The notes under the pieces: generated by a model
Database searches by the model: none
What the model saw: only the letters and a program-made list of their open reading frames with translations
What the model was told of the DNA's origin: nothing
Position numbers and translations under genes: made by a program
Shown: one piece after another, positions 1 through 64,000 of the stretch
Numbering within the stretch: position 1 is the stretch's first letter
Layout: each line of letters starts with the position of its first letter
DNA from: Solirubrobacteraceae bacterium
GTDB taxonomy: Bacteria; Actinomycetota; Thermoleophilia; Solirubrobacterales; Solirubrobacteraceae
Assembly: GCA_031177685.1 (NCBI GenBank)
Contig: JAPSGI010000001.1
Location: forward strand, 1-64,000
DNA: 64,000 bases
Direction: 5' to 3'

Positions 1-1
1 G

Positions 2-1060
2 GCCAAGCAGCGCGGGGAGGACGCGGCCGCCGCCATCGCGGCGATGGAGGACGTGGCGGCGCGCGGGCGCGCGCTGTCCGACGAGGTCGCGGCGGTGGAG
101 CGCGACCTGCAGGCCGCGCTGGTGACGCTGCCCAACCTGCCGGACGACGACGCGCCCGACGAGGACACGGTCCTGCGCGAGGTCGGGCAAGCCGGCCGCG
201 AGGGGCGCGACCACCTGGAGCTGGCCGGCGCCGGGATCGACATGGAGGCCGCCGCGCGCGTGTCGGGCTCGCGCTTCGCGTACCTGAAGGGCGACCTGGT
301 GATGGTGGAGTTCGCGCTGGTGCGCTGGGCGCTGGAGAAGCTGCGCGGCCACGGGTTCGAGCCCGTGGCCCCGCCGGTGCTGGTGCGGGAGCCCGCGCTG
401 TTCGGTACGGGCTTCCTCCCCGACACCGAGCAGCAGATCTACCGCCTGGCCGACGACGACCTCTACCTGATCGGCACCTCGGAGGTGCCCCTGGCCTCGC
501 TGCACGCCGGCGAGGTGCTCGACGACGACGCGCTGCCGCGGCGCTACGCCGGTTTCTCCACCTGCTTCCGGCGCGAGGCGGGCGCGGCGGGCAAGGACAC
601 GCGCGGGATCTTCCGTGTGCACCAGTTCGACAAGGTCGAGATGTTCGCGTTCGTGCGCCCGGAGGAGTCCCCGGACGAGCACGAGCGGCTGCTGGCCGTG
701 CAGGAGGAGATCCTGGGCGAGCTGGAGATCCCCTATCGCGTGGTGAACATCGCGGTGGACGAGCTGGGCGCCTCCGCGGCCCGCAAGTACGACCTCGAGG
801 CGTGGCTGCCCGGCCAGGGCCGCTACCGCGAGCTGACGTCGTGCTCGAACACCACGGACTTCCAGGCGCGCCGCCTGGAGGTGCGCTGGCGCCCGCAGGG
901 CGGCAAGCCCGAGGTGCTGCACACGCTCAACGGGACCGCGGTCGCCGTGGGGCGCACGCTGATCGCGCTGCTGGAAAACGGCCAGCGCGACGACGGCACC
1001 GTCGCGTTCCCGCCCGCGCTGGTCGCCGCCGGCGCCCCGGAGACACTCGGCGCGTCCTGA
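2..1060 (+). CDS. serS: Seryl-tRNA synthetase, 5' end cut by the window
   Basis: Charges tRNA-Ser with serine in the cytosol (class II aminoacyl-tRNA synthetase). The reading frame is open from base 2, so the true start lies upstream and most of the N-terminal coiled-coil arm is missing; the visible part begins in the second helix of that arm. Class II motif 2 is clear (CFRREAGAAGKDTRGIFRVH), as are the serine-binding TSEVPL segment and motif 3 near the end (NGTAVAVGRTLIALLENGQ). Ends in TGA. Two tRNA-Ser genes lie within about 2 kb downstream. Identification is secure. Confidence 0.97.
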   Translation, partial: AKQRGEDAAAAIAAMEDVAARGRALSDEVAAVERDLQAALVTLPNLPDDDAPDEDTVLREVGQAGREGRDHLELAGAGIDMEAAARVSGSRFAYLKGDLVMVEFALVRWALEKLRGHGFEPVAPPVLVREPALFGTGFLPDTEQQIYRLADDDLYLIGTSEVPLASLHAGEVLDDDALPRRYAGFSTCFRREAGAAGKDTRGIFRVHQFDKVEMFAFVRPEESPDEHERLLAVQEEILGELEIPYRVVNIAVDELGASAARKYDLEAWLPGQGRYRELTSCSNTTDFQARRLEVRWRPQGGKPEVLHTLNGTAVAVGRTLIALLENGQRDDGTVAFPPALVAAGAPETLGAS

Positions 1061-1082
1061 ACCGCCGCTACGGTTCGGCTCG

Positions 1083-1568
1083 GTGGAGGGGTCTCCGGAG
1101 AATCGCGAACGCCGAACGGGAGTCGTCCTCGGCGTGCTCGCGACGCTGGTGCTCGCGCTGGGAATCGTGCTCGGGGTCGTGCTCGCGTCCGACGACGACG
1201 GACCGTCCGACGATCCGGACGTGACGGCGCCCGCCACCGCGACGCAGCCCACGGACACCGTGACGGTCACCCAGCCCCCTCCGACCACGGCGACGGCCAC
1301 CACGCCGACCGCGGCGACGATCACCCAGCCGCAGGCCAAGGCGGCCGCGGCCCGCGGCGCCTCCGAGGAAGCGCAGAAGGGCGGCATCTCGTTCCGTCCA
1401 TCGGACTGGGACGTGCGCTGCACCGCCGCCGGGGGCGGCCCCCGCGCCACCCGCTGGACGTGCCAGGTGGCGTCGAGCAACGGCCAGTGCGCCGGGACGA
1501 TCGTCGCCTTCGCCCGCACGACGAACGTGGCCGTCACGGCGGATCCGCGCATCGCCTGCGGCGAGTGA
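1083..1568 (+). CDS. Membrane-anchored hypothetical protein
   Basis: 161 residues from a GTG start 22 bases after serS. A short charged N-terminus precedes one hydrophobic helix (about residues 13-36, VVLGVLATLVLALGIVLGVV). A Thr/Pro/Ala-rich linker follows (about 43-85), then a C-terminal region with three or four Cys (CTAAGGG, WTCQV, GQCAG, IACGE) that could form disulfides outside the cell. The pattern is a single-pass protein with a small extracytoplasmic domain. I do not recognise a family, so no function is assigned. Confidence 0.7.
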   Translation: MEGSPENRERRTGVVLGVLATLVLALGIVLGVVLASDDDGPSDDPDVTAPATATQPTDTVTVTQPPPTTATATTPTAATITQPQAKAAAARGASEEAQKGGISFRPSDWDVRCTAAGGGPRATRWTCQVASSNGQCAGTIVAFARTTNVAVTADPRIACGE

Positions 1569-1611
1569 TCCCGGCGTTTTCGAAGCGCGGACGCCGGGTA
1601 CGCCGCAGCCG

Positions 1612-2949
1612 ATGCAGGGGGGTTTCGTGTTCGCCGCGACGGCCGCGCTGGCGCTTGCGCTCAGCCCGGCCGGCGCGGCGGCGCACGACGGCGGCGTCGA
1701 CCCCGCCGCGCAGCACGCGTCGCTCCCGTTCTCGACGCCGTCCGCCTTCGCGCCGCTCGCCGGCATCGGCGAGAACGTCGAGTACGTCGGCGGCGACAAC
1801 GGCTTCACCGGCGGGCACGTCGCGGTCCAGGGCAAGCGGCTGTACCTGGGCTCCTACGGGCGCGGCCTGAAGATCTACGACATCTCCGACCCGCAGGCTC
1901 CGCGGCCGATCGGCCAGTACGTCCCGGGCGGCGCGCGCGCCGACGCGCCTCCGGACGCCGCCGTATTCGACGGGCGCCACATCGCCGTGCTCAACGGCAC
2001 CCGCCGCACCTCCACCCACAGCGCGGTCCCGGGCGACGCGCGGACCGATCGCACCGAGTTCCTCGACGTGACGGACCCGGCGAACCCGCGCCTGCTGTGG
2101 ACGTTCGGCCCCGACCAGGTCGACGGCGAGTCCCACAACGGCGACATCGTGGACGAGCGCCGCCTGTACTTCCCGTCCGGCGGTCTCGGCGTCCAGGGCC
2201 TGCGCATCTACGACCTCGCGCCGCTGCTGGGCGACACGCCCGCCGCGCCGCGCAACCTCGTGCGCGCCGACCCGGTGGCGCTGTGGAACGAATCGCCCTA
2301 CCGCGCGGGCCGGCCGGTCGGCGCGCCCTTCACCCACACGCACGACATCACGGTGTACCCGGACCTGCAGGTCGGCGACGGGCGGCGCGACATCGCGCTG
2401 CTGGCCGAGGGCGGCGCCTACGCCGGGGCGGGGAACACCGGCAGCGTGTTCGTCATCGACGTCACCGACCCCGCGCACCCGGTGGTCCTGCTGCGCTGGC
2501 TGCACGAGTCCGGTCCCGGCCACCATCCGATCCGCTACCACCACGAGGCGCAGCTGCTGGACGGCGACCCGCGCCTGATGCTGGTCACCGACGAGGACCT
2601 GCACAACGGCTGCGGCGGCGCCGGCGGAGTGGTGGCGCTGCGCCTGAGCGAGGACCTGACGTCGGTGCTGCGCGAGGAGTCCGAGTGGTTCATCCCGCTG
2701 GGGACGCCCGCCCCCGTGTGCTCGGTGCACGTGTTCTCGTCCAAGGGCGACCTCGCGTTCTTCGGCTCCTACAACGCCGGCCTGCAGGTCGTCTCCTACC
2801 GCGACCCGGCGAACCCGCGCCGCGTCGGGCAGTTCATCGCCGAGGGCGCCACGTCCTGGGGCGCCCAGGTGCACCGCAAGGGCATCGTCTACGTCGGCGA
2901 CATGACGCGCGGCCTCGACGTCTTCCGGTACACCGGCCCCAAGGGCTGA
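1612..2949 (+). CDS. Secreted LVIVD-repeat beta-propeller protein
   Basis: 445 residues from ATG 1612. An N-terminal signal peptide (FVFAATAALALALSPAGAAA) predicts export. The rest holds repeated blades of the LVIVD type: the phrase 'IYDISDPQAPRPIGQ' recurs in variant forms ('FLDVTDPANPRLLW', 'VIDVTDPAHPVVLLR', 'VVSYRDPANPRRVGQ'), ending in 'DVFRYTGPKG'. Such repeats form a propeller. The biochemical role of the family is mostly unknown; many members are surface or secreted. His-rich stretches (THTHDI, HHPIRYHHEA) may bind metal, which is inference. Confidence 0.85.
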   Translation: MQGGFVFAATAALALALSPAGAAAHDGGVDPAAQHASLPFSTPSAFAPLAGIGENVEYVGGDNGFTGGHVAVQGKRLYLGSYGRGLKIYDISDPQAPRPIGQYVPGGARADAPPDAAVFDGRHIAVLNGTRRTSTHSAVPGDARTDRTEFLDVTDPANPRLLWTFGPDQVDGESHNGDIVDERRLYFPSGGLGVQGLRIYDLAPLLGDTPAAPRNLVRADPVALWNESPYRAGRPVGAPFTHTHDITVYPDLQVGDGRRDIALLAEGGAYAGAGNTGSVFVIDVTDPAHPVVLLRWLHESGPGHHPIRYHHEAQLLDGDPRLMLVTDEDLHNGCGGAGGVVALRLSEDLTSVLREESEWFIPLGTPAPVCSVHVFSSKGDLAFFGSYNAGLQVVSYRDPANPRRVGQFIAEGATSWGAQVHRKGIVYVGDMTRGLDVFRYTGPKG

Positions 2950-2959
2950 GCGCGCGCAA

Positions 2960-3048
2960 CGGAGGGGGTGGGATTCGAACCCACGAGGGACCTGACGGCC
3001 CCTAGCGGCTTTCAAGGCCGCCGCATTCAACCGCTCTGCCACCCCTCC
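2960..3048 (-). tRNA. tRNA-Ser (anticodon TGA)
   Basis: On the minus strand the sequence starts GGAGGGGTGGCAGAGCGG and ends with the T-loop GGTTCGAATCCC and acceptor CCCCTCC. The anticodon loop reads CTTGAAA, giving anticodon TGA. The long variable arm (between CCGC and the T-stem) is typical of tRNA-Ser. No CCA is encoded. It lies convergent with the LVIVD gene and divergent from the next tRNA-Ser, 60 bases away. Confidence 0.97.
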
Positions 3049-3108
3049 GGGTGGGATGACAGGGTAGCCCCGCCCCCGGTGATCAGCGCCTAAACTGGTC
3101 GCGACCCC

Positions 3109-3197
3109 GGAGAGGTGGCCGAGTGGCTGAAGGCACTCGCCTGCTAAGCGAGTATGGGGTTCACGCTCCATCGCGGGTTCGAATCCCGCCCTCTCCG
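3109..3197 (+). tRNA. tRNA-Ser (anticodon GCT)
   Basis: Starts GGAGAGGTGGCCGAGTGG and ends GGTTCGAATCCCGCCCTCTCC plus discriminator G. The anticodon loop CTGCTAA gives GCT. A long variable arm is present, as expected for tRNA-Ser. No CCA is encoded. It decodes AGC/AGT codons. Confidence 0.97.
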
Positions 3198-3213
3198 CTC
3201 AGATCGAGCGCGC

Positions 3214-3996
3214 TCAGTCGAAGAAGCGGCTCGCGTGGCGCGGCGCGAGCTCCAGCGCGAAGTTCTGGTCGTGCACCCGTTGCACCACGCGGCCGACCTT
3301 GGACTTCAGGCGGTCGCGATCGACAAGCAGCGCCAGGCCGTACGGGCCCGGCATCAGGAACAGCTCGAGCTGGTGCCGGCTCTCGTCCATGAAGTCCTCC
3401 ACGGCGGTGAGCACTCCGTTGCGCGGGCCGCCCTCGTGGACCGCATTGGCGCACTGCGCGTTTTTCCCCGCGGGCGTCAGCTTGGAGACTTTCTGCACGA
3501 TCCCGGAGTACTTGAAGGGCTGACGAGACTCCGCGGGGACGTTGTCGGGCTCGTAGTACATGTCGCGCCGGCCGTAGGGCCAGTCGACGTCGTGCAGGAA
3601 CGTGATGGGCCACTTCCGGGCCCGCTCGAGGATCCGCAGCTCGGAGATGACCGTGTACCAGTTGTGGTCGCCGTCGAGCAGGGCGGCGTCGGGGTCCTTG
3701 ATGAGAGGCAGGGCCTCGAGGCTCAGGGCCTGGTGCATGACGAAGGCTTTGGGGTACGCGCGTTCGTACTGGCCGACGTCGAAGAGCGGCTCGGGGTCGA
3801 TGGAGTGCACGACGCCGCGCCGCGTCGAGAGCCAGCGAAGCAGCTGGACGGTGTTGGCTCCGGTTTCCGCCCCGACCTCCACGACCGTGCGGGGCTTGGC
3901 CGCCGACAGGACGGGGTTCACGACGCGCTGCCAGAACATGTCCATGGCCGTGAGCCTACGCTTGCTCGGCGGGCGCGGCTCGGTTAGCGTCTTCAC
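3214..3996 (-). CDS. Class I SAM-dependent methyltransferase (Methyltransf_24 type)
   Basis: 260 residues from a GTG start. SAM-binding motif I appears as VVEVGAETGANT (about residues 38-49), followed by 'VHSIDPEP' (motif II) and 'AALLDGDHNWYTVISEL', a phrase typical of the Methyltransf_24/cephalosporin-hydroxylase-like group. Members often act on sugars or small molecules; the substrate here is unknown. The gene ends just after tRNA-Ser(GCT) and starts 26 bases from the divergent DUF1326 gene, so the two promoters must overlap. ATG codons downstream (MDMFWQ) are alternative starts. Confidence 0.75.
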   Translation of the reverse strand: MKTLTEPRPPSKRRLTAMDMFWQRVVNPVLSAAKPRTVVEVGAETGANTVQLLRWLSTRRGVVHSIDPEPLFDVGQYERAYPKAFVMHQALSLEALPLIKDPDAALLDGDHNWYTVISELRILERARKWPITFLHDVDWPYGRRDMYYEPDNVPAESRQPFKYSGIVQKVSKLTPAGKNAQCANAVHEGGPRNGVLTAVEDFMDESRHQLELFLMPGPYGLALLVDRDRLKSKVGRVVQRVHDQNFALELAPRHASRFFD

Positions 3997-4022
3997 CGCA
4001 CCCGAGCGGGAGGAAGGACGCG

Positions 4023-4616
4023 ATGGCGCATCGGATCGAGGGGACGTACTACACGCCCTGCAGCTGCGACGTTGGATGTCCGTGCATCTTCGGCGCGCCG
4101 GACGGCGACCGCGGGTGGTGCTCGGGCGCTCTGCTCATGGACATCCGCGCCGGCGAGGCCGGCGGCGTGGACGTGGCCGGCGCCCGGGCGGTGCTGGCGG
4201 CCGACTGGCCGCGGGGCTTCGTGTCGGGCGGCGGGACGGCGCGGGTCTACTTCGACACCGCGGTGAGCGACGAGCAGCGCGCCGCGCTGGAGCCGGTCAT
4301 CCAGGGCAACGACGGCGGGACGCTGGCCGGCATCGGCGCGGCGATCGACAACTGGCTGCCGTCCGAGCAGGCCGCGATCGACCTCCAGGAGGAGGATGGC
4401 GGGATCCGCTACACGCTGGGGGACGTAGGGGTCGCCGTATCCAAGCCGCTGCGCGACCCGGACGGCGCGATCACGGTCGTGCGCAACCTCCCGGTGGCGT
4501 TCGTCGAGGACACGGTGCTCGCCCGCGGCGACGGGACGCGCTTCAGCCCGCCCGACATGCGCGAGTGGGAGAGCGGCGGGCACTCCGAGCAGGGCGACTT
4601 CGTCTGGTCCAGCTGA
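4023..4616 (+). CDS. DUF1326 domain protein
   Basis: 197 residues from ATG, preceded by GGGAGGAAGG. The N-terminus carries the family's cysteine motif CSCDVGCPC (C13, C15, C19, C21), which looks like a metal or thiol site. The rest fits DUF1326 over its full length. Biochemical function of the family is unknown. It is followed 10 bases later by a DUF2182 membrane protein; these two families often occur together, so a joint role, perhaps in metal handling, is inferred. Confidence 0.88.
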   Translation: MAHRIEGTYYTPCSCDVGCPCIFGAPDGDRGWCSGALLMDIRAGEAGGVDVAGARAVLAADWPRGFVSGGGTARVYFDTAVSDEQRAALEPVIQGNDGGTLAGIGAAIDNWLPSEQAAIDLQEEDGGIRYTLGDVGVAVSKPLRDPDGAITVVRNLPVAFVEDTVLARGDGTRFSPPDMREWESGGHSEQGDFVWSS

Positions 4617-4626
4617 CCGAGGATCG

Positions 4627-5484
4627 ATGAGCACGCAGGCGGCAACGCTCGAGCGGCGGGGCGGGACGGCCTCGCCGCCGGTGCTGTGGCTCCCGTGGCG
4701 CCTGGCCATCGTCGCGGTGCTCATCGGGCTGGCGGCCGTCGCCTGGGCGGCCACCGACCTTCGCATGGCGGGCATGGACCACGGTCCCGGCACCGACCCC
4801 GGCGCCTTCGGGTTCTACGTCACCACGTGGGTGGTGATGATGGCCGCGATGATGTTCCCGTCGGTGGCGCCGATGGTGATGATGCACGTCCGGGTCATGC
4901 GCCGCCGGCGCGAGCAGGGCGGGGCCACGACGCTCGGCGCCAGCGCGCTGTTCGTGGCGGGCTACCTGGTCACGTGGGCCGCCGCCGGCCTGGCGGGCTA
5001 CGCGGTGCTCAAGGCGGGCCGCGCCCTGGACGGCGGGCTGTTGGCGTGGGACCGCGGCGGGCGCTGGGCGGCGGCGGGCGTGCTCGCGGCCGCGGCGGTG
5101 TACGAGCTGACGCCGCTCAAGGACGTGTGCCTGAGCAAGTGCCGGGGGCCCCTCGGGTTCATCCTGCAGTCATGGCGCGACGGGCGCCTCGGCGCGCTGC
5201 GGATGGGGATCTCGCACGGCGCGTGGTGCGTGGGCTGCTGCTGGGCGCTGATGGCGGCGCTGTTCGCGCTGGGCGCGATGAGCGTCGCCTGGATGGCGCT
5301 GATCGGCGCGCTGATTGCCGCGGAGAAGCTGATGCCGTGGAAGTCGGTCGCCACCTACAGTGCCACCGTCGTGCTGGCCGCCCTGGCGATCGGCGTGGCC
5401 GCGTCGCCCGGGTCGGTGCCCGGGCTCACCGTGCCCGCCGACCATCACGGCATGGCCGCCGAGCACGAGGAGCCGATGCACTAG
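4627..5484 (+). CDS. DUF2182 predicted metal-binding integral membrane protein
   Basis: 285 residues from ATG. About six or seven hydrophobic helices are visible, with conserved features of the family: 'TWVVMMAAMMFPSVAPMV' near residue 65, 'CLSKCRGPLGF' and 'HGAWCVGCCWALM'. Met/His-rich ends (MAGMDHG near the first loop, DHHGMAAEHEEPMH at the C-terminus) would suit copper binding, which is inference. It forms an operon with the DUF1326 gene. Its stop overlaps that of the convergent gene at 5481. Confidence 0.88.
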   Translation: MSTQAATLERRGGTASPPVLWLPWRLAIVAVLIGLAAVAWAATDLRMAGMDHGPGTDPGAFGFYVTTWVVMMAAMMFPSVAPMVMMHVRVMRRRREQGGATTLGASALFVAGYLVTWAAAGLAGYAVLKAGRALDGGLLAWDRGGRWAAAGVLAAAAVYELTPLKDVCLSKCRGPLGFILQSWRDGRLGALRMGISHGAWCVGCCWALMAALFALGAMSVAWMALIGALIAAEKLMPWKSVATYSATVVLAALAIGVAASPGSVPGLTVPADHHGMAAEHEEPMH

Positions 5485-6269
5485 GGCCGTTCGGCGTCCG
5501 CCTCGAGCGGCAGGCACACGCGGCAGAAGTCCTCGCCGAAGGGCGTCAGGTGGATCGTGCGCCGCACGGTCTTACGGCCACGTCCCGCCCGGCGCAGGGC
5601 GGCGAGCACGTCCGGCTGCGCCTCCAGGACCTGGTAGCGCAGCGGATCCTCCAGCGGCTCGCGCGAGAACCAGACCAGGCCCAGGCGGTAGAGGTTGTTG
5701 AGGTAGGCCGGTACGCGGTCCAGGTGGCGGCAGCCGGCCTGGGCGCCGATCATCGACAGGCCCGGCGCGACGAGCTGGGTGGTGATCGGAAGGCCCTCCT
5801 TGGCGCCGCGCACGTCGACGGAGGGCTGCGGGCCCTCGAGTGCCAGCAGCCGCAGGATTCGTCCCTCGTCGGGGTGCAGCTGGTCGAGGATCCGGTCGTA
5901 GGCGGGGTGCGCGGGCTCCTCGTCGGTCACGTCGGCCGAGCGGCGCAGCAGCTCGGCGCCACGCTCGCGCAGGGCGTCCGTCGCGGTCTCGTAGGTCTCC
6001 TCGTCCATCGGGTCGCCGTCGGGGCCGCCGTTCTCGGTCGTCACGCCCAGCGTGCGGCGGACGTATTCGCGCAGGTCCGCCACGACGTCGGCCGGGGACT
6101 CGCCGTTGGCGGCGGCGCGCAGCAGGCGCGTGGTGGTGCGCATGGAGGTCACGACCGTCCATTGCGCGGTCCGCCACCACGCGCCGGCGGCGAGCCGGGC
6201 CAGGGCGGGGCTGGCGCGCAGGACGTCGCGCTCCAGCGGCGGTTCTTCGCGGAGCGGGCCGTCGTCCAT
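5481..6269 (-). CDS. Abi-alpha / DUF4393-like protein
   Basis: 262 residues. The ATG overlaps the stop of the upstream DUF445 gene (TGATG), so translation is probably coupled. The middle part ('LHPDEGRILRLLALEGPQPSVDV', then 'YLNNLYRLGLVWFSREPLEDP') resembles the Abi-alpha family, whose founding members were named for abortive infection; most chromosomal members have no proven role. It ends with a Cys-containing tail (FCRVCLPLE). No membrane segment is evident. The family call is by eye. Confidence 0.7.
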   Translation of the reverse strand: MDDGPLREEPPLERDVLRASPALARLAAGAWWRTAQWTVVTSMRTTTRLLRAAANGESPADVVADLREYVRRTLGVTTENGGPDGDPMDEETYETATDALRERGAELLRRSADVTDEEPAHPAYDRILDQLHPDEGRILRLLALEGPQPSVDVRGAKEGLPITTQLVAPGLSMIGAQAGCRHLDRVPAYLNNLYRLGLVWFSREPLEDPLRYQVLEAQPDVLAALRRAGRGRKTVRRTIHLTPFGEDFCRVCLPLEADAERP

Positions 6270-7540
6270 CACACGCCGAAGATCCCGAGGTGCAGGAGCC
6301 CGGCCACGAAGCCCAGCACGGCGCCGTGGAGCATGAGCAGCCACTCGTCCTCGCGCATCGCCGAGCGCAGCAGCTCGGAGAAGTCGCGCGACGGCAGCTC
6401 GCGCATTCGCTCGGCGAACAGCTCGCGCACGGCCTGGCTCTGGCGCGCGTTGAACTCCGGGTCCATCAGCGGCGTCATCGTGTAGTCGACGGCCTCCACG
6501 GCGACCGTCTCGCGGATCGAGTCGTACTCGCGCGGGCCGACGGCGGCGCGCACGGCGGGCTGGGCCACCCCGCTGGCCCGATCCACCGCCGGGCGCAGGG
6601 CGTCGCGCAGCAGCTGGTGGGTGCGATCGCTGCGCGGCCCGTGCAGCAGCTCGTCGCCGATGTTCTCCAGCGTGACGATGTCGTCCGCGACGATCTGCGC
6701 GTAGACGTCGGCCGCCTCGTGCTGGCGGCGCAGGAACAGCCCGTGTACGAGGAAGGGCCCGATGCGGCGCGGCTCGATCGGCTCGAAGATCATCCAGATC
6801 GCCACCCAATTGGTCACGTACCCGACCACCGTCCCGGCGATCGGCAGGACCCACCAGTAGTGGAAGGTCTCGGTCAGCGCGATCACCGGGAAGCCGAGCA
6901 CGAGGCCGAAGAAGAATCCGAAGTTGATGATGAAGCGCAGCTCGCGGCCGCCGACCTCGGTGAAGACCCGGTTGCACAGCTCCGGGCGCTCCTCCATGCG
7001 GCGGATGACCATCAGCTTGATGTCCAGCAGCTGGTCGATGTGGTCGCCGATCCGCTCCGTGACCTCGTGGACCACGCCCGGCAGCTGGTCGCGCACGCGG
7101 GCGTGGACGGCCTCGCGGATGCGCGGCGTCAGATCGCGCCACAGGCGCGGGTGCTCGCGCTCCATGGTGCGCTCGACCAGGTCGCGGATGTCGCGCTCGG
7201 ACGTGGCGAGGATGTGCTCGGCGATCAGGTCCGGGTCCAGCCGCCGGTAGAAGTCCGACGCGTTGCCGAGCTTCGCGATCCCCTTGTCGACGGAGATCGA
7301 GCCCATCTTGGCCGCGCGCGAGGGGATGATCCCCTGCCAGCCCACGCCGCCCTGCATGACGCCGGGAATCTGCTGGATCTTGCGCGGCAGCAGCCCCGCC
7401 AGCGGCTGCAGCCCGGGGAGCCGGAAGCCCTTGAACCGCAGCGGGTTGAAGAGCATCCAGATGCCGGTCCAGTTCGTCACGTAGCCGATCACGCCCGAGA
7501 AGAGCGGGATCGTCACGATGCTGATCGTTTCCGAGCTCAA
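6269..7540 (-). CDS. DUF445 family membrane protein
   Basis: 423 residues from a TTG start. Hydrophobic segments near the N-terminus carry 'GVIGYVTNWTGIWMLFNPLRFKGF', and the motif recurs in the middle as 'GTVVGYVTNWVAIWMIFEPIEP', the duplicated hallmark of DUF445. A final hydrophobic helix closes the protein (AVLGFVAGLLHLGIFGV). The long central region is helical and charged. Family function is unknown. It is coupled to the Abi-alpha-like gene downstream. Confidence 0.85.
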   Translation of the reverse strand: MSSETISIVTIPLFSGVIGYVTNWTGIWMLFNPLRFKGFRLPGLQPLAGLLPRKIQQIPGVMQGGVGWQGIIPSRAAKMGSISVDKGIAKLGNASDFYRRLDPDLIAEHILATSERDIRDLVERTMEREHPRLWRDLTPRIREAVHARVRDQLPGVVHEVTERIGDHIDQLLDIKLMVIRRMEERPELCNRVFTEVGGRELRFIINFGFFFGLVLGFPVIALTETFHYWWVLPIAGTVVGYVTNWVAIWMIFEPIEPRRIGPFLVHGLFLRRQHEAADVYAQIVADDIVTLENIGDELLHGPRSDRTHQLLRDALRPAVDRASGVAQPAVRAAVGPREYDSIRETVAVEAVDYTMTPLMDPEFNARQSQAVRELFAERMRELPSRDFSELLRSAMREDEWLLMLHGAVLGFVAGLLHLGIFGV

Positions 7541-7619
7541 CGGCCGGCCACCCCCGCCCGCGACCCTACCCGGATCGGCCGGTGCCCAGGCGCGGTCGGC
7601 GGCTATCCTTGGCCCTCAG

Positions 7620-7693
<74 letters not shown>

Positions 7694-7830
7694 TCAGAAA
7701 AGACCTCCGGTCGACTCGACGCCGAATCGCGGTCGAGATGCTCCACCCTCGAGTCGGAGGAGCGCAGCGCCAGCGGCCCCCCGGCCGGGCCTGAGTCGCG
7801 AGGCCGCCACGAGCCTGCGACGCCGGCTAT

Positions 7831-7849
7831 CATGTGATTAGATGACTGG
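7831..7849 (+). promoter_or_regulatory. Island operator-like motif, site A
   Basis: CATGTGATTAGATGACTGG. It matches site D (17328-17346, other strand) in 16 of 19 bases and has the same orientation relative to its downstream gene. It sits about 30 bases before the 68-codon leader gene that precedes the HisD-like gene. It is inferred to bind the island's GntR regulator. Confidence 0.55.
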
Positions 7850-7879
7850 CGTAGTCGCAGTCGCACCACTCCGCGCCTG

Positions 7880-8086
7880 ATGCATCAACTCTCCGCAATC
7901 GAGCTTGCCTCGCTCATCGCCGCCCGCGTCGCCTCAGCCGTCGACGTCATCGAGCGCTTCCTGGGGCGCTCGGCTCTAGGCGGGGCGTGGGCCCGTCCAG
8001 AAGAGCTGTCTCGATCGTGGCGAGACGAGCTCAGCGTCCGCGCGGTCTCCGAGCTGCAGGTCATGCCTGAGCGGCTAGCCCCATGA
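7880..8086 (+). CDS. Small protein with amidase-like N-terminus, possibly a gene remnant
   Basis: 68 codons from ATG 7880. The first 25 residues (LSAIELASLIAARVASAVDV then IERFL) look like the N-terminal helix of amidase-signature enzymes; the rest (GRSALGGAWARPEELSRSWR onward) does not. Its TGA overlaps the ATG of the HisD-like gene (ATGA), so it could be a translated leader. Either it is the stump of an amidase cut by the island insertion or a real small protein; the sequence cannot settle this. Confidence 0.4.
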   Translation: MHQLSAIELASLIAARVASAVDVIERFLGRSALGGAWARPEELSRSWRDELSVRAVSELQVMPERLAP

Positions 8087-9384
8087 CGAACTGGCTGAAA
8101 GAGGCGCCCTGGCAGAGTGATCAGGTCACCGCCGATGTGAAGCGAACCGTCTCCGAGATGCTGCTGCGCATCGAGGCCAACGGCGAGGCCGCCATCCGCG
8201 AGTACTCCAAGCAGCTCGACGACTGGGCCCCTGAGCGCTTCACGGTGACCGAGGACGAGCTGGTGCGCGCGGGCGACGCCATCGACGACGATCTGAAGGC
8301 CCACATCGCGTTCGCCCAGGAGCAAGTACGCAACTTCGCGCAGGCCCAACGCGACTCCATGCACGACCTTGAGGTCGAGACTCTGCCCGGAGTCGTCTTG
8401 GGGCATCGCCACATTCCGGTCCAACGTGTCGGGTCGTACGTGCCGGGTGGCCGGTACCCGATGCTGGCCTCCTCGTTCATGACGGTGATCGTTCCGCGGG
8501 TGGCCGGGGTTGAGACCGTGGTCGCGTGCGCGCCGCCTCGCGGAAGCACCGGCATTCATCCGGCCATGGCATTTGCCATGCACACCTCGGGCGCTCACCA
8601 CGTGGTCTGCCTAGGCGGCGTTCAAGCGCTTGCCGCGCTCACGTACGGCATCGAGGGTCTGCCGCCCGCAGACATCGTCGTAGGCGCCGGCAACGCGTAC
8701 GTGGCCGAGGCCAAGCGTCAGCTGTTTGGGAAGGTTGGCATCGACCTTCTGGCCGGCCCCACTGAGATCGGAATCATCGCCGACGCCTCAGCCGACGCCG
8801 AAGTGGTTGCCACCGATCTGCTCGGTCAGGCCGAGCACGGCCCAACGTCGCCGGCCATTCTGATCACCACCTCCAGAGAGCTGGGTGAGAAGGTGCTGAC
8901 CGAGATCGAGCGGCTGCTGCCGACCTGGCCCACCAGGGAGGTCTCGCAGACCTCATGGAACGCCTACGGCTCGGTGGCGGTTGTCGACGACGCCGACGAG
9001 GCGATCGCGCTCTCTGACGAGTACGCGCCCGAGCACCTGGAGCTGCAACTGGAAGACGAGCTGCTCGACTACTGCTTGGACAAGCTGCGTAACTACGGAT
9101 CGCTGTTCGTAGGCGAGCAGGCCACGGTCGCTTATGGGGACAAGGCGGTCGGCACCAATCACGTGCTGCCGACCGTTCGCGCCGCCCGCTATACCGGCGG
9201 GCTGTGGGTGGGCAAGTTCCTCAAGACCTGCACCTACCAGCGGCTGACCCCGCAAGGAACGAGCTTGGTGGCACCGGCGGTGGCCGCTATATCGCAGGCG
9301 GAGATGCTCGAAGGTCACGCTGAGACTGCGCTGCTGCGGCTGCGGCGGCTCCAGGCCGCGGAGGCCGGCCCTACCTGGGACTAA
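8083..9384 (+). CDS. Histidinol-dehydrogenase-like zinc alcohol dehydrogenase
   Basis: 433 residues. Fits the HisD family from end to end and keeps the zinc ligands and catalytic pair: Q and H in 'GQAEHGPTSP', E-H in 'EYAPEHLEL', D in 'GDKAVGTNHVLPT' and H in 'EGHAETALLR'. HisD-type enzymes oxidise a primary alcohol to a carboxylate in two NAD-dependent steps. The catabolic setting and absence of his genes argue against histidine synthesis. It resembles the branch that includes sulfopropanediol dehydrogenase HpsN, but the substrate is unknown. An SDR follows 10 bases later. Confidence 0.85.
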   Translation: MTNWLKEAPWQSDQVTADVKRTVSEMLLRIEANGEAAIREYSKQLDDWAPERFTVTEDELVRAGDAIDDDLKAHIAFAQEQVRNFAQAQRDSMHDLEVETLPGVVLGHRHIPVQRVGSYVPGGRYPMLASSFMTVIVPRVAGVETVVACAPPRGSTGIHPAMAFAMHTSGAHHVVCLGGVQALAALTYGIEGLPPADIVVGAGNAYVAEAKRQLFGKVGIDLLAGPTEIGIIADASADAEVVATDLLGQAEHGPTSPAILITTSRELGEKVLTEIERLLPTWPTREVSQTSWNAYGSVAVVDDADEAIALSDEYAPEHLELQLEDELLDYCLDKLRNYGSLFVGEQATVAYGDKAVGTNHVLPTVRAARYTGGLWVGKFLKTCTYQRLTPQGTSLVAPAVAAISQAEMLEGHAETALLRLRRLQAAEAGPTWD

Positions 9385-9394
9385 AGACCAGCTG

Positions 9395-10168
9395 ATGACT
9401 GCCCGACCCGAGTTCGGCGGCGACTACCGGCTGGCTGGCCAATGGGTGGCCGTGGTGGGCGCCAGCCGTGGCATCGGAGCGGAGACCGCGGTGGCCTGCG
9501 CCCAGGCCGGGGCGGAGCAGCTGCTTCTGCTGGGCCGCGACGAGCAGGCGCTGGCTGATGTAGCCGCCCGGGTTGAAGCGGCCGGGGCGTCAGCGAAAGT
9601 CGCGCGAGTCGATGTACGAGACGCCTCCGCGCTGGCGCGGTTCTTCTCTGACCTGCCTCGGCTGGACACGCTCATCTACAGCGCCGGTGTCAATCGGCCC
9701 GAGCCGTTCGTCGAAGTCAGCGAGCAAGTTCTCGATCTCCTGCTGGAGACGAATGTGCGCGGCGCCTTTCTGACGCTGCAAGCAGCGGCACGACACATGC
9801 TGGCTGCTGAGCGAGCAGGAACCCTGATCCTCGTCGGCTCGCAAATGGGCCACGTCGGCGCACGGCTGCGCACCGCCTATTGCGCCACCAAGCACGCCGT
9901 TGAGGGCTTGGTGAAAGCGGCAGCGGTAGAGCTGGGCCCGGCCGGTATTCGCGTGGTGAGCGTCGCTCCCACCTTTGTGCGAACCGAGTTGACCGCCGCG
10001 CAGCTCGATGACCCGGAAATAAGTCGGGAGCTGCTTGCACAGATCCCGCTGGGCCGGTTCGGGTCCGTGGCCGAGGTGGCGCAGACCATCGCCTTCCTGG
10101 CCTCCCCGGCAGCCGGGCTAATCACCGGATCGTCAGTCCGTGTCGACGGCGGCTGGACTGCCCGCTAG
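9395..10168 (+). CDS. Short-chain dehydrogenase/reductase
   Basis: 257 residues from ATG. Classical SDR: nucleotide-binding GASRGIG near residue 23, NxAG-like 'YSAGVNRP', catalytic S in 'LVGSQMG', Y and K in 'YCATKHA', and C-terminal 'GSSVRVDGGW'. It probably oxidises or reduces a hydroxyl of the island's substrate with NAD(P). It is in one transcript with the HisD-like gene and convergent with the aldolase gene, from which it is separated by about 108 bases with no evident gene. Confidence 0.9.
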   Translation: MTARPEFGGDYRLAGQWVAVVGASRGIGAETAVACAQAGAEQLLLLGRDEQALADVAARVEAAGASAKVARVDVRDASALARFFSDLPRLDTLIYSAGVNRPEPFVEVSEQVLDLLLETNVRGAFLTLQAAARHMLAAERAGTLILVGSQMGHVGARLRTAYCATKHAVEGLVKAAAVELGPAGIRVVSVAPTFVRTELTAAQLDDPEISRELLAQIPLGRFGSVAEVAQTIAFLASPAAGLITGSSVRVDGGWTAR

Positions 10169-10276
10169 GGTCGCCCATCAGCCACTTCCTCGAAGCGGGA
10201 GGCGCTCGGTCTCGTCACGACCGCATGTGGAGGCGCCGGACCGATGCGTGCCTACCATGAAGAAGACGCAACGCGA

Positions 10277-11038
10277 CTACCCGGCGCCGCGCAGCACGCT
10301 GGTGCGGGAAGCCAGGACCTCCCAGAACATCCGCACGTCCGAAGAGAAGATCACGGGGCCGCCGTCGGCGAGCGCCCGAGCGCGCGCCGGGTCGCCGCCC
10401 ACCGCCAACCCCCAACCCTTGCCGTGCGCCTGGGCCGCCCGGCGGACCGTGGCCAGTGTCTGGCAAATCTCTTGGTCGGCCAGCTGCATGGGCCGGCTGA
10501 CATCGAAGGAGTAGTCGCTGGAGCCCAGCACCAGCGCATCGCACACCTCGTGGGCAGCGAGCCGTTCGGCTGTTGCCACCGCCTGCTTGGACTCGACCTG
10601 CACGATGCAGGCTGGGCGTTGGCCGGGGGTTGGGACTCCGTCCGCCAGGGACGCGCGCCGAGGCGCAAATCCTCTTTCACCGAGTGGCGGGAAATGCACC
10701 CGTCGGGCAAACTCGGTCAACTGCTGCTCGGTCTCGACCCTCGGCAGCACGATGCCATCCACACCTGTGTCGAGTAGCGCGCCCAGGTTCTCGCTGTCCG
10801 GGCTGGTCAGCCGCACCATCGACTTCGCACCGCCTGCGGATACGGCGATCACCAGCGCTAGGACGTCGCTCAGCGACAAGGCGCTGTGCTCGAGGTCGAT
10901 CCACACGACATCGAAGTGCGCGGCTACCGCTTCGCAGAACACCGGATCACGCGTAGACAGCACCGTGGTCAGCAGCGAGCTGGGCGACGCTCGCAGAGTT
11001 GCTGCGAGCTCGCTACCGCTTTGGGCGACGCCGAGCAT
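10277..11038 (-). CDS. HpcH/HpaI-family class II aldolase
   Basis: 253 residues from ATG 11038; an in-frame TTG at 11062 would add 8 residues but lies inside the operator-like motif. Family features: 'VWIDLEHSALS', 'GFAPRRAS', the metal ligand E in 'VQVESKQA' and D in 'LGSSDYSFDVS'. Such aldolases cleave 4-hydroxy-2-oxo acids to pyruvate (or a related oxo acid) and an aldehyde using a divalent metal. It is likely the carbon-carbon cleavage step of the island pathway. Divergent from the IolD-like gene. Confidence 0.85.
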   Translation of the reverse strand: MLGVAQSGSELAATLRASPSSLLTTVLSTRDPVFCEAVAAHFDVVWIDLEHSALSLSDVLALVIAVSAGGAKSMVRLTSPDSENLGALLDTGVDGIVLPRVETEQQLTEFARRVHFPPLGERGFAPRRASLADGVPTPGQRPACIVQVESKQAVATAERLAAHEVCDALVLGSSDYSFDVSRPMQLADQEICQTLATVRRAAQAHGKGWGLAVGGDPARARALADGGPVIFSSDVRMFWEVLASRTSVLRGAG

Positions 11039-11059
11039 AGCCCCATCATGACGGTCTTT

Positions 11060-11077
11060 CAATCATTAGACAAGTCC
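11060..11077 (-). promoter_or_regulatory. Island operator-like motif, site B1
   Basis: Read on the minus strand: TTGTCTAATGATTGAA. It shares the TAATGATTGAA core with site B2 and lies just upstream of the aldolase ATG, in the same orientation relative to its gene as sites A, B2 and D. It is weaker than A or D. It is inferred to be a binding site for the island's GntR regulator. Confidence 0.4.
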
Positions 11078-11112
11078 CACACGCAGCCTTCCAGCCCGTC
11101 GTACCGCGGCTC

Positions 11113-11131
11113 ATCCAATGATTGAATAACT
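11113..11131 (+). promoter_or_regulatory. Island operator-like motif, site B2
   Basis: ATCCAATGATTGAATAACT. The TGATTGAATAACT part matches site D (TGATTAGATAACT) in 11 of 13 bases. It lies about 18 bases before the ATG of the IolD-like gene. Confidence 0.5.
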
Positions 11132-11148
11132 AAGGTAGCATTCTGGCT

Positions 11149-13044
11149 ATGAGCACCTCCTCTGGGGCGCGAGCAGGCGCCGGCACAGTACGTATCACCG
11201 TCGGACAGGCCCTTGTGCGGTACTTGGCCGCACAGCATTCCGAGCGGGACGGCCAGCGCCGCAGGCTCATTCCCGCCATGTTCGGCATCTTCGGCCACGG
11301 CAACGTGGCCGGGGTGGGTCAGGCGCTCGAGCAGCATTCGGACCTGATGCCGTACCTGCAGCCCAAGAACGAGCAGGGGATGGTGCATGCGGCGATCGGC
11401 TACGCGCGCGCGAACGCCGGCCTGGCCACCCTTGCCTGCTCAGCGTCGATCGGTCCCGGGGCCACCAACATGCTCACCGGCGCAGCTACGGCGACGGTCA
11501 ATCGCGTGCCGGTGTTGCTGTTGCCATCGGACACCTTCGCCTCTCGGCTGCAGGGACCGCCGATGCAGGCGGTAGACAACCCTGCACTGGGCGACGTGTC
11601 GGTGAACGACGCGTTCCGGCCGGTGAGCGTGTTCTTCGACCGCATCAGCCGGCCGGAGCAACTGATGGCCGCGCTGCCGGCGGCGATGGCCGCCTTGCTG
11701 GAGCAGGGTCGCGCCGGGGCGGTCACGTTGTGCCTGCACCAAGACGTCCAGGCAGAGGCCTACGACTTCCCCGAGTCCATGTTCGAGGAGCGTACGTGGC
11801 TGGTCGCCCGGCGCCCGCCGGCCGCTGAGCAGCTAGCCGCGGCGGTTGAGCTTCTGGGTTCGAGCCAGCGACCGCTGATCATCGCGGGAGGCGGGGTGCG
11901 CATCTCCGAGGCCCACCAAGCGCTTCGCGCGTTCGCGGAAACCCATGGCGTTCCGGTGGCTGAGACCTCGGCCGGCAAGGGCTCGCTGCAGGGCTCCGAA
12001 CTTGGCCTGGGCGCAATCGGTCATTCCGGTACCAGGGCCTCAAACCGGCTGGCACGCGAAGCAGACGTCGTGCTTTGCGTGGGCACGCGGTTGATCGACC
12101 TGACCACTGGGTCGAACACGTTGTTCCAAGACCCCCAGGTGCGATTCGTTTCAATCAATCAGGACGTCTTCGACGCCAACAAGCTGGGCGCGGCGGCCGT
12201 GCAAGCAGACGCCAGATTGGGTTTGGAGTCGATGAGCCGGCGGCTCGCCGAGCTGGGTTGGTCTGCGCCAAGCGATTGGACGGGCCGAGCAGCGCAGGCC
12301 AAGCGGCAATGGACGGCTGACTTGGAGGCCGACCTCGCCCCTCGCGACGGCGAGGGCCTGACCCAGGGCCAAGCGCTTCGCGAACTGAACCGCCATGCCG
12401 GCCCGTCTGACTCGCTGGTGGTCGCCTCCGGGACGCCGCACGTCGATGTACACAAGCTCTGGGACAGCTCCGCTGGCACCAAGGTGATGATGGAGGTGGG
12501 CTTTTCGACCATGGGCCACGAGATTCCGGCCGGCCTGGGGCTCCGGATGGCCCAGGGCCCAGAGGGGGAGGTGTTCGTCGTGATCGGCGACGGGACCTAT
12601 CTGATGGGCCATACCGAGCTGGTCACGGGATTGCAGGAAGGTCTCAAGGTCACCGTCGTGGTGTTCGAAAACCACGGCTACCAGTCGATTCACGCTCTGC
12701 AGCGCGGTCGCACGGGACGGTCTTTCGGGCTGGAGTTTCGCCAGCGGGCAGGGGGAACTTTGAGCGGCGACTACGTCAAACTCGATCTGGTAGCCAACGC
12801 GCGCTCCTACGGCTGCGCCGCCTACTACGCGCAAACGACTGACGAGGTGGCTGAGGCGTTGGCAGCTGCCGCCAGCCAGCCGCTGCCGGCGGTGGTCGTG
12901 ATCAAGACCGAACCGCACCGGCTGCTGTTGGATTCGGAGTGCTGGTGGGATGTCGGAGTAGCGGAAGTCTCTACCCGGCCCGAGACTCAGGAGGCGGAAC
13001 GCCGTTGGGCGGCCGGGCGCGAGCAGATGCGGTGGTTCGGGTGA
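11149..13044 (+). CDS. IolD-like ThDP-dependent cyclic-dione hydrolase
   Basis: 631 residues, the usual length for 3D-(3,5/4)-trihydroxycyclohexane-1,2-dione hydrolase. The N-terminal ThDP (PYR) domain has the IolD phrase 'MFGIFGHGNVAGVGQALEQ' and the catalytic Glu in 'PKNEQGMVHAA' (E75). A central transhydrogenase-like domain and a C-terminal PP domain follow, with 'VIGDGTYLMG...FENHGYQS' for Mg-ThDP near residue 480. IolD opens a cyclic 1,2-dione in inositol breakdown. No other inositol gene is visible here, so the true substrate may be a related cyclitol. First gene of a three-gene coupled operon. Confidence 0.88.
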   Translation: MSTSSGARAGAGTVRITVGQALVRYLAAQHSERDGQRRRLIPAMFGIFGHGNVAGVGQALEQHSDLMPYLQPKNEQGMVHAAIGYARANAGLATLACSASIGPGATNMLTGAATATVNRVPVLLLPSDTFASRLQGPPMQAVDNPALGDVSVNDAFRPVSVFFDRISRPEQLMAALPAAMAALLEQGRAGAVTLCLHQDVQAEAYDFPESMFEERTWLVARRPPAAEQLAAAVELLGSSQRPLIIAGGGVRISEAHQALRAFAETHGVPVAETSAGKGSLQGSELGLGAIGHSGTRASNRLAREADVVLCVGTRLIDLTTGSNTLFQDPQVRFVSINQDVFDANKLGAAAVQADARLGLESMSRRLAELGWSAPSDWTGRAAQAKRQWTADLEADLAPRDGEGLTQGQALRELNRHAGPSDSLVVASGTPHVDVHKLWDSSAGTKVMMEVGFSTMGHEIPAGLGLRMAQGPEGEVFVVIGDGTYLMGHTELVTGLQEGLKVTVVVFENHGYQSIHALQRGRTGRSFGLEFRQRAGGTLSGDYVKLDLVANARSYGCAAYYAQTTDEVAEALAAAASQPLPAVVVIKTEPHRLLLDSECWWDVGVAEVSTRPETQEAERRWAAGREQMRWFG

Positions 13045-14009
13045 GGAGCGTTATCTCGACCGCGCAGATTCCGGATACCGGCCATCGCGCCTTTGCCAGC
13101 ATCGGCCCGGTTCATGTTCTCAACAGCGATTCCAGCCTCCTTGAGAAGGCAGAGGTGCTGATCGTTCGGGCCGAGAGACTTACCGAGGCTGACTTGGGCC
13201 GCGCCGGCAAGCTGCGCGTGATCGCTCGAACCGGAGTGGGTGTGGACAACATCGATGTTGCGGCGGCTACGCGAATGGGCATCCCGGTGGTATTCGCCCC
13301 CGGCGCGGGGGTTCGGCCGATCGCCGAAGGCGCGATGGCTCTGATCCTCGCGGCGGCCAAACGACTCGGTGAGCTCGGTGCGGTCCTGCGCCAGGATCTC
13401 TGGCCGACTCGCTACGCGCTGGAGCCGCTCGATCTGAAGGGAGCGACGCTCGGCATCGTGGGCTTCGGCCGCATCGGCCGCGAGGTCGCCAAGCTTGCGG
13501 CCTCGTTCGGAATGCGAATCCTCGCATGCGATCCGATCGCTGAGCCGGCCGTCCTCGACGGCGACGGTGTGGGCGTTGAGTTCGTGGATTTGCCCGACCT
13601 GATGAAGGCGGCGGACGTGGTGTCGCTGCACTGCCCGCTTACAGACGAGACCCGTGGAATGATCGACGCTGAGGCGATGGCGTCCATGAAGCCCGGCGCC
13701 ATCTTGGTCAACGTGGCGCGCGGAGGAGTGGTAGCTAGCGACCAGGTGCTGATCGACGCGCTGGAGCGCGGCCAACTCAGCGGCTTGGGTCTAGATGTCT
13801 TTGAACAGGAACCTCCGGCGCCTGACAGTCCGCTGCTCGTGGATCCGCGCGTGATCTGCACTCCACACACCATCGGTCTGACGCGGCAATGGAATCAGCG
13901 GGTGTTCTCTTCGCTCGCGGCGGACGTGACGCGTGTGCTTGCGGGGCAAGAGCCTCAGCACCTGGCCAATCCAGCTGCGCTCAGCGGCGCCGGCTCGGCG
14001 GCGTCATGA
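13041..14009 (+). CDS. D-2-hydroxyacid dehydrogenase (phosphoglycerate-dehydrogenase-like)
   Basis: 322 residues from a GTG that overlaps the IolD-like stop (GTGA). Contains 'GVGVDNIDVAAA', the NAD-binding 'LGIVGFGRIGREVA' (about residue 140), catalytic R in 'VNVARGGVV', E in 'DVFEQEPP' and H in 'CTPHTIGLT'. Family members interconvert 2-oxo acids and D-2-hydroxy acids. It lacks the C-terminal ACT/ASB domains of serine-pathway SerA, which supports a catabolic role. Its stop overlaps the next start (ATGA). Confidence 0.88.
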   Translation: MRSVISTAQIPDTGHRAFASIGPVHVLNSDSSLLEKAEVLIVRAERLTEADLGRAGKLRVIARTGVGVDNIDVAAATRMGIPVVFAPGAGVRPIAEGAMALILAAAKRLGELGAVLRQDLWPTRYALEPLDLKGATLGIVGFGRIGREVAKLAASFGMRILACDPIAEPAVLDGDGVGVEFVDLPDLMKAADVVSLHCPLTDETRGMIDAEAMASMKPGAILVNVARGGVVASDQVLIDALERGQLSGLGLDVFEQEPPAPDSPLLVDPRVICTPHTIGLTRQWNQRVFSSLAADVTRVLAGQEPQHLANPAALSGAGSAAS

Positions 14010-14884
14010 GCCAAGCTCGTGCGCTTGCACTGGGCCCAGACGAGCTCGGCGAAGGCATCGGCTGGCTGGCCGAGACCCAGTCCTTGCTACGCGTAGACAT
14101 CCTCAGAGGGCTCATTCATCGAGTACAGGGCGCGCTAACCGCGGAGCCCGTCGTGGAAACGCAGAGCTTTGAGGGCGAGGTCGGCTTCGCTCTCCCCCGG
14201 CGCTCGGGAGGCTTCGTCATTGGCGTCGAGCAGCGGCTCGAGCTGATCGCAGCTGACGGCACGCGGTCGTTGCTCTTAGAGCTCGACGAGCCATCGGACC
14301 ATCGCTTCAACGACGCCATCGGCGACGCGCTCGGCCGGTTGTGGGCAGGAACCTTTGCCAGAGAGAGGCGACGAGGCGCCGCCAATCTCTACCGCATTGA
14401 CCCGGACGGCAGCATTGAGCTGGTGCTAGACGGCCTCACCATCGCCAACGGCTTGGGTTGGCTCGACGATGGCGAGCGACTGCACTTCATCGATTCGCCC
14501 ACCCAGCGCGTAGAGGTCTTCGACGTCGACATCGCCGCGGGCACCCTCTCGGGTAGGCGAACGCTGGCCGAGGTACCGGTCGAAGCGGGGGCCCCCGACG
14601 GCTTGTGCGTCGACGACCAGGACGGGACATGGGTGGCGCTGTTCGGCGGCGGTGCGGTGCGCCGTTACAGTCGCGAGGGAGGGCTGACCGAAGAGGTGAC
14701 GCTGCCCGTGCCGCATGTGACGAACGTGTGCCTGGGCGGCGCCGAGCTCGCTGATTTGTTCATCACCACAACGCGTCACCGGCTCAGCGACCAAGAGCGC
14801 CAGCAGTTGCCCCAAGCCGGGCGGGTGTTCCACGCGCCGGTGGAGGTGGCCGCGCCCGGCGGCTTGGCTGCGTTCGCCGGCTGA
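14006..14884 (+). CDS. SMP-30/gluconolactonase-like lactonase
   Basis: 292 residues. Six-bladed propeller lactonase of the SMP-30 family; metal-site residues appear as E in 'GEGIGWLAE', N and D in 'RFNDAIGDALGRLWAGT', N in 'TIANGLGWLDDG' and D in 'GAPDGLCVDDQDG'. Such enzymes hydrolyse sugar or sugar-acid lactones. It is coupled by ATGA to the dehydrogenase gene. In this setting it probably opens a lactone formed by one of the SDRs, which is inference. Confidence 0.85.
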   Translation: MSQARALALGPDELGEGIGWLAETQSLLRVDILRGLIHRVQGALTAEPVVETQSFEGEVGFALPRRSGGFVIGVEQRLELIAADGTRSLLLELDEPSDHRFNDAIGDALGRLWAGTFARERRRGAANLYRIDPDGSIELVLDGLTIANGLGWLDDGERLHFIDSPTQRVEVFDVDIAAGTLSGRRTLAEVPVEAGAPDGLCVDDQDGTWVALFGGGAVRRYSREGGLTEEVTLPVPHVTNVCLGGAELADLFITTTRHRLSDQERQQLPQAGRVFHAPVEVAAPGGLAAFAG

Positions 14885-14888
14885 TCCT

Positions 14889-15671
14889 CTACAGCGGATC
14901 GCGAAAGAAACTCGACCGGGCCGAGGTTCCGCCATCGACATAGATGACCTGGCCGGTGATCCAGCGGCTACCCGCGCCGCACAAGAGCGCCACGAGCGGC
15001 GCCACGTCAGCCGGAAAACCCACACGTCCGGCCGGGATAGCCCCCGCGTAGGCGTCTGACTGATAGCCCGGGCGCTCGTGGTAGCGAGGCACCTCCACCA
15101 CGCCCGGCGCCACCGCATTGACTGTGATCTGCTCCGGCGCCAGCTCAACTGCCAACGCACGCGTGAGCGCATCGATGCCGCCCTTGCTGGCGGCATACGC
15201 CGCGAACCGCGGCAAGCCGGCGCCACCATGGATGGAGGAGATGTTCACGATGGAGCCGCCGGCCTCACCCATGGCCGCCCGAGCAGCTTGGGCGCAGAGG
15301 AAGTACCCGCGCAGATTGAGACCGATGAGCGCGTCGAAATCGGCTGCGCTGGTCTGAGCGAACGGCTGCTCGAGCGTGCGGCCGGCGTTATTGATCAGCG
15401 CGTCCAGGCCGCCCAGCGCCTCGGCCGCTTCGGCGACTAGCCGACCTGGCACCGCGGGCTCGCCGAGATCGCCCCGAAAGCTCTCCGCCCGCGCGCCGAC
15501 GTCGGAGAGCATCGCCAGCGTTTCGTCCGGGCTCGATGAGGCAGTGTGAAGGGCGACCCGGGCGCCTTGCCGCCCCAGCTCCACGGCGATCCCCTGCCCA
15601 ATGCCCACCCCGGCGCCCGTAACCAGTATCCGGCTGCCGGCAAGCGGCGCGATGTCGACGTCAGTACTCAC
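14889..15671 (-). CDS. Short-chain dehydrogenase/reductase
   Basis: 260 residues from GTG 15671 (a TTG 27 bases upstream is also in frame). Classical SDR: '[12 protein letters not shown]' near residue 15, '[10 protein letters not shown]', S in 'NISSIHGG', Y and K in 'YAASKGG', C-terminal '[12 protein letters not shown]'. It is convergent with the lactonase (stops 4 bases apart) and probably transcribed alone or with the DegT gene. The substrate is unknown, but pairing with an SMP-30 lactonase suggests a sugar or cyclitol dehydrogenase. Confidence 0.88.
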
Positions 15672-15935
15672 GAGAGCCCATCCTTCGGCGGTGGTCAACC
15701 ATGGAGATCAAGTGACTAGAACGCATGTCGGAGACTACGACACTACCGCGTCGCCCAAGGCGATCGCGCCGTGCCCAAGCATTCGTCGTGGCCAGGGACG
15801 ACGTCACCGACCAGGCCCTCTCGGGCTACGTCGCCGCCCATCGAACGCGACCGGGCCCAGGTTGGCGGCTAGAGATCGAACTCCCTCCCGCGACGCCCTG
15901 GTAGCCGTGGGGCGGCGAAGCCGTCAGCGCGGCGC
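15672..15935. other. Short region without an intact gene
   Basis: 264 bases between the SDR and DegT genes. One weak copy of the island motif (GTGACTAGAAC, 15712-15722) lies upstream of the SDR start. On the plus strand, about 15790-15903 reads as a short open frame ending in TAG (containing 'VTDQALSGYVAAHR' and 'GWRLEIELPPATPW'), which looks like the C-terminal stump of a lost gene. Nothing else is recognisable. Confidence 0.35.
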
Positions 15936-17300
15936 TCAAGCCGCCCGCGCGGGCTCGCCCTGCATCCCCGCCGAGCGGTTGAACTCCGTCACCTGTCGAG
16001 ACGACTCGGGGATCTCGAAGGGCGCGGCGAGCAGCTCGTCGGCCGCCGCAAGCACCTTCTCGATGGCGGCGGCGTAGGCGTCGATCGTCTCCTCGCGCTG
16101 GACGCTCAGGGGGATCGCGCCGGTGCCGAGCACGAGCGAGCTTTCGCAGATGCTCAGCGCCACGGGGTAGGCCTGCGGGTCCCACGGCTTCAGGTCCTCG
16201 TCGCGCAGCGAGGTGTGCCATGGCACGATCGGATCGCGCCGGAAGGTCGGGTACGCGGGTAGCGGGTGGTGCTGCCACAGCGTCGCCGGCACGCCCTCCG
16301 CGTTGAGCGCGGCGACCACGCGGTCGCGCAGCTCGCAGGGTTCACGGCCCGCGTCCAGCGCGACCGTGTCGATGCCGAGGCGGTAGATGTACCAAACGCT
16401 GTTGCGGTCCCCTGGGATCAGCGGCGTGATCACCCCGTCGACCGCGTCGAGGCGCTCGGTCAACCGCCGCGCGTTGCGCTCGGCCGCCTCGTTGTAGGCG
16501 TCGAGACGCCTGAGCTGGGAGCGTGCCAGCGCGGCGGGCAGCTCATGGGCGCGGTAGTTGAAACCGAGGCCATGGGACCAGTAGCGACGACCGAAGGGCG
16601 GGTCCTCGGACGGGAGATCCTCACCCATGTAGCGCAGGCGATCCGCCGCCGTGACGAGCTCGGTCTCGTCGGTGACGAAGAGCCCGCCCTCACCACCGGC
16701 GAGGTTCTTGGTGGCGTTGAGGCTGGCCCCCGCGCAGCGGCCGAAGTTGCTGACGCGCTTGCCCTTGTAGCGCGCCCCATGCGCCTGCGAGGAGTCTTCG
16801 ACGACGTCCAGGTCGTGCTTGGCGGCGATCGCCAGCAGCTCGTCGAGGTCGGCCGGCATGCCGTGCAGATGGACGATCATCAGCGCGCGCGTGCGCTCGT
16901 TGATCAACTCCTCGACGCGTTCTGGATCGATGTTGTAGGTGCGCGGCTGCACGTCGCAGAACACCGGAGTCGCGCCCGCCTGAGCGATCGGCATCGCGCT
17001 CCCGACGTAGGTGAACGCCGGCACGATCACCTCGTCCCCCGGGCCGATGCCGAGCGTCACCAAACACGCGTGCAGGGCGGCGGTGCCGGCGTTGAACGGC
17101 AGGCAGTGCGCGACGCCGTTGTAGGCCGCGTACTCGGCAGCCAGGGCAGGCGCCTCGACCGACCCTCCGCCCGTGAAGATGCCGCGGTCGAGCACCGCCT
17201 CGATGGCAGCTCGATCCTCCTGGCGAATTTCCGGCCAGCGGCGCAGCGAACCGGGGTCGAGGGTGGGCGAGCCACCGAGAACGGCAAGTTGCTCAGACAT
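15936..17300 (-). CDS. DegT/DnrJ/EryC1-family PLP aminotransferase
   Basis: 454 residues from ATG 17300. PLP-fold aminotransferase of the sugar/aminocyclitol type: 'FNAGTAALHACL' near residue 69, 'VIVPAFTYVG', the PLP-pyridine Asp in 'VVEDSSQAHGA' (D169) and the Schiff-base Lys in 'LNATKNLAGGEGG' (K198). With the lysine present it is an aminotransferase and not a dehydratase. It could remove an amino group from an aminocyclitol or amino sugar entering the pathway, or add one. Site D lies directly upstream. A C-terminal tail of about 25 residues is longer than usual. Confidence 0.88.
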   Translation of the reverse strand: MSEQLAVLGGSPTLDPGSLRRWPEIRQEDRAAIEAVLDRGIFTGGGSVEAPALAAEYAAYNGVAHCLPFNAGTAALHACLVTLGIGPGDEVIVPAFTYVGSAMPIAQAGATPVFCDVQPRTYNIDPERVEELINERTRALMIVHLHGMPADLDELLAIAAKHDLDVVEDSSQAHGARYKGKRVSNFGRCAGASLNATKNLAGGEGGLFVTDETELVTAADRLRYMGEDLPSEDPPFGRRYWSHGLGFNYRAHELPAALARSQLRRLDAYNEAAERNARRLTERLDAVDGVITPLIPGDRNSVWYIYRLGIDTVALDAGREPCELRDRVVAALNAEGVPATLWQHHPLPAYPTFRRDPIVPWHTSLRDEDLKPWDPQAYPVALSICESSLVLGTGAIPLSVQREETIDAYAAAIEKVLAAADELLAAPFEIPESSRQVTEFNRSAGMQGEPARAA

Positions 17301-17327
17301 GGGTCACTCCAATAGACCAGTGCACAC

Positions 17328-17346
17328 CCAGTTATCTAATCACTCG
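17328..17346 (-). promoter_or_regulatory. Island operator-like motif, site D
   Basis: On the plus strand CCAGTTATCTAATCACTCG; on the minus strand it reads GTGATTAGATAACTGG toward the DegT gene, whose ATG is 28 bases away. It is the closest match to site A at the opposite end of the island. Confidence 0.55.
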
Positions 17347-17460
17347 ACATCATGGTCCGTCAAGGCCCCTCACGCGGGGATTTCGCGAGCGTGGCGCGGC
17401 GGGGTGCTTCGGCGTCGACGTCGATCTCCTCTTCGGAAATGCTGCTGTAAGCTTGGTCCG

Positions 17461-17476
17461 CACAAGAAACCTTGTG
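17461..17476. promoter_or_regulatory. Inverted repeat upstream of gntR
   Basis: CACAAG-AAAC-CTTGTG: perfect 6-base arms around a 4-base spacer, 31 bases before the gntR start. FadR-type GntR operators are short palindromes of this size, so it may be a second or the main operator. No experimental support. Confidence 0.35.
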
Positions 17477-17490
17477 TGGCGCCGGTCGAC

Positions 17491-17504
17491 GTGATTTGAT
17501 GATC
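17491..17504 (+). promoter_or_regulatory. Island operator-like motif, site E
   Basis: GTGATTTGATGATC, differing from site A (GTGATTAGATGACT) at three positions and ending 2 bases before the gntR ATG. It would suit autoregulation. Confidence 0.45.
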
Positions 17505-17506
17505 GT

Positions 17507-18235
17507 ATGGCTCGGCGGCACCGAGAAGTCCTGCAGGTTCTGATCGCGGACATAGTGGCTGGCAGTCGCCAGCCCGGCGAGCAACTTCCGCGCGAGACCG
17601 ATCTCGTGGAGCAGTTCCGTGTCAGCCGCGGCGTGGTGCGCGAGTGCATCCGAGCGCTCGAAGAGCGCCATCTGGTATCGGTCAAGCACGGCCGTGGGGC
17701 GACCGTCCTACCCTCGTCGAGCTGGGACATGCTCGACGCGGACGTCCTGGCTGCGATCATCGACTCCCCCCAGGGCGGCGATGTGCTCTCCGAGTACCTC
17801 GAGTGCCGCCAGATCCTCGAGATCGAGGCGGCCGGCCTGGCGGCCGAGCGCGCGACCGGGGAAGACCTGGAGCGTCTCAAGGATGCGCTCGACCGTATGC
17901 AGGTGAGCGCCGAACGGCCGCCGAGCCGCGCGGCCGAGGAGCTCTTCCACGAAGCGGACCTCGGGTTCCACGCGGCGCTCATCGGCGCCACCGGCAACCG
18001 GGCGCTCACGAGCCTCGTCGAGCACATCCACAAGGCGCTGCTGACGGCGCGGTACCCGACCGCCCGGCCGGAGTACCGGGTCGAGCGCGCGCTGCCCGAG
18101 CACCGGGCGATCCTCAAGGCGGTGGCCGCGGGCAACCGCAGCGGCGCGCGCAGGGCGATGGCGAAGCACCTCGAGACGATCGGCGGCTACCTTCAGGAGT
18201 ACGTCGAAGAGTACCGCAGCGTCGCGACTCGTTAG
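17507..18235 (+). CDS. GntR-family (FadR/FCD) transcription regulator
   Basis: 242 residues from ATG. An N-terminal winged helix ('LPRETDLVEQFRVSRGVVRE', residues about 27-46) is followed by an all-helical FCD ligand domain with the usual metal ligands: D and H in 'EADLGFHAALIG', H in 'LPEHRAIL' and H in 'MAKHLETI'. FCD regulators sense small acids or sugar acids. It is the only regulator inside the island, at its right end, and its promoter carries the same motif as the enzyme promoters, so it is probably the local repressor. A P450 remnant follows. Confidence 0.9.
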   Translation: MARRHREVLQVLIADIVAGSRQPGEQLPRETDLVEQFRVSRGVVRECIRALEERHLVSVKHGRGATVLPSSSWDMLDADVLAAIIDSPQGGDVLSEYLECRQILEIEAAGLAAERATGEDLERLKDALDRMQVSAERPPSRAAEELFHEADLGFHAALIGATGNRALTSLVEHIHKALLTARYPTARPEYRVERALPEHRAILKAVAAGNRSGARRAMAKHLETIGGYLQEYVEEYRSVATR

Positions 18236-18261
18236 CGGAGCACGATACGCCAAAGACGGGG

Positions 18262-18711
18262 ACTCTGGTCTTTGATCCCTTTTCGTTTCAGGCCCACCCA
18301 ACCCCTATCCGCTCCGCGAAGAACAGCCGCTGTATCACAACCCCGAGCGCGGCTTTTTCGCCGTTTCCCGGTTCGGGGATGTGCAGCGGGTAGAGCGCGA
18401 CTGGGAGACGTTCTCACATGGATCCCCCGCGCCACGACGCTCTCGGAATGCTGTCCGTCGGTTCTTCGTTACCCAATGCGATCCGCCAACTTGAAGATGA
18501 AGTGCGCGCCAGCGTGCGAACGCTGCTCGCCAGAACTCGGGAGCGTTCTGAGGCAGACGTCGACATCGCTGAGCAATTTGCGTGGCAGCTGGCCCTTGGG
18601 GTGATCTCGGGCATGCTCGGTGTCTCTGGGCTTTCCTGCATCTCGGCCCGCAGATCCGGTGGGCCGACAAAGTTCCGGCCCGAAAGCCTTCCGGCCCTTG
18701 CCTGAACCTCG
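18262..18711 (+). pseudogene. Cytochrome P450 remnant (N-terminal part, frameshifted)
   Basis: Pieces of a bacterial P450 appear in successive frames: 'TLVFDPFSFQAHP' (from 18262), then 'PNPYPLREEQPLYHNPERG' and 'FFAVSRFGDVQRVERDWETF' (frame shifted at about 18297), then 'MDPPRHDAL', 'NAIRQLEDEVRASVR' and 'EQFAWQLALGVISGMLGV' (from 18418). These match the P450 N-terminal and B/C-helix regions in order. The I-helix, ExxR and heme-Cys loop are absent. At least two frameshifts and small deletions make it non-functional. It marks the right border of the lower-GC island. Confidence 0.75.
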
Positions 18712-19036
18712 GCGGCGTGAACCGCCGTGGCGTTCGTAAGCATTGAGTTGCCCAGCTCGTTCGACCCGTTCGATGACTCGCTCTATTCCGGCTGGCAGGC
18801 CATCGATCGGCACGAGTGCGCGGCCGGTGCGGAGTGCGATCGGCCTCGCGTAAAGCTCGTCCGTCGCGACGAGGCTGCTCGAGCGGGCCAAGGGCTGATT
18901 CGCACCCAGCAGGCCGGGCTTGTCCTGACGGGATCTCGGGCGCGCCGGTCAACGGCGACAGGTCGGCGGCGCGGACGCCGGAACGCTTCGCTTCGCGCGG
19001 AGGGTCCGTCGCAACGATGTGGCAGGGTTCTTGCGC
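18712..19036. other. 325 bases with no recognisable gene
   Basis: Reading frames are open in several phases because of GC content, but none shows a family signature. It lies between the P450 remnant and the MarR gene and is probably decayed sequence. Confidence 0.4.
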
Positions 19037-19552
19037 ATGCCGACGCTGAGGTTCGACCCGATCGCCGAGGCAGGTCGGCAGTGGCACAGGCACTGGGGCG
19101 CAGGCGCCGTCGCGCCCATGCAGGCGGTCACGTCGATCATGCGCGTGGAGCAGATTCTGCTCGGGCGCCTGAACGCGACGTTGGAGCCGTTTGCTCTGAC
19201 GTTTCCCCGCTATGAGGCGCTGATGCTGCTGTACCTGAGCCGCCGCGGATCGCTGCCGCTGGGGAAGATGGGCGATCGCCTGCAGGTCCACCGCACGAGC
19301 GTGACCAACCTCGTCGACGGTCTGGAGCGGCTCGGCTTGGTCGTGCGCTCGCCGCATCCGACGGACCGGCGTACGAAACTGGCGACGATCACCGAACGCG
19401 GACGCAGGACGGCGGCGGCCGCGACGGAGGCGCTCAACGAGCAGCGCTTCGGGACCGCGCCGCTGCAGGATGGCGACCTCGAACTCGTGACGGACCTGCT
19501 GCGGCGCATCCGCATCGACGCCGACGACTTTCGCGATCCGGCGACGGACTGA
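19037..19552 (+). CDS. MarR-family transcription regulator
   Basis: 171 residues from ATG 19037 (a GTG at 19019 is also in frame). Winged-helix core: 'LTFPRYEALMLLYLSRRGSL', recognition region 'LQVHRTSVTNLVDGLERLGL' and wing 'RSPHPTDRRTKLATITERGR'. MarR dimers usually repress adjacent or divergent genes and respond to small aromatic or acyl ligands. It is convergent with the acyl-CoA dehydrogenase gene, 4 bases away, so its target may be elsewhere. Confidence 0.88.
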   Translation: MPTLRFDPIAEAGRQWHRHWGAGAVAPMQAVTSIMRVEQILLGRLNATLEPFALTFPRYEALMLLYLSRRGSLPLGKMGDRLQVHRTSVTNLVDGLERLGLVVRSPHPTDRRTKLATITERGRRTAAAATEALNEQRFGTAPLQDGDLELVTDLLRRIRIDADDFRDPATD

Positions 19553-19556
19553 CGGC

Positions 19557-20708
19557 TCAACGCGTCATGTGGCGCGCGATCACGATGCGCTGGATTTCGT
19601 TCGTGCCTTCGTAGATCTGCGTGATCTTGGCGTCGCGCATCATCCGCTCGACGGGGTAGTCGGTGACGAAGCCGTAGCCGCCGAGCACCTGGACGGCCTC
19701 GACGGTCACGCGCATGGCGTTGTCGGAGGCGAAGACCTTCGCCATCGAGCTGTACTTGCCCAGTGCGGGATCGCGGCGATCGGCCAGCGCGCAGGCCTTG
19801 TAGAGGAGCTCCCGGGCGGCGGCGGTGCCGGTTTCCATGTCCGCGAGCTTGAACTGGATGGCCTGGAGCTGGTTGATCGGCTTGCCGAAGGCGACGCGTT
19901 CCTTGGCGTAGTCGTTGGCGTGGTCGGTCGCGCCCTGGGCGATCCCGACCGCCTGCGCGGCCGCGCCCAGCCGCGTGCGCTCCAGCGTGGCCAGCGCCAC
20001 CGACAGGCCCTTCCCGACCTCTCCGATGACGTTCTCGGCCGGAACCCGAACGTCCACGAAAGCCGGCGCGCCGGTGGGGGAGCCCTTGATGCCGAGCTTG
20101 TGCTCGAGCTTGCCCGGACTGAAGCCGGGCCGGTCCTTCTCGACGACGAAGGCGGTGATGCGCCGCTGGTCGCGGTCGGTGACGGCGAAAACGACGTAGA
20201 AGTCGGCGACGCCGGCATTGGTGATCCAGTTCTTGGCGCCGTTGATGACCCACTCGTCCCCGTCGCGCACGCCGGTGGTTCGCATCGCGGCGGGGTCGGA
20301 GCCCGCCTCGGGCTCCGACAGCGCGAACGCCGGCGTCCACTCGCCGGTCGCGCAGCGGGGCAGGAAGCGCTCCTTGAGCTCGTCGCTGCCGAACAGCTGG
20401 ATCGGAAGGGTCCCGAGCTCCTGGACCATGAGGACCAGCGCGCTGGACGCGCAGGCCTTCGCGATCTCCTCGACCGCCATCTGCAGCATCAGCGTGCCGG
20501 TGCCGGTGCCGCCGTAGCGCTCGGGGAACGGCAGGGCGAGGATGTCGTTCTCGGCGAACAGGCGCCGCACGTCCCACGGGTAGCTCGACGTGGCGTCGAT
20601 CTCGCCGGCGCGCGGCGCGATGCGCTCGCGCACGATCTGGCGGATCGTGTCGCGGAAGTCGAGGTTCTCGCGCGGGATCGCGTACGAGTCGGCGGCCGCG
20701 GCGATCAC
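19557..20708 (-). CDS. Acyl-CoA dehydrogenase
   Basis: 383 residues from a GTG overlapping the stop of the upstream 3-hydroxyacyl-CoA dehydrogenase (GTGA). FAD enzyme that forms the 2,3-double bond of an acyl-CoA. Signatures: 'AFALSEPEAGSDPAAM', 'WVINGAKNWITNAGVADFYV', 'RVAFGKPINQLQAIQFKLAD', 'VQVLGGYGFVTDYPVERMMR' and 'IYEGTNEIQRIVIARHM' with the catalytic Glu at YEGT. Length and motifs fit short-chain/branched-chain enzymes. Operon context suggests butyryl- or isobutyryl-type substrates. Confidence 0.92.
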   Translation of the reverse strand: MIAAAADSYAIPRENLDFRDTIRQIVRERIAPRAGEIDATSSYPWDVRRLFAENDILALPFPERYGGTGTGTLMLQMAVEEIAKACASSALVLMVQELGTLPIQLFGSDELKERFLPRCATGEWTPAFALSEPEAGSDPAAMRTTGVRDGDEWVINGAKNWITNAGVADFYVVFAVTDRDQRRITAFVVEKDRPGFSPGKLEHKLGIKGSPTGAPAFVDVRVPAENVIGEVGKGLSVALATLERTRLGAAAQAVGIAQGATDHANDYAKERVAFGKPINQLQAIQFKLADMETGTAAARELLYKACALADRRDPALGKYSSMAKVFASDNAMRVTVEAVQVLGGYGFVTDYPVERMMRDAKITQIYEGTNEIQRIVIARHMTR

Positions 20709-21586
20709 GCCGTCACCGCCTCGCGGACGGCGTCGTACTCGTAGAAGCCGCGCCCGCTCTTGCGGCCCTGCTTGCCGGCCACGACCATGCGCTTGAGCAG
20801 CGGCGGGGGCGCGTACTCCGGGCGCTTGAACTCCTCGTAGAGCGAGTCGCAGACCGCGTAGAGGACGTCGAGCCCGATGAAGTCGCACAGCGCCAGCGGC
20901 CCCATCGGGTGGCCCGCGCCGAGCTTCATCGCCTCGTCGATGTCCTCGCGGGTCGCGAATCCCTCCTCGAGCATCCGCATGGCGGCCATCAGGTAGGGGA
21001 CGAGCAGCATGTTGACGATGAAGCCGCTGCGGTCCTTGGTCTGCACGGGCCGCTTGCCCATCAGACGGGCCAGCTCGGCCCCCTGCGCGGCGACGGCGGG
21101 GGAGGTGTCGAGCGCCACCACCACCTCCACGAGCCGCATGACCGGGACCGGGCTGAAGAAGTGCAGGCCCAGCACGCGCTCGGGCCGCCGCGTCCACGAG
21201 GCGATCTGCGCGATGGGTATCGAGGACGTGTTGGACGCCAAAAACCGCGCGTCCGGCAGCCGCGCGTCGAGCTCGCGAAACAGCTCTCCCTTCGCGCGAG
21301 GGTCCTCGACGATGGCCTCGATCACCGCCTGCGCCCCCGCCAGATCGTCCAGCGAAGTGGTCGACCGGATCCGCTCGTGCAGCGCCCCGGCCTCCTCCTC
21401 GGTGAGCTTGCCGCGCGCCACCGCCCGCTGCACCGAGTCCGCGATGCGCCGGCCCGAATGCTCCAGTGGTTCGCGCTCCGGCTCGTAGAGGATCACCTCC
21501 AGGCCGGCCCGCGCCGCCGACTCCGCGATCCCGGACCCCATGAAGCCGGCGCCCACGACGCCGATGACTTCCATCCGCTCACTCAC
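20705..21586 (-). CDS. 3-hydroxyacyl-CoA dehydrogenase (3-hydroxybutyryl-CoA type)
   Basis: 293 residues from GTG 21586, preceded by AAAGGCG; an ATG 12 bases later is the alternative. NAD-binding 'GVVGAGFMGSGIAESAARAG' at the N-terminus, catalytic region 'SNTSSIPIAQIA', 'GLHFFSPVPVMRLVEVV', and C-terminal 'DRSGFIVNMLLVPYLM', 'GAGHPMGPLALCDFIGLD', 'GRKSGRGFYEYD'. It is the stand-alone short form, as in butyrate or PHB metabolism. Divergent from the mutase genes with about 97 bases between. Confidence 0.92.
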   Translation of the reverse strand: MSERMEVIGVVGAGFMGSGIAESAARAGLEVILYEPEREPLEHSGRRIADSVQRAVARGKLTEEEAGALHERIRSTTSLDDLAGAQAVIEAIVEDPRAKGELFRELDARLPDARFLASNTSSIPIAQIASWTRRPERVLGLHFFSPVPVMRLVEVVVALDTSPAVAAQGAELARLMGKRPVQTKDRSGFIVNMLLVPYLMAAMRMLEEGFATREDIDEAMKLGAGHPMGPLALCDFIGLDVLYAVCDSLYEEFKRPEYAPPPLLKRMVVAGKQGRKSGRGFYEYDAVREAVTA

Positions 21587-21682
21587 TCTGTCGCCTTTCG
21601 CCGAGCACTGTTCGCATGCCGCAACATATGAGACCATCCTACTATCGGAACCCCTAGGAATGGAGGAGCCATAGGTTCGTCA

Positions 21683-23317
<1,635 letters not shown>

Positions 23318-23320
23318 CCG

Positions 23321-23743
23321 GTGATCTCGGCGACCCCCACACAGGGCAAGATCCGCGTCGTGGTGGCCAAGCCTGGCCTGGACGGGCACGATCGCGGGGC
23401 CAAGATCATCGCCCGCGCGCTACGCGACGCCGGGATGGAGGTGATCTACACGGGTCTGCATCAGACGCCGGAGCAGATCGTGGAGACCGTGATCCAGGAG
23501 GACGCGGACGCCGTCGGGCTGTCGATCCTGTCCGGGGCGCACATGACGCTCGTCCCGCGCATCGTCGAGCTGCTGCGTGGACAGGGGATCGACGACGTCC
23601 TCGTGACGGTCGGCGGCACGATTCCCCGCGACGACATCCCGCACCTCAAGGGGCTCGGGGTCGCCGAGGTGTTCGGTCCCGGCGCGCCGACCGCGTCGAT
23701 CGTGAGCTTTCTTCGGGAAAACGCCGGGACGGCAGGCGGCTAG
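23321..23743 (+). CDS. B12-binding small subunit of the acyl-CoA mutase
   Basis: 140 residues from GTG, 3 bases after the large subunit. Cobalamin-binding Rossmann domain: '[20 protein letters not shown]' contains the DxHxxG motif whose His coordinates cobalt, followed by '[10 protein letters not shown]' and '[12 protein letters not shown]'. Short stand-alone subunits of this kind partner with IcmA- or HcmA-type large subunits. No MeaB-like G-protein chaperone is seen in the window. Confidence 0.92.
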
Positions 23744-23771
23744 CGCGCCCGGCCTCGTAAGGTGAGCGGCG

Positions 23772-24962
23772 TTGTCCGAACCTGAGGCCTTCGAGCTGGA
23801 GTTGCAGAGGATCGCGTCGTGGCTGAGCGACGCGATCGGGGGGCCGGTCGACCTGGACGACTCCCAGTTCCGGCTGCTCGCCTACAGCTCGCACTCCGAC
23901 GACCTCGACACCGTCCGGCTGCGCTCGATCCTGGAGCGCAGCGCACCGGCGCCCGTGGTGGCGCACCTGCGCCGGCTCGGCGTCGAGAAGGCGCGCGAGC
24001 CGCTGCGGATCGCGGCGGCGCCGGACCTGGGAATGCAGGCGCGAGTCTGCGTGCCGATCCGGTCCGGCGAGACGCTGCTGGGATTCGTCTGGCTGCTCGA
24101 CGGAGACCAGATCGACGACGCCGCCCTGGCGCTGGCCTCTCGGGCGGCGGAGTCGGCGGCGGAGGTGCTGGGGCGAGCGCGCCTGTCGCGCCTCGGGCGC
24201 CGCCGGCGGGAGCAGGAGCTGATGGAGCTGGCGCTCGCGCCCGACCCGGCGGACTCGCGGCGCGGTCTGGAGGCGCTGGTCGCGGAGCGCCTGCTGCGCG
24301 GCCTGGGCGGGCTCGAGGTCGTGGTCGCGCGCGGCGCGGCGGCCGAGCCGGCGGGCGACCTCGACCTGGCGGCGGAGATCGTCGAGACGGTTCGCCGTTG
24401 GACATCGCCGGGCGAGGCCGCCTGTGCGGCGACGGACTCCCTGGAGGTCGTGCTGATCCTGTCCGGCGAAGACGACGCCGGCATCGACCGCGTCACCGCG
24501 CATCTGACCCACGTGCGCGAGGACGCCGTGGTCGGGCTGGCCGCGGCGGACATCGACCGCGGCATGGGCGTCGCGTTGCGCCGCGCGCGCTGGGCGGCCG
24601 AGGTGGCGGCGGGCCCCGCCGGGTCGAAGCGGGTCCAGCGTTGGGAGCGCCTGGGCCCGCTGCGCTATCTGGCGGACCTGCCGGAGCGCGTGGGCGCACT
24701 GACCGAGCTGGAGCCGGCGATGGTCGCGCTCGCCGCGACCTCGGCCGGGCGAGATCTGCTCTCGACGATGGAGTGCTACTTGGATCTCGGGTGTGACGCG
24801 CGGGCCGCGGCGTCGCAGCTCAACCTCCACCGCAGCAGTTTGTACCACCGGCTCTCGCGCTGCGAGGAGGAGCTCGAAGTGAGCCTGCGCGACGGCGTGC
24901 AGCGCCTCGACCTGCACCTCGGCCTCAAGGCGATCCGGCACGCGGGACTCCTCGGCGAGTAG
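23772..24962 (+). CDS. PucR/CdaR-family transcription regulator
   Basis: 396 residues from TTG 23772. N-terminal GAF-like part (about 1-140, 'VCVPIRSGETLLGFVWLLDG'), a central GGDEF-like CdaR region, and the C-terminal PucR helix-turn-helix 'YLDLGCDARAAASQLNLHRS' followed by 'SLYHRLSRCEEELEV'. PucR-type proteins often control degradation genes. It lies 28 bases after the mutase genes and so may be co-transcribed and control this region. Overlaps the convergent ACT gene by 38 bases. Confidence 0.88.
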   Translation: MSEPEAFELELQRIASWLSDAIGGPVDLDDSQFRLLAYSSHSDDLDTVRLRSILERSAPAPVVAHLRRLGVEKAREPLRIAAAPDLGMQARVCVPIRSGETLLGFVWLLDGDQIDDAALALASRAAESAAEVLGRARLSRLGRRRREQELMELALAPDPADSRRGLEALVAERLLRGLGGLEVVVARGAAAEPAGDLDLAAEIVETVRRWTSPGEAACAATDSLEVVLILSGEDDAGIDRVTAHLTHVREDAVVGLAAADIDRGMGVALRRARWAAEVAAGPAGSKRVQRWERLGPLRYLADLPERVGALTELEPAMVALAATSAGRDLLSTMECYLDLGCDARAAASQLNLHRSSLYHRLSRCEEELEVSLRDGVQRLDLHLGLKAIRHAGLLGE

Positions 24963-25218
24963 CGCGCGGGCCGGGCGCCGTCGCCGCCCGCCGCACGGCC
25001 ACCACGTCGACGAGGTTGGCGAGCCATATCCGCAGGCGCGCTGCCTCGCGCGCGTCGCCGCTGACCGACAGCCGGATGCGGGAGGGACGGCCGACGCCGC
25101 CGCGCTCGAAGTGCAAGTCGACGATCCGGCAGCCGCGCCGGTGGCAGATCGCCACGACGCGCATGAGGGAATGCGGCTGCGCGGCGACGTCGAGCTCCAG
25201 CCGGTGGATGTACGTCAT
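24925..25218 (-). CDS. Small ACT-domain protein (acetolactate synthase small subunit-like)
   Basis: 97 residues from ATG 25218 with a strong GAGGAG ribosome site. An ACT fold is suggested by 'HRLELDVAAQPHSLMRVVAI', 'VDLHFERGG' and 'SRIRLSVSGDAREAARLRIW', resembling IlvM-like subunits. ACT domains bind amino acids, here possibly branched-chain ones given the leucine/valine dehydrogenase next door. Whether it regulates an enzyme or acts alone is unknown. The C-terminal 20 residues are Arg/Pro/Ala-rich. Confidence 0.65.
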   Translation of the reverse strand: MTYIHRLELDVAAQPHSLMRVVAICHRRGCRIVDLHFERGGVGRPSRIRLSVSGDAREAARLRIWLANLVDVVAVRRAATAPGPRATRRGVPRAGSP

Positions 25219-25287
25219 GTCGGGCTCCTCGCTGGACCCCACGTGGAATGAGCGCCAGTGCCGCCCGACCCCGTGGGGACCGGTATC

Positions 25288-25317
25288 GGCCTGCGGCGCG
25301 CATGCGCGGCGCAGGCC
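25288..25317. repeat. Near-perfect GC-rich 30-base inverted repeat
   Basis: Arms GGCCTGCGGCGCGCA and TGCGCGGCGCAGGCC pair except for one mismatch. It lies in the 285-base gap between the divergent ACT and leucine dehydrogenase genes, so a terminator role is unlikely; a regulatory palindrome or transcript hairpin is more plausible. Nothing else is recognisable in this gap. Confidence 0.5.
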
Positions 25318-25503
25318 TAGGTGGCAATGGCGATGTCGCTGACGGCCGGTCGGGCACCGGGAGATGTCCACGCGGTCGTCAGCACGCCGGTGATCTTACG
25401 CCGCGCGCCGACGCACGCGATGCGGCGGTTGTCGCACGCTCGAGCCCGGTCTTTGGACGCTGGTGGGATGCGGCGCGTAGAGGCGTGATGAACACTCGCC
25501 TTC

Positions 25504-26559
25504 ATGACGGCACGAGCATTTGCCGAGTTCGAGCATGAGCAGGTGCGGGTCGTTAGCGACGAGGGGCGCGGCCTGCTGTGCGTGGTGGCGATCCATTCGA
25601 CGGTGCTGGGCCCGGCGATGGGCGGCGTGCGCCGGATGTCGTACGAGTCGCTCGACGACGCCGTAGAGGACGCCCTGCGGCTGTCGCGCGCCATGACCCT
25701 GAAGAACAGCGCCGCGGGGCTGCCGCTGGGCGGCGGCAAGAGCGTCGTCGTCGACGGCGCGGCCGAGTTCCGCGCCGACGCGGTCAACGCCTTCGCGGAG
25801 GTCGTCGAGGGCCTGAACGGCTCGTACGTCGCCGCGGAGGACATCGGGACCACGCCCGGCGACATGGACCGGATGGCCGCGATTACGCGGTGGGTCGCCG
25901 GCTGCTCGCCTTCCAACGGCGGCTCGGGCGATCCGTCCCCCTCGACCGCACGGACGGTCCTGGGCGCGATCGAGCAAGCGCTGCGCGTGGTGCACGGGTC
26001 GGTGGACGTTGCGGGGCGCCGCATCGGGGTCGTGGGCGCCGGGAAGGTGGGGGGAAGGCTGGTCGAGTCGCTCATCACGCGCGGCGCCGAGGTCGTCGTG
26101 GCCGATCGCGACCGCGCGCGCGTCGCCGTGCTCGCAGAGCTTCCCGGCGTGCGTGTAGCCGACGTGGAGGAGGTCGCCGCCGCGGAGCTGGACGTGCTCG
26201 CGCCGTGCGCCCGCGGCGGCTTCATCGCCCGGGAGACGCTCACGAAGCTGAGGACGCGCATCGTGTGCGGGGCGGCCAACAACATCCTCGCCAGCGACGA
26301 CGTGGCCTTCGCGCTGCACGACGCGGGGATCCTCTACGTGCCCGACTTCGTCGCCAACGCCGGCGGGATCATCCAGGTGGGCGGCGAGTTCCTCGGCTGG
26401 ACGCAGGACGAGATCGAGTCCGCCCTCGCGGAGGCGGTCGAGCGAGTCGGCTCCATTCTCGACGAAGCCGTCGTCGAGAACGAGACCCCTCAGTCGGTGG
26501 CGCTGCGATGGACCGCGACGCGGCTCTCCGACGCCGAGGTAGCGATCGGACCGGGGTGA
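25504..26559 (+). CDS. Leu/Val/Phe/Glu-family amino acid dehydrogenase
   Basis: 351 residues from ATG. NAD-dependent oxidative deamination of a hydrophobic amino acid to its 2-oxo acid. Substrate-site motif 'MTLKNSAAGLPLGGGKSVVV' (catalytic Lys) and 'EDIGTTPGDMD', then the Rossmann motif 'IGVVGAGKVGGRLVES' and 'ANNILASDDVAFALHDAGIL'. Length matches leucine dehydrogenase; valine is also a usual substrate. Its stop overlaps the start of the ferredoxin oxidoreductase (GTGA), linking deamination to oxidative decarboxylation of the oxo acid. Confidence 0.9.
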   Translation: MTARAFAEFEHEQVRVVSDEGRGLLCVVAIHSTVLGPAMGGVRRMSYESLDDAVEDALRLSRAMTLKNSAAGLPLGGGKSVVVDGAAEFRADAVNAFAEVVEGLNGSYVAAEDIGTTPGDMDRMAAITRWVAGCSPSNGGSGDPSPSTARTVLGAIEQALRVVHGSVDVAGRRIGVVGAGKVGGRLVESLITRGAEVVVADRDRARVAVLAELPGVRVADVEEVAAAELDVLAPCARGGFIARETLTKLRTRIVCGAANNILASDDVAFALHDAGILYVPDFVANAGGIIQVGGEFLGWTQDEIESALAEAVERVGSILDEAVVENETPQSVALRWTATRLSDAEVAIGPG

Positions 26560-29500
26560 GAAAGGTCTCGACAACCGAGCATCCACGCACGGCGCTGCGG
26601 CCCGTACGACTGGAGGACCGCTGGGACGCGCAGGCCGGCGGCGCGTTCCTCTCCGGCGTGCAGGCGATCGTTCGCTCGCTGCTGGATCGCCGGCGGGCGG
26701 ACCAGCGGCTGGGACTGCGAACCCGCGGTTTCGTGTCCGGCTACCAGGGCTCGCCGCTGGGCGGACTCGATGTGGAGCTCGGGCGTCTGCGCGGCACCCT
26801 GGACGAGCTCGGGATCGTCTTCGAGCCCGGGCTCAACGAAGAGCTCGCGGCCACCGCGGTCATGGGCTCGCAGATGGCGTACCGGCTTCCCGGCGCGACC
26901 GCCGAGGGCGTCCTCGGAATGTGGTTCGGCAAGAACCCGGGGCTCGACCGGGCGGCGGACGCCATCCGTCACGCCAACCTGGCCGGCGTGGGACCGGCCG
27001 GCGGCGCGGTCGCCGTGGTGGGCGACGACCCCGACTGCAAGTCCTCCACCGTGCCGAGCGCCTGCGAGCGGACCCTGTCCGGGCTGCTGGTGCCGGTGCT
27101 GGCGCCGGCCTCGGTCGCCGACGTCGTGGAGCTGGGCCGCCATGCCTTCGGCCTCTCCCGCGCGGCGGGCGTGTGGTGCGCGCTGAAGGTCGTCGCCGAC
27201 GTCGCGGACGCCACCGCGACCGTCGCGTTCGACGACCTGCCCGGCGCGATCGAACGTCTCGTCGACTTCGCTCCCACGACGAAGAACCTGCTGGGCGGCG
27301 CGGCGCTCGAGCCCGAGCGTCATCTGCTCGAGGTGCGCCTTCCCGCCGCGATCGAGTACGCGCGGATGCACGACCTCAACCGCGTCGCGGTGGCAGGCGA
27401 GCGGGACACGGTCGGCGCGATCGCGGCGGGACCGTCCTACGCCGAGCTGCGCCGGGCGCTGGCCGACCTCGGGCTCGGCGAGGACGACCTGCGCCGGCTG
27501 GGCGTGCGGATCCTCAAGGTCGGGATGCCGTGGCCCCTGGACGAGCGGGCGGTCCGGGAGTTCGCCTCCGGCCTGGAGACCGTGCTCGTCGTGGAGGACA
27601 AGCTGCCGTTTCTCGAGCACGAGGTGCGCAGCGCGCTCTACGGCAGCCCGAACGCGCCGGTCGTGGTGGGCAAGCGAGATGCCGCCGGCCAGCCGCTGCT
27701 GTCCACCGCGGGCGCGGTGCGCGCCGACGAGATCTCGCGCGCGCTCGCCAGCCTGCTGTCCGAGCGCCTGCACGAGCTGCCGCAAACCATCCGCCGGCTC
27801 GAGGAGCTGCGACGCCCGCTCGTGCTGCCCACCCTGCCGGTCGCGCGCACGCCGTTCTTCTGCTCTGGGTGCCCGCACTCTACGTCCACGCGCGCGGACT
27901 CCTCGACGCTGGTGGGCGCGGGGATCGGCTGCCACGTGATGCTCGTGCAGGAGGACGATCGCGCCGGCGACATCGTCGGGTTGACCCAGATGGGCGGCGA
28001 GGGTGCGCAGTGGATCGGCATGGCGCCCTTCACCACGCGCGAGCATTTCACGCAGAACCTCGGGGACGGGACGTTCCACCACTCCGGCTCGCTGGCGGTT
28101 CGCGCGGCGATCGCGGCCGGCGTCAACGTCACCTACAAGCTTCTGTACAACGACGCCGTCGCGATGACCGGCGGGCAGCGCGTGCAGGGCGTGATGCCCG
28201 TGCCCGAGCTGACGCGCGCCCTCGCCGCGGAGGGTGTCGCGCGGATCGTCGTCACCACCGAGGAGCCCGGCCGCTACCGCCGCGCGAAGCTCGCGTCGAA
28301 CGCGCAGGTGCGCCACCGCCGCGACATCCGCGACGTGGAGAGCGAGCTGGCCGCGACGCCCGGCGTCACGGTGCTGATCCACGACCAGATGTGCGCCGCC
28401 GAGAGCCGGCGGCTGCGGCGCCGCGGCAAGCTGCCCGAGCCCCCCGAGCGCGTGTGGATCAACGAGCGCGTCTGCGAAGGCTGCGGGGACTGCGGCGAGG
28501 CGTCCGGGTGCTTGAGCGTCGAGCCGGTCGAGACCGAGTTCGGCCGCAAGACGCGCATCCACCAGGCCTCCTGCAACAAGGACATGACGTGCCTGAAGGG
28601 CGATTGCCCGTCCTTCCTCACGGTCCGCGCGCCGAAGCGGGCCGCCCCGAAGATCGTCGAACCGCCCGCGGACCTGCCCCATCCGGTGCGCTCCTCGGAG
28701 CGCGACGTGACGGTGCGCATGGCGGGCATCGGCGGCACCGGCGTCGTCACGGTCTCGCAGGTGCTGTCGATGGCCGCGCACCTCGAAGGGCTCTCCGCCG
28801 CGGGCCTGGACCAGACCGGCCTCAGCCAGAAGGCCGGGCCGGTGGTCTCCGACGTGCGCCTCGCCTCCGTCGCGGCGCGCGACGACGCGCCGCGGGCCAC
28901 GGCGGCGTCCGTCGACGTCCTCCTCGCCTTCGATCTGCTCAACGCGGCCGAGGCCCGCGTGCTGAACGTCGCCGACCCGCAGCGAACGGTCGCGGTCGTC
29001 TCCGACAGCGTTGTGCCGACGGGTGCGATGGTGACCGACGGGGCGGTGCGCTACCCGGACCGCGGCCGGCTCCTGGCGCGCGTGCAGCGCCGCGTCGCGG
29101 CGATCCCGGTCGTCGTCGACGCGCAGCGGCTCGCGGAGGTCGCCCTCGGCGACGCTCTGCCGGCCAACATGATCCTGCTCGGCGCCGCCTGGCAGCTCGG
29201 TCTGATTCCGGTCGGCTGGGACGCGCTCGTGCGCGCCGTGGAGCTCAACGGGGTGGCGGTCCAGACCAATCTGCACGCGCTCGGCTGGGGCCGCGCAACC
29301 GTGGAGACCCCGGAGGCGGTCGCCGAGCTGCTCGCCGGCGAGGAAGGCGCGACATGGGCGCCGGACCCGAGCGTCGTGCGGCGCGTCGCCGCCGCCGAGC
29401 TCCCGGAGGAGGTGCGCGACCTGGTCCTGCTGCGCGCCGACGACCTGCATGCGTACGGCGGCCCGCGGCTCGTCGCGCGCTACCTCGACGAGCTCGGCAC

Positions 29501-30053
29501 GATCGCCGCGCGCGAGAGCGAGCACGCTCCCGGGCGACACGAACTGACGGCGTCGGTCGCTCGCCAGCTGCACCGGCTGCTGGCCTACAAGGACGAGTAC
29601 GAGGTCGCGCGGCTGCACCTGCTGCCCGAGGAGCGCGCGCGCCGGGAGCGCGAGTTCGGCAAGCGAGCGGCCTTCTGGCTGCACCTGCATCCGCCGTTGC
29701 TGCGCGCCCTCGGACTCAAGCGCAAGCTGCGGCTCGGCCGCTGGAGCCTGCCGCTGCTCTACGTCCTGCGCGCCATGCGGCGGCTGCGCGGTACGCCGTT
29801 GGACCTCTTCGGCTACGCACACGTGCGCCGCGTCGAGCGCGACCTGCCCCAGGAGTACCTGTCCGCCGTGGATCTGGCCGTGCAGCATCTGGCTGTCGCC
29901 ACCCACGAGCGAGTCGTGGCGCTGAGCGAGGAGGCCGAGACGATTCGCGGCTACGAGGACATCAAGCTGCGAAACGTCGCGGCCTGGCGGGAGGCGACCG
30001 CGGCCCGGCTCGCCGAGCTGCCCGCCGCAGGCCGCAGCCGCTCCACGACGTAG
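26556..30053 (+). CDS. Fused indolepyruvate/2-oxoacid:ferredoxin oxidoreductase
   Basis: 1165 residues from GTG in the GTGA overlap. Converts a 2-oxo acid plus CoA to acyl-CoA, CO2 and reduced ferredoxin. N-terminal PYR-like domain ('FVSGYQGSPLGGLDVELGRL'), ThDP domain around residues 430-560 ('FFCSGCPHS', 'LGDGTFHHSG', 'YNDAVAMTGGQ'), a Cys-rich stretch near 638-690 ('CEGCGDCGEASGC', 'CNKDMTCLKGDC') and a gamma-like domain from about 715 ('AGIGGTGVVTVSQVL'). The C-terminal about 250 residues match the extra domain of such one-chain enzymes. The name reflects family annotation; context favours branched-chain oxo acids. Confidence 0.9.
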   Translation: MRKVSTTEHPRTALRPVRLEDRWDAQAGGAFLSGVQAIVRSLLDRRRADQRLGLRTRGFVSGYQGSPLGGLDVELGRLRGTLDELGIVFEPGLNEELAATAVMGSQMAYRLPGATAEGVLGMWFGKNPGLDRAADAIRHANLAGVGPAGGAVAVVGDDPDCKSSTVPSACERTLSGLLVPVLAPASVADVVELGRHAFGLSRAAGVWCALKVVADVADATATVAFDDLPGAIERLVDFAPTTKNLLGGAALEPERHLLEVRLPAAIEYARMHDLNRVAVAGERDTVGAIAAGPSYAELRRALADLGLGEDDLRRLGVRILKVGMPWPLDERAVREFASGLETVLVVEDKLPFLEHEVRSALYGSPNAPVVVGKRDAAGQPLLSTAGAVRADEISRALASLLSERLHELPQTIRRLEELRRPLVLPTLPVARTPFFCSGCPHSTSTRADSSTLVGAGIGCHVMLVQEDDRAGDIVGLTQMGGEGAQWIGMAPFTTREHFTQNLGDGTFHHSGSLAVRAAIAAGVNVTYKLLYNDAVAMTGGQRVQGVMPVPELTRALAAEGVARIVVTTEEPGRYRRAKLASNAQVRHRRDIRDVESELAATPGVTVLIHDQMCAAESRRLRRRGKLPEPPERVWINERVCEGCGDCGEASGCLSVEPVETEFGRKTRIHQASCNKDMTCLKGDCPSFLTVRAPKRAAPKIVEPPADLPHPVRSSERDVTVRMAGIGGTGVVTVSQVLSMAAHLEGLSAAGLDQTGLSQKAGPVVSDVRLASVAARDDAPRATAASVDVLLAFDLLNAAEARVLNVADPQRTVAVVSDSVVPTGAMVTDGAVRYPDRGRLLARVQRRVAAIPVVVDAQRLAEVALGDALPANMILLGAAWQLGLIPVGWDALVRAVELNGVAVQTNLHALGWGRATVETPEAVAELLAGEEGATWAPDPSVVRRVAAAELPEEVRDLVLLRADDLHAYGGPRLVARYLDELGTIAARESEHAPGRHELTASVARQLHRLLAYKDEYEVARLHLLPEERARREREFGKRAAFWLHLHPPLLRALGLKRKLRLGRWSLPLLYVLRAMRRLRGTPLDLFGYAHVRRVERDLPQEYLSAVDLAVQHLAVATHERVVALSEEAETIRGYEDIKLRNVAAWREATAARLAELPAAGRSRSTT

Positions 30054-31480
30054 CGGAGCTCCGGCCCGGCGGCCACCCACACCAGCCCTCGTTGCGGGCG
30101 CACCCGGCGCCGCCGCCCGAGATGGTCGAAGACGTCGACCGCGCCGGCGCGGGCGGTGATCGGGACCGACACGGTCTCACGCGGGGCCTCGTCGGGCAGC
30201 CCGCCCTGGTCGGACGCCGGGGCCTCGGGCGCGATCCAGACGGCGACGACGCGGCGGGTGCGGCGGCGGAACTCCAGCGCGAACGCCCGCCCGCCCTGCA
30301 GCGAGCCGCCGGTGGGCAGCCCGAGGGCGCCGGAGCGGTCGGCGACGAAGCGGCTCCAGCCGAGCATGCGCCACGAGGTCGACAGGGCGCGGTAGGCCGG
30401 CTTGGGAGAGCCGTCGGCGCGGAAGAAGCCGAAGTGCGCCTCCTGGTTGGCGCCGCTGGGGTCGGCGCCGTCGCCGTACGTGTACCAGTTGAGCACCTCG
30501 ATGCCCTGCGCGAAGGACGCCGCCTGCATGCGCGCGACGTACTGCGCCTGCTTGGCCTCGTCCACGCCGTACGCGCGCTCGTGCGTCGGCCAGCCGATCT
30601 CCGTGATCCACAGTGGCGTGCGCCCGTCGCGGTGGCGGCGCAGGACCGCGCGCATCGCCTCCGCCGCCGCGAGGACGGAGCCGCGGACGGGGGCGTCGAG
30701 CTCGGGCGCCGTGAACGGATAGGGGTACGGGTGATACGCCAGCGCGTCGAAGCAGCGGCCCAGCCGTGGGATCGCGCGGTAGGCCCGCTCCACGAACTCG
30801 GGACCCGACATGTGCGGCTGGTCGGACACCGCGGTGACGAACACGCCGCCGAACACCACCGGGGTGCGCTCCACCCGGCGGATCGCCGTCCGCGTCGCGC
30901 ACAGCAGCCGCGCGTACGCGGCCGGGTCCTCGCGCGGCAGCCAGAAGCGCCAGCCGACGTTCTGCTCGTTCCACACCTCCCAGGCCATCACCTCGGGCCC
31001 GAGGTGGCGCGCCGCCGCCTGCGCGAAGCGCGCGAACGGCTCGGGGTCGTCGGGCGGGAAGTGCCGCGCGCTGCCGAGGCCGAGCGGCGGCACGCCCCCG
31101 GAGGCCGGCGTCGCCGCGAGCGCGCCGCCGGCGGCGGAGTGGCGCGGATGCCCGTAGCCCAGCAACGCGATCACGCGCAGGCCGGCCCGCCGGATGAGCG
31201 CGATCTCGCGGTCGGGCTCGGAGAAGTCGAAGCCTCCGTCCGGCCGCTCGACGTCCGCCCATGTGACGTCCAGGCGGATCGCGCGGACGCCGGCCATCCG
31301 CAGCCGGCGGTAGGCGGCGATCCGCTTCGCCGGCTGCGACTCGTGGATTCCGTGCGCGGTGAACGCCACGGTTCCGGGGCCGCGCGCGGTGAGGACCGGA
31401 TCGGCCGACGCGCCCGCGGCGAGCGCCAGCACGAGCCCGCAGGCCGAACCGGCGATCCCCCGCAGCCGCCACTGCGCCAT
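29951..31480 (-). CDS. Secreted clan-A glycoside hydrolase (GH5/GH39-like)
   Basis: 509 residues from ATG 31480, with a signal peptide ending near 'ALAAGASADP'. TIM-barrel hydrolase: acid/base Glu in 'AWEVWNEQNVGW' and nucleophile Glu in 'LWITEIGWPTHE'. A C-terminal beta-type region (about 380-480) follows the barrel. Substrate is probably a beta-linked polysaccharide or glycoside outside the cell. Its 3' end overlaps the convergent oxidoreductase gene by about 100 bases, unusually long; the last 20 residues may be non-essential. Confidence 0.8.
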   Translation of the reverse strand: MAQWRLRGIAGSACGLVLALAAGASADPVLTARGPGTVAFTAHGIHESQPAKRIAAYRRLRMAGVRAIRLDVTWADVERPDGGFDFSEPDREIALIRRAGLRVIALLGYGHPRHSAAGGALAATPASGGVPPLGLGSARHFPPDDPEPFARFAQAAARHLGPEVMAWEVWNEQNVGWRFWLPREDPAAYARLLCATRTAIRRVERTPVVFGGVFVTAVSDQPHMSGPEFVERAYRAIPRLGRCFDALAYHPYPYPFTAPELDAPVRGSVLAAAEAMRAVLRRHRDGRTPLWITEIGWPTHERAYGVDEAKQAQYVARMQAASFAQGIEVLNWYTYGDGADPSGANQEAHFGFFRADGSPKPAYRALSTSWRMLGWSRFVADRSGALGLPTGGSLQGGRAFALEFRRRTRRVVAVWIAPEAPASDQGGLPDEAPRETVSVPITARAGAVDVFDHLGRRRRVRPQRGLVWVAAGPELRYVVERLRPAAGSSASRAAVASRQAATFRSLMSS

Positions 31481-31516
31481 GTCATGGCGAAGATATCGCG
31501 CGATACTGGTCCGAGC

Positions 31517-32296
31517 ATGTCGCGGGCGGACGTCGAGACGCTGGAGCGGGTCTACGCCAGGTGGCGCGAGGGCGACTTCGCGGCGGGTGAGATCTTCCAT
31601 CCCGACGTCGAGGTGATCTGGTCCCCCAAGGTGCTCGACGCGTCGGGCGTCACGCGGGGCGTGGAGCCGATGGCCTCGACGGTGCGCCACTGGTTCGTCG
31701 GGCTGCAGGACGTGCGCTTCGAGGTCGAGCGCTTCGTCGACCTGGGGGACCGAGTCCTGGTCATCGCGATCATGCACGCGCGCGGGCGCGACAGCGGAAT
31801 CGAGGTGGCCGAGCGCTACGGCCACATGTGGACGCTGCGCGACGGGCGGGCGATCCGGCTGCAGGACACACCGGCGCCCAACGTCGCGATCGCGGAGCGC
31901 TTCATGGAGCTGTCGCGGGCCCGCGACTGGAGCCGGCTCGAGCTGCTCGCGCACGACGTGGTCTACCGCCCGATCGCCGAGATCACCGAGGCCGAGGAGT
32001 ACCGCGGGCGCGAGGGCTTTCGCCGCTACATGGAGGACTTCTTCGAGAGCGAGTGGGTGCAGGATCTGACCCTCGACGTGACGGAGGTCCGCGACTACGG
32101 CGACGCGGTGATCGCACGCGTGCGGCTCGCCGGCCGCGGAAGCGCGAGCGACCTGCCCTTCGGTGCGCGCGTGTTCGTCGTGATGACGTTCCGGCAGGGG
32201 CTGATCGTGCGCATCGAGGACTTCCTGGACCGTGACGATGCCGTCCGCGCCGCGGGCGGACAGCCGCCGAGCGGCCACCGCCGCGAGTCCGTATAG
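31517..32296 (+). CDS. Tandem SnoaL-like domain protein
   Basis: 259 residues from ATG. Two NTF2-fold SnoaL-like units: residues about 1-125 ('LERVYARWREGDFAAGEIFH' ... 'GHMWTLRDGRAIRLQD') and about 130-245 ('AERFMELSRARDWSRLELLA' ... 'VVMTFRQGLIVRIEDFLDRD'). Such folds bind or isomerise small hydrophobic molecules; function cannot be told from sequence. Divergent from the glycoside hydrolase, 36 bases apart. Confidence 0.8.
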   Translation: MSRADVETLERVYARWREGDFAAGEIFHPDVEVIWSPKVLDASGVTRGVEPMASTVRHWFVGLQDVRFEVERFVDLGDRVLVIAIMHARGRDSGIEVAERYGHMWTLRDGRAIRLQDTPAPNVAIAERFMELSRARDWSRLELLAHDVVYRPIAEITEAEEYRGREGFRRYMEDFFESEWVQDLTLDVTEVRDYGDAVIARVRLAGRGSASDLPFGARVFVVMTFRQGLIVRIEDFLDRDDAVRAAGGQPPSGHRRESV

Positions 32297-32306
32297 GGTC
32301 CGCTCG

Positions 32307-32855
32307 GTGAGAGGGATCTCAGCCGCGCCAGCGGTCCTCCTGGAGCCGTTCGCGCCCGCGGATGCCCCCCGCCTCGCCGGCTGGGTGCGCTCGCCCGAGG
32401 AGCTGTTCGCCTGGGCCGGTGCGCGCTTCCCGGCTCCGCTGAGCGAGGACGACCTGCGTAGCCATGCCGTCCGCGCGGCGGACCCGGCCTGCGGGATACG
32501 CGCGTTGCGAGTCGTGGACCCCGCGTCTGGCGAGGTCGTCGGACACCTGGAGCTGACGGGCCTGCTCCCGGAGCAGACGTCCTCCACGCTGCGCCGCGTC
32601 GTCGTGGCTCCGGAACGCCGTCGCCTTGGACTGGGAACGGAGATGGTTCGCGCGGCCGTCGAGCTCGCGTTCGGGAACGTGGGCCTGCACCGCGTGGAGG
32701 TCCGCGTGTTCGACGACAACCACGCCGCGCTCGCGCTCTACCGCCGGTGCGGGTTCACGATCGAGGGACGGCTGCGCGAGTACCGCCGCCTCGGCGGCCG
32801 GTTCCGCAGCGCCTACGTGCTCGGCGTGCTGTCGTCGGAGTGGCCGCCGGCCTGA
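32307..32855 (+). CDS. GNAT-family N-acetyltransferase (RimJ/RimL-like)
   Basis: 182 residues from GTG 32307. Acetyl-CoA binding motif A 'LRRVVVAPERRRLGLGTEMV', then 'VGLHRVEVRVFDDNHAALAL' and 'YRRCGFTIEGRLREYRRLGG', the pattern of RimJ/RimL-type acetyltransferases acting on protein N-termini or small amines. It follows the SnoaL gene by 10 bases and overlaps the convergent glycosyltransferase gene by 43 bases. Confidence 0.85.
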   Translation: MRGISAAPAVLLEPFAPADAPRLAGWVRSPEELFAWAGARFPAPLSEDDLRSHAVRAADPACGIRALRVVDPASGEVVGHLELTGLLPEQTSSTLRRVVVAPERRRLGLGTEMVRAAVELAFGNVGLHRVEVRVFDDNHAALALYRRCGFTIEGRLREYRRLGGRFRSAYVLGVLSSEWPPA

Positions 32856-34066
32856 CGCAACGCCCGGCGCCGTAGCGCGTCGGCGGGCGCGGCCAGCCAG
32901 CGCGCCACCCGGTAGCGCCGGCTCTCCACGACGTGGCCGTGCCGGCGCTCCCACGCCGCCACGAGCTCCGTCGCCGCCCGGGCCTGCTCGCGCGCGGCGG
33001 CGGCGGCCTCCTCGGCCGCCCGCAACCGCTCGCCGGCGCGGCGCAGCTCGGCGGCCATGCCCGCCGCGCGGCTGTCGGTGTTCCACTGCACGCGGACCAT
33101 GCGCGCCAGCTCGTGCGTGGGCTCCGGTGCGGTGCGCCGCCGCCCGGCCACGGACTTCAGCAGTCGGACCAGCTCCACCGCGTGCTGCGCCGCGCTGTGG
33201 TGCCGGACGGCGAGATCGCGGTTGAGGGTCCCCATCTCGCGTGCGTAGCCGTGGACCAGGTCGTGGACCACGCGCTCGGCGTCGACCGGCTCCTCGAGCG
33301 CCATTCCCGCGAAGCCGTCCGCCTCCAGCCGGGGATAGCTCTCCCGGGTCACCCAGCCGTCGCCGCCGACGTGTCCGTAGACGTACACCGCGCGACCGCA
33401 GGCCATCGCCTCCAGAGCGGAGCGCCCGCACCCGACCACGACGTCGGCGCTCGCCAGGGCCGCCTCCGGGCGCAGCGTCTCCTGGCCGTGGCGGCCGATC
33501 AGCCGGCACGCCATCCCGCCCTCCGTGCAGGCGCGCCGCACGGGCTCGCACCGCTCGCCCGCCAGGTGGTTGCTGAGGACCAGCATCTCGCGCGGCTCCC
33601 GGCGGATCGGGACCTTGGGAGCGAAGCGGCGGATGTCGATCGGCTGGGTCAGGCGGACGATCTCGTGGTCCTTCGCCAGGGCGCCGATGCGGCTGGCCAC
33701 GCGATCGTTCATCACGACCACGGCGGCGGTCACGCCGTCGATCGCGGGCGGCCGCTGCAGGTCGTAGTCGGCGCTGTGGGTCACGAACACCTGCGGCGTC
33801 GCGGGATGGCGGTCGGACAGTCCGTAGGCCACGATGGCGTCCTGGACGACGATCGCGTCGGGGTCGCCGGGCAGCGCGGCCGTGGACGGGGCGATGCGGA
33901 CGCCGCGCTCGCGTGCCGCCTGTGCGACGTCGCCGTGGTCCACGGCGTGCACCCACACCTCGTGGCCGAGCCGCTCGAGCTGCTCGGCCAGGGTGATCAG
34001 ATAGGTCTCGCTGCCCCCGGGCGTGACGAGGCGGTGCGTGGCGAGGATGAGCCGCAAGGGCGGCAT
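32813..34066 (-). CDS. GT4-like glycosyltransferase with helical tail
   Basis: 417 residues from ATG. GT-B fold: N-terminal 'LATHRLVTPGGSETYLITLA' and 'VFVTHSADYD'; C-terminal donor site near 'VVGCGRSALEAMACGRAVYV', matching the usual GT4 E-x7-E region only partly. After about residue 300 comes a charged, probably coiled-coil stretch ('AAELRRAGERLRAAEEAAAA') and a short basic tail. It likely acts on a cell-surface glycan at the membrane; acceptor unknown. Confidence 0.75.
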   Translation of the reverse strand: MPPLRLILATHRLVTPGGSETYLITLAEQLERLGHEVWVHAVDHGDVAQAARERGVRIAPSTAALPGDPDAIVVQDAIVAYGLSDRHPATPQVFVTHSADYDLQRPPAIDGVTAAVVVMNDRVASRIGALAKDHEIVRLTQPIDIRRFAPKVPIRREPREMLVLSNHLAGERCEPVRRACTEGGMACRLIGRHGQETLRPEAALASADVVVGCGRSALEAMACGRAVYVYGHVGGDGWVTRESYPRLEADGFAGMALEEPVDAERVVHDLVHGYAREMGTLNRDLAVRHHSAAQHAVELVRLLKSVAGRRRTAPEPTHELARMVRVQWNTDSRAAGMAAELRRAGERLRAAEEAAAAAREQARAATELVAAWERRHGHVVESRRYRVARWLAAPADALRRRALRQAGGHSDDSTPST

Positions 34067-34132
34067 CTTGCCGCACCGATGTGTCCCTGCGTGGGTAGGA
34101 GCTTGCCCAAACGACGAACCGGAGGCCGGCCC

Positions 34133-34258
34133 ATGACCGAGAAGCCGCAGATCGAGCCCGACGACGCGCTGCCCAGCGAGGCGGAGGGAGACCCGTCCGA
34201 CTTCGACGCGCCCGAGGACGTCGAGCCGGTCGAGGAGGTGGACGAGGGCGAGCAGTGA
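34133..34258 (+). CDS. Small acidic protein
   Basis: 41 residues from ATG with a GGAGG site 7 bases upstream. Composition is strongly acidic (MTEKPQIEPDDALPSEAEGD, then repeated E/D/V to EEVDEGEQ), with no Cys or hydrophobic segment, so it is probably unstructured. Its TGA overlaps the GTG of the metallophosphoesterase gene (GTGA). No family recognised. Confidence 0.6.
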   Translation: MTEKPQIEPDDALPSEAEGDPSDFDAPEDVEPVEEVDEGEQ

Positions 34259-35082
34259 GGCGTGCCGCGGTTGCCGCGGGGGGCGCGGGCGCCGTCGCCG
34301 CCGGGCTGGCGGCGTGGGCGCTGTGGCTGGAGCCGCGGCGCATCGTGGTGCGCCGCCCCACGCTGCGCCTGCCGGGCTGGCCGCGGGACCTCGCCGGGCT
34401 GCGGGTCGCGGTGGTGGCGGACCTGCACGCCGGTGCGCCGCACGTCGACCTCCGCCGCGTGGAGCGCGTCGTCGGCGCCGTGAACCGCGCCGCCCCCGAC
34501 ACGGTCCTGCTGCTGGGCGACTACGTCGACGACCGGGTGGCCTTCGCCGACCGCGTGGAGCCCGAGGCGGTGGCGAGCCGGCTCGGCGGGGTGCGGGCCC
34601 GCCTGGGCGCGTTCGCCGTGCTGGGCAACCACGACTGGATCGAGGGCGGCCGTCGCGTGGCGCGCGCCCTGCGCGACGCCGGGATCGTGGTCCTGGAGAA
34701 CGACGCGGCGTGCGTCGCGCCGGCGCTGTGGGTCGTGGGGCTGGGCGCGGCCGGCGACCGGTCGGTGGACGTGAGCGGCGCCTTCGCGGCCGTTCCGCGG
34801 AGCGCCGCGGTGCTGGCGCTGACGCATACGCCGGACCTGTTTCCCCGCCTGCCGGACTCGGTGGCGCTGACCGTGGCCGGACACACCCACGGCGGCCAGG
34901 TGAACCTGCCGGTCGCGCGTCCGCGCGCGATCCCGTCGCGCTACGGCGACCGCTACGACGCTGGCCACATGGAGGAGGACGGGCGCCACCTTTTCGTCTC
35001 GGCGGGGATCGGCACCAGCCGGTTCCCCGTGCGCCTGCGCCGTCCGCCGGAGGTGGCGGTCCTGACGCTGCGGCCGGCCTAG
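34255..35082 (+). CDS. Membrane-anchored metallophosphoesterase
   Basis: 275 residues from GTG. An N-terminal hydrophobic segment (about 4-25) is followed by all five calcineurin-like metal motifs: 'VVADLHAGAP', 'LLLGDYVDD', 'VLGNHDWIEGG', 'LALTHTP' and 'VAGHTHGGQVN'. It resembles the YkuE/YaeI group, which acts at the membrane, for example on lipid phosphates. The substrate is not known. Coupled to the small acidic protein. Confidence 0.9.
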   Translation: MRRAAVAAGGAGAVAAGLAAWALWLEPRRIVVRRPTLRLPGWPRDLAGLRVAVVADLHAGAPHVDLRRVERVVGAVNRAAPDTVLLLGDYVDDRVAFADRVEPEAVASRLGGVRARLGAFAVLGNHDWIEGGRRVARALRDAGIVVLENDAACVAPALWVVGLGAAGDRSVDVSGAFAAVPRSAAVLALTHTPDLFPRLPDSVALTVAGHTHGGQVNLPVARPRAIPSRYGDRYDAGHMEEDGRHLFVSAGIGTSRFPVRLRRPPEVAVLTLRPA

Positions 35083-35366
35083 CGGTCGGCCTTGTCCTCC
35101 TGGTCGGGCTCCGCGTAGCTGGCGGCCTCCGGCTCGGCCTCCTCGCCCATCTGCTCGGGCCGCGGGGTGCCCTCGCCGGTGGTGTGCTCGGCGTTGTCGA
35201 CCAGGGCCTCCTCCGCCAGCTCGAAGCCCTCGGCCACGCCCCCGCCCGACTCGCGCCGGGGGACCTCGGCCGGATCGACGTCGTCGGGCGTGCGCCCGCC
35301 CACGCCGCCCGCCTCCTGGGCCGCGGCGGCCTCCTGCTCGGCGATCAGCTCCTCGTCGCGCTCCAT
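35079..35366 (-). CDS. Acidic hypothetical protein
   Basis: 95 residues from ATG 35366. Low-complexity, Glu/Asp/Ala-rich ('MERDEELIAEQEAAAAQEAG', 'EEAEPEAASYAEPDQEDKAD') and probably disordered. Its stop overlaps that of the convergent metallophosphoesterase. A second small acidic protein lies 0.9 kb away on the other strand. No family recognised. Confidence 0.55.
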   Translation of the reverse strand: MERDEELIAEQEAAAAQEAGGVGGRTPDDVDPAEVPRRESGGGVAEGFELAEEALVDNAEHTTGEGTPRPEQMGEEAEPEAASYAEPDQEDKADR

Positions 35367-35407
35367 CGCAGCCTGGCTTCCCACGCGCGCGCGATCGCTA
35401 AACGCGA

Positions 35408-35914
35408 CTAGCGGACCGGCTCGCCGCTGGCCTTGACCACGAGCCAGGTGCCGCCGAACTCGTCGACGTCCTGGCACAGGACCTGGTTGGGGCCCTCGTG
35501 CGCGTAGAAGTACAGGGGCTGGCCCGCGTAGGTGACCTGCAGACGCCCCTCGCGGCGGATCGTGCCCAGCAGGGCCTGGCGCACGCCGGGGCCGGCGCGC
35601 GGCTCGCCCCGCGTGTAGACGGGCGGCCACGCGTCCGCGCATGCCCCGAAGCAGCGCGTGCGGCCGCGCCCGTCCTTGGTGAACAGGTAGATCGCCTGGC
35701 CGCGCCCGTCGAACAGGATGCGGCCGTAGTCCGAGCCGGCCAGCTTGATGAGGGTCCCGGTCGGCTTCGGCGCGGGCGCCGTCGCCGTCGTGGGAGGCGG
35801 CGTGGTGGACACGGGCGCCGCCGTCCGCGGCGACGCCGGCTCCTCGTCGTCGGCGCCGCATCCCGCCAGCGCGAGCGCCGCGAGCACGACCGGCACCGCC
35901 ATCCGTCCCGTCAT
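35408..35914 (-). CDS. Lipoprotein with COG4315-type secreted repeats
   Basis: 168 residues. Lipobox 'LALAGCGAD' puts the mature lipidated Cys at about residue 19, then a Thr/Pro linker. The two conserved repeats follow: 'GRILFDGRGQAIYLFTKDGR' with 'CFGACADAWPPV', and 'LQVTYAGQPLYFYAHEGPNQ'. The family is found in bacterial envelopes and its function is unsettled. The paired Cys may form a disulfide. Confidence 0.88.
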   Translation of the reverse strand: MTGRMAVPVVLAALALAGCGADDEEPASPRTAAPVSTTPPPTTATAPAPKPTGTLIKLAGSDYGRILFDGRGQAIYLFTKDGRGRTRCFGACADAWPPVYTRGEPRAGPGVRQALLGTIRREGRLQVTYAGQPLYFYAHEGPNQVLCQDVDEFGGTWLVVKASGEPVR

Positions 35915-35927
35915 GGCGGCGATTGTC

Positions 35928-36407
35928 TCACGGGCGCAGGTGCGCGACGCGCACGCCGTGCTCGGCCTCCATGCGCGCCGCGATCAGCGAGCGGTGACAG
36001 GCCTCCGGGTCGCGCTCCACGCACAGCAGCGCGGCGGCCCCGTCGGCGGGCAGGCTCGCGACCACCGCCCCGAGGTCCGCGGCGGCCAGGATCTCGCGGG
36101 TGTAGCGCTCGACGTACGCGGGCGCGAGCTCGCGGCGCGAGCGCTTGCCCACGCCGCGGCGCGCGTCCTCGCGGTACTGCAGCTGGCGCAGCTCGGTGGT
36201 CGGCGCGAGCTCCGGGTGGTGGCGGTACTCGATCGCCGCGCCGGCCAGCGCGTCCTGCAGGCGCCGCGAGTTGGCCCATGCGTACTCGGGGCCGCGCACG
36301 CCGCGCCGCTGGCGCACGTCGAGGAGCACGCGGACGTCGGCTCGGCGCAGCGCGTCGAGGAACGCGTCCGCGGTGAACCCGTAGACGCCGACGGTGACGA
36401 TCCGCAC
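35928..36407 (-). CDS. DUF488 family protein
   Basis: 159 residues from GTG 36407. N-terminal 'TVGVYGFTADAFLDALRRAD' and 'LLDVRQRRGVRGPEYAWANS' and C-terminal 'ALLCVERDPEACHRSLIAAR' are the family hallmarks; the last motif has a Cys-His pair. Function is unknown, though members are often annotated as putative nucleic-acid-binding. Follows the GroES-like gene with 1 base between. Confidence 0.88.
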   Translation of the reverse strand: MRIVTVGVYGFTADAFLDALRRADVRVLLDVRQRRGVRGPEYAWANSRRLQDALAGAAIEYRHHPELAPTTELRQLQYREDARRGVGKRSRRELAPAYVERYTREILAAADLGAVVASLPADGAAALLCVERDPEACHRSLIAARMEAEHGVRVAHLRP

Positions 36408-36408
36408 G

Positions 36409-36756
36409 CTACGACGCGCGCGCGTCGGAGGCGTCGCCCCCGGTGGGCACCCGATCGGCGATCTCCAGCACGCCCAGCAGCTCGCCCACCCGGCAGACGA
36501 GCAAGCGCTCCTCGTCGACCTCCACCCAGGTCCCCGCCGCGGCGGGGAACACCACGTGATCGCCCGGCTTGACGGGCATCTCGACGCCGGCGCTGCCCCA
36601 CCAGTCGATGCCCGGCCCGACCGCCAGCACGATCCCGTGCTGGGGCGGCGGCTCATGGGACCCGGGCGGTACGACGAGGCCCGACTGGCGGACGCGGTCG
36701 GGCTCCAGCTCCTTGATCACCACGCGGTCGAACAGCGGTCGCAGCTCGTGTCGCAT
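36409..36756 (-). CDS. GroES-like co-chaperonin family protein, stand-alone
   Basis: 115 residues from ATG 36756. N-terminal 'LRPLFDRVVIKELEPDRVRQ' and 'SGLVVPP' match Cpn10; 'VAVGPGIDWW' and 'KPGDHVVFPAAAGTWVEVDE' follow the Cpn10 beta-barrel. It is longer than normal GroES (about 95) with a charged tail, and no groEL is adjacent. It may be a second, specialised co-chaperonin. It pairs with the DUF488 gene. Confidence 0.75.
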   Translation of the reverse strand: MRHELRPLFDRVVIKELEPDRVRQSGLVVPPGSHEPPPQHGIVLAVGPGIDWWGSAGVEMPVKPGDHVVFPAAAGTWVEVDEERLLVCRVGELLGVLEIADRVPTGGDASDARAS

Positions 36757-36818
36757 GCTCGGAAGCGTACGCGTCCAGGCGGCGCGGGCGGCCGAGTCCA
36801 TGGTCTACGCTCGCCCGC

Positions 36819-38291
36819 ATGGCCGTCGTGGAGGCAACGGTCCGTGCCCTCACGCACCGCTCGGGGCTCGAGCTGGCGCGAGCCATCCGCGACGGCGAGG
36901 CGAGCTCGCGCGAGGTGGTGGAGGCGCATGTCGCCCGGCTGCAGGAGGTCCAGCCGCGCATCAACGCGCTGGCGGCGGACCGCTTCGACGCCGCGCTGGA
37001 GGAGGCCGACGCGGCCGACCGGCGCATCGCCGACGCCGCGGACACGGACGAGCTGCCGCCCTTCCTCGGCGTCCCCTGCACGATCAAGGAAGCGATCGCC
37101 CTGAAGGGGATGCCCAACTGCGCCGGGCTGCTGGCGCGCCGCGAGCACCGCGCGACCGAGACCGGCCCCGCCGCCGCCCGCCTGCTGGAGGCCGGGGCCA
37201 TCCCCATGGGAGTGACCAACGTCTCCGAGATGACGATGTGGATCGAGTCGCAGAACTTCGTCTACGGGCGCACGAGCAACGCGTACGATCCGCGCCGCGT
37301 GGCCGGCGGCTCGTCGGGCGGCGAGGGCGCGGCCGTGGGCTCGGGCGGCTCCCCCTTCGGGCTGGGCACCGACATCGGCGGCTCGATCCGCCTGCCGGCC
37401 TTCTTCAACGGCGTCTTCGGGCACAAGGGCTCGGCCCATCTCGTGCCCAACGCCTGCCACTTCCCGCCGGCCGAGGGCGCGATCACGCGGATGCTCTCGC
37501 TGGGCCCGCTGGCCCGGCGTGCCGAGGATCTGATGCCGCTGCTGCGCATCCTCGCCGGACCGGACCCGCGCGACCCCGACACGCGCGACGTCGAGCTGGG
37601 CGAACCGGAACGTGTCGAGCTGCGCGGCATGAACGTCACGATCGCGGAGGAGGCCTCGGTCGTGCCGGTGCGCCGCGAGGTGCGCGACGCCCGCGACCGC
37701 GCCGCGCAGGCGCTGAGCGACGCGGGGATGCGGGTCCGTCATGTCCCGCTGCGCTGCATGCGCCGCGCCGTCGAGTGCTACCTCACCGCGCTGCAGGACG
37801 GCGCCTCGCGCTCCTTCCGCGAGCTGCTGGAGGAGGAGCTGGAGGAGACGGCCAAGCTCGGCGTGCGCCGCGCCGCCGCCGGCGCGCTGCGCCGCCGCGG
37901 CCCGCACACCTGGCCCACCGTCCTGCTGCTGGCCAGCGAGTCGCTGGCCGCGCGCATGCCCGAGCGCCGCACGCGCCGCCTGCTCGCCGCCGCCGAGGCG
38001 ATGGGCCGCGAGGTCGAGGCGGCGCTGGACGGCGGCGTGATGCTGCACCCGCCGCACCCGCGCGTCGCGCCCAAGCACGGGCGGACGGTCGGCCGGCCCT
38101 GGATCATCTCCACCACGGCGGTGTTCAACCTGCTCGGCCTGCCGGTCACGCAGGTCCCGCTCGGCCTCAACCCCGCCGGCGTCCCGCTCGGCGTGCAGGT
38201 CGCCGCGGGCATGGACCGCGACCACGTCACGATCGCCGTCGCGCTCGAGCTCGAGCGCCGCTTCGGCGGCTGGATCCCACCCCGGATCTAG
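36819..38291 (+). CDS. Amidase-signature family hydrolase
   Basis: 490 residues from ATG. Ser-cisSer-Lys triad visible: K in 'PCTIKEAIALKG', S in 'VAGGSSGGEGAAV' and S in 'GTDIGGSIRLPAFF'. Begins with the typical 'GLELARAIRDGEASSREVVE' helix. It hydrolyses amides; fatty acid amide or small amide substrates are possible. It is not GatA, judging by its solo position. Divergent from groES-like by 62 bases. Confidence 0.9.
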   Translation: MAVVEATVRALTHRSGLELARAIRDGEASSREVVEAHVARLQEVQPRINALAADRFDAALEEADAADRRIADAADTDELPPFLGVPCTIKEAIALKGMPNCAGLLARREHRATETGPAAARLLEAGAIPMGVTNVSEMTMWIESQNFVYGRTSNAYDPRRVAGGSSGGEGAAVGSGGSPFGLGTDIGGSIRLPAFFNGVFGHKGSAHLVPNACHFPPAEGAITRMLSLGPLARRAEDLMPLLRILAGPDPRDPDTRDVELGEPERVELRGMNVTIAEEASVVPVRREVRDARDRAAQALSDAGMRVRHVPLRCMRRAVECYLTALQDGASRSFRELLEEELEETAKLGVRRAAAGALRRRGPHTWPTVLLLASESLAARMPERRTRRLLAAAEAMGREVEAALDGGVMLHPPHPRVAPKHGRTVGRPWIISTTAVFNLLGLPVTQVPLGLNPAGVPLGVQVAAGMDRDHVTIAVALELERRFGGWIPPRI

Positions 38292-38298
38292 CGATGTG

Positions 38299-38327
38299 GA
38301 CTTAGCCGCCTATATCGCGGCTAAGTC
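38299..38327. terminator. Hairpin between convergent genes
   Basis: Perfect 11-base arms GACTTAGCCGC / GCGGCTAAGTC around a 7-base loop (CTATATC). It lies between the convergent amidase and pdxH stops and could end both transcripts. There is no clear U-run, so the call is tentative. Confidence 0.5.
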
Positions 38328-38336
38328 AACACGGCG

Positions 38337-38990
38337 CTAGGGCGCTAGGCGCTCGACGAGCCATTCGCCGGCGGCGTCGCGGCGGTAGCGGATGCGGTCG
38401 TGGAGGCGGTCGGGCCGGCCCTGCCAGAACTCCACGCTCACCGGCGCCACCCGCAGCCCGCCCCAGGCCGATGGCCGCGGGACCGGACCCGGGTGCGCCG
38501 CGTCCAGCTCGGCGTGGCGGGCCACCAGCTCCTCGCGCGAGGCCAGGACGCGCGACTGCGGGCTGGCCAGCGCGCTGACCTGCGCCGCGCGCGGGCGCGC
38601 GGCGAAGTAGGCGTCGGACTCGGCCGCCGCGACGGGTTCAACGGAGCCCTCGACGACCACCTGCCGGGCGAGGTCGAGCCACGGAAACACGATCGCCGCC
38701 CACGGGTTCTCCGCCGCCTGGCGCCCCTTGACCGACTCCAGGTTGGTGAAGAACGTGAACCCGCGCTCGTCGAGGCCCTTGAGCAGGACCGTCCGCGCCG
38801 AAGGTCGCGCGGCGGCGCCGGCCGTGGCCAGCACCATCGCGTTGGGCTCGAGCACCCCCGCCGCGATGGCGTCGTCGAACCACGCCGTGAACTGCTCCAG
38901 CCACGTCCGCGCGACGCCCGACTCGTCCAGGGGCCGTCCCGCGTACTCGCGCCGCAGTGCCGCGACCCGGGTGAGCCAGTCCTCCGTCAT
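38337..38990 (-). CDS. pdxH: Pyridoxamine 5'-phosphate oxidase
   Basis: 217 residues from ATG. FMN enzyme making pyridoxal phosphate. Signatures: 'PSARTVLLKGLDERGFTFFT', 'ESVKGRQAAENPWAAIVFPW', 'LARQVVVEGSVEPV', 'AQVSALASPQSRVL' and C-terminal 'PVSVEFWQGRPDRLHDRIRY' with 'WLVERLAP'. Length is standard. The PLP product would serve enzymes such as the DegT aminotransferase. Confidence 0.95.
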   Translation of the reverse strand: MTEDWLTRVAALRREYAGRPLDESGVARTWLEQFTAWFDDAIAAGVLEPNAMVLATAGAAARPSARTVLLKGLDERGFTFFTNLESVKGRQAAENPWAAIVFPWLDLARQVVVEGSVEPVAAAESDAYFAARPRAAQVSALASPQSRVLASREELVARHAELDAAHPGPVPRPSAWGGLRVAPVSVEFWQGRPDRLHDRIRYRRDAAGEWLVERLAP

Positions 38991-39013
38991 GCCGGCGTGT
39001 AGCGTCCCATGCC

Positions 39014-39340
39014 GTGCGTACGCCACGAATCGAGCTGCTGTGGTGGGAAGGGTGCCCGTCGTACGAGGACGCGCTGGCCGACCTGCGCGCCGCGCTGCGC
39101 GAGGCGGGGCTGGACCCGGGCGCGGTCGACGTCCGCGAGATCCGCACCGGCGACCAGGCCGAGGGCGAGCGCTTCCCCGGCTCGCCCACCATCCGCATCG
39201 ACGGTCGCGACGTGCAGCCGCCCGGCGAGGGGGAGCCCGGGGGACTGACGTGCCGCGTCTACCGCCGGCGCGACGGGCGGATCTCCGCGACGCCCGACCC
39301 CGAGGACGTCCGCGAGGCGCTGAGGGCGGCCCGTGAATAG
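39014..39340 (+). CDS. Thioredoxin-fold protein with GCPSY motif
   Basis: 108 residues from GTG. 'IELLWWEGCPSYEDALADLR' is typical of small thioredoxin-like proteins related to alkylmercury lyase-type and seleno-DF proteins; the single Cys in CPSY replaces a CxxC pair. 'FPGSPTIRIDGRDVQPP' is the cis-Pro region. Probably a thiol-redox or metal-binding protein. Overlaps the next gene by 8 bases in a tight operon. Confidence 0.75.
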   Translation: MRTPRIELLWWEGCPSYEDALADLRAALREAGLDPGAVDVREIRTGDQAEGERFPGSPTIRIDGRDVQPPGEGEPGGLTCRVYRRRDGRISATPDPEDVREALRAARE

Positions 39341-39869
39341 GGGCCTGCGGATCGGCGACGTCGCGCCCGCCTACACGCTGCCCGACACCAACGGCGACGA
39401 GCACGGGGTGGGCGGGGCGTCGGGCGGCCCGGCGACCGTCGTCTACTTCACCTGCAACCACTGCCCCTACGCGCTGGCCTGGAACGACCGGCTCCTGCGC
39501 GCGGGTGAGGAATACGCCGAGGAGGGCGTGCGCTTTCTCGCCGTGAACCCCAACGACGCCGAGCGCTACCCCCTGGACTCCTACGAGGCGATGATCGAGC
39601 GCGTGCGCAACGAGGGCGGCTGGCCGATCCCCTACCTGCGCGACGAGACCCAGGTGGTCGCGCGCGCCTGGGGGGCGCGCACCACGCCCGACGTGTTCGT
39701 GCACGACCGCGACGGGCGCGTGGTCTACCGCGGGGCGCCGGACGCCGACCACATGGACGATTCCCTGAACGCGCGCTGGCTGCGCGACGCGCTGGACGAC
39801 GTCCTCTCCGACCGCGAGGTGGCCCGGCCGCAGACCGAGCCGGTCGGCTGCTCGATCAAGTGGAAGTGA
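39333..39869 (+). CDS. Thioredoxin-family peroxiredoxin-like protein
   Basis: 178 residues from GTG. AhpC/TSA-like fold: 'GDVAPAYTLPDTNGDEHGV' at the N-terminus and the redox motif 'VVYFTCNHCPYALAWNDRLL' with CNHC, then 'ARTTPDVFVHDRDGRVVYRG'. Members of this group are close to resA/tlpA-like reductases. No signal peptide, so cytosolic. Overlaps the thioesterase gene at its 3' end. Confidence 0.85.
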   Translation: MNRGLRIGDVAPAYTLPDTNGDEHGVGGASGGPATVVYFTCNHCPYALAWNDRLLRAGEEYAEEGVRFLAVNPNDAERYPLDSYEAMIERVRNEGGWPIPYLRDETQVVARAWGARTTPDVFVHDRDGRVVYRGAPDADHMDDSLNARWLRDALDDVLSDREVARPQTEPVGCSIKWK

Positions 39870-40279
39870 CGCCGCGGGCGCCGTTCGTCCACCGGCTGCG
39901 CGTCCGCTACCACGAGTGCGACGCCCAGGGGCGGGTGTTCAACGCGCACTACTTCGCCTACTTCGATCTGGCGCTGACCGAGCTGTGGCGCCAGGCCTTC
40001 GGCTCCTACGGGGAGATGGTCCGTGCGGGCCACGATGTGGTGGTGGCCGAGGCGACGGCGCGCTTCCGGGGCGCCGCGCGCTTCGACGACGAGGTCGACG
40101 TGTCGCTGTCCATCGCCCGGCTGGGCGACACGTCGATGACCAGCGACGTGGAGGTGCGCCGCGGCGACGAACTGCTCGTGGAAGGCCGCATGGTCCACGT
40201 GTGGGTGGACGCGCAGACCTACGAGAAGCGCTCGATCCCCGACGACGCCCGCGCGCGGCTGGCGCCCTACGCGACGTGA
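39860..40279 (+). CDS. Acyl-CoA thioesterase, 4-hydroxybenzoyl-CoA type hotdog
   Basis: 139 residues from GTG. Hotdog fold with 'LRVRYHECDAQGRVFNAHYF' carrying the catalytic Asp-region of 4HBT thioesterases, and 'AYFDLALTELWRQAFG'. It hydrolyses an acyl-CoA; the preferred chain is unknown. Its stop overlaps the next start (GTGA). Confidence 0.88.
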   Translation: MEVTPRAPFVHRLRVRYHECDAQGRVFNAHYFAYFDLALTELWRQAFGSYGEMVRAGHDVVVAEATARFRGAARFDDEVDVSLSIARLGDTSMTSDVEVRRGDELLVEGRMVHVWVDAQTYEKRSIPDDARARLAPYAT

Positions 40280-41052
40280 GCGCGTTCTACGTCGCGGCGG
40301 GCGACGGGCGCTTTGCGTCGACGGAGTGGACGCGCGGACCGTGGAGCCCCGACCACCAGCACGCCGGCCCGCCCGCCGCGCTGCTGGCGCGGGCGATCGA
40401 GCGCGCCGGGGGAATCGAAGGTGCCCACCTGGGCCGCGGGACGTTCGAGATCCTGCGGCCGGTCCCGATCGCGCCGCTCGACGTCGTCGCGGAGGTCGTG
40501 CGCCCCGGCCGCCGCGTCGAGCTGGTGGAGGCGCGGATGCGCGCGGGCGACGAGACGCTGATGCTCGCGCGGGCGTGGCGGCTGCGGCGCGCGGAGATGG
40601 AGCTGCCCGTCGCGGACTCCGCGCCGCCGCCCGCACCGCCGGACGCCGGCGACCGGCGCGTGCAGTTCCCCGGCATGCCCGAGGTCGGCTGGCACCGCGC
40701 CATGGACATCCGCTTCCTCGACGGCGCGTTCGACCGGCCGGGGCCCGCGGTCGCGTGGTTTCGCATGCGCGGCGAGCTGGTGGAGGGGGAGGCGCCCTCC
40801 CCGCTGGACAACCTCTTCTGCGCCGCGGACGCGGGCAATGGGATCAGCGGCGTCCTGGACTTCCGCCGCCACGGCTTCGTCAACACCGACCTGACCGTCC
40901 ACCTCCATCGCGCCCCGGCGGGCGCGTGGACGTGCCTGGACGCCGTCACGTCGCTGTCGGACGGCGGCGTCGGGCTGGCCGAGAGCGCGCTGCACGACGA
41001 GCACGGCCCGATCGGCCGCGCGCTGCAGACGCTGCTGGTGACCGAGCGCTAG
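40276..41052 (+). CDS. Double-hotdog thioesterase family protein
   Basis: 258 residues from GTG. Acyl-CoA thioesterase-like: 'WSPDHQHAGPPAALLARAIE' and 'LGRGTFEILRPVPIAPLDV' in the first hotdog, 'DFRRHGFVNTDLTVHLHRAP' in the second. Two thioesterases coupled by GTGA in one operon with two thioredoxin-fold proteins suggest acyl-CoA or thiol handling. Convergent with yqgE, overlapping by 4 bases. Confidence 0.82.
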   Translation: MSAFYVAAGDGRFASTEWTRGPWSPDHQHAGPPAALLARAIERAGGIEGAHLGRGTFEILRPVPIAPLDVVAEVVRPGRRVELVEARMRAGDETLMLARAWRLRRAEMELPVADSAPPPAPPDAGDRRVQFPGMPEVGWHRAMDIRFLDGAFDRPGPAVAWFRMRGELVEGEAPSPLDNLFCAADAGNGISGVLDFRRHGFVNTDLTVHLHRAPAGAWTCLDAVTSLSDGGVGLAESALHDEHGPIGRALQTLLVTER

Positions 41053-41573
41053 TTCAGCGAGGGGTCGGCGGGCATCGTGGACAGCAGGGCGTAGGCGCCG
41101 CCCTTGCGCTGAAGCGCCAGCGGCCACAGGTCCTCCTCCTCGAAGGGGTCCCCCGGACGCGCCTCCTCGACGATCCACGCCTCCGCTTCCAGCTCGGCCT
41201 CGAGCTGCCCCGGCCCCCAGCCCGCGTAGCCCACGTACACGCGCAGCTCGCGCAGCCGCGGGTCCGGCTCGTCGGGGTCGACCAGGCCGACGTCGCCCAC
41301 CACCAGGCGCGCCGCTTCGCTGGGATCCTCGAAGTCGCCCAGCGCGATGACCGACTCGGGCGAGACCGGCCCGCCCACCTGGATGCGGTCCTCGGGGCCG
41401 GCCAGGCCGGCCAGCCGCTCCACCGCGTCGAGGACCGGCATCTCGGACGGGCGGTTGAGCACCACGCCCATCGCCCCCTCCTCGGTGTGCTCGATCACCA
41501 GCACGACCGCGCGATGGAAGAAGTCCTCCAGCGAGGGCGCGGCGATCAGCAGCTTCCCGCGCAGCGAGTCCAT
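41049..41573 (-). CDS. YqgE/AlgH family protein (DUF179)
   Basis: 174 residues from ATG. 'MDSLRGKLLIAAPSLEDFFH', 'AVVLVIEHTEEGAMGVVLNR', 'VQVGGPVSPESVIAL' and 'RVYVGYAGWGPGQLEAELEA' are family hallmarks. The molecular role of the family is not established. Divergent from the secreted hydrolase with 54 bases between. Confidence 0.93.
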   Translation of the reverse strand: MDSLRGKLLIAAPSLEDFFHRAVVLVIEHTEEGAMGVVLNRPSEMPVLDAVERLAGLAGPEDRIQVGGPVSPESVIALGDFEDPSEAARLVVGDVGLVDPDEPDPRLRELRVYVGYAGWGPGQLEAELEAEAWIVEEARPGDPFEEEDLWPLALQRKGGAYALLSTMPADPSLN

Positions 41574-41627
41574 GGCGCCATTCTGCCCGGCGCGCGCCCA
41601 CATATCCTTGCCAGCGACCGGTCCGCC

Positions 41628-43616
41628 ATGGACAATCGCCGCGTGCGCCGGATGCCGATCCGCTTCGCGCCGGCGCTGATCGCCGGTGCCCTCTTGCCGC
41701 TGGCGCCCGCGCCGGCGGCGGCCGCGGGCCCCGGCGAAGCCGCGTTCCGCCCGTGCCCGGGCTCGCGCACGGTCCTGTGCGCGCGCGCGACCGTCCCGCT
41801 GGACCGCACCGGCGCCGTGCCCGGCCGGATCCGCCTGCTGGTCGCGCGCCTGAAGGGGCGCCCGCGCCGCTCGCGGGTCCTGCTCGGCCTCGCCGGCGGT
41901 CCCGGGCAGTCGGCGACCTCGGCGCTGCAGGGCTTCGCGGACGCGGCGGGGCCCGTCCTGCGCACCCACGAGCTCGTCGTCTTCGACCAGCGCGGGACCG
42001 GGTCCTCCGGCCTGCTGCGCTGCCCCAGCGTCGAGCGGCGCTTCGTGCGCGACCTGACGGCGGCGGGCGCCGCGTGCGCCGCGCGGCTGGGCCCCGCGCG
42101 CGCCTTCTACACGACGCGCGACTCGATCGCCGACGTGGAGGCGGTCCGCGCCGCGCTGGGCGTCGAGCGCATGTCGCTGCTGGGCGTCTCCTACGGGACC
42201 AAGGTCGCGCTCGGCTATGCCGCGGCGCATCCCGGGCGCGTGGAGCGGCTGGTCCTCGACTCGCCGGTCACCGCCAGCGGTCCCGACGTCTACGCCCGTT
42301 CCTCGTTCGCGGCCATCCCGGCGTTGCTGCGCGACGTGTGCCGGGCACGGCGCTGCCGCGGCATCGCGGACGACCCGATCGCCGACCTGGCCCGCCTGGC
42401 GGCGCGGCTGCGCGCGCGACCGCTGCGCGGCACGGCGATCGGTCCGCGCGGCCGGCGGCTGTCCGCGGTCCTGCGCACGAGCGGCCTGCTCGACGTGCTG
42501 TTCGCCTCCGACGTCGACCCGCGCGTGCTGCCCGCGCTGCCGGCGGCGGTGCGCTCGGCCCTGCGCGGCGACGCGGCGCCGATCCTGCGCCTGCTGCGGC
42601 TCTCCACGGCCGCCCACGATCCCGGACCGCCGCGGGACTTCAGCACCGCCGTCCTGGTGGCGACGCTGTGCGAGGAGTCGGCGTTTCCATGGTCGCGCAC
42701 CGCCGACCCGGCCCAGCGCCGGCACGAGCTCGGCGCGGCGCTGCAGGCGCTGGGCGACGGACCGTTCGCGCCCTTCGACGGCACCGCGGCGATCGCGGCG
42801 TTCGCCATGCCGGTCTGCTACGCGTGGCCGGCCGCCCCGGCGGCCCCGTCGTTCCCGGACACCCCACCGGCGGTCCCCACGCTGCTGGTGTCGGGCACGC
42901 GCGATCTGCGCACGCCGCTGCAGGACGCGCGCGACCTGGCCGCCCGGCTGCCCGACGCGCGCGTGCTCGCCGTCGCCGGCGCCGGGCACTCCGTGCTGAG
43001 CGTCGACCAGACGTCGTGCCCGGCCCGCGCGCTGGCCGCCTTCTTCGCCGCGCGGCCCGTGCGCCGCACGTGCCCCCGCGACGGCGACATGGATCTTCTG
43101 CCCGACCCAATCGCGCCGCTCTCGCTGCGTGAGGTGCCGCCGGCGGAAGGGCTGCCGGGCAAGCGCGGACGCACGGTCAACGCGGCGCTGGCCACGGTCT
43201 TCGACGGGTTCGGGTCCGTCCTGGTCTCGCTGCTCGAGGCCGATCTCGACGCGCCCCCGCGACAGCTCACGGCGGGCGGCCTGCGCGGCGGCTGGGTCGG
43301 CGCCGACGCGCGCGGCCTGACCTTCCACCGCATGGTGTACGTCCCCGGCGTGACGGTGAGCGGGGCGATGAGGCTGAGCGGCGAGGGATTCACCGCGCGC
43401 CTGCGCGTCGGCGGGCCGGCCGCCGCGCACGGCACCCTGCGGATCGCCGCGTCCGGCGCGATCACGGGCCGCCTGGGCGGGCGCCGCGTCCGGGTTTCGC
43501 CGCCCCGCGGGCTGGCGGCCGCCGCCCGGCTGCGGGCGCTGCGGGCGCGGCGCCCCGCGCCGTGGCTCACCCGCCGCCCGTCTCCATCTTCCGCTTGGAG
43601 CGCTCCCGCAGGATGA
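41628..43616 (+). CDS. Secreted alpha/beta hydrolase (S33 peptidase-like)
   Basis: 662 residues from ATG 41628 with a signal peptide (MPIRFAPALIAGALLPLAPA then AAA). Tripeptidyl/prolyl-aminopeptidase-like: oxyanion 'LAGGPGQSATS', 'VVFDQRGTGSSGLLRC', nucleophile 'LLGVSYGTKVAL', acid 'VSGTRDLRTPLQ' and His 'VAGAGHSVLSVD'. About 180 extra C-terminal residues (after 480) form a beta-rich domain absent from typical members. Probably cleaves short peptides outside the cell. The 3' end overlaps the convergent gene by 50 bases. Confidence 0.87.
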   Translation: MDNRRVRRMPIRFAPALIAGALLPLAPAPAAAAGPGEAAFRPCPGSRTVLCARATVPLDRTGAVPGRIRLLVARLKGRPRRSRVLLGLAGGPGQSATSALQGFADAAGPVLRTHELVVFDQRGTGSSGLLRCPSVERRFVRDLTAAGAACAARLGPARAFYTTRDSIADVEAVRAALGVERMSLLGVSYGTKVALGYAAAHPGRVERLVLDSPVTASGPDVYARSSFAAIPALLRDVCRARRCRGIADDPIADLARLAARLRARPLRGTAIGPRGRRLSAVLRTSGLLDVLFASDVDPRVLPALPAAVRSALRGDAAPILRLLRLSTAAHDPGPPRDFSTAVLVATLCEESAFPWSRTADPAQRRHELGAALQALGDGPFAPFDGTAAIAAFAMPVCYAWPAAPAAPSFPDTPPAVPTLLVSGTRDLRTPLQDARDLAARLPDARVLAVAGAGHSVLSVDQTSCPARALAAFFAARPVRRTCPRDGDMDLLPDPIAPLSLREVPPAEGLPGKRGRTVNAALATVFDGFGSVLVSLLEADLDAPPRQLTAGGLRGGWVGADARGLTFHRMVYVPGVTVSGAMRLSGEGFTARLRVGGPAAAHGTLRIAASGAITGRLGGRRVRVSPPRGLAAAARLRALRARRPAPWLTRRPSPSSAWSAPAG

Positions 43617-44094
43617 GCACGGCGGCGACGATGCCGCCGGCCGCGAGCAGGCCGCCGAAGAACGAAGCGAGGATGCCGGCCACTCCGGCGAAGATGCGCA
43701 GCCCGGTCACGCGCGGGCCGAGCGCGACCGGCGCGCTGGTGGCGCAGCTGACGCGGTAGGCCCCGGTCCGCGGCGCCTCGAAGCGCAGGAACGAGTGGTA
43801 CTCGCGCCCGCCGCTGGTCACGGTCACGCCGCTCGTGCGCTCCATTTCCACACGGGCGGGCCCGGCGGCCGAGCAGAAGCCGCTCAGCGGCGCGTCGGTG
43901 TAGGACCAGATCCCCCGGCCCTCGCCCTCGTCGAGGCGCACGACGGCCGGCCCGTCCAGTGCGCGAAACCCGCCGTCGAAGTCGCGGATCAGCACCACGA
44001 ACAGGATGACCGCGCCCGCGATGCCCGCGACCGCGACGACGCCCGCCAGGCCGAGCCAGCCCAGCGAGGGCCGCACGCGCCGGTCCGCGTTCAT
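43567..44094 (-). CDS. Two-helix membrane protein, unknown
   Basis: 175 residues from ATG overlapping the phosphatase stop (ATGA). Transmembrane helices at about 12-36 (LAGVVAVAGIAGAVILFVVL) and 138-163 (GVAGILASFFGGLLAAGGIV). Between them is an extracytoplasmic domain with 'SGGREYHSFLRFEAPRTGAY', 'SGFCSAAG' and 'VSCATSAP' (possible disulfide). The C-terminus is basic (RERSKRKMETGGG). No family assigned. Confidence 0.7.
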   Translation of the reverse strand: MNADRRVRPSLGWLGLAGVVAVAGIAGAVILFVVLIRDFDGGFRALDGPAVVRLDEGEGRGIWSYTDAPLSGFCSAAGPARVEMERTSGVTVTSGGREYHSFLRFEAPRTGAYRVSCATSAPVALGPRVTGLRIFAGVAGILASFFGGLLAAGGIVAAVLILRERSKRKMETGGG

Positions 44095-44879
44095 GCCGCG
44101 CTCCGGCGCAGCGGGCGCCGCAGGCGGCGCCGGCGGCTGGGAAGCGGGGGCCGCGGCGGCAGCGGACCGCCGCTCAGCACCGCCGCGGGGACGTCTCGGG
44201 TCAGCCAGTCGGCCTGGCGCAGCAGCCCGGGCAGCTCGCGCTCGGCGGCCTGCAGGCCCGCCAGCAGCTCCGGCCCGCGGCGCTGCGCCTCGTGCGCGTC
44301 GGAGGCGACGTTGTGCACGAGCCCGTCGCGCAGCATCCGCAGCGCGAACTCGCGCACCGTCCCGCCGAAGCGGCCCAGCAGCGCCGAGCTGGTGATCGAG
44401 CACAGGGCGCCCGCGCGGACGAGGTCGGCGAGGTCGCCGGGCCGCCGGTGGAAGATCGGGCAGCGCTCGGGATGCGCGAGCAGGATCCGCTCGCCGCGGC
44501 GGCACAGCTGCGCGACCGCCGTGTGGAAGCCGGCGCCGCGCGACGTGGCGTGCGGCGACTCCAGGAGCACGTAAGGGCCCCCGCCCAGCCGCACCGAGTC
44601 CAGCTCGTCGGGTGTCAGCTCGGCCAGCCGGGCGACGTCGACCTCTCCGCCCGGGCGGACCTCCAGCTCGACGTGCGCGTCCTGCAGCGCGGCCCGCACG
44701 CGGTCCACGGCGGCCGGCACGTCCGCGGGCTCCACGCCCCACCGGCGATCGATGTGGGGAGTCGCCACGATCGTGCGCGTGCCCGTGCCGGCGGCGGCGC
44801 GCGCGAGCGCCAGCGAGGCCTCCAGGTCCGGCGGGCCGTCGTCCACGCCGGGCAGCAGGTGGCAGTGCAGGTCGATCAC
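44091..44879 (-). CDS. PHP-type tyrosine phosphatase (CpsB/YwqE-like)
   Basis: 262 residues from ATG. Metal motifs of the PHP fold: 'MIDLHCHLLPGVDDGPPD', 'TIVATPHIDRR', 'VLLESPHA', 'RILLAHPERCPIF' and 'NVASDAHEAQRRGPEL'. CpsB-type enzymes dephosphorylate tyrosine kinases controlling capsule or exopolysaccharide. No kinase or wzz partner is adjacent. The C-terminus is Arg/Pro-rich and the following gene overlaps by 4 bases. Confidence 0.87.
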   Translation of the reverse strand: MIDLHCHLLPGVDDGPPDLEASLALARAAAGTGTRTIVATPHIDRRWGVEPADVPAAVDRVRAALQDAHVELEVRPGGEVDVARLAELTPDELDSVRLGGGPYVLLESPHATSRGAGFHTAVAQLCRRGERILLAHPERCPIFHRRPGDLADLVRAGALCSITSSALLGRFGGTVREFALRMLRDGLVHNVASDAHEAQRRGPELLAGLQAAERELPGLLRQADWLTRDVPAAVLSGGPLPPRPPLPSRRRRLRRPLRRSAA

Positions 44880-44907
44880 CGCACCGCATGTTGCCGTAGC
44901 GGCGGGT

Positions 44908-45273
44908 CTAGGCGACGTCGGCCGAAGTCGAGCGCGGCACGCGGCCGTCGCGCTCGTTGTCCATGAGCAGCGCGCGCGCGATGTCGACGACCTCGGCCAC
45001 GCGAATGTCCGAGAGGCGGTAGAAGACGCGCTTGCCGCGGCGCTCGGCGGTCACGAACCCGCACCAGCGCAGGCACGCCAGGTGGTTCGAGACCTTGGGC
45101 TGGGGCTGGCGCAGCGCCGCCACCAGCTCGCCGACCGACCGCTCCTCCTTGCGCAGGAGCTCGAGGATCCGCAGCCGCGTGGGATCGCCGAAGCCGCGAA
45201 AGTACTTCGCGAGCACCTCCACCTCCGTCGCCTTCGGCGGGAGTCGGAATGGTCCATCCATTCGGGTTGCCAC
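44908..45273 (-). CDS. ArsR/SmtB-family metalloregulator
   Basis: 121 residues from GTG (the ATG 12 bases later is an alternative). Winged helix 'FRGFGDPTRLRILELLRKEE', recognition helix 'QPKVSNHLACLRWCGFVTAE' and wing 'RRGKRVFYRL'. The two Cys in CLRWC have the spacing of the Cd/Pb sensor CmtR (CxxxC in the recognition helix), but the third C-terminal Cys of CmtR is missing. Probably a metal or thiol-sensing repressor of its own promoter or the divergent Usp gene. Confidence 0.88.
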   Translation of the reverse strand: MATRMDGPFRLPPKATEVEVLAKYFRGFGDPTRLRILELLRKEERSVGELVAALRQPQPKVSNHLACLRWCGFVTAERRGKRVFYRLSDIRVAEVVDIARALLMDNERDGRVPRSTSADVA

Positions 45274-45293
45274 CCGTTTCCTCCGTCCTCGGT

Positions 45294-45309
45294 TGATATG
45301 ACGGTATCA
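45294..45309. promoter_or_regulatory. Candidate ArsR operator
   Basis: TGATA-TGACGG-TATCA: perfect 5-base inverted arms in an unusually AT-rich spot 20 bases upstream of the arsR start and between the divergent genes. ArsR/SmtB sites are short AT-rich palindromes. Inferred only. Confidence 0.4.
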
Positions 45310-45407
45310 CTCGCCCCGGATTCGCGGTAATCGATTTTCCGGATCGTCCCCCCGCACGGGTGGGGATCGGCGTAGGCTTGAAGCGAGCCGACCGAAAGGA
45401 GTTGCGC

Positions 45408-45857
45408 ATGGAGTCCTCCACCCCCGCGCGCGTTCTGGTCGTCGCGGCGCGCACCGCCGCCACGCCCGCCCTCATCGAGGCCGTGCGGCAGCGGGCGGTC
45501 CGCGGACCCGCCGCCTTCACCCTCCTGGTGCCCAACCCGACGCACGGTCTGCACACCGTCGTGGACCCCGAGGACCAGGGCACCGGCGAGGCCGAGGCGA
45601 TCGTCGAGCTGGCCCGACCGCTGCTCGAGGAGGCCGCCGGCGGGCCGGTCGAGCACATCATCGGCGTCGAGCGCCCGCTGGACGCCATCCAGGACGCGGT
45701 CAACCTGCATGGCTTCGACGAGATCATCCTGTCCACGCTGCCCGCGCGCGTCTCGCGCTGGCTGAAGCTCGACCTTCCCAGCAAGGTGGGCGGCCTCGGG
45801 CTGCCGGTCACGACGGTGACCGCCCGCTCGAGCGAGGGGGTCCCCGCGGGAACGTGA
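45408..45857 (+). CDS. UspA-like nucleotide-binding domain protein
   Basis: 149 residues from ATG with AAAGGAG. Rossmann-like pattern: 'ARVLVVAARTAATPALIEAV', 'FTLLVPNPTHGLHTV' and 'AIQDAVNLHGFDEIILSTLP'. It resembles the Usp-like domain attached to some amino-acid permeases. The ATP-binding G-x2-G-x9-G motif of true UspA is not seen. Its stop overlaps the FAD oxidase start (GTGA), so the two may act together. Confidence 0.7.
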   Translation: MESSTPARVLVVAARTAATPALIEAVRQRAVRGPAAFTLLVPNPTHGLHTVVDPEDQGTGEAEAIVELARPLLEEAAGGPVEHIIGVERPLDAIQDAVNLHGFDEIILSTLPARVSRWLKLDLPSKVGGLGLPVTTVTARSSEGVPAGT

Positions 45858-47302
45858 ACTCCGCCGCCCTCCGGGACGCACTGGAAGGCCTCGACCTGCG
45901 GCCCCCGGACGCCTACGCGCGCGACCGCTCGCCGTTCTCCGTGCGGCCGGCGCTGGCCGTCGCCGCGCGTGACGGGAAGGAGGTGCGGGCCGTCCTGCGC
46001 GCGGCCGCCGAGCACGACGTACCGGTCACCGCCCGCGCGGGGGGCTCGGGCGTGGCGGGGCAGTGCCTGGGGGAGGGGGCGATCCTGGACACCTCGCCGC
46101 TGCAGGGGGTCGAGCCCGACGGCGAGGACGTGTGGTGTGGGGTGGGCGAGACGCTGGACGCGGTCAACCGGGCGCTGGGACCGTCCGGACGGGTCGTCGG
46201 TCCCGACGTGACCGCCGCCGACATGGCGTGCGTGGGCGGCCTGGTGGCGACCAACGCGTGCGGCTCGCGTTCGCTGCGCTACGGGCGCTTCGCCGACGCG
46301 GTGCGCGAGGTGCGCGGCGCGTGGGCGGGCGGCGACTCGCTGTCTCTGGCACCGGGCGAGGTGCCCGACCGCCTCGCCGGCGCGCTGCCCGCCGTGCGCG
46401 ACGGGCTGGGTGCGGAGCTGGACGCGGCCTGGCCGAGCCAGCCGCGGGCCTTCGGCGGCTACCGCCTGGAGGCCTTCGCCCGCGCCGGGGACGCGCTGTC
46501 GCTCGTGCCCGGCTCGGAGGGGACGCTGTGCGTGCTCACGCGCGTGCGCCTGGCCACCGTGCCCTCCGCGCGCCGGCGCTCGCTGCTGGAGGTGCGCTGC
46601 GCCTCGCTGCGCGCGGCGCTCGATCGGGCGCCGGCCTGCGTGGCCGCGGGCGCCAGCGCGGTGGAGGTGCTCGACCACCTGCTCCTGGACGCGGCGGGGC
46701 TGTCGTCGGGACGCGACGGCGCACTGCTGCTCGTCGAATTCCTCGACGACGACGGCGGGCCGACGCGCCTGCGCGCGGCGCTGCCCGGGGACGACGCCGT
46801 GCTGCTGTCCGAGCCGCACGCCAAGCGGATGTGGGCGCTGCGCCGCTCGGCCCTGGCCCTGGTGGCGGCGCGCGGCGCCGCGCCCGTGGCCGTCTTCGAG
46901 GACCCGGCGGTCGCGCCGGAACGGGCGGGCGTGTTCGCGGAGGACCTGCTGGCGGCGCTGGCGCGCCGCGGGTTCGCCGACGTCGTGGTCTACGGACACG
47001 CCGGCGCGGGCTGCCTGCACGTGCGCCCGCTGTGCGACCCCTTCGACCCGGGCGCCGGCCCGCGCCTGCTCGACGCGCTGCCGGAGGTCGCCGAGCTGGT
47101 GGCGGCCCACGGGGGCGCGCTGACCGGCGAGCACGGCTGGGGGCTGGCCCGCTCGCACCTCGCTCCCGCCGCGCTGGGGCGCGCGCTGTACCACCGCTGC
47201 GAGCAGGTCAAGCGGGCGTGGGACCCGCGCGGCCTCCTCAATCCAGGCCGGATCGTGGGCGGGCGCGACCCGCGCGGGGCCTGGGCACTCACGCCAGCCT
47301 GA
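45854..47302 (+). CDS. FAD-linked oxidase (GlcD/VAO-type)
   Basis: 482 residues from GTG in the overlap. PCMH FAD-binding domain: 'VTARAGGSGVAGQCLGEGAI', 'VVGPDVTAADMACVGGLVAT' and 'NACGSRSLRYGRFADAVREV'. C-terminal oxidase domain ends with 'LTGEHGWGLARSHL' and 'AWDPRGLLNPGRIVGG', typical for glycolate/D-lactate dehydrogenase-like enzymes. Substrate is likely a 2-hydroxy acid. Confidence 0.88.
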   Translation: MNSAALRDALEGLDLRPPDAYARDRSPFSVRPALAVAARDGKEVRAVLRAAAEHDVPVTARAGGSGVAGQCLGEGAILDTSPLQGVEPDGEDVWCGVGETLDAVNRALGPSGRVVGPDVTAADMACVGGLVATNACGSRSLRYGRFADAVREVRGAWAGGDSLSLAPGEVPDRLAGALPAVRDGLGAELDAAWPSQPRAFGGYRLEAFARAGDALSLVPGSEGTLCVLTRVRLATVPSARRRSLLEVRCASLRAALDRAPACVAAGASAVEVLDHLLLDAAGLSSGRDGALLLVEFLDDDGGPTRLRAALPGDDAVLLSEPHAKRMWALRRSALALVAARGAAPVAVFEDPAVAPERAGVFAEDLLAALARRGFADVVVYGHAGAGCLHVRPLCDPFDPGAGPRLLDALPEVAELVAAHGGALTGEHGWGLARSHLAPAALGRALYHRCEQVKRAWDPRGLLNPGRIVGGRDPRGAWALTPA

Positions 47303-47381
47303 TCACCGCGATCACCATCCCCGCCAGCACGAGGACGACGATCGCCACCTGCATCCACACCCAGGTCGGAGACATCGGCAT
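47289..47381 (-). CDS. Possible 30-residue single-helix membrane peptide
   Basis: ATG 47381 to TGA 47289: MPMSPTWVWMQVAIVVLVLA continuing GMVIAVIRLA. It is one clean hydrophobic helix with no strong ribosome site, overlapping the end of the FAD oxidase and divergent from the Usp gene. It could be real or chance. Confidence 0.35.
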   Translation of the reverse strand: MPMSPTWVWMQVAIVVLVLAGMVIAVIRLA

Positions 47382-47421
47382 ATCATCCCGCGCGACACCG
47401 GCAGCAGCGGAGAGGAGAGGG

Positions 47422-47865
47422 ATGTTCGGCTCGATCGTGGTGGGAACCGACGGCTCCGAGACGGCCGGTGAGGCCGTCCGCCAGGCCACCGAGCTCGCGA
47501 AGAAGACGGGGTCGCAGATCGACCTCGTCAGCGCCTACGAGCCCGTGTCGAGCGCCCGGCTGCGCGAGGAGGCGCAGCAGGTCCCGCGGGACCTGGAGTG
47601 GATGGTCAACCCGCGCGAGGACGTCGACGCCACCCTGGAGAGCGCCGCCGAGCAGGTCAAGGAGGCCGGGGTCGACGTGCAGGTGTTCGCGCGCGAGGGC
47701 GATCCGGCGGACGCCATCCTCGACGTGGCCGAGGAGCGCAACGCGGGGCTGATCGTGGTGGGCAACAAGGGCATGACCGGCGCGAAGCGCTTCCTGCTGG
47801 GCTCCGTCCCGAACAAGGTGAGCCACCACGCTCCCTGTTCGGTGCTGATCATCCGGACTACGTAG
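47422..47865 (+). CDS. Universal stress protein A family
   Basis: 147 residues from ATG, with GAGGAGAGGG. 'SIVVGTDGSETAGEAVRQAT' at the N-terminus and the ATP-binding motif 'VVGNKGMTGAKRFLLGSVPN' with 'APCSVLIIRT' at the end. It is a typical single-domain ATP-binding Usp involved in stress response. Overlaps the convergent protease by 8 bases. Confidence 0.93.
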   Translation: MFGSIVVGTDGSETAGEAVRQATELAKKTGSQIDLVSAYEPVSSARLREEAQQVPRDLEWMVNPREDVDATLESAAEQVKEAGVDVQVFAREGDPADAILDVAEERNAGLIVVGNKGMTGAKRFLLGSVPNKVSHHAPCSVLIIRTT

Positions 47866-49126
47866 GCCGCGCCGTCGCGCGCGCGGCGTCCACCAGCCCG
47901 GCGCCGTAGCGCTGGTCGTACCCGGGCGGGCCGAGGTCGCGTGCTGTGGCCTCCAGATGCGTCTCGATCGCGCGGGGGGTCGGCTTGCGCCCGATCACGC
48001 CGCTGGCGATCGCCAGGGCGGCCACCGCCGAGACGTGGGGCGCCGCCATCGACGTCCCCTGGTAGCCGCCGGGCAGCCCGAAGCGCCGCGGCGAGCCCTG
48101 GAACGTGAGCTGGAAGATGTCGCGGCCGGGCCGTCCGTCGGGCCGGCAGTGCACGGGGTCCTCGGCGATCGCGGCGTCCGCGCCGCCGCCGGGCGCGACG
48201 ATGTCCAGGCCGCGCCCGTCGTTGGAGTACTCGGCCTGGCAGAGGTGCTCGGTCGTGGCGCCGACCGAGAGCACGCCGCTGGCGCGCGCGGGGTAGGCGA
48301 CCGCGCGCAGCGCCTCGTTGCCCGAGGCGCCGACGACCAGCACGCCCTTGCGCACGGCGTAGCGGATCGCGCTGAGGACCTCGGGGATCTGGGAGGCCGG
48401 CACCGAGGAGTCGAACTCCAGGGAGAGGTTGATGACGTCGGCGCCGCTGCGGGCGGCGAAGCGGATCCCGCGCGCGATCGCCGCGGCGTCGCCCAGGCCC
48501 TGGTCGTCGAGCACCCGCACGGGCATGACCGTCGCGCCGTAGGCGATGCCGGTCAGCGCGCGGCCGTTGTCCACGCGCTCGGCGATCACGCCCGCCACGA
48601 AGGTGCCGTGGCCGTTCTCGTCGTCGGGGAAACGGTCGCGGTCCACGAAGTCGTAGCCGCGCGCGAAGCGGGTGCCCACGAAGTCGGGCGAGCGCCGGAA
48701 GCGGCGCGTGGTGCGGTAGGCGACCCCCGTGTCCAGCACGGCCACCGTGACCCCGCGCCCGCCCGGCCGGCCGGCCGCGATGAGGTTGGCCCAGGCGTCC
48801 GGGGCGTTCACGCCCGCGGCGGCGAGGAAGTTCCACTGGACGCGCTGCCAGTTCCCGCGTCCCCCGCGCCCGGGGTCGTCGGGGATGAAGCCGGTGACGC
48901 GGGCGACGTGGTTGGGCACGGCGTACTCGACGCGCCGTCGGCGCTCCAGCTCGCGCGCGGCCTCCCGGACCGGCTTGCCCTCCGGCAGGCGCACCACGGT
49001 CGGCTCGGCGCGGCCCTCGAGCTTGACCACCACCTCGCCGGGGACATAGGGCGCCTGCGCGCGCGCGGACGCAGGCGCGGCGAGCGTCGCCGCGACGAGC
49101 AGGAGGATCGTGAGGAGGCGTGGCAT
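47858..49126 (-). CDS. Secreted subtilisin-like serine protease (S8)
   Basis: 422 residues from ATG; signal peptide to about 'APASARAQA'. A short prodomain-like part (about 25-85) follows. Catalytic triad: Asp in 'TVAVLDTGVAY', His in 'ENGHGTFVAGVIAE' and Ser in 'GTSMAAPHVSAVA', with the oxyanion Asn in 'VVGASGNEALRAV'. Probably exported and self-processing. No C-terminal anchoring domain is seen. Confidence 0.93.
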   Translation of the reverse strand: MPRLLTILLLVAATLAAPASARAQAPYVPGEVVVKLEGRAEPTVVRLPEGKPVREAARELERRRRVEYAVPNHVARVTGFIPDDPGRGGRGNWQRVQWNFLAAAGVNAPDAWANLIAAGRPGGRGVTVAVLDTGVAYRTTRRFRRSPDFVGTRFARGYDFVDRDRFPDDENGHGTFVAGVIAERVDNGRALTGIAYGATVMPVRVLDDQGLGDAAAIARGIRFAARSGADVINLSLEFDSSVPASQIPEVLSAIRYAVRKGVLVVGASGNEALRAVAYPARASGVLSVGATTEHLCQAEYSNDGRGLDIVAPGGGADAAIAEDPVHCRPDGRPGRDIFQLTFQGSPRRFGLPGGYQGTSMAAPHVSAVAALAIASGVIGRKPTPRAIETHLEATARDLGPPGYDQRYGAGLVDAARATARPT

Positions 49127-49228
49127 CGAGTGGGGCGCGTGTTAAGACATCATCGGCAGGTAGAAGTTTCCCTCTGACCTCCAATCCCTCCTCTGAGCTC
49201 GCGCTTCTTTCCCCGTGACGAGTACTTC

Positions 49229-49657
49229 ATGCGCCTGGCCCTGCGGGAGGCCGAGCGGGCGCTGGAGCACGACGACGTCCCGATCGGCGCCGTCGTCGTC
49301 CACGAGGGCGAGGTCATCGGCGCCGGCGCCAACGAACGCGAGCTGCGCGGGGACCCCACCGCGCACGCGGAGGTGCTGGCGCTGCGCGAGGCGTCGTCGC
49401 ACCTGGGCAGCTGGCGGCTGCTGGATTGCAGCCTGTACGTGACGCTGGAGCCGTGCGCGATGTGCGCCGGGGCGATCGTCCTCGCCCGCCTGCCCCGCGT
49501 GGTGTACGGCGCGACGGACCCCAAGGCGGGGATGGCGGGCAGCGTCCTCGACGTCCTCGGCGAGCCGCGGCTCAACCACCGGCCCGAGGTCGCGAGCGGC
49601 CTGCTCGCGCAGGACAGCGCGGAGCTGCTGCAGGCGTTCTTCGCGCCGCGACGCTGA
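49229..49657 (+). CDS. tadA: tRNA-specific adenosine deaminase
   Basis: 142 residues from ATG 49229. Zinc deaminase: 'TAHAEVLALREA' (His and catalytic Glu) and 'LEPCAMCAGAIV' (two Cys). It converts A34 to inosine in tRNA-Arg(ACG), which is encoded at 7.6 kb. About ten residues shorter at the N-terminus than E. coli TadA; the in-frame upstream codons (ending DEYF) suggest a longer form from a non-ATG start. Confidence 0.93.
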   Translation: MRLALREAERALEHDDVPIGAVVVHEGEVIGAGANERELRGDPTAHAEVLALREASSHLGSWRLLDCSLYVTLEPCAMCAGAIVLARLPRVVYGATDPKAGMAGSVLDVLGEPRLNHRPEVASGLLAQDSAELLQAFFAPRR

Positions 49658-49675
49658 GCCCAGCCCGATTCGCTT

Positions 49676-50836
49676 CTAGCGGCGGTTGCCCGCGCCCGTC
49701 CAGAGGACGATCGGGCGGCGACCCGCATGGCGGCGGGCTGGGGCGCGGCGGCCTCGGCGCACGGTTCGCGAAGCGCGTCGCCGCTGCGCGCGCGCACGCC
49801 GGCGGTGGGCGCGCGCCCGCCGGGCCCGCCGTTGCGCGCTGGACGTCCGTCGCACGGCGTAGGTCCCGCGCGTCTCGCTCAGGTCCATCGAGCGGCCCGC
49901 CGCCTTCGCCAGGACGTTGCCGGCGATCACGAAGCTCTCGCGGGTCGGTCCCGCCGAGTCGACCGGCGAGACGTAGATGCCGGCGCTCGTGGTGCCCCGG
50001 ATCGTGTTGCGCCGCCACGTGCTCGTCCCGGGCAGCGGATCCTCCTGGAACCACGCGATGCCGATGGGGCCGTCCTCGATCCGGTTGTACTCGATGGTGC
50101 TGTTGCGCCGGCGGGCGGAGACCCCGTTGGCCGAGAAGCCGCGGATCGTGTTGGCGACCACGCGGGTGTCGGCCGCGTCGAGGTAGATCCCGTGCTTGCC
50201 GTAGCCGATCGAGGCGTCGAGCCCGGTGTCGACGATCGTGTTGCGGGCCACCGTGAAGCCGTGGCCCTCGAGGATCAGGCCCGAGTCGCGCGTGCGCTCG
50301 ATCTCGTTGTCGGCGATCGTCCACGAGTCGTTGGAGGCGTTGGCCGAGTTGATCGCCACCCCCACGTCGCGGATCGCCATGTGCCGGATGACGATCTGGT
50401 CGACGTCCGCCCGGGCCGAGGCGAGGATCCCCTGCTCGACACCCGAGAGCGCCAGGTTCTCGAACGTCAGCCAGTCCACGTCCGACAGCCACACCCCGGC
50501 GCCGAGCGTCGCCCGCCCGAAGCCGTAGGAGCCGAACGTGATCGGGTGCGCGGCCGCGCCGGACTCGTCGGGCATCAGCGTGGTGTCGGAGAACGTCGAC
50601 CCGGCCTCGAAGAGCACGCGGTCCCCCGGCGCGAGCGTCGCGTCGTTGACGCGGTCCACCGTGCGCCATGCGAACTCCGGGGCCAGCCCGGAATTGGCGT
50701 CGGATCCCGAGGCGCTGACGTAGTACGTCGCGCCCGTCGGGCCCTGCCCGTTTGCGGCGGGTGCGGTTGCGCCCGCGATCGCCATGGCGATCGCGCACAG
50801 CCACCGCAGCCGGCCGGCCACCGTACTTGCCTGCAT
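49676..50836 (-). CDS. Secreted right-handed beta-helix repeat protein
   Basis: 386 residues from ATG 50836 with a signal peptide (LRWLCAIAMAIAGATAPAA). Pectate-lyase-like parallel beta-helix: repeated 'N-I' ladders such as 'WTIADNEIERTRDSGLILEG', 'FTVARNTIVDTGLDASIGYG', 'STIEYNRIEDGPIGIAWF'. After about residue 325 it changes to an Arg/Ala-rich tail (RRTSSAQRRARRARAHRRRA) that breaks the helix pattern, perhaps a wall-binding tail or a frameshifted end. Carbohydrate binding or cleavage is likely; no catalytic residues assigned. Confidence 0.75.
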   Translation of the reverse strand: MQASTVAGRLRWLCAIAMAIAGATAPAANGQGPTGATYYVSASGSDANSGLAPEFAWRTVDRVNDATLAPGDRVLFEAGSTFSDTTLMPDESGAAAHPITFGSYGFGRATLGAGVWLSDVDWLTFENLALSGVEQGILASARADVDQIVIRHMAIRDVGVAINSANASNDSWTIADNEIERTRDSGLILEGHGFTVARNTIVDTGLDASIGYGKHGIYLDAADTRVVANTIRGFSANGVSARRRNSTIEYNRIEDGPIGIAWFQEDPLPGTSTWRRNTIRGTTSAGIYVSPVDSAGPTRESFVIAGNVLAKAAGRSMDLSETRGTYAVRRTSSAQRRARRARAHRRRARAQRRRASRTVRRGRRAPARRHAGRRPIVLWTGAGNRR

Positions 50837-50960
50837 CGCACCCCTGCGTCCGTTCCGGTACGCAGCCAGCGTGCACCGGTGACGGGGCGGCCGCAATCGC
50901 ACGACCCGTTTCGCATAGGTTGGCGGCTGGAGTGCGCGGCGAGTCTCCCGCCGGACACGT

Positions 50961-50992
50961 GCGCTCGGCAGGACGGTGACGGCTACGTAGCG
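50961..50992 (+). repeat. 32-base direct repeat, copy 1
   Basis: Begins GCGCTCGGCAGGACGGTGAC and matches 54668-54699 in all but one of 32 bases. Copy 2 is the 3' end of the methyltransferase/hydrolase gene, so this copy is a stump of such a gene (codons ALGRTVTAT plus stop). It lies upstream of tRNA-Ser(CGA). Confidence 0.8.
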
Positions 50993-51065
50993 GCCGAAGA
51001 CCTGACCGACGCACCCGCGCGCTCAGCCCAGCGATACCCTGAGGGCGCTGTCCCGCAGCATCCTC

Positions 51066-51154
51066 GGAGGGGTGCCGGAGTGGTTGAACGGGGCGGTCTC
51101 GAAAACCGTTGTGGGCCTTACGGTCCACCGAGGGTTCGAATCCCTCCCCCTCCG
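51066..51154 (+). tRNA. tRNA-Ser (anticodon CGA)
   Basis: Starts GGAGGGGTGCCGGAGTGG, ends GGTTCGAATCCC with acceptor CCCCTCC and discriminator G. Anticodon loop CTCGAAA gives CGA. Long variable arm present. No CCA encoded. Confidence 0.97.
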
Positions 51155-51197
51155 CTTACGCCCGCAGGCCGCCGAGGCGGAGGGCCATAATCGGGCT

Positions 51198-52835
51198 GTG
51201 GCAGATGCTGCGGCGCAACGCGAGCGGGGCCGCGCGGGGTATGCGAGGCGCCAGTGGACGGATGCCTACGAAGCGCTCTCCAGCGCCGACCGGGCGGCCC
51301 CGCTGGAGGCCGAGGACCTCGAGCTGCTGGCGACCTCGGCCTACATGCTCGGCCGCGAGGACGACTACTTCGGCGCCCTCGAGCGCGGCTATCACGCGCA
51401 TCTCGAGGCCGGCCAGGCCGAGCGCGCCCTGCGCTGCGCCTTCTGGGTGGGGATCAACCTCGCGCGCCAGGGGGAGATGGGCCGGGCGAGCGGGTGGCTC
51501 GGGCGCGCCCAGCGACTGCTCGAACAGCAACAGCGCGACTGCGTCGAGCGCGGCTATCTCCTGATCCCGGCCATGTTCCGGCACCAGGCCGCGGGCGACT
51601 GGGAAGAGGCCGCCAGCACGGCGGCCAGCGCGGCGGAGATCGGCGAGCGGTTCGGCGACCCGGACCTGTTCGCGCTCGCGGCTCACCAGCAGGGCCACAT
51701 CCTGATCCGTCAGGAGCGCGTCGCGGACGGCCTCGGCCTGCTCGACGAGGCGATGGTCGCGGCCACCTCGGGGGAGCTGTCGCCGATCGTCACCGGCATC
51801 GTCTACTGCGGCGTGATCCTGGCCTGCCAGGAGGCCTACGAGCTGCGCCGCGCCCAGGAGTGGACCGCCGCGCTCACCAGCTGGTGCGCGGAGCAGCCGG
51901 AGATGGTGGCCTTCACCGGCCGTTGCCTGCTGCACCGCGCCGAGATCGTGCAGGTGCGCGGCGGTTGGGACGAGGCACTGGCGGAGGCGGCACGAGCGGT
52001 CGAGCGCAGCGCGCGCACCAACAACCGTGGGGCGGCCGGTGAGGCGTGCTACCGCCAGGGGGAGGTTCACCGCCTGCGCGGGCAGCTCGCGGCCGCGGAG
52101 GAGTCCTACCGGGAGGCGAGCCGGTGGGGGCGCGAGCCCCAGCCGGGTCTGGCCCTCCTGCGGCTCGCGCAGGGCGACCGCGAGGCGGCGGTCACGGGGA
52201 TCCGCCGCGCCGCCGGCGAGGCCACCGATCCCCTGGCGCGCGCCGGACTCCTGCCCGCTCACGTCGAGATCGCGCTGGCCGTGGGCGAGCGCGAGGAGGC
52301 GCGGCGCGCGGCCGGCGAGCTGCAGGAGATCGCCGCGGGGCGGGGGAGCGCGATGCTCGACGCCATGGCGGCGGGCGCCCGGGGAAACGTCGCCCTGGCG
52401 GAGGACGACCCGCCGGGCGCGCTGGTGGCACTGCGCCGAGCGTGGCAGTCATGGCAGGAGCTCGAGGCTCCCTACGAGGCGGCGCGCATGCGGGTGCTGG
52501 TGGGGCTGGCCTGCCGGGCGTTGGGCGACGCGGACGCGGCGGCGCTGGAGCTCGAGGCGGCGCGCGAGACCTTCGCGCAACTCGAGGCGAAGCCCGACCT
52601 GGCGCGGGTCGACTCTCTCCTCACGGGGGAACGCCCCGATGCTCACGGGCTGACGCCGCGTGAGGTCGAGGTGCTGCGCCTGGTGGCCGCCGGGAACAGC
52701 AACCGCGAGATCGCCGCCGCATTGGTGATCAGCGAGCACACGGTGGCGCGCCACCTGCAGAACATCTTCGCCAAGCTCGGCGTCTCCTCGCGGACCGCGG
52801 CGGGCGCCTACGCGTTCGAGCACGACCTCGTCTGA
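51198..52835 (+). CDS. LuxR-family regulator with TPR-like N-terminal region
   Basis: 545 residues from GTG 51198, 43 bases after the tRNA. The first about 470 residues are helical, TPR/MalT-like repeats ('RALRCAFWVGINLARQGEMG', 'AAHQQGHILIRQERVADGLG', 'ACYRQGEVHRLRGQLAAAEE'). C-terminal LuxR helix-turn-helix: 'GLTPREVEVLRLVAAGNSNR' with 'EIAAALVISEHTVARHLQNI'. No ATPase or sensor domain is visible. Probably controls the downstream fusion gene. Confidence 0.87.
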   Translation: MADAAAQRERGRAGYARRQWTDAYEALSSADRAAPLEAEDLELLATSAYMLGREDDYFGALERGYHAHLEAGQAERALRCAFWVGINLARQGEMGRASGWLGRAQRLLEQQQRDCVERGYLLIPAMFRHQAAGDWEEAASTAASAAEIGERFGDPDLFALAAHQQGHILIRQERVADGLGLLDEAMVAATSGELSPIVTGIVYCGVILACQEAYELRRAQEWTAALTSWCAEQPEMVAFTGRCLLHRAEIVQVRGGWDEALAEAARAVERSARTNNRGAAGEACYRQGEVHRLRGQLAAAEESYREASRWGREPQPGLALLRLAQGDREAAVTGIRRAAGEATDPLARAGLLPAHVEIALAVGEREEARRAAGELQEIAAGRGSAMLDAMAAGARGNVALAEDDPPGALVALRRAWQSWQELEAPYEAARMRVLVGLACRALGDADAAALELEAARETFAQLEAKPDLARVDSLLTGERPDAHGLTPREVEVLRLVAAGNSNREIAAALVISEHTVARHLQNIFAKLGVSSRTAAGAYAFEHDLV

Positions 52836-52975
52836 GGCCGTGGGCACAAATGACCACGGCCACCGACCGGACAGGTTGGTCAATCCGGGCGATGCGCGAA
52901 CCCCTCACGGAGGCCTAGCGTCCGGGTCGAAGCAAATCGACCAACTGACCCCGGCACGGAAGGGGACGAGAGGGC

Positions 52976-54697
52976 ATGACGACGATCGAGAAGCTCCGGC
53001 TCCAGAACTACGAGGTCTGGGAGAACATCGCGCCTTCGTGGGAGCGGCGGCGGGCATTCGTCGAGCGCGCCGGCGCGCCGGTGCGTGACTGGATGGTGAG
53101 GGAGCTCGCGCCACGGCCGGGGGACACCGTGCTCGAGCTCGCCGCGGGCGTCGGCGAGACCGGGTTCGAGGCGGCTCGCATCGTGGGCGCCGGAGGCCGC
53201 CTGATCTCGAGCGACTTCTCCCCGGCGATGCTCGACGCCGCGCGCCGCCGTGGCGGCGAGCTCGGCGTCGACAACGTGGACTACAGGGTGATCGACGCCG
53301 AGCGCATCGAGCTCGAGTCCGGCTCGGTCGACGGGGTGCTCTGTCGCTATGCCTACATGCTGATGGCCGACCCGGCCGCGGCGCTCGCGGAGGCCCATCG
53401 CGTGCTGCGCCCCGGCGGGCGCCTGGCGCTGGCGGTGTTCGGCGCGCCGCAGCGCAATCCGTTCTTCGCGCTGGTCGCGATGAAGCTGGCCCAGCGCGGC
53501 CACCTCCCCCCGCCCGACCCCGAGGGCCCGGGCCTGTTCGGCATGGCGAGCCCGGAGCGCACGACCCGGCTGCTCGAGGCGGCGGGCTTCGACGAGGTGC
53601 GCGTCGAGGAGCTGCCGGCTCCGCGCTTCGGCTTCGCCGACGTGGACGAGTACCTGACCACGGTGGCCGACACCGCCGGGCCGCTCGCGTTGGCGCTGCG
53701 GGGCCTTCCGGACGACGAGCGCGCGCAGATCAAGTCCGAGCTGGAGGAGGCCTTCGCGCCCTTCGCCACCGACGGCGGCTACGAGCTGCCCGGTCTCACG
53801 CTCGCCGTGGTGGCGACGAAGCCGGGGACGAAGACGGCGTCGAACCCCCGCTCGCAGCTCCTCGCAGGGATTCCCGTCGCCGAGCGGCGGCTCGAGCTGG
53901 CCGGGATCCCGACGGCCGTCCTCGAGGGCGGTGCGGGGCCGCCGGTCGTCCTCCTGCACGGGCCCGGCGAGTCCGCCCCGAACTGGCGGTGGGTCATCCC
54001 GCAGCTCGTGGAGACGCACCGCGTGATCGCACCGGACCTGCCCGCCCACGGCTCCACGGCGGCGCCGGACGACGGGCTGGGAGCCGAGCGCGTGCTCGGC
54101 TGGCTCGGCGCGCTGATCGAACGCACGTGCGACTCGCCGCCGGCGCTCGTCGGGCATGTGCTCGGCGGCGCGATCGGCGCCCGCTTCGCGATCGCGGCCG
54201 GCGAGCGCCTCAGCCGCCTGGTGCTCGTCGACTCCCTCGGCCTCGCCCGCTTCCGCCCGTCCGCCCGGTTCGCGCTCGGGCTGGTCGGCTTCGTGACGAG
54301 GCCGAGCGAGCGCAGCTACGACCGGTTCATGCGCCAGTGCAGCTACGACCTCGACGCGCTGCGCGAGCGGATGGGCGAGGAATGGGAGCCGTTCGCCTAC
54401 TACAACCTGGAGCTCGCGCGCGCGCCGAACGCGAAGGTCGCGGGCAAGCTGCTGCGCCGCCTCGGCATCCCGCCGATCCCGCCGGAGGAGCTGGCGCGCA
54501 TCGCCGTCCCCACCAGCCTGATCTGGGGCCGCCACGACCGCGCCAACCGGCTGGAGGTAGCGCAGGCGGCCCACGACCGCTACGGGTGGCCGCTGCACGT
54601 GATCGAGGACTCCGCCGACGATCCGGCACGCGACCAACCCGAGGCCTTCCTGCGGGCACTGCATGTCGCGCTCGGCAGGACGGTGACGGCCACGTAG
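52976..54697 (+). CDS. Methyltransferase fused to an inactive alpha/beta hydrolase
   Basis: 573 residues from ATG. Residues about 1-285: class I SAM methyltransferase ('VLELAAGVGETGFEAARIVG', 'LISSDFSPAMLDAARRRGGE', 'EAHRVLRPGGRLALAVFG'). Residues about 290-573: alpha/beta hydrolase fold ('VVLLHGPGESAPNWRWVIPQ', 'PTSLIWGRHDRANRLEVAQA'). The nucleophile elbow reads GHVLGG, so V395 replaces Ser, and the catalytic His position is D548 (VIEDSADDPARDQ). The hydrolase half therefore looks catalytically dead and may bind a ligand or partner. The 3' end contains direct-repeat copy 2. Confidence 0.87.
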   Translation: MTTIEKLRLQNYEVWENIAPSWERRRAFVERAGAPVRDWMVRELAPRPGDTVLELAAGVGETGFEAARIVGAGGRLISSDFSPAMLDAARRRGGELGVDNVDYRVIDAERIELESGSVDGVLCRYAYMLMADPAAALAEAHRVLRPGGRLALAVFGAPQRNPFFALVAMKLAQRGHLPPPDPEGPGLFGMASPERTTRLLEAAGFDEVRVEELPAPRFGFADVDEYLTTVADTAGPLALALRGLPDDERAQIKSELEEAFAPFATDGGYELPGLTLAVVATKPGTKTASNPRSQLLAGIPVAERRLELAGIPTAVLEGGAGPPVVLLHGPGESAPNWRWVIPQLVETHRVIAPDLPAHGSTAAPDDGLGAERVLGWLGALIERTCDSPPALVGHVLGGAIGARFAIAAGERLSRLVLVDSLGLARFRPSARFALGLVGFVTRPSERSYDRFMRQCSYDLDALRERMGEEWEPFAYYNLELARAPNAKVAGKLLRRLGIPPIPPEELARIAVPTSLIWGRHDRANRLEVAQAAHDRYGWPLHVIEDSADDPARDQPEAFLRALHVALGRTVTAT

Positions 54698-54699
54698 CG
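54668..54699 (+). repeat. 32-base direct repeat, copy 2
   Basis: Last codons and stop of the fusion gene; one mismatch from 50961-50992. The two copies enclose tRNA-Ser(CGA), the LuxR gene and the fusion gene (3.7 kb). Confidence 0.8.
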
Positions 54700-54731
54700 C
54701 GGGGAGCCCCGGCTCGAAATACTGCGCACCG

Positions 54732-54908
54732 ATGCCGGGGGATGTCGTGGAGCTGGTGCGCCGATGGATGGAGGAGCTGGACCGGGAAGGCACTCCGCCG
54801 CTCGATCTCTGCCACGGGGAGGCGGTGGTGACCGTCCAGCGCGTGCGCGGGCAATCGAGCCATACGGGCCTGGAGCTGGATCTCCGCTGGGCGGCAGCGC
54901 TGACGTCG
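54732..54908 (+). pseudogene. SnoaL-like gene remnant
   Basis: ATG 54732 opens with 'VVELVRRWMEELDREGTPPL', the usual SnoaL-like first helix, then jumps to 'VQRVRGQSSHTGLELDLRWA', which fits the C-terminal strands. The middle of the domain is missing, so this looks like an internally deleted SnoaL-like gene. It precedes the STAS gene on the other strand. Confidence 0.5.
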
Positions 54909-54916
54909 CGGCCGCG

Positions 54917-55246
54917 TCAGCCGTCTGAACTGGCGTCGTCCACGATCGGGATCCGCTCGCCGATCCGGCACAGCTCGAGGACCTGCCGGACGGCGGGCTG
55001 GGGCTGCTCGATCGCCACGGACCAGCCCTCCGAGCGAGCGCGCATGTCCAGGCTCATCAGCACGCGGATCCCCGACGAATCGATGAAGGACAGGTCGCGG
55101 ACGTCCATCACGACGCGCGAGCCGCTGGCCACGGCGCCGACGGCCTCCTCGACCGCGTCCACGACCGACACGTCGAGCTCGCCGCGCAGCGCGAGCCTGA
55201 TCTCGTCGTCGGTGGCGATGCGGTCGACGTGGAAGCCCTGCTGCAT
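54917..55246 (-). CDS. STAS-domain anti-anti-sigma factor
   Basis: 109 residues from ATG. SpoIIAA/RsbV-like: 'IRLALRGELDVSVVDAVEEA', phosphorylation-site Ser in 'LSFIDSSGIRVLMSLDMRAR'. Phosphorylation would control binding to an anti-sigma kinase. Directly follows the PP2C gene with no gap, implying that phosphatase dephosphorylates it. The kinase and sigma factor are not in the window. Confidence 0.92.
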   Translation of the reverse strand: MQQGFHVDRIATDDEIRLALRGELDVSVVDAVEEAVGAVASGSRVVMDVRDLSFIDSSGIRVLMSLDMRARSEGWSVAIEQPQPAVRQVLELCRIGERIPIVDDASSDG

Positions 55247-56533
55247 CTACCGGACCACCTCGAGCGCGAGCGCGGCCGCGTCGTCGCGCGCCGTCACCTC
55301 GGGCGAGTCGAGCAGCTCGCGCAGCTGCGCGACGAGACCCGCGGCGGTCCGGGGGCGGGCGTCCTGCAGGCGGCGCAGGAGCCCGCCCGAGCCGAGCAGC
55401 CCCTCAGGGGTGCGCACGTCGGTGAGGCCGTCGGTGTAGAGCAGGAGCAGGTCGCCGGGCGAGAGCTGGACGCGGTCGTCGCGCAGCGAGAAGTCCGGGC
55501 GCCAGCCGGCCGGTGGGCCGGACGCGCCGATCTGCGTCGCCGAGCCGTCGGCGCGCAGTACGAGCGCGGGCGGATGGCCGGCGCTGGCCACGCTGACCGA
55601 GAGGCCGTCGGTGTCGCGGCGCGCGAACGCGAGCAGCAGCGTGCAGAAGTGCTCGAGCTCGGCCTCCTTGCGGCCGAGCAGCATGGCCCGGTTCACCGTC
55701 TGCAGCACCTCGCTCGGTGCCGTGGCCGACAGCGATGCCGAGCGGACCGTGTGGCGTCCCAAGGCCGTGACCGCGGCGGCCTTCGGGCCCTTGCCGCTGA
55801 CGTCGCCCACCGCCAGGACGAGCGTGCCGTCGTTCGCGCCGCCGACCTCGAAGGCGTCGTAGAAGTCGCCCCCGACCTCGTGGCCCACCGCGGGCACGTA
55901 CAGCGAGTCCAGCTCGAGCCCCTCGACCGTCGGAACCTCGGGAGGCAGCAGGCTCGTCTGCAGCGAGCGTGCGAGCGTCTCGGCCTGGTGGCGCAGCCGG
56001 TGCTCCTCGGCGATCGCCCGGCGCGCGGCGAGCCGCAGCTCGAGCTCGTCCATCACGATCGCGGCCATGTCGGCCAGCGTGGCGGCCTCCTGCGCGGGAA
56101 GCTCGCGCGGCGCCACGTCGATCACGCACAGGGTCCCGAGCTTGAATCCGTCGTGCGTGACGAGGGGCGCGCCGGCGTAGAAGCGCAGTCCCAGCTCGCC
56201 GGCGACGAGCGGGTTGGCGAGCGTGCGCGGGTCGGTCGCCGCGTTCTCGACGATCCACGGATCGTTCTGCAGGATCGCCGACGCGCACAGGCCGGGGTCG
56301 CGCCCGATCTCGTCCACCTCGATGCCGTGGTGGGACTTGAACCAGATGCGGTCCTCGTCCACGATGCTCACGATCGCGATCGGCACCTCGAAGTGCGCGG
56401 CCGCCACGGCGGTGATCCGGTCGAACGCGCCGTCGGGCGGCGTGTCGAGGACGTCGTAGCGCCGGATCGCCTCCAGGCGCTGCGGCTCGTCGTCCGGGAC
56501 CGGCACCCGCAGGGTGGCTTCTCCGCTCGCCAT
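55247..56533 (-). CDS. GAF-PP2C (SpoIIE-type) phosphatase
   Basis: 428 residues from ATG 56533. N-terminal GAF domain (about 15-165, 'YDVLDTPPDGAFDRITAVAA', 'FYAGAPLVTHDGFKLGTLCV'), coiled-coil linker ('AIAEEHRLRHQAETLARSLQ'), then a SpoIIE PP2C domain from about 200 with metal motifs 'GHEVGGDFYDAF', 'AVGDVSGKGPKAAAV' and 'LLLYTDGLTDVR'. It would dephosphorylate the STAS protein encoded right after it, in response to a GAF ligand or redox/light signal. Confidence 0.92.
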   Translation of the reverse strand: MASGEATLRVPVPDDEPQRLEAIRRYDVLDTPPDGAFDRITAVAAAHFEVPIAIVSIVDEDRIWFKSHHGIEVDEIGRDPGLCASAILQNDPWIVENAATDPRTLANPLVAGELGLRFYAGAPLVTHDGFKLGTLCVIDVAPRELPAQEAATLADMAAIVMDELELRLAARRAIAEEHRLRHQAETLARSLQTSLLPPEVPTVEGLELDSLYVPAVGHEVGGDFYDAFEVGGANDGTLVLAVGDVSGKGPKAAAVTALGRHTVRSASLSATAPSEVLQTVNRAMLLGRKEAELEHFCTLLLAFARRDTDGLSVSVASAGHPPALVLRADGSATQIGASGPPAGWRPDFSLRDDRVQLSPGDLLLLYTDGLTDVRTPEGLLGSGGLLRRLQDARPRTAAGLVAQLRELLDSPEVTARDDAAALALEVVR

Positions 56534-56633
56534 GGGCGCTGGACTGTAGCGAGCATTTCGCGAACTTGATGCTTCGGCGCCGAAATCCGGTGTGGGCAGG
56601 GATGCGTGCAGCGCAGCACGGCATACTCGCGAC

Positions 56634-58208
56634 GTGCGAACGGCCCACGCCTCCGACGTTCGCCTGGCGGAGTTGATCGCCGCGCTGTCCCTTGCCACCG
56701 ACCTCGGACTGGGGCAGCCGATGGAGCACGTGCTGCGCTCGTGCCGGATCGCTCTGCGCCTCGCCGAGGAGGTCGGCTGCGACGAGGACGAGCGCGCCGT
56801 CACCTACTACGTCGCGCTGCTGGCGTGGATCTGCTGCCACGCCGACGCCTACGAGCAGGCGGCCTGGTTCGGCGACGACATCGTGCTGCGGGCCGGGACC
56901 TACGACGTCGACATGGCGGGGCTGCCCGCGCTGATGTTCATGCTGCGCCATGCCGGCGCGGGCAGCGCGCCCCTGCGCCGCCTGCGGACCGCCGGCGCGC
57001 TGGTCGCGAGCGGCGGCAAGCAGATCGAGCAGTGGGACATGACGCACTGCACGCTGGCTGGCCTGTTCGCCCTGCGGCTGGGGCTCGGCCCGGAGGTCCG
57101 CGACCCGCTGCTGCAGGTCTTCGAGCGCTGGGACGGCCGCGGCGCGCCGCAGGGACTGGCGCGCGAGCAGCTCGGCCTCCCGGTGCGGCTCGTGCACCTG
57201 GCGGAGATCGTCGAGGTCTTCCATCGCCGGGGCGGAGTGGCGGCCGCGGTCGCCGTGGCGCGCGATCGCCGCGGCACCCAGTTCGACCCCGCGCTCGTGG
57301 AGAGCTTCACCGCGAACGCGAGCCGGCTGCTCGGCGGCCTCGACGACGGGTCCAGCTGGGACGCGGTGATCGCCGCCGAGCCGGGGCTGCGCCCTCGCCT
57401 GCTCGGCGACCAGCTGGACGGCGCCCTGGAGGCGATGGCGGACTTCGCAGACCTGAAGTCGCCGCACACGGCGGGGCATTCGCGCGGCGTGGCGGCGCTC
57501 GCGGCCGAGGCGGCGCGCACCCTGGGCCTGCCGGCGGCCGAGGTCACCGACCTGCGCCGGGCCGGGCTCGTGCACGACCTCGGGCGCATGGGCGTCTCGA
57601 ACACGATCTGGGACAAGCCCGGACCGCTGTCGGCTGCGGAGCTCGAACGCGTGCGCCTGCATCCCTATTTGACGGAGCGCATCCTCGCCGCGTCACCGGG
57701 CCTCGCCGCCATCGGCGCGACGGCCGCGCTGCACCACGAGCGCCTCGACGGCTCCGGCTACCCGCGCGGCCTGAGCGCGAGCGCGCTCGGGCAGGGAGCC
57801 CGCGTCCTCGCCGCCGCCGACGCCTATCACGCGATGACCGAGCCGCGCGCGCGCCGCCCGGCGCTCTCGTCCGAGGAGGCCGCGACGCAACTGCGCGACG
57901 AGGTTCGGGTGGGGCGGCTCGACGGCGAGGCCGTCAACGCGGTCCTGCGCGCCGCGGGCCACCGCGTGCGCGGGCGGCGCGAGTGGCCGGCCGGACTCAC
58001 CGCCCGCGAGGCGGAGGTGCTGGGGCTGCTCGCGCGCGGCCACTCCAACAAGGAGATCGCCGGCCGGCTCTTCCTCAGCCCGAAGACCGTCGGCAACCAC
58101 GTCGAGCACATCTACGCGAAGATCGGCGTCTCCAGCCGGGCCGCCGCGACGCTCTTCGCCACGCAGCACGGACTGGTGGGCGCCTTCGAGCCGGTGCAGG
58201 CGAAATGA
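56634..58208 (+). CDS. Tandem HD domain protein with C-terminal LuxR HTH
   Basis: 524 residues from GTG 56634. First HD-like unit (about 20-190) is degenerate: the HD pair is lost ('[15 protein letters not shown]') though '[13 protein letters not shown]' recalls the GYP region. Second unit (about 270-430) is intact HD-GYP: '[11 protein letters not shown]', '[20 protein letters not shown]' and '[15 protein letters not shown]'. A LuxR helix-turn-helix follows ('[20 protein letters not shown]', '[20 protein letters not shown]'). It may link c-di-GMP hydrolysis or binding with transcription. Divergent from the PP2C gene. Confidence 0.88.
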
Positions 58209-58255
58209 GGCGGATGCCCCATGCGCGCCCCGGCGGCCCCGGATAGGGTCGCCAC

Positions 58256-58618
58256 ATGAGCGAAAAGGTCGTAATCAACCTGGCCACGGGGCTCGAGGAC
58301 ACCGAGCGGGTCACCGTCGCCTTCCTGGTGGGCGGCGCCGCCGCCCAGCAGGGCAAGCAGGTGGCGATGTTCCTCACCAAGGAGGCCGTTCGCCTCGCGC
58401 TGCCCGGCATGGCCGAGGCGGTCGCGTGCGACGGCTGCCCGCCGCTGGCGCGGCTGTTCGAGCAGTACGCGGAGGGCGGCGGCGAGCTGCTCGTCTGCCC
58501 GATCTGCTTCCAGGCGCGCAAGCTCGACGACGGGCAGCTGGTGTCCAACGCGCGCCTCGCCGGCGCCACTCCCCTGTGGGAGTGGATCGGCGACGGGGCC
58601 ACCGTCTTCAGCTACTGA
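58256..58618 (+). CDS. DsrE-family protein
   Basis: 120 residues from ATG. 'KVVINLATGLEDTERVTVAF' and 'KQVAMFLTKEAVRLALPG' are DsrE-like; Cys in 'ACDGCPPL' and 'LLVCPICFQARKLDD' may act as redox or sulfur-carrier sites. DsrE-type proteins move sulfur or sense it. Its stop overlaps the start of the FAD oxidase (TGATG). Confidence 0.85.
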   Translation: MSEKVVINLATGLEDTERVTVAFLVGGAAAQQGKQVAMFLTKEAVRLALPGMAEAVACDGCPPLARLFEQYAEGGGELLVCPICFQARKLDDGQLVSNARLAGATPLWEWIGDGATVFSY

Positions 58619-59991
58619 TGGACGAGGTCGTCGAGCGCGCAGGCCACGAGCTGGTCCGGCCGGGGGACGAGCCCTACGACCGGCTGCGGGCGGTCTGGAA
58701 CGGGATGATCGACCGCCGTCCCGCGGCGATCGCTCCCTGCGCGACGCCCGAGGACGTGGTGTCCGCGCTGCGCTTCGCGCGGGAGAACGACCTGCTCGTC
58801 GCCGTGCGCGGGGGCGGGCACGGCGTGGCCGGTCACGCGGTGTGCGAGGGCGGGCTGGTGATCGACCTCTCGCCGATGAAGCGGGTGGAGGTGGACGCCG
58901 AGCGGCGGACCGTGCGCGCCGGGGGCGGCTGCACCCTGGGCGAGGTCGACGCCGAGACCCAGCGGCACGGGCTCGCGACCGCGCTCGGCGTGGTCACCGA
59001 GACCGGCATCGCCGGGTTGACGCTCTCCGGCGGGATGGGCTGGCTGCGTCGCAAGCACGGCCTGAGCTGCGACAACCTGGTCTCCGCGCAGGTGGTGTGC
59101 GCCGACGGCTCCGTGGTGACGGCCAGCGAGAGCGAGCACGAGGACCTCTTCTGGGCGATTCGCGGCGGCGGCGGCAACTTCGGCGTCGTCACGTCGTTCG
59201 AGTACCGCCTGCATCCCGTCGGGCCGGAGGTCTTCGTCTGCTTCGTGCTGTACCCGGCGAGCCGCGCGCAGGAGGTCCTCGAGGCCTGCGACCGCTACCT
59301 GGGCGAGGCGGGCGACGAGGTCAGCCCGCTCGGCGTGTTGGGTCGTACGCCCCCGGTGCCGGAGGTCCCGGCGCACCGCCACGGCGAGCCGTACGTGGCG
59401 CTGCTCGCCGTGCACCCGGGCGACGCCGCCACCGGCGAGGGAGCGCTCGCGCCGCTGCGCGGCCTGGGCGACCCGATCGCCGACTTCAGCGGCGCCATGC
59501 CCTACACGGCGGCGCAGTCGATCCTCGACGAGGACTACCCGGACGGGTGGCGCTACTACTGGAAGTCGCTGAACGTCGCGCGGCTGGACGGCGAGGCGAT
59601 CGACCGGCTGGTGGCGCACGCCGCCCGCGCCCCGTCGGACCACTCGACGATCGACGTCTGGTACCAGGGGGGCGCGATGGGACGGGTCGGCGACTCCGAT
59701 ACGGCCTTCCCCAACCGGCGCGCGCCCTACCTGCTGGGCGTCGAGGCCAACTTCGAGGAGCCGTCCGGCGCGGAGGAGAACGTCGCCTGGGTCCGCGAGG
59801 TGATCGCGGACATGCGCCCGTTCTCCGACGGCGGCGTCTACCTCAACTTCCCCGGCTTCATGGAGGACGACGAGGAGATGCGCCGCGAGGGCTACGGCGC
59901 CAACTACGACCGCCTGGCGGCGATCAAGGCGCGCTACGACCCGGCGAACGTGTTCCGGCTCAACGCCAACGTCGAGCCGCGCGCCGGCTAG
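58618..59991 (+). CDS. Berberine-bridge-type FAD oxidoreductase
   Basis: 457 residues from ATG. PCMH FAD domain with the FAD-linking His in 'VAVRGGGHGVAGHAVCEGGL', then 'VTETGIAGLTLSGGMGWLRR' and 'FWAIRGGGGNFGVVTSFEYR'. C-terminal BBE domain: 'YGANYDRLAAIKARYDPANV'. The Cys that makes a second covalent FAD link in true BBEs is not seen at the GIAG position. Translationally coupled to the DsrE gene. Substrate unknown. Confidence 0.9.
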   Translation: MDEVVERAGHELVRPGDEPYDRLRAVWNGMIDRRPAAIAPCATPEDVVSALRFARENDLLVAVRGGGHGVAGHAVCEGGLVIDLSPMKRVEVDAERRTVRAGGGCTLGEVDAETQRHGLATALGVVTETGIAGLTLSGGMGWLRRKHGLSCDNLVSAQVVCADGSVVTASESEHEDLFWAIRGGGGNFGVVTSFEYRLHPVGPEVFVCFVLYPASRAQEVLEACDRYLGEAGDEVSPLGVLGRTPPVPEVPAHRHGEPYVALLAVHPGDAATGEGALAPLRGLGDPIADFSGAMPYTAAQSILDEDYPDGWRYYWKSLNVARLDGEAIDRLVAHAARAPSDHSTIDVWYQGGAMGRVGDSDTAFPNRRAPYLLGVEANFEEPSGAEENVAWVREVIADMRPFSDGGVYLNFPGFMEDDEEMRREGYGANYDRLAAIKARYDPANVFRLNANVEPRAG

Positions 59992-60812
59992 CGGAGCGGC
60001 CCGCGCGCGACGCGGGCGCGGAAGTCGGCGAGCGACTCGGCCAGCGGGTCGACCGCCTCGATCCACCACGTCGCGCCGGCATGCGCGTACTCGTCCACGG
60101 TCTCGGGCGTGCGCGCCTGCGTGGCGGCGAACGCGATGAGGTCGAACGGCTCGTCCGACGTTCGGTGCGCCGCCACGTAGTCCCGGCACGCGCGCAGGTC
60201 TTCCGGGGAGAGCTCCTTCATCAGGTGGCCGCGGGTCAGGGGCAGGGCGCCGTCGAAGCGCGCCGCGCGGCGGAAGGGCGGCCGGTTGGGCCAGAACCCG
60301 GCGACCCAGATGGGAATGCGCGGCCGCTGCACCGGCGTCGGGCGCAGGGCGGCGCCCGTGACCGTGAAGCGCTCGCCGGCGTGCTCGACGGGCTCGCCGG
60401 TCCACAGCGCGGTGAGGACCTCCAGGCCCTCGTCCAGGACGCCGGCCAGCTCCGGTGGCGGCGCGCCCTCGCCGAAGGGCACGATGTCGCCGCCCGCCCC
60501 GAGTCCCACGCCGATCACCAGGCGCCCGCCCGAGAGCCGATCCAGCGTCGCGGACTCCTTGGCCAGCTTCCACGGCCGCCGGCGGGCCAGCGGCGTCACC
60601 AGCGCGCCGAAGCGCACGCGCTGGGTGGCCAGCGCGATCGCGGTCAGCGCGACGGTCGTGTCGGCCAGGTCGCTGCCCGGCACGGGCGCCCACGCCAGGT
60701 GGTCCCAGATGAAGAAGCCGTCCCATCCGGCGGCCTCGGCCTCGCCGGCCAGGGCCGCGAGCGTGGGCACGTCGTACTCGCCGAAGGTGGGGACGTACAC
60801 GCCGAAGCGCAT
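59988..60812 (-). CDS. LLM-class (F420-type) oxidoreductase
   Basis: 274 residues from ATG. Luciferase-like fold: 'FGVYVPTFGEYDVPTLAALA', 'GFFIWDHLAW', 'VRFGALVTPLARRRPWKLAK', 'LDRLSGGRLVIGVGLGAGGD' and 'IPIWVAGFW'. In actinobacteria such proteins often use F420. Convergent with the FAD oxidase, overlapping by 4 bases. Confidence 0.9.
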   Translation of the reverse strand: MRFGVYVPTFGEYDVPTLAALAGEAEAAGWDGFFIWDHLAWAPVPGSDLADTTVALTAIALATQRVRFGALVTPLARRRPWKLAKESATLDRLSGGRLVIGVGLGAGGDIVPFGEGAPPPELAGVLDEGLEVLTALWTGEPVEHAGERFTVTGAALRPTPVQRPRIPIWVAGFWPNRPPFRRAARFDGALPLTRGHLMKELSPEDLRACRDYVAAHRTSDEPFDLIAFAATQARTPETVDEYAHAGATWWIEAVDPLAESLADFRARVARGPLR

Positions 60813-60837
60813 CCGAGGCGACCGTACACCACGCGAC

Positions 60838-61371
60838 TCAGTCCGACAGCTCGGCTTCGACCTCGTCCAGCCACTCGAGGTGGAGCTCCAAGAGCCGGCG
60901 CAGGAAGGTCGTCACCAGCAGCAGGTACTTCGCGCGGTGGGGGTAGTCGCGCGCGGTGACCTCGCTCTGCGCGACTCGGGTCATGAGGTCGGCGATGTCG
61001 TCGCGCAGCGTGGCGATCCCCTCGCGCGTCGCCGCCTCGCCCACCAGGTCCGCGATCAGCAGGCGCCCCAGGACCTCGCTCTTGAGCGGCGTGAAGGTGA
61101 CCGGCGTGCGCGCCCACTCGCGCAGCGCGTGCAGGCCCTTGTCGGTGAGCGTGTACACCGTGCGCTCGCGCGTCTTGCCGGGCTCCGTGCGCGCCTCCAG
61201 GTAGCCGAGGGATGCCAGCCGCTTGGGCTCGACGTAGTACCGGCTCTCCCCGGCCCAGGCGAGGAGGCGGCCGCGGCGCGCCATTCGCAGCAGGTCGTGC
61301 GCGCCCGCGCCGGTGCGGCCGACGAGGCCGAGGATCTCGTAGGAGAAGAGGTTGAGGTCGTCACTTGACAA
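60838..61371 (-). CDS. PadR-family regulator
   Basis: 177 residues from TTG 61371. Winged helix 'FSYEILGLVGRTGAGAHDLL', 'ESRYYVEPKRLASLGYLEAR' and wing 'KTRERTVYTLTDKGLHALRE', then a C-terminal helical dimer domain. PadR proteins repress genes for stress or export; here the likely target is the divergent methyltransferase. The start lies inside the tandem repeat described next. Confidence 0.88.
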   Translation of the reverse strand: MSSDDLNLFSYEILGLVGRTGAGAHDLLRMARRGRLLAWAGESRYYVEPKRLASLGYLEARTEPGKTRERTVYTLTDKGLHALREWARTPVTFTPLKSEVLGRLLIADLVGEAATREGIATLRDDIADLMTRVAQSEVTARDYPHRAKYLLLVTTFLRRLLELHLEWLDEVEAELSD

Positions 61372-61411
61372 AGCTATGCTCCATAGTTATAAAGCTGTGA
61401 ACCATAGTTTA
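61370..61411. promoter_or_regulatory. Tandem 21-base direct repeat, candidate PadR operator
   Basis: Two adjacent 21-base units (61370-61390 and 61391-61411) share AAAGCT and CCATAGTT and agree at 17 of 21 positions. The period is two helical turns, so two dimers could bind one face. It is very AT-rich for this genome and covers the padR start and the methyltransferase promoter. Confidence 0.6.
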
Positions 61412-61427
61412 GTGGGAGGAGCGGACG

Positions 61428-62228
61428 ATGAGCACGACGGTGGCGGAGAGCAGCAGCGCGGCGCGGTGGGGCCGGACGTGGGGCGCCCGCCCGCGCGACT
61501 GGGCGGTCGTGGAGGCGCAGCAGCTGCCGATCTACGAGGAGGCGCTGCGGCGGGCCGGCCTGGGGGCCGGCGACCGGGTGCTGGACGTCGGCTGCGGCAC
61601 GGGCGCGTTCCTGCGCGCCGCCACGGACCGCGGGGCCGAGGTCTGCGGGCTCGACGCCTCGCAGGCGCTCCTTGAAATCGCGCGCGAGCGCGTGCCCGAG
61701 GCCGAGCTGCGCCACGGCGACATGGAGCGCCTGCCCTACGACGACGACTCCTTCGACGTCGTCACCGGGTTCAACTCGTTCTTCTTCGCCGACGACATGG
61801 TCGCGGCGCTGCGCGAGGCGCGCCGCGTGGCGCGGCCGGGCGCCCGCGTCGTGATCCAGGTGTGGGGCCGGCCCGAGGCGTGCGACCTGACCGCGATGAA
61901 GGGCGCGGTCCGGCCGTTTTTGCCACCGCCCCCGCCGGGCGCGCCCGCGCCGCCGGCGCTGTGGGAGCCCGGCGTTCTGGAGGAGATCGCCTCCGCGGCG
62001 GGGCTGGCGCCCGGGGAGGCCTTCGACCTGCGCACGGAGCTCGAGTACGCGGACGAGGACGCGCTCGCGCGAGGCATCCTCTCGGCGGCCCTGGCGGTCG
62101 AGGCGGTGGCCGCGGCCGGCGAGGAGCCCGTGCGCGCGGCGATCGTCGACGCGCTCGCGCCCTACCGCACGCCGGACGGCGGCTACCGCCTGTCCAACGA
62201 GTGGCGCTTCCTCCTGGCGACCGCGTGA
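61428..62228 (+). CDS. SAM-dependent methyltransferase (UbiE-like)
   Basis: 266 residues from ATG with GGGAGGAGCGG. Motif I 'RVLDVGCGTGAFLRAATDRG', 'VCGLDASQALLEIARERV' and 'GDMERLPYDDDSFDVVTGFN', then 'VARPGARVVIQVWGRPE'. Acts on a small molecule. Its promoter is shared with the divergent padR gene, which may respond to the toxic or signal compound that the enzyme modifies. Confidence 0.9.
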   Translation: MSTTVAESSSAARWGRTWGARPRDWAVVEAQQLPIYEEALRRAGLGAGDRVLDVGCGTGAFLRAATDRGAEVCGLDASQALLEIARERVPEAELRHGDMERLPYDDDSFDVVTGFNSFFFADDMVAALREARRVARPGARVVIQVWGRPEACDLTAMKGAVRPFLPPPPPGAPAPPALWEPGVLEEIASAAGLAPGEAFDLRTELEYADEDALARGILSAALAVEAVAAAGEEPVRAAIVDALAPYRTPDGGYRLSNEWRFLLATA

Positions 62229-62241
62229 GGCGTCGGGGCCG

Positions 62242-62616
62242 CTAGGCCTCGGCGGGGCCGTCGCCCGCCGACAGCGCGGCCGCGCCGAGGGCCGCGGCGG
62301 CCATCGCCGGCACGGCGAGCAGGACCGACTGGCCGCGCGAGAAGTAGCCGGCGCGACCGCCGGCCAGCGCGGCCAGCGTGTCGGCGAGGTCGCACGCCAC
62401 GCCGGCCGTCAGCCACGTGCGCCGGGCGTCGCCGGTGGTGGACGTCGCGCCGTAGGCGAGCGCGAGGTCGCGGATGCCGAACAGGCGCGCCAGGTACGGG
62501 GACTGCGGGTTGCCGGCGGGGTCGAGCAGGAACGCGCGTCCCGCCAGCCGCGGGGTGAGCCACGCGCCGGCGCCGACCGCGACGCGCATGGCGGAGAGGG
62601 TACGGACGGGGTCCAT
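62242..62616 (-). CDS. Small membrane protein, unknown
   Basis: 124 residues from ATG 62616. Three or four short hydrophobic stretches ('MRVAVGAGAWLTPRLAGRAF', 'ARLFGIRDLALAYGA', 'VLLAVPAMAAAALGAAALSA'). The 'LFGIRDLALAYG' phrase occurs in a small family of actinobacterial membrane proteins of unknown role. Convergent with the methyltransferase. Confidence 0.6.
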   Translation of the reverse strand: MDPVRTLSAMRVAVGAGAWLTPRLAGRAFLLDPAGNPQSPYLARLFGIRDLALAYGATSTTGDARRTWLTAGVACDLADTLAALAGGRAGYFSRGQSVLLAVPAMAAAALGAAALSAGDGPAEA

Positions 62617-62686
62617 GCGGCGCACGCTATCCGGTGCCGGCCCGCGAGGGCAAAGGGGAACCGTCGCGCGTAAGCTGGCGCTCGCG

Positions 62687-63016
62687 ATGGCCTTCGACGA
62701 GCAACTCGCCGAGCGGGTCCGCGCTCTGCTGTCCGGGCGGGTGGACGTGGACGAGCGCCGCATGTTCGGCGGGCTGGGCCTGCTGATCGCCGGGAACATG
62801 TGCGTCGGCGTGATCGGCGAGGACCTGATCGTCCGGCTCGATCCCGACGACGCCGCGGCCGCGCTGGCCGAGCCGGGTGCGCGCCCGTTCGACTTCACCG
62901 GGCGCCCGATGCGCGGGTGGCTGTTCGTCGGGCCGGACGCCACCGCGGAGGACGGCGACCTCGAGCGCTGGGTCCGCCGCGCCGAGGCGTTCGCCGCCAG
63001 CCTGCCCCCGAAGTAG
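62687..63016 (+). CDS. TfoX N-terminal domain protein
   Basis: 109 residues from ATG 62687. 'ERRMFGGLGLLIAGNMCVGV' and 'LIVRLDPDDAAAAL' with 'PMRGWLFVGPD' match the TfoX-N fold (a YjbR-like fold). It lacks the C-terminal TfoX domain, as is common for stand-alone members. Function unknown. Confidence 0.85.
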   Translation: MAFDEQLAERVRALLSGRVDVDERRMFGGLGLLIAGNMCVGVIGEDLIVRLDPDDAAAALAEPGARPFDFTGRPMRGWLFVGPDATAEDGDLERWVRRAEAFAASLPPK

Positions 63017-63025
63017 CCGCGCGCG

Positions 63026-64000
63026 ATGGCCGCGGCCGGACAGCTCTCGCGCGCGATGCCCGCGGCCGCGGCGCCCGCGCGCCGCGTGCTCGGGGTCGCC
63101 GCGCTGGCCGGGCTGGCGCTGTGCGCGTGGGTGATCGTGAGCGGCGCCGCGTACCGGCCCACACCGCTGGTCCCCGGGCGGCAGGGCGGGTTTCCGCTGT
63201 GGCTGCGGGGACCCCTGGGCGAGCTGGGCGGCTACCTCCCGTACCACGACTTCGCCGTGTGGATGATCGTGATGCTCGGCGCGTGGCTGGTGGCGCTGGT
63301 CACCGTGCCCGCGCTGGGCGCGCGCTGGGTCGTGGGCGCGGTGGTCGTGCTGCACCTGCTGTTCGCGCTCGGGCCGCCGCTGATCTCCGCCGACGTCTTC
63401 GGCTACGTCGACTGGGGCCGGATGGGCGCGCTGCACGGGCTCAATCCGTACGCGACCGACTCGGGGACCGTGGTCAGCGATCCGGCGTACCCGTTCGTGC
63501 GCTGGGACCACTTCTCCTCGCCCTACGGGCCGCTGTTCACGCTGCTCACCTACGCGCTGGCGCCGCTGCGCGTGCCCGGCGCGCTGTGGGCGCTCAAGCT
63601 GCTGGTGCTGGCCGCGAGCCTGAGCTGCTGCGCGCTGATCTGGGCCTCGGCGCGCCGGCTGGGTCGCGATCCGCGCTTCGCGCTCGCGCTCTACGGCCTC
63701 AACCCGGCCGTGCTCGTGTACGCGGTCGGGGGCGTGCACAACGACGTGCTGGCGATGGCGCTGGTGATGACCGGCGTGTGGTTGGTCCTGCGGGGGCGCG
63801 AGCCGGCGGGCGCGGCGGCGGGCGTGCTGGCCGTCGCGGTCAAGGCGTCGGCCGGGCTGGCGGTTCCCTTCTTGGTGCTGGCCGCGCACGCGCGCCGGCG
63901 CGCGCTCACGGCCGCGGCGGTCGCGGGCGGCGCCGTGGTCGCGGTCGCGCTCGTCGCCTTCGGCGCGCACGCGCTGGACTTCGTCAACGTGCTGCGCACC
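63026..64000 (+). CDS. MptB-like polyprenol-phosphomannose mannosyltransferase, 3' end cut
   Basis: 325 residues visible from ATG 63026; it runs off the window. Multi-pass membrane glycosyltransferase: hydrophobic segments near 22-40, 78-98, 105-120, 185-205 and beyond, and the acceptor-site phrase 'ISADVFGYVDWGRMGALHGL' with 'NPYATDSG' typical of MptB/GT-C enzymes, the Asp likely catalytic. It would add mannose from a lipid carrier outside the membrane during glycan synthesis. Confidence 0.82.
   Translation, partial: MAAAGQLSRAMPAAAAPARRVLGVAALAGLALCAWVIVSGAAYRPTPLVPGRQGGFPLWLRGPLGELGGYLPYHDFAVWMIVMLGAWLVALVTVPALGARWVVGAVVVLHLLFALGPPLISADVFGYVDWGRMGALHGLNPYATDSGTVVSDPAYPFVRWDHFSSPYGPLFTLLTYALAPLRVPGALWALKLLVLAASLSCCALIWASARRLGRDPRFALALYGLNPAVLVYAVGGVHNDVLAMALVMTGVWLVLRGREPAGAAAGVLAVAVKASAGLAVPFLVLAAHARRRALTAAAVAGGAVVAVALVAFGAHALDFVNVLRT

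Follow-up and report, generated by a model that had tools for sequence, protein, structure and literature searches.

Inositol breakdown is taught as having a single lower half, which passes through IolB and IolC. Oxidative routes for uronates and sugar acids, such as the sulfo-Entner-Doudoroff pathway and glucuronate oxidation, employ a dehydrogenase, an SMP-30 lactonase and an HpcH aldolase. Rhizopine (moc) catabolism depends on Gfo/Idh and IolE-like proteins and is not known to involve DegT, HisD-like, HpcH or SMP-30 proteins. The canonical myo-inositol pathway runs through IolG, IolE, IolD, IolB, IolC, IolJ or DUF2090, and IolA, and the IolCatGC has been defined as at least three of iolB, iolC, iolD and iolE within 10 kb (PMC9430895). 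A known variation of the lower half, using IolC and a DUF2090 aldolase, is still IolC-dependent (PMC9007349). The DHPS-3-dehydrogenase HpsN carries the motif G-R-Y-A/S-H, which includes a sulfonate-binding histidine (PMC11382572).

Open reading frame and profile checks of the window, the 64,000 nucleotides of Solirubrobacteraceae DNA analyzed here, confirmed the nine-gene block that the original prediction had placed around an IolD homolog, and all nine genes, spanning positions 8083-18235, are intact and open. A HisD-like Zn/NAD dehydrogenase (8083..9384, + strand; Pfam PF00815, 442 bits) is followed after 10 bases by SDR dehydrogenase 1 (9395..10168, +), a pair that is retained in relatives. 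Next come an HpcH/HpaI class II aldolase (10277..11062, -), IolD, the ThDP cyclic-dione hydrolase (11149..13044, +), a D-2-hydroxyacid dehydrogenase whose profile matches are of the hydroxypyruvate/glyoxylate reductase or phosphoglycerate dehydrogenase type (13041..14009, +), and an SMP-30/gluconolactonase (14006..14884, +; PF08450, 225 bits). SDR dehydrogenase 2 (14889..15698, -) has a 70% identical copy in the cluster of genome G272, and the block is completed by a DegT-family PLP aminotransferase (15936..17300, -; PF01041, 282 bits; nearest solved chain 8gyh) and an FCD/GntR regulator (17507..18235, +) with homologs in other clusters. From reading of the sequence, the start of the D-2-hydroxyacid dehydrogenase was corrected to GTG at 13041, overlapping the IolD stop, and that of SMP-30 to ATG at 14006, overlapping the dehydrogenase stop. 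Because of these overlaps, IolD, the dehydrogenase and SMP-30 form a single tightly coupled unit.

Mean GC3 is 0.82 for the nine island genes against 0.95 for the 22 other genes of the window, with disjoint ranges, and the island DNA is foreign-looking, its codon composition being unlike that of the host. The left edge of the island is marked by tRNA-Arg(ACG) (7620..7693, +; ARAGORN and Rfam), a possible insertion point. The low GC3, the start behind this tRNA and the recurrence of the gene set in other genomes together indicate that the block is not a product of chance. An integrative element at the tRNA was considered and rejected, since no duplicate of the tRNA-Arg 3' end (att site) was found and Pfam and NCBIfam identified none of the island genes as an integrase. 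When relatives were searched for the empty site, the neighboring gene (6269-7540) was recovered, with no shared downstream context and no tRNA-Arg beside its homolog. The sole genome of the same genus, which is 72% complete, held no close match to the HisD-like protein.

The IolD of the window scores 759 bits against the curated equivalog model TIGR04377 (cut-off 715), as an enzyme of the canonical pathway would, and belongs to one supported clade with the IolDs of relatives in the order; all five other clade members tested also exceed the cut-off. In contrast to an IolCatGC, the island holds iolD alone, and the whole genome (96.6% complete) yielded no IolB match and no IolC over cut-off. This double absence holds for G000, G272, G286, G421, G327 and G298. 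G151 has an IolD-HpcH-dehydrogenase arrangement, yet its contig also carries IolB and IolC at a distance of 20-25 kb; in two large Solirubrobacter genomes, IolB is retained elsewhere. At the end of contig C11, the window's genome carries an IolE-like gene beside a second DegT gene and an oligopeptide-type ABC transporter. The nearest solved chain to this IolE-like protein is IolE, but at 208 bits it falls below the IolE cut-off of 290 (TIGR04379), as do the IolE-like proteins of the relatives' clusters (158-185 bits). The pair of IolE-like and Gfo/Idh genes at C13:244.5 kb is not close kin of the cluster versions. The island had been described as self-contained and without other inositol genes; this is unsupported, because relatives' clusters carry IolE-like and IolG-like genes and the genome itself has an IolE-like gene and a transporter outside the island. 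Among the genes listed as missing, the absence of IolB and of IolC over cut-off extends genome-wide, whereas IolE and a transporter are missing only locally.

Across the order, at least seven other genomes hold most of the gene set, bearing out the proposal of a real conserved set around IolD without IolB and IolC, and the search of other genomes that had been suggested also finds the same neighbors of IolD in rhizobia. The replacement module recurs in Sinorhizobium fredii NGR234, Shinella, Rhizobium and others, and in the IolD tree it occurs on two separate lineages, one being the clade of the window, which includes NGR234, and the other alphaproteobacterial (Shinella Teo12, Rhizobium CB3060 and Sinorhizobium RAC02). 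IolD and SMP-30 adjoin in both Rhizobium RCAM05350 and NGR234, whose cluster is located on pNGR234b at about 441-460 kb. Near IolD, the presence of 2-hydroxyacid dehydrogenase, HpcH or SMP-30 excludes nearby IolB or IolC, with no overlap in a small, non-random sample of 45 IolD loci. A hydroxyacid dehydrogenase was near in 14 of these, none with IolB or IolC nearby, and IolB or IolC was near in 28, none with a nearby dehydrogenase, HpcH or SMP-30; for the loci not picked via the cluster the counts were 8 versus 27 (Fisher 3e-6). SMP-30, HpcH and the hydroxyacid dehydrogenase occupy the usual place of IolB and IolC across phyla, a point absent from the original prediction.

In alignments of the compared loci, HpcH, SMP-30 and the dehydrogenase show no variation in their catalytic residues. 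For SMP-30, the metal-site residues E55, N187 and D237 are conserved. In HpcH, H59, R84, E157 and D183, which we take to be the metal and catalytic residues of a class II aldolase, are conserved across phyla and invariant in 11 loci, in keeping with assignment to that class; among solved structures it is closest to a hydroxyketoacid aldolase. Neither the 20 kb core of G272 nor Solirubrobacter soli yielded an HpcH. One reading of the locus is plain inositol use, in which IolD performs its usual job, its product passes to unlinked housekeeping enzymes and its neighbors belong to unrelated sugar-acid pathways. The equivalog score and the IolE-like and Gfo/Idh genes elsewhere in the genome agree with this, but the missing IolB and IolC and the recurrence of the same neighbors in the order and in rhizobia, on two IolD lineages, make it improbable.

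The HisD-like protein matches HpsN, its nearest solved relative, with 393 bits and true HisD with 251, and a separate HisD homolog, 38% identical, is encoded on contig C2 of the same genome. Alignment with HpsN (PMC11382572) indicates a common fold, Zn ligands, catalytic Glu/His/Asp and NAD site, but the sulfonate-recognizing His126 is replaced by Met. Alignment and motif counts give GRYPM, neither the GRY-A/S-H of HpsN nor the GSAPL of HisD, and identity with either HpsN or histidinol dehydrogenase was rejected. Degradation of the sulfonate DHPS, with the HisD-like protein as HpsN and the SDRs as HpsO and HpsP, would suit the closeness to HpsN. It is rejected as highly implausible because the HpsN motif is absent; moreover, none of the island genes was assigned by Pfam or NCBIfam to sulfolactate lyase or sulfoacetaldehyde acetyltransferase. 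More than 580 relatives of the HisD-like protein occur in GTDB genomes, most of them without IolD, and the gene is not confined to this pathway. It is lacking from loci on the G337 contig and in Shinella Teo12 and Rhizobium RCAM05350.

These HisD-like-free loci bear on a further alternative, in which the substrate is a C7-cyclitol of the valiolone or valienol type, or its amine, and the HisD-like enzyme oxidizes its CH2OH to COOH in a four-electron reaction before or after ring opening. On the G272 contig, some 22 kb from the cluster, a cyclase gene adjoins a DegT gene, and the nearest match of this cyclase is 4p53 (named 'Cyclase'), presumably a valiolone-type cyclase; its neighborhood, however, is biosynthetic in look (AMP-binding, GNAT). 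HisD/HpsN enzymes do convert primary alcohols oxidatively into acids (PMC11382572), and the protein here retains the Zn and catalytic residues, but with several loci managing without the gene we regard a C7 substrate as unlikely.

The DegT type is rare, being found in 5 of 232 genomes of the order. The paralog on C11 is 51% identical and adjoins the IolE-like gene; DegT, IolE-like and IolD genes are linked in G337, DegT shares a contig with the cluster in G272, and in one relative a single contig combines two DegTs, IolE-like and IolG-like genes and a transporter with the IolD operon. In the window's own genome DegT and the IolE-like gene are not clustered with an IolG-like gene. The aminocyclitol idea gains support from this linkage. 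Two or three clusters have sugar-phosphate-cyclase genes nearby, a possible sign of synthesis, and the cluster, or its DegT part, might instead make an aminocyclitol, cyclase, aminotransferase and IolG-like proteins being the usual biosynthetic trio. The IolD clusters of G337 and G421 do each contain an AroB-like cyclase (61% identity between the two) next to aminotransferase genes, and DegT relatives include inosose aminotransferases. Nevertheless, no cyclase was found in the window, and the ABC importer, FCD regulators, IolD, HpcH, SMP-30 and hydroxyacid dehydrogenase are catabolic types, so that a biosynthetic role seems a poor prospect.

We therefore lean, by a modest degree, toward an IolD-dependent cyclitol route in which the phosphorylating lower half (IolB-IolC-IolJ) is swapped for a non-phosphorylating one, the likeliest substrate here being an aminocyclitol. 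The island itself would probably supply the ring-opening and lower part of this catabolism; its substrate, the sequence of reactions and what the HisD-like enzyme does in it are predicted from gene content. The earlier cyclitol or aminocyclitol reading is plausible. DegT would take off the amino group; in relatives the ketone may come from an IolG-like dehydrogenase, another aminotransferase or an amine oxidase. The IolE-like dehydratase encoded elsewhere in the genome would then form the 1,2-dione, which IolD would open to a 5-deoxy-hexuronate. In place of IolB isomerization, IolC phosphorylation and IolJ cleavage, an SDR, or possibly the HisD-like enzyme, would oxidize the aldehyde or its lactol to an acid or lactone, and SMP-30 would hydrolyze the lactone to a 5-deoxy-aldarate. 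Oxidation at C2 would give a 4-hydroxy-2-oxo acid, to be cleaved by HpcH into hydroxypyruvate and malonate semialdehyde, and the D-2-hydroxyacid dehydrogenase would reduce hydroxypyruvate to D-glycerate, unless it is the enzyme of the C2 oxidation.

The predicted malonate semialdehyde is also the likely common end product with the canonical pathway, which shares as well the IolE-like dehydratase and Gfo/Idh dehydrogenases of the relatives' clusters; the lactonase, HpcH, hydroxyacid dehydrogenase and HisD-like protein set the locus apart. The proposed lower half resembles the oxidative uronate and sugar-acid routes in leading from aldehyde to lactone, opening and 2-keto acid cleavage, but would be fed by IolD ring opening, and the island has no IlvD/EDD dehydratase. 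Rhizopine catabolism shares the possible aminocyclitol substrate and the Gfo/Idh and IolE-like proteins, and differs in the DegT, HisD-like, HpcH and SMP-30 of the island. The openly licensed literature searched contained no described operon of this kind, no IolD-linked aminocyclitol catabolism and no lactonase route after IolD, in agreement with the earlier statement that no described pathway with this gene set is known.

The recurring replacement in unrelated bacteria points to an undescribed breakdown of inositol-like, probably amino-bearing, ring sugars. A broader proposal, of an IolB/IolC-free non-phosphorylating branch in Actinomycetota and Pseudomonadota that serves aminocyclitols through DegT here, with the GRYPM proteins as a new subfamily of dehydrogenases that use the intermediates of this branch, is offered more tentatively. 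If true, soil actinobacteria and rhizobia would have a second route that skips phosphorylation, which would explain IolD-bearing genomes now annotated as incomplete and open a path to the breakdown of aminocyclitols of the rhizopine or antibiotic type. The gene set is present in testable form in the culturable Sinorhizobium fredii NGR234 and Solirubrobacter soli.

All nine genes of the original prediction were found at 8083-18235 of the window: HisD-like dehydrogenase, SDR1, HpcH, IolD, D-2-hydroxyacid dehydrogenase, SMP-30, SDR2, DegT and an FCD regulator. HpcH, SDR2 and DegT lie on the opposite strand, and 10 bases separate the HisD-like gene from SDR1. As read from the sequence, start codons overlap stop codons between IolD and the D-2-hydroxyacid dehydrogenase (13041-13044) and between the latter and SMP-30 (14006-14009), so these three genes form one unit. 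A tRNA-Arg gene directly precedes the island, and none of the nine genes reaches the third-position GC of any of 22 other genes in the window (means 0.82 and 0.95; Mann-Whitney p 2e-5), so the island is probably acquired DNA; neither an integrase nor an att duplication was seen for it. The window also holds three tRNA-Ser genes (TGA, GCT, CGA) at 2959-3198 and 51066-51155; two of these point away from each other inside a 250-base stretch.

The genome (3.15 Mb, 96.6% complete) has a single IolD. Other inositol genes and a transporter had been thought missing. Genome-wide, IolB (PF04962) indeed had no match, and no gene scored above the IolC cut-off. For IolE and the transporter the claim holds only locally: the end of contig C11 carries an IolE-like gene (208 bits against a cut-off of 290). 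It comes directly after a second DegT (51% identical to that of the window), a protein with a DMFA2_C domain and a full set of genes for an oligopeptide-type ABC transporter. The pathway is therefore probably split between two loci.

Searches with IolD across the class and with the HisD-like protein across the order recovered the same neighbourhood in genomes G272, G286, G327, G421 and G406 (inferred to be Solirubrobacter soli DSM 22325), and partly in G404; the C11 DegT added G337. The common set comprises IolD, hydroxyacid dehydrogenase, SMP-30, FCD regulator, HisD-like, SDR, IolE-like and Gfo/Idh genes, often with HpcH. IolDs from six HisD-linked clusters fall on one side of a branch (support 98). 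The HisD-like gene of G272 derives from a different branch of its family, so that here the function has been replaced, not lost. Among IolD genomes tested, IolB is absent from the window's genome, G272, G286, G421, G327 and G298 and present in the other eight; G404 and G406 retain it elsewhere in the genome.

Beyond the order, the best plasmid match to IolD (49%) is on pNGR234b of Sinorhizobium fredii NGR234, where SMP-30 adjoins IolD and about 19 kb also hold HisD-like (48%), two SDR, IolE-like, three Gfo/Idh, hydroxyacid dehydrogenase and HpcH genes. In Rhizobium RCAM05350 SMP-30 follows IolD, and the locus also has a sugar ABC transporter, one SDR and Gfo/Idh genes. IolD accompanies the dehydrogenase and HpcH in Shinella zoogloeoides Teo12, Rhizobium CB3060 and Sinorhizobium RAC02, the first two also having SMP-30 and IolE-like genes. 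The hydroxyacid dehydrogenase lies near IolD in 14 of 45 IolD loci, none with IolB or IolC nearby, and none of the 28 loci bearing IolB or IolC has the dehydrogenase, HpcH or SMP-30. When loci picked for their cluster are set aside, 8 stand against 27 (Fisher 3e-6); because related loci are not independent, we give more weight to the association's occurrence in two distinct lineages of IolD. Across these loci, HpcH, SMP-30 and the dehydrogenase show no variation in their catalytic residues.

In the canonical route IolD yields 5-deoxy-glucuronate, IolB converts it to the ketose, IolC phosphorylates this and IolJ cleaves it to DHAP and malonate semialdehyde. DUF2090 can take the place of IolJ in cleavage (PMC9007349). 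We infer that the replacement set permits the same carbon split without phosphate. An SDR or Gfo/Idh enzyme would oxidize the C1 hemiacetal of the IolD product to a lactone, which SMP-30 would hydrolyze; oxidation at C2 would give a 4-hydroxy-2-oxo acid, HpcH would cleave C3-C4 to hydroxypyruvate and malonate semialdehyde, and the D-2-hydroxyacid dehydrogenase would reduce the hydroxypyruvate. Among solved structures, hydroxyketoacid aldolases are nearest to HpcH, and the island dehydrogenase resembles phosphoglycerate and glycerate dehydrogenases.

The HisD-like enzyme is nearer to the sulfopropanediol dehydrogenase HpsN (393 bits) than to histidinol dehydrogenase (251 bits). It retains the catalytic and zinc residues of HpsN, but Met, within the motif GRYPM, replaces the sulfonate-binding His. 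Because HpsN favours an aldehyde intermediate over the alcohol (PMC11382572), the HisD-like enzyme may, by analogy, oxidize the hydroxy-aldehyde product of IolD to the acid; the rival reading is oxidation of the hydroxymethyl group of a C7 cyclitol. Relatives are widespread outside IolD clusters. They form a family, spread over many phyla, that has GRYPM or GKYPL motifs, is distinct from both HpsN and HisD and is often adjoined by an SDR (loci L061-L140, L179-L213); no function was found for this family. In a second recurrent set, from Bacillota, Pseudomonadota and Actinomycetota (L067, L084, L103, L109, L112, L118, L127, L140), a ThDP enzyme with 28-31% identity to IolD is encoded near a HisD-like gene, often together with a GMC oxidoreductase.

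DegT is rare (5 of 232 genomes of the order). One 41 kb contig of G337 carries two DegTs, IolE-like and IolG-like genes (the latter at 282 bits, under the cut-off of 355), a ribose-type ABC transporter, SMP-30 and an IolD-dehydrogenase-SDR-HpcH-FCD operon. G272 has DegT on the contig of its IolD cluster, the G421 cluster a class III aminotransferase, and that of G286 an amino acid permease as well as a gene of the FAD amine-oxidase type. This pattern fits entry modules that vary, for cyclitols with or without an amino group. DMFA2_C (dimethylformamidase-like) proteins near DegT genes in two genomes (L144:5869-8145 and L229:4986-6626, both forward strand) could hydrolyze an N-acyl group of the substrate.

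Against such entry modules stand cyclase genes in or near some clusters, which could point to synthesis instead. AroB-like cyclases, 61% identical to each other, lie within the IolD clusters of G337 (L228:10692-12014; 293, just under the AroB cut-off of 305) and G421 (L192:2887-4098), both on the reverse strand beside aminotransferase and IolE/IolG-like genes. On contig C60 of G272, some 22 kb away from the IolD cluster, the DegT adjoins a protein with a GNAT domain and a cyclase nearest to the solved chain 4p53 ('Cyclase') at L229:13489-16779, and two AMP-binding enzymes are nearby; the group resembles a small gene cluster for aminocyclitol biosynthesis. For the window's genome an aminocyclitol is the favoured candidate substrate. 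The island itself is real and conserved, a variant of cyclitol catabolism through IolD in which the lower half has been replaced.

Follow-up and report, generated by a model that had tools for sequence, protein, structure and literature searches.

Aes of Escherichia coli is an alpha/beta-hydrolase (ABH)-fold protein with an intact catalytic triad, and the PqsE-RhlR pair is a further precedent for a partner of a LuxR-type regulator (PDB entry 7r3e holds both proteins). Aes acts on MalT, a regulator that carries a LuxR-type GerE domain (PMC5052742). Non-enzymatic proteins with the ABH fold, among them NDRG3 and the neuroligins, have the triad replaced (PMC7022630), and a working methyltransferase shares a single chain with an ABH domain in the BioG-BioC protein of biotin synthesis in Bacteroides fragilis (PMC3494674). 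The closest solved folds to the ABH domain described here are those of the meta-cleavage C-C hydrolases HsaD, BphD, CarC and DxnB2 (VIA Z 29.9-33.5), which share its lid insertion and are also among its best PDB sequence matches (E 1e-21 to 1e-24). In a published docking model of HsaD, Pro47, Met177, His269 and Trp270 are among the residues that touch the ligand (PMC5603573).

A methyltransferase joined to a degenerate hydrolase fold

The window, a stretch of 64,000 nucleotides from a Solirubrobacteraceae bacterium, encodes a fusion protein directly downstream of a LuxR-type regulator. Its features are given below, together with residue counts from an alignment of the ABH family in which rows are divided into those without the nucleophilic Ser (no-Ser) and those with it (Ser).

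51072..52835, + strand: TPR-type LuxR-family regulator gene (GerE 68 bits, TPR_12 weak at 20 bits; start uncertain, homology from about 51162-51207)
52976-54697, + strand: methyltransferase-ABH fusion ORF, ATG start, one continuous frame, 573 aa
52976..53830, + strand: class I SAM methyltransferase domain, residues 1-285 (Methyltransf_11 68.8 bits, cut-off 21.2)
53819..53845, + strand: short linker, about residues 282-290, frame unbroken across the junction DNA
53846..54694, + strand: degenerate ABH-fold domain, residues 291-573 (Abhydrolase_6 63.3 bits)
53969..53971, + strand: Glu332 in the oxyanion loop (HGPGE), no-Ser-specific (E in 31/34 no-Ser and 0/6 Ser rows)
54152..54169, + strand: nucleophile elbow GHVLGG, residues 393-398, with Val395 where Ser is expected
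54338..54340, + strand: Cys455 in the lid, no-Ser-specific (C in 34/34 no-Ser and 0/6 Ser rows)
54536..54538, + strand: Asp521, the classical catalytic acid, retained (D in 32/34 no-Ser and 6/6 Ser rows)
54617..54622, + strand: Asp548-Asp549, replacing the catalytic His and its neighbour (each D in 32/34 no-Ser rows; A in one and N in one at 548)

The sequence-only reading of this DNA had proposed a methyltransferase fused to an ABH domain without Ser and His, and the open reading frame, Val395, Asp548 and the Pfam matches on the 573-residue protein (methyltransferase at about 48-156 and ABH at 322-560, both well over their curated cut-offs) bear this out. Its further statement that the fold and oxyanion loop are kept agrees with the presence of the HG oxyanion motif and with the AlphaFold2 model of the separate ABH half (pLDDT 92.5, pTM 0.91), whose best VIA matches are C-C hydrolases (for DxnB2, Z 33.5 and rmsd 2.0 over 262 residues). 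The methyltransferase half, joined to it through a linker of about nine residues and also modelled separately (pLDDT 88.8, pTM 0.88), has G58, G60, D80 and D107 invariant across eight aligned rows; judged by its domain score and SAM-motif residues it is a class I SAM methyltransferase, and it looks intact.

Homologous fusions, which the same reading had named as the place to check, have lost Ser and His too. In the source genome itself, a TPR-LuxR gene is followed by an ABH-FAD oxidase fusion of 764 aa with Gly for Ser and Asp for His (L065), and on a Sinorhizobium meliloti plasmid a TPR-LuxR gene is followed by an ABH-methyltransferase of 587 aa with Ile for Ser and Asp for His (L166). Because the methyltransferase of the latter belongs to another subfamily, the one common beside the ABH (26% identity to that of the window), and stands in reversed order, methyltransferase-ABH fusions probably arose at least twice. 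Haloterrigena and Halorussus plasmids carry methyltransferase and ABH as two adjoining genes in the same order as the window. A further open frame, joining an HD-LuxR regulator to the ABH (L114), lies at a contig end in a 74% complete genome; it could come from a lost stop codon and is treated as suggestive. The window-type fusion was seen in the source genome only; a search of a single genome of the same genus, 72% complete, did not find it. An assembly artefact is nevertheless unlikely, given the different fusion of the same family in this genome and the reversed fusion in a plasmid record labelled complete. In another genome (L169, G301:C198:13000-21000), a TPR-LuxR gene and an HD-LuxR gene stand in a row with a methyltransferase that shares 44% identity with the methyltransferase half of the window protein, which hints at where the fused methyltransferase may have come from.

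Coupled loss of Ser and His and the residues that accompany it

A protein scan of public genomes gave 26 loci, with most ABH matches 48-72% identical to the window domain, and plasmid records supplied two members from haloarchaea and the one from Sinorhizobium meliloti. Carriers include Actinomycetota, Rhizobiales (Phyllobacteriaceae) and haloarchaea, among others. At E 1e-40, with carriers counted, the family occurs in at least 3/249 genomes of the window organism's own class, at least 15/396 of its phylum, at least 3/200 of the family of a Streptomyces carrier and at least 1/249 of the order of a Mesorhizobium carrier. Such counts are lower bounds, the first look having scored six candidates per genome for the ABH and three for the LuxR-type regulator, the cut-off for which was E 1e-90. 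None of thirteen viral pattern matches was a relative. The distribution is rare and patchy across bacteria and archaea, as that of a mobile cassette would be.

The alignment used for the active site has 41 full-length rows, comprising 34 no-Ser rows, six Ser rows (L057, L110, L111, L112, L113 and L116) and one outgroup. Fragments left out of the 34/6 count read Leu395 and Asp548 (L056), Asp548 (L059), Thr395 (L114) and Leu395 (L115) where their sites are legible. Also left out, for their short ends, were L062, which reads Asp, and L064, which reads His, lacks the elbow and is of unsettled membership. Two family copies, L115 and L039, look broken; the haloarchaeal L039 copy (2971-3867) has an in-frame TGA where its relatives have Trp, reflecting either a pseudogene or a sequencing error.

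Loss of the two catalytic residues is coupled. Every no-Ser row also lacks His (34/34; Asp in 32, Ala in one, Asn in one), and each of the six Ser rows keeps His at 548 and has a residue other than Asp at 549. Since the loss is common to all 34 no-Ser rows, the window protein is not a recent mutant, and that explanation is rejected. The nucleophile position itself varies among no-Ser members (L, V, I, G or M). Six close no-Ser pairs give dN/dS values of 0.17-0.39, and the ABH proteins are therefore under purifying selection; what had been noticed in a single protein thus extends across the family and is maintained under constraint. In addition, 62 listed ABH columns reach at least 94% identity, though one is legible in just four rows. 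A tree built on the complete alignment unites the no-Ser rows in one clade (support 95/92, 31 rows) and leaves the Ser rows outside it; once the site columns are masked, the best topology needs two changes, and a single no-Ser clade is neither rejected (p-AU 0.289) nor demonstrated. For the alternative that another Ser/His pair completes the site, a conserved-column search of the aligned family rows gave no sign, finding no replacement pair specific to the no-Ser rows. The only Ser or His positions kept there at 80% or more are H328 (of the HG motif), H358 and S361, and H328 and S361 are also common to the Ser-bearing rows.

Five of 270 columns behave as switches, defined as columns where one residue is held by at least 90% of no-Ser rows and never by a Ser row. 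These are Glu332 (31/34; G in two of the remaining rows and D in one), Phe432 (31/34), Cys455 (34/34), Asp548 (32/34) and Asp549 (32/34). Control splits among the no-Ser rows gave no such column for the six Streptomyces rows and none for the four alphaproteobacterial rows with L065, and a third split, on three HD-LuxR rows with a shortened oxyanion loop, gave seven. When aligned to HsaD, with numbering anchored on Ser114 and His269, Glu332, Cys455, Asp548 and Asp549 correspond to Pro47, Met177, His269 and Trp270, and Phe432 aligns with no listed contact. At least four of five switch columns would fall on HsaD contacts by chance with a probability of about 2.5e-4; with column 548 set aside, the figure for at least three of four is 2.2e-3. 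Both values assume 22 contact columns among 241 (four being illegible in the source text) and treat neighbouring columns as independent. Because four of the five switch columns align with HsaD ligand contacts, the pocket appears to have been rebuilt around a new set of conserved residues and not merely to have died, with positions placed by sequence alignment to HsaD and contacts taken from a docking model. The earlier description of a dead half is too simple for a site that bears conserved Glu332, Cys455, Asp548 and Asp549, all absent from the Ser relatives.

Gene company and candidate roles of the ABH domain

Forty-five loci holding the ABH were read, 39 of them no-Ser or fragment and six Ser. 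Of the 36 no-Ser loci that extend upstream of the ABH, 29 have a LuxR-type gene there in the same orientation (TPR-LuxR in 25, HD-LuxR in four), usually 100-400 nt from the ABH. The other upstream positions are taken by a haloarchaeal regulator of the HVO_A0261/FilR1 type (3/36) or hold no known regulator (4/36). The interval between LuxR gene and ABH contains the fused methyltransferase half in the window and a flavin monooxygenase gene in L109; a flavin monooxygenase gene occupies this position both in L109, where Ser and His are lost, and in L112 and L113, where they are kept. Among no-Ser loci complete downstream, 22/36 have an adjoining or fused tailoring enzyme, namely a methyltransferase of one subfamily (11), an FAD oxidase (eight), or a window-type methyltransferase, a third type of methyltransferase or a flavin monooxygenase (one each). 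Twelve of the 36 have no tailoring gene of the types searched beside the ABH, another has only a fragment of one, and in another the gene is 694 nt off. The Ser rows are accompanied by a divergent HxlR regulator (3/6), by TPR-LuxR and a flavin monooxygenase (2/6) or by none of these (1/6).

Further genes lie close to the fusion in the window. On the minus strand beside the cassette, 54917-55246 encodes a STAS-domain protein and 55247-56803 what its sequence suggests is a GAF/PP2C-type phosphatase, which form a possible anti-sigma antagonist pair. On the plus strand, 56592-58208 encodes an HD-domain LuxR regulator (HD_5 133.6 bits, GerE 67.4 bits) with no adjoining ABH, although regulators of this type stand ahead of family ABHs in L058, L061, L109 and L114; 58618-59991 encodes a berberine-bridge-type FAD oxidase that shares about 45% identity with the FAD half of L065; and at 61428-62228, near the cluster, lies another class I methyltransferase-like gene. 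Genes of these kinds are again found together in L142 (G000:C4:22408-31127), where an FAD oxidase gene followed by a distant TPR-LuxR gene (31%) lies near an unrelated ABH.

The reading to which we give an even chance makes the ABH half a partner to small-molecule tailoring enzymes, binding or processing substrate without hydrolysis, with a site rebuilt after serine hydrolysis was lost. The lineage would have abandoned serine hydrolysis and rebuilt its site around Glu332, Cys455, Asp548 and Asp549, and its partners would be class I methyltransferases, berberine-bridge-type FAD oxidases and flavin monooxygenases in short LuxR-controlled cassettes. Placing the ABH behind the methyltransferase, as in the window fusion, would let both act on one ligand. 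The switch residues probably line the pocket, which may bind the substrate or product of the partner without hydrolysing it, so that the two halves would co-operate. In favour of this reading count the coupled loss, the switch columns and their match to HsaD contacts, the dN/dS values, the confidently modelled fold, the tailoring enzymes of 22/36 loci, the fusions to different enzymes and the adjoining gene pairs of the two haloarchaeal plasmids. A more specific form, in which the Ser-His site was exchanged for a lid Cys and three carboxylates, conserved in bacteria and haloarchaea alike, that serve non-hydrolytic chemistry, or bind a metal or reactive ligand, together with the paired or fused enzyme, is possible though on balance unlikely. 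The earlier proposal of a ligand-binding domain fits these data, but its more specific form, a regulatory domain for the methyltransferase, is not borne out because the ABH is mostly a stand-alone protein and is elsewhere fused to an FAD oxidase or shares a frame with an HD-LuxR regulator. Against the tailoring-partner reading stand the 12/36 no-Ser loci with no such gene beside the ABH, the occurrence of the same LuxR subfamily and enzyme types without it, and the fact that the window methyltransferase does not belong to the subfamily most often seen with the ABH (27-32% identity).

The chief rival, possible though on balance unlikely, is that the ABH is a ligand-responsive co-regulator which would bind the TPR-LuxR or HD-LuxR protein of the adjoining gene and switch it in response to a small molecule, much as Aes acts on MalT (PMC5052742). 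The upstream LuxR-type genes of 29/36 no-Ser loci compare with a single TPR-LuxR gene, at 31% identity, within 4 kb of the other 39 ABH matches in the same genome (1/37 regions). The two TPR-LuxR genes nearest to that of the window, itself and a 61% paralogue lying directly upstream of a family ABH in the same genome (the next is at 35%), are also the two that precede family ABHs, and the open HD-LuxR-ABH frame of L114 points the same way. On the other hand, the TPR-LuxR subfamily occurs in at least 52/396 genomes, as against at least 15/396 for the ABH family. Twenty TPR-LuxR loci, taken near the top of the 82 listed and none of them already seen beside a family ABH, contain no family ABH (one carries an ABH at 31% identity). 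Downstream they have flavin monooxygenases (five), the common methyltransferase subfamily (five, one at 31%), an FAD oxidase (one) and others. Since other genes follow TPR-LuxR in these loci, the regulator can do without the ABH; the haloarchaeal members, moreover, follow an unrelated regulator, and 4/36 no-Ser loci have no known regulator. The ABH is one optional member of a mix-and-match enzyme set under a single regulator type, since the same LuxR subfamily and enzyme types occur without it.

It is rather improbable that the ABH is still catalytic, having replaced serine chemistry by a new mechanism that relies on Cys455 together with the acidic residues, or on a metal that these bind. Purifying selection, the presence of Cys455 in all no-Ser rows and no Ser row, and the near-invariance of Asp548, Asp549 and Glu332 would suit such an enzyme, but Cys455 lies in the lid, away from the elbow, and variation of Glu332 in 3/34 rows and Asp548 in 2/34 is hard to square with strict catalysis. 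A decaying or purely structural remnant, suggested by drift at the nucleophile position, by the absence of the acid D521 from 2/34 rows and by the broken-looking L115 and L039 copies, is very unlikely in view of the dN/dS values, the 62 columns at 94% identity or more, the fixation of new residues and the recurrence of fusion. Scarcely credible is a bifunctional enzyme of the BioC-BioH/BioG type, a methyltransferase and an active esterase in one pathway, which would share the two folds and has a working published counterpart in BioG-BioC (PMC3494674), but Ser and His are gone and the window protein scores far under the cut-offs for BioC (37 bits against 184.95) and BioH (41.2 bits against 206.95).

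Degenerate ABH proteins are readily annotated "alpha/beta hydrolase", a label borne by two of the haloarchaeal members, and the window protein points to a little-studied family whose members probably handle small molecules but do not cut them. Related cassettes contain close relatives that have the triad and others that lack it, making both the conversion of a hydrolase and the role of the triad-replacing residues directly testable, and the recurrent fusions point to the partner enzymes to assay first.

Comparison with known systems

Precedents exist separately for inactive ABH proteins and for methyltransferase-ABH fusions. In the open-licence papers searched, no prokaryotic ABH family was found that combines coupled loss of Ser and His with a newly conserved set of residues and fusions of several kinds. 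Compared with hydrolases of the HsaD and BphD type, the window ABH keeps the lid and the acid D521 and is without Ser and His, and it scores 47.6 bits against the curated HsaD family, far below the cut-off of 400. BioG-BioC has two active halves and a conserved triad, whereas the window fusion has lost the triad. Aes-MalT likewise pairs an ABH-fold protein with a regulator bearing a LuxR-type GerE domain, but Aes has an intact triad, and the TPR-LuxR protein of the window reaches 41.7 bits against the MalT family, far below the cut-off of 537. As in the non-enzymatic ABH-fold proteins, the nucleophile and His are replaced and the fold is kept under selection, here with the acid retained. NDRG3 and the neuroligins, however, are animal proteins that bind partners, whereas the window family is found in bacteria and archaea, is tied to tailoring enzymes and, unlike them, keeps the acid and bears a new set of conserved residues.
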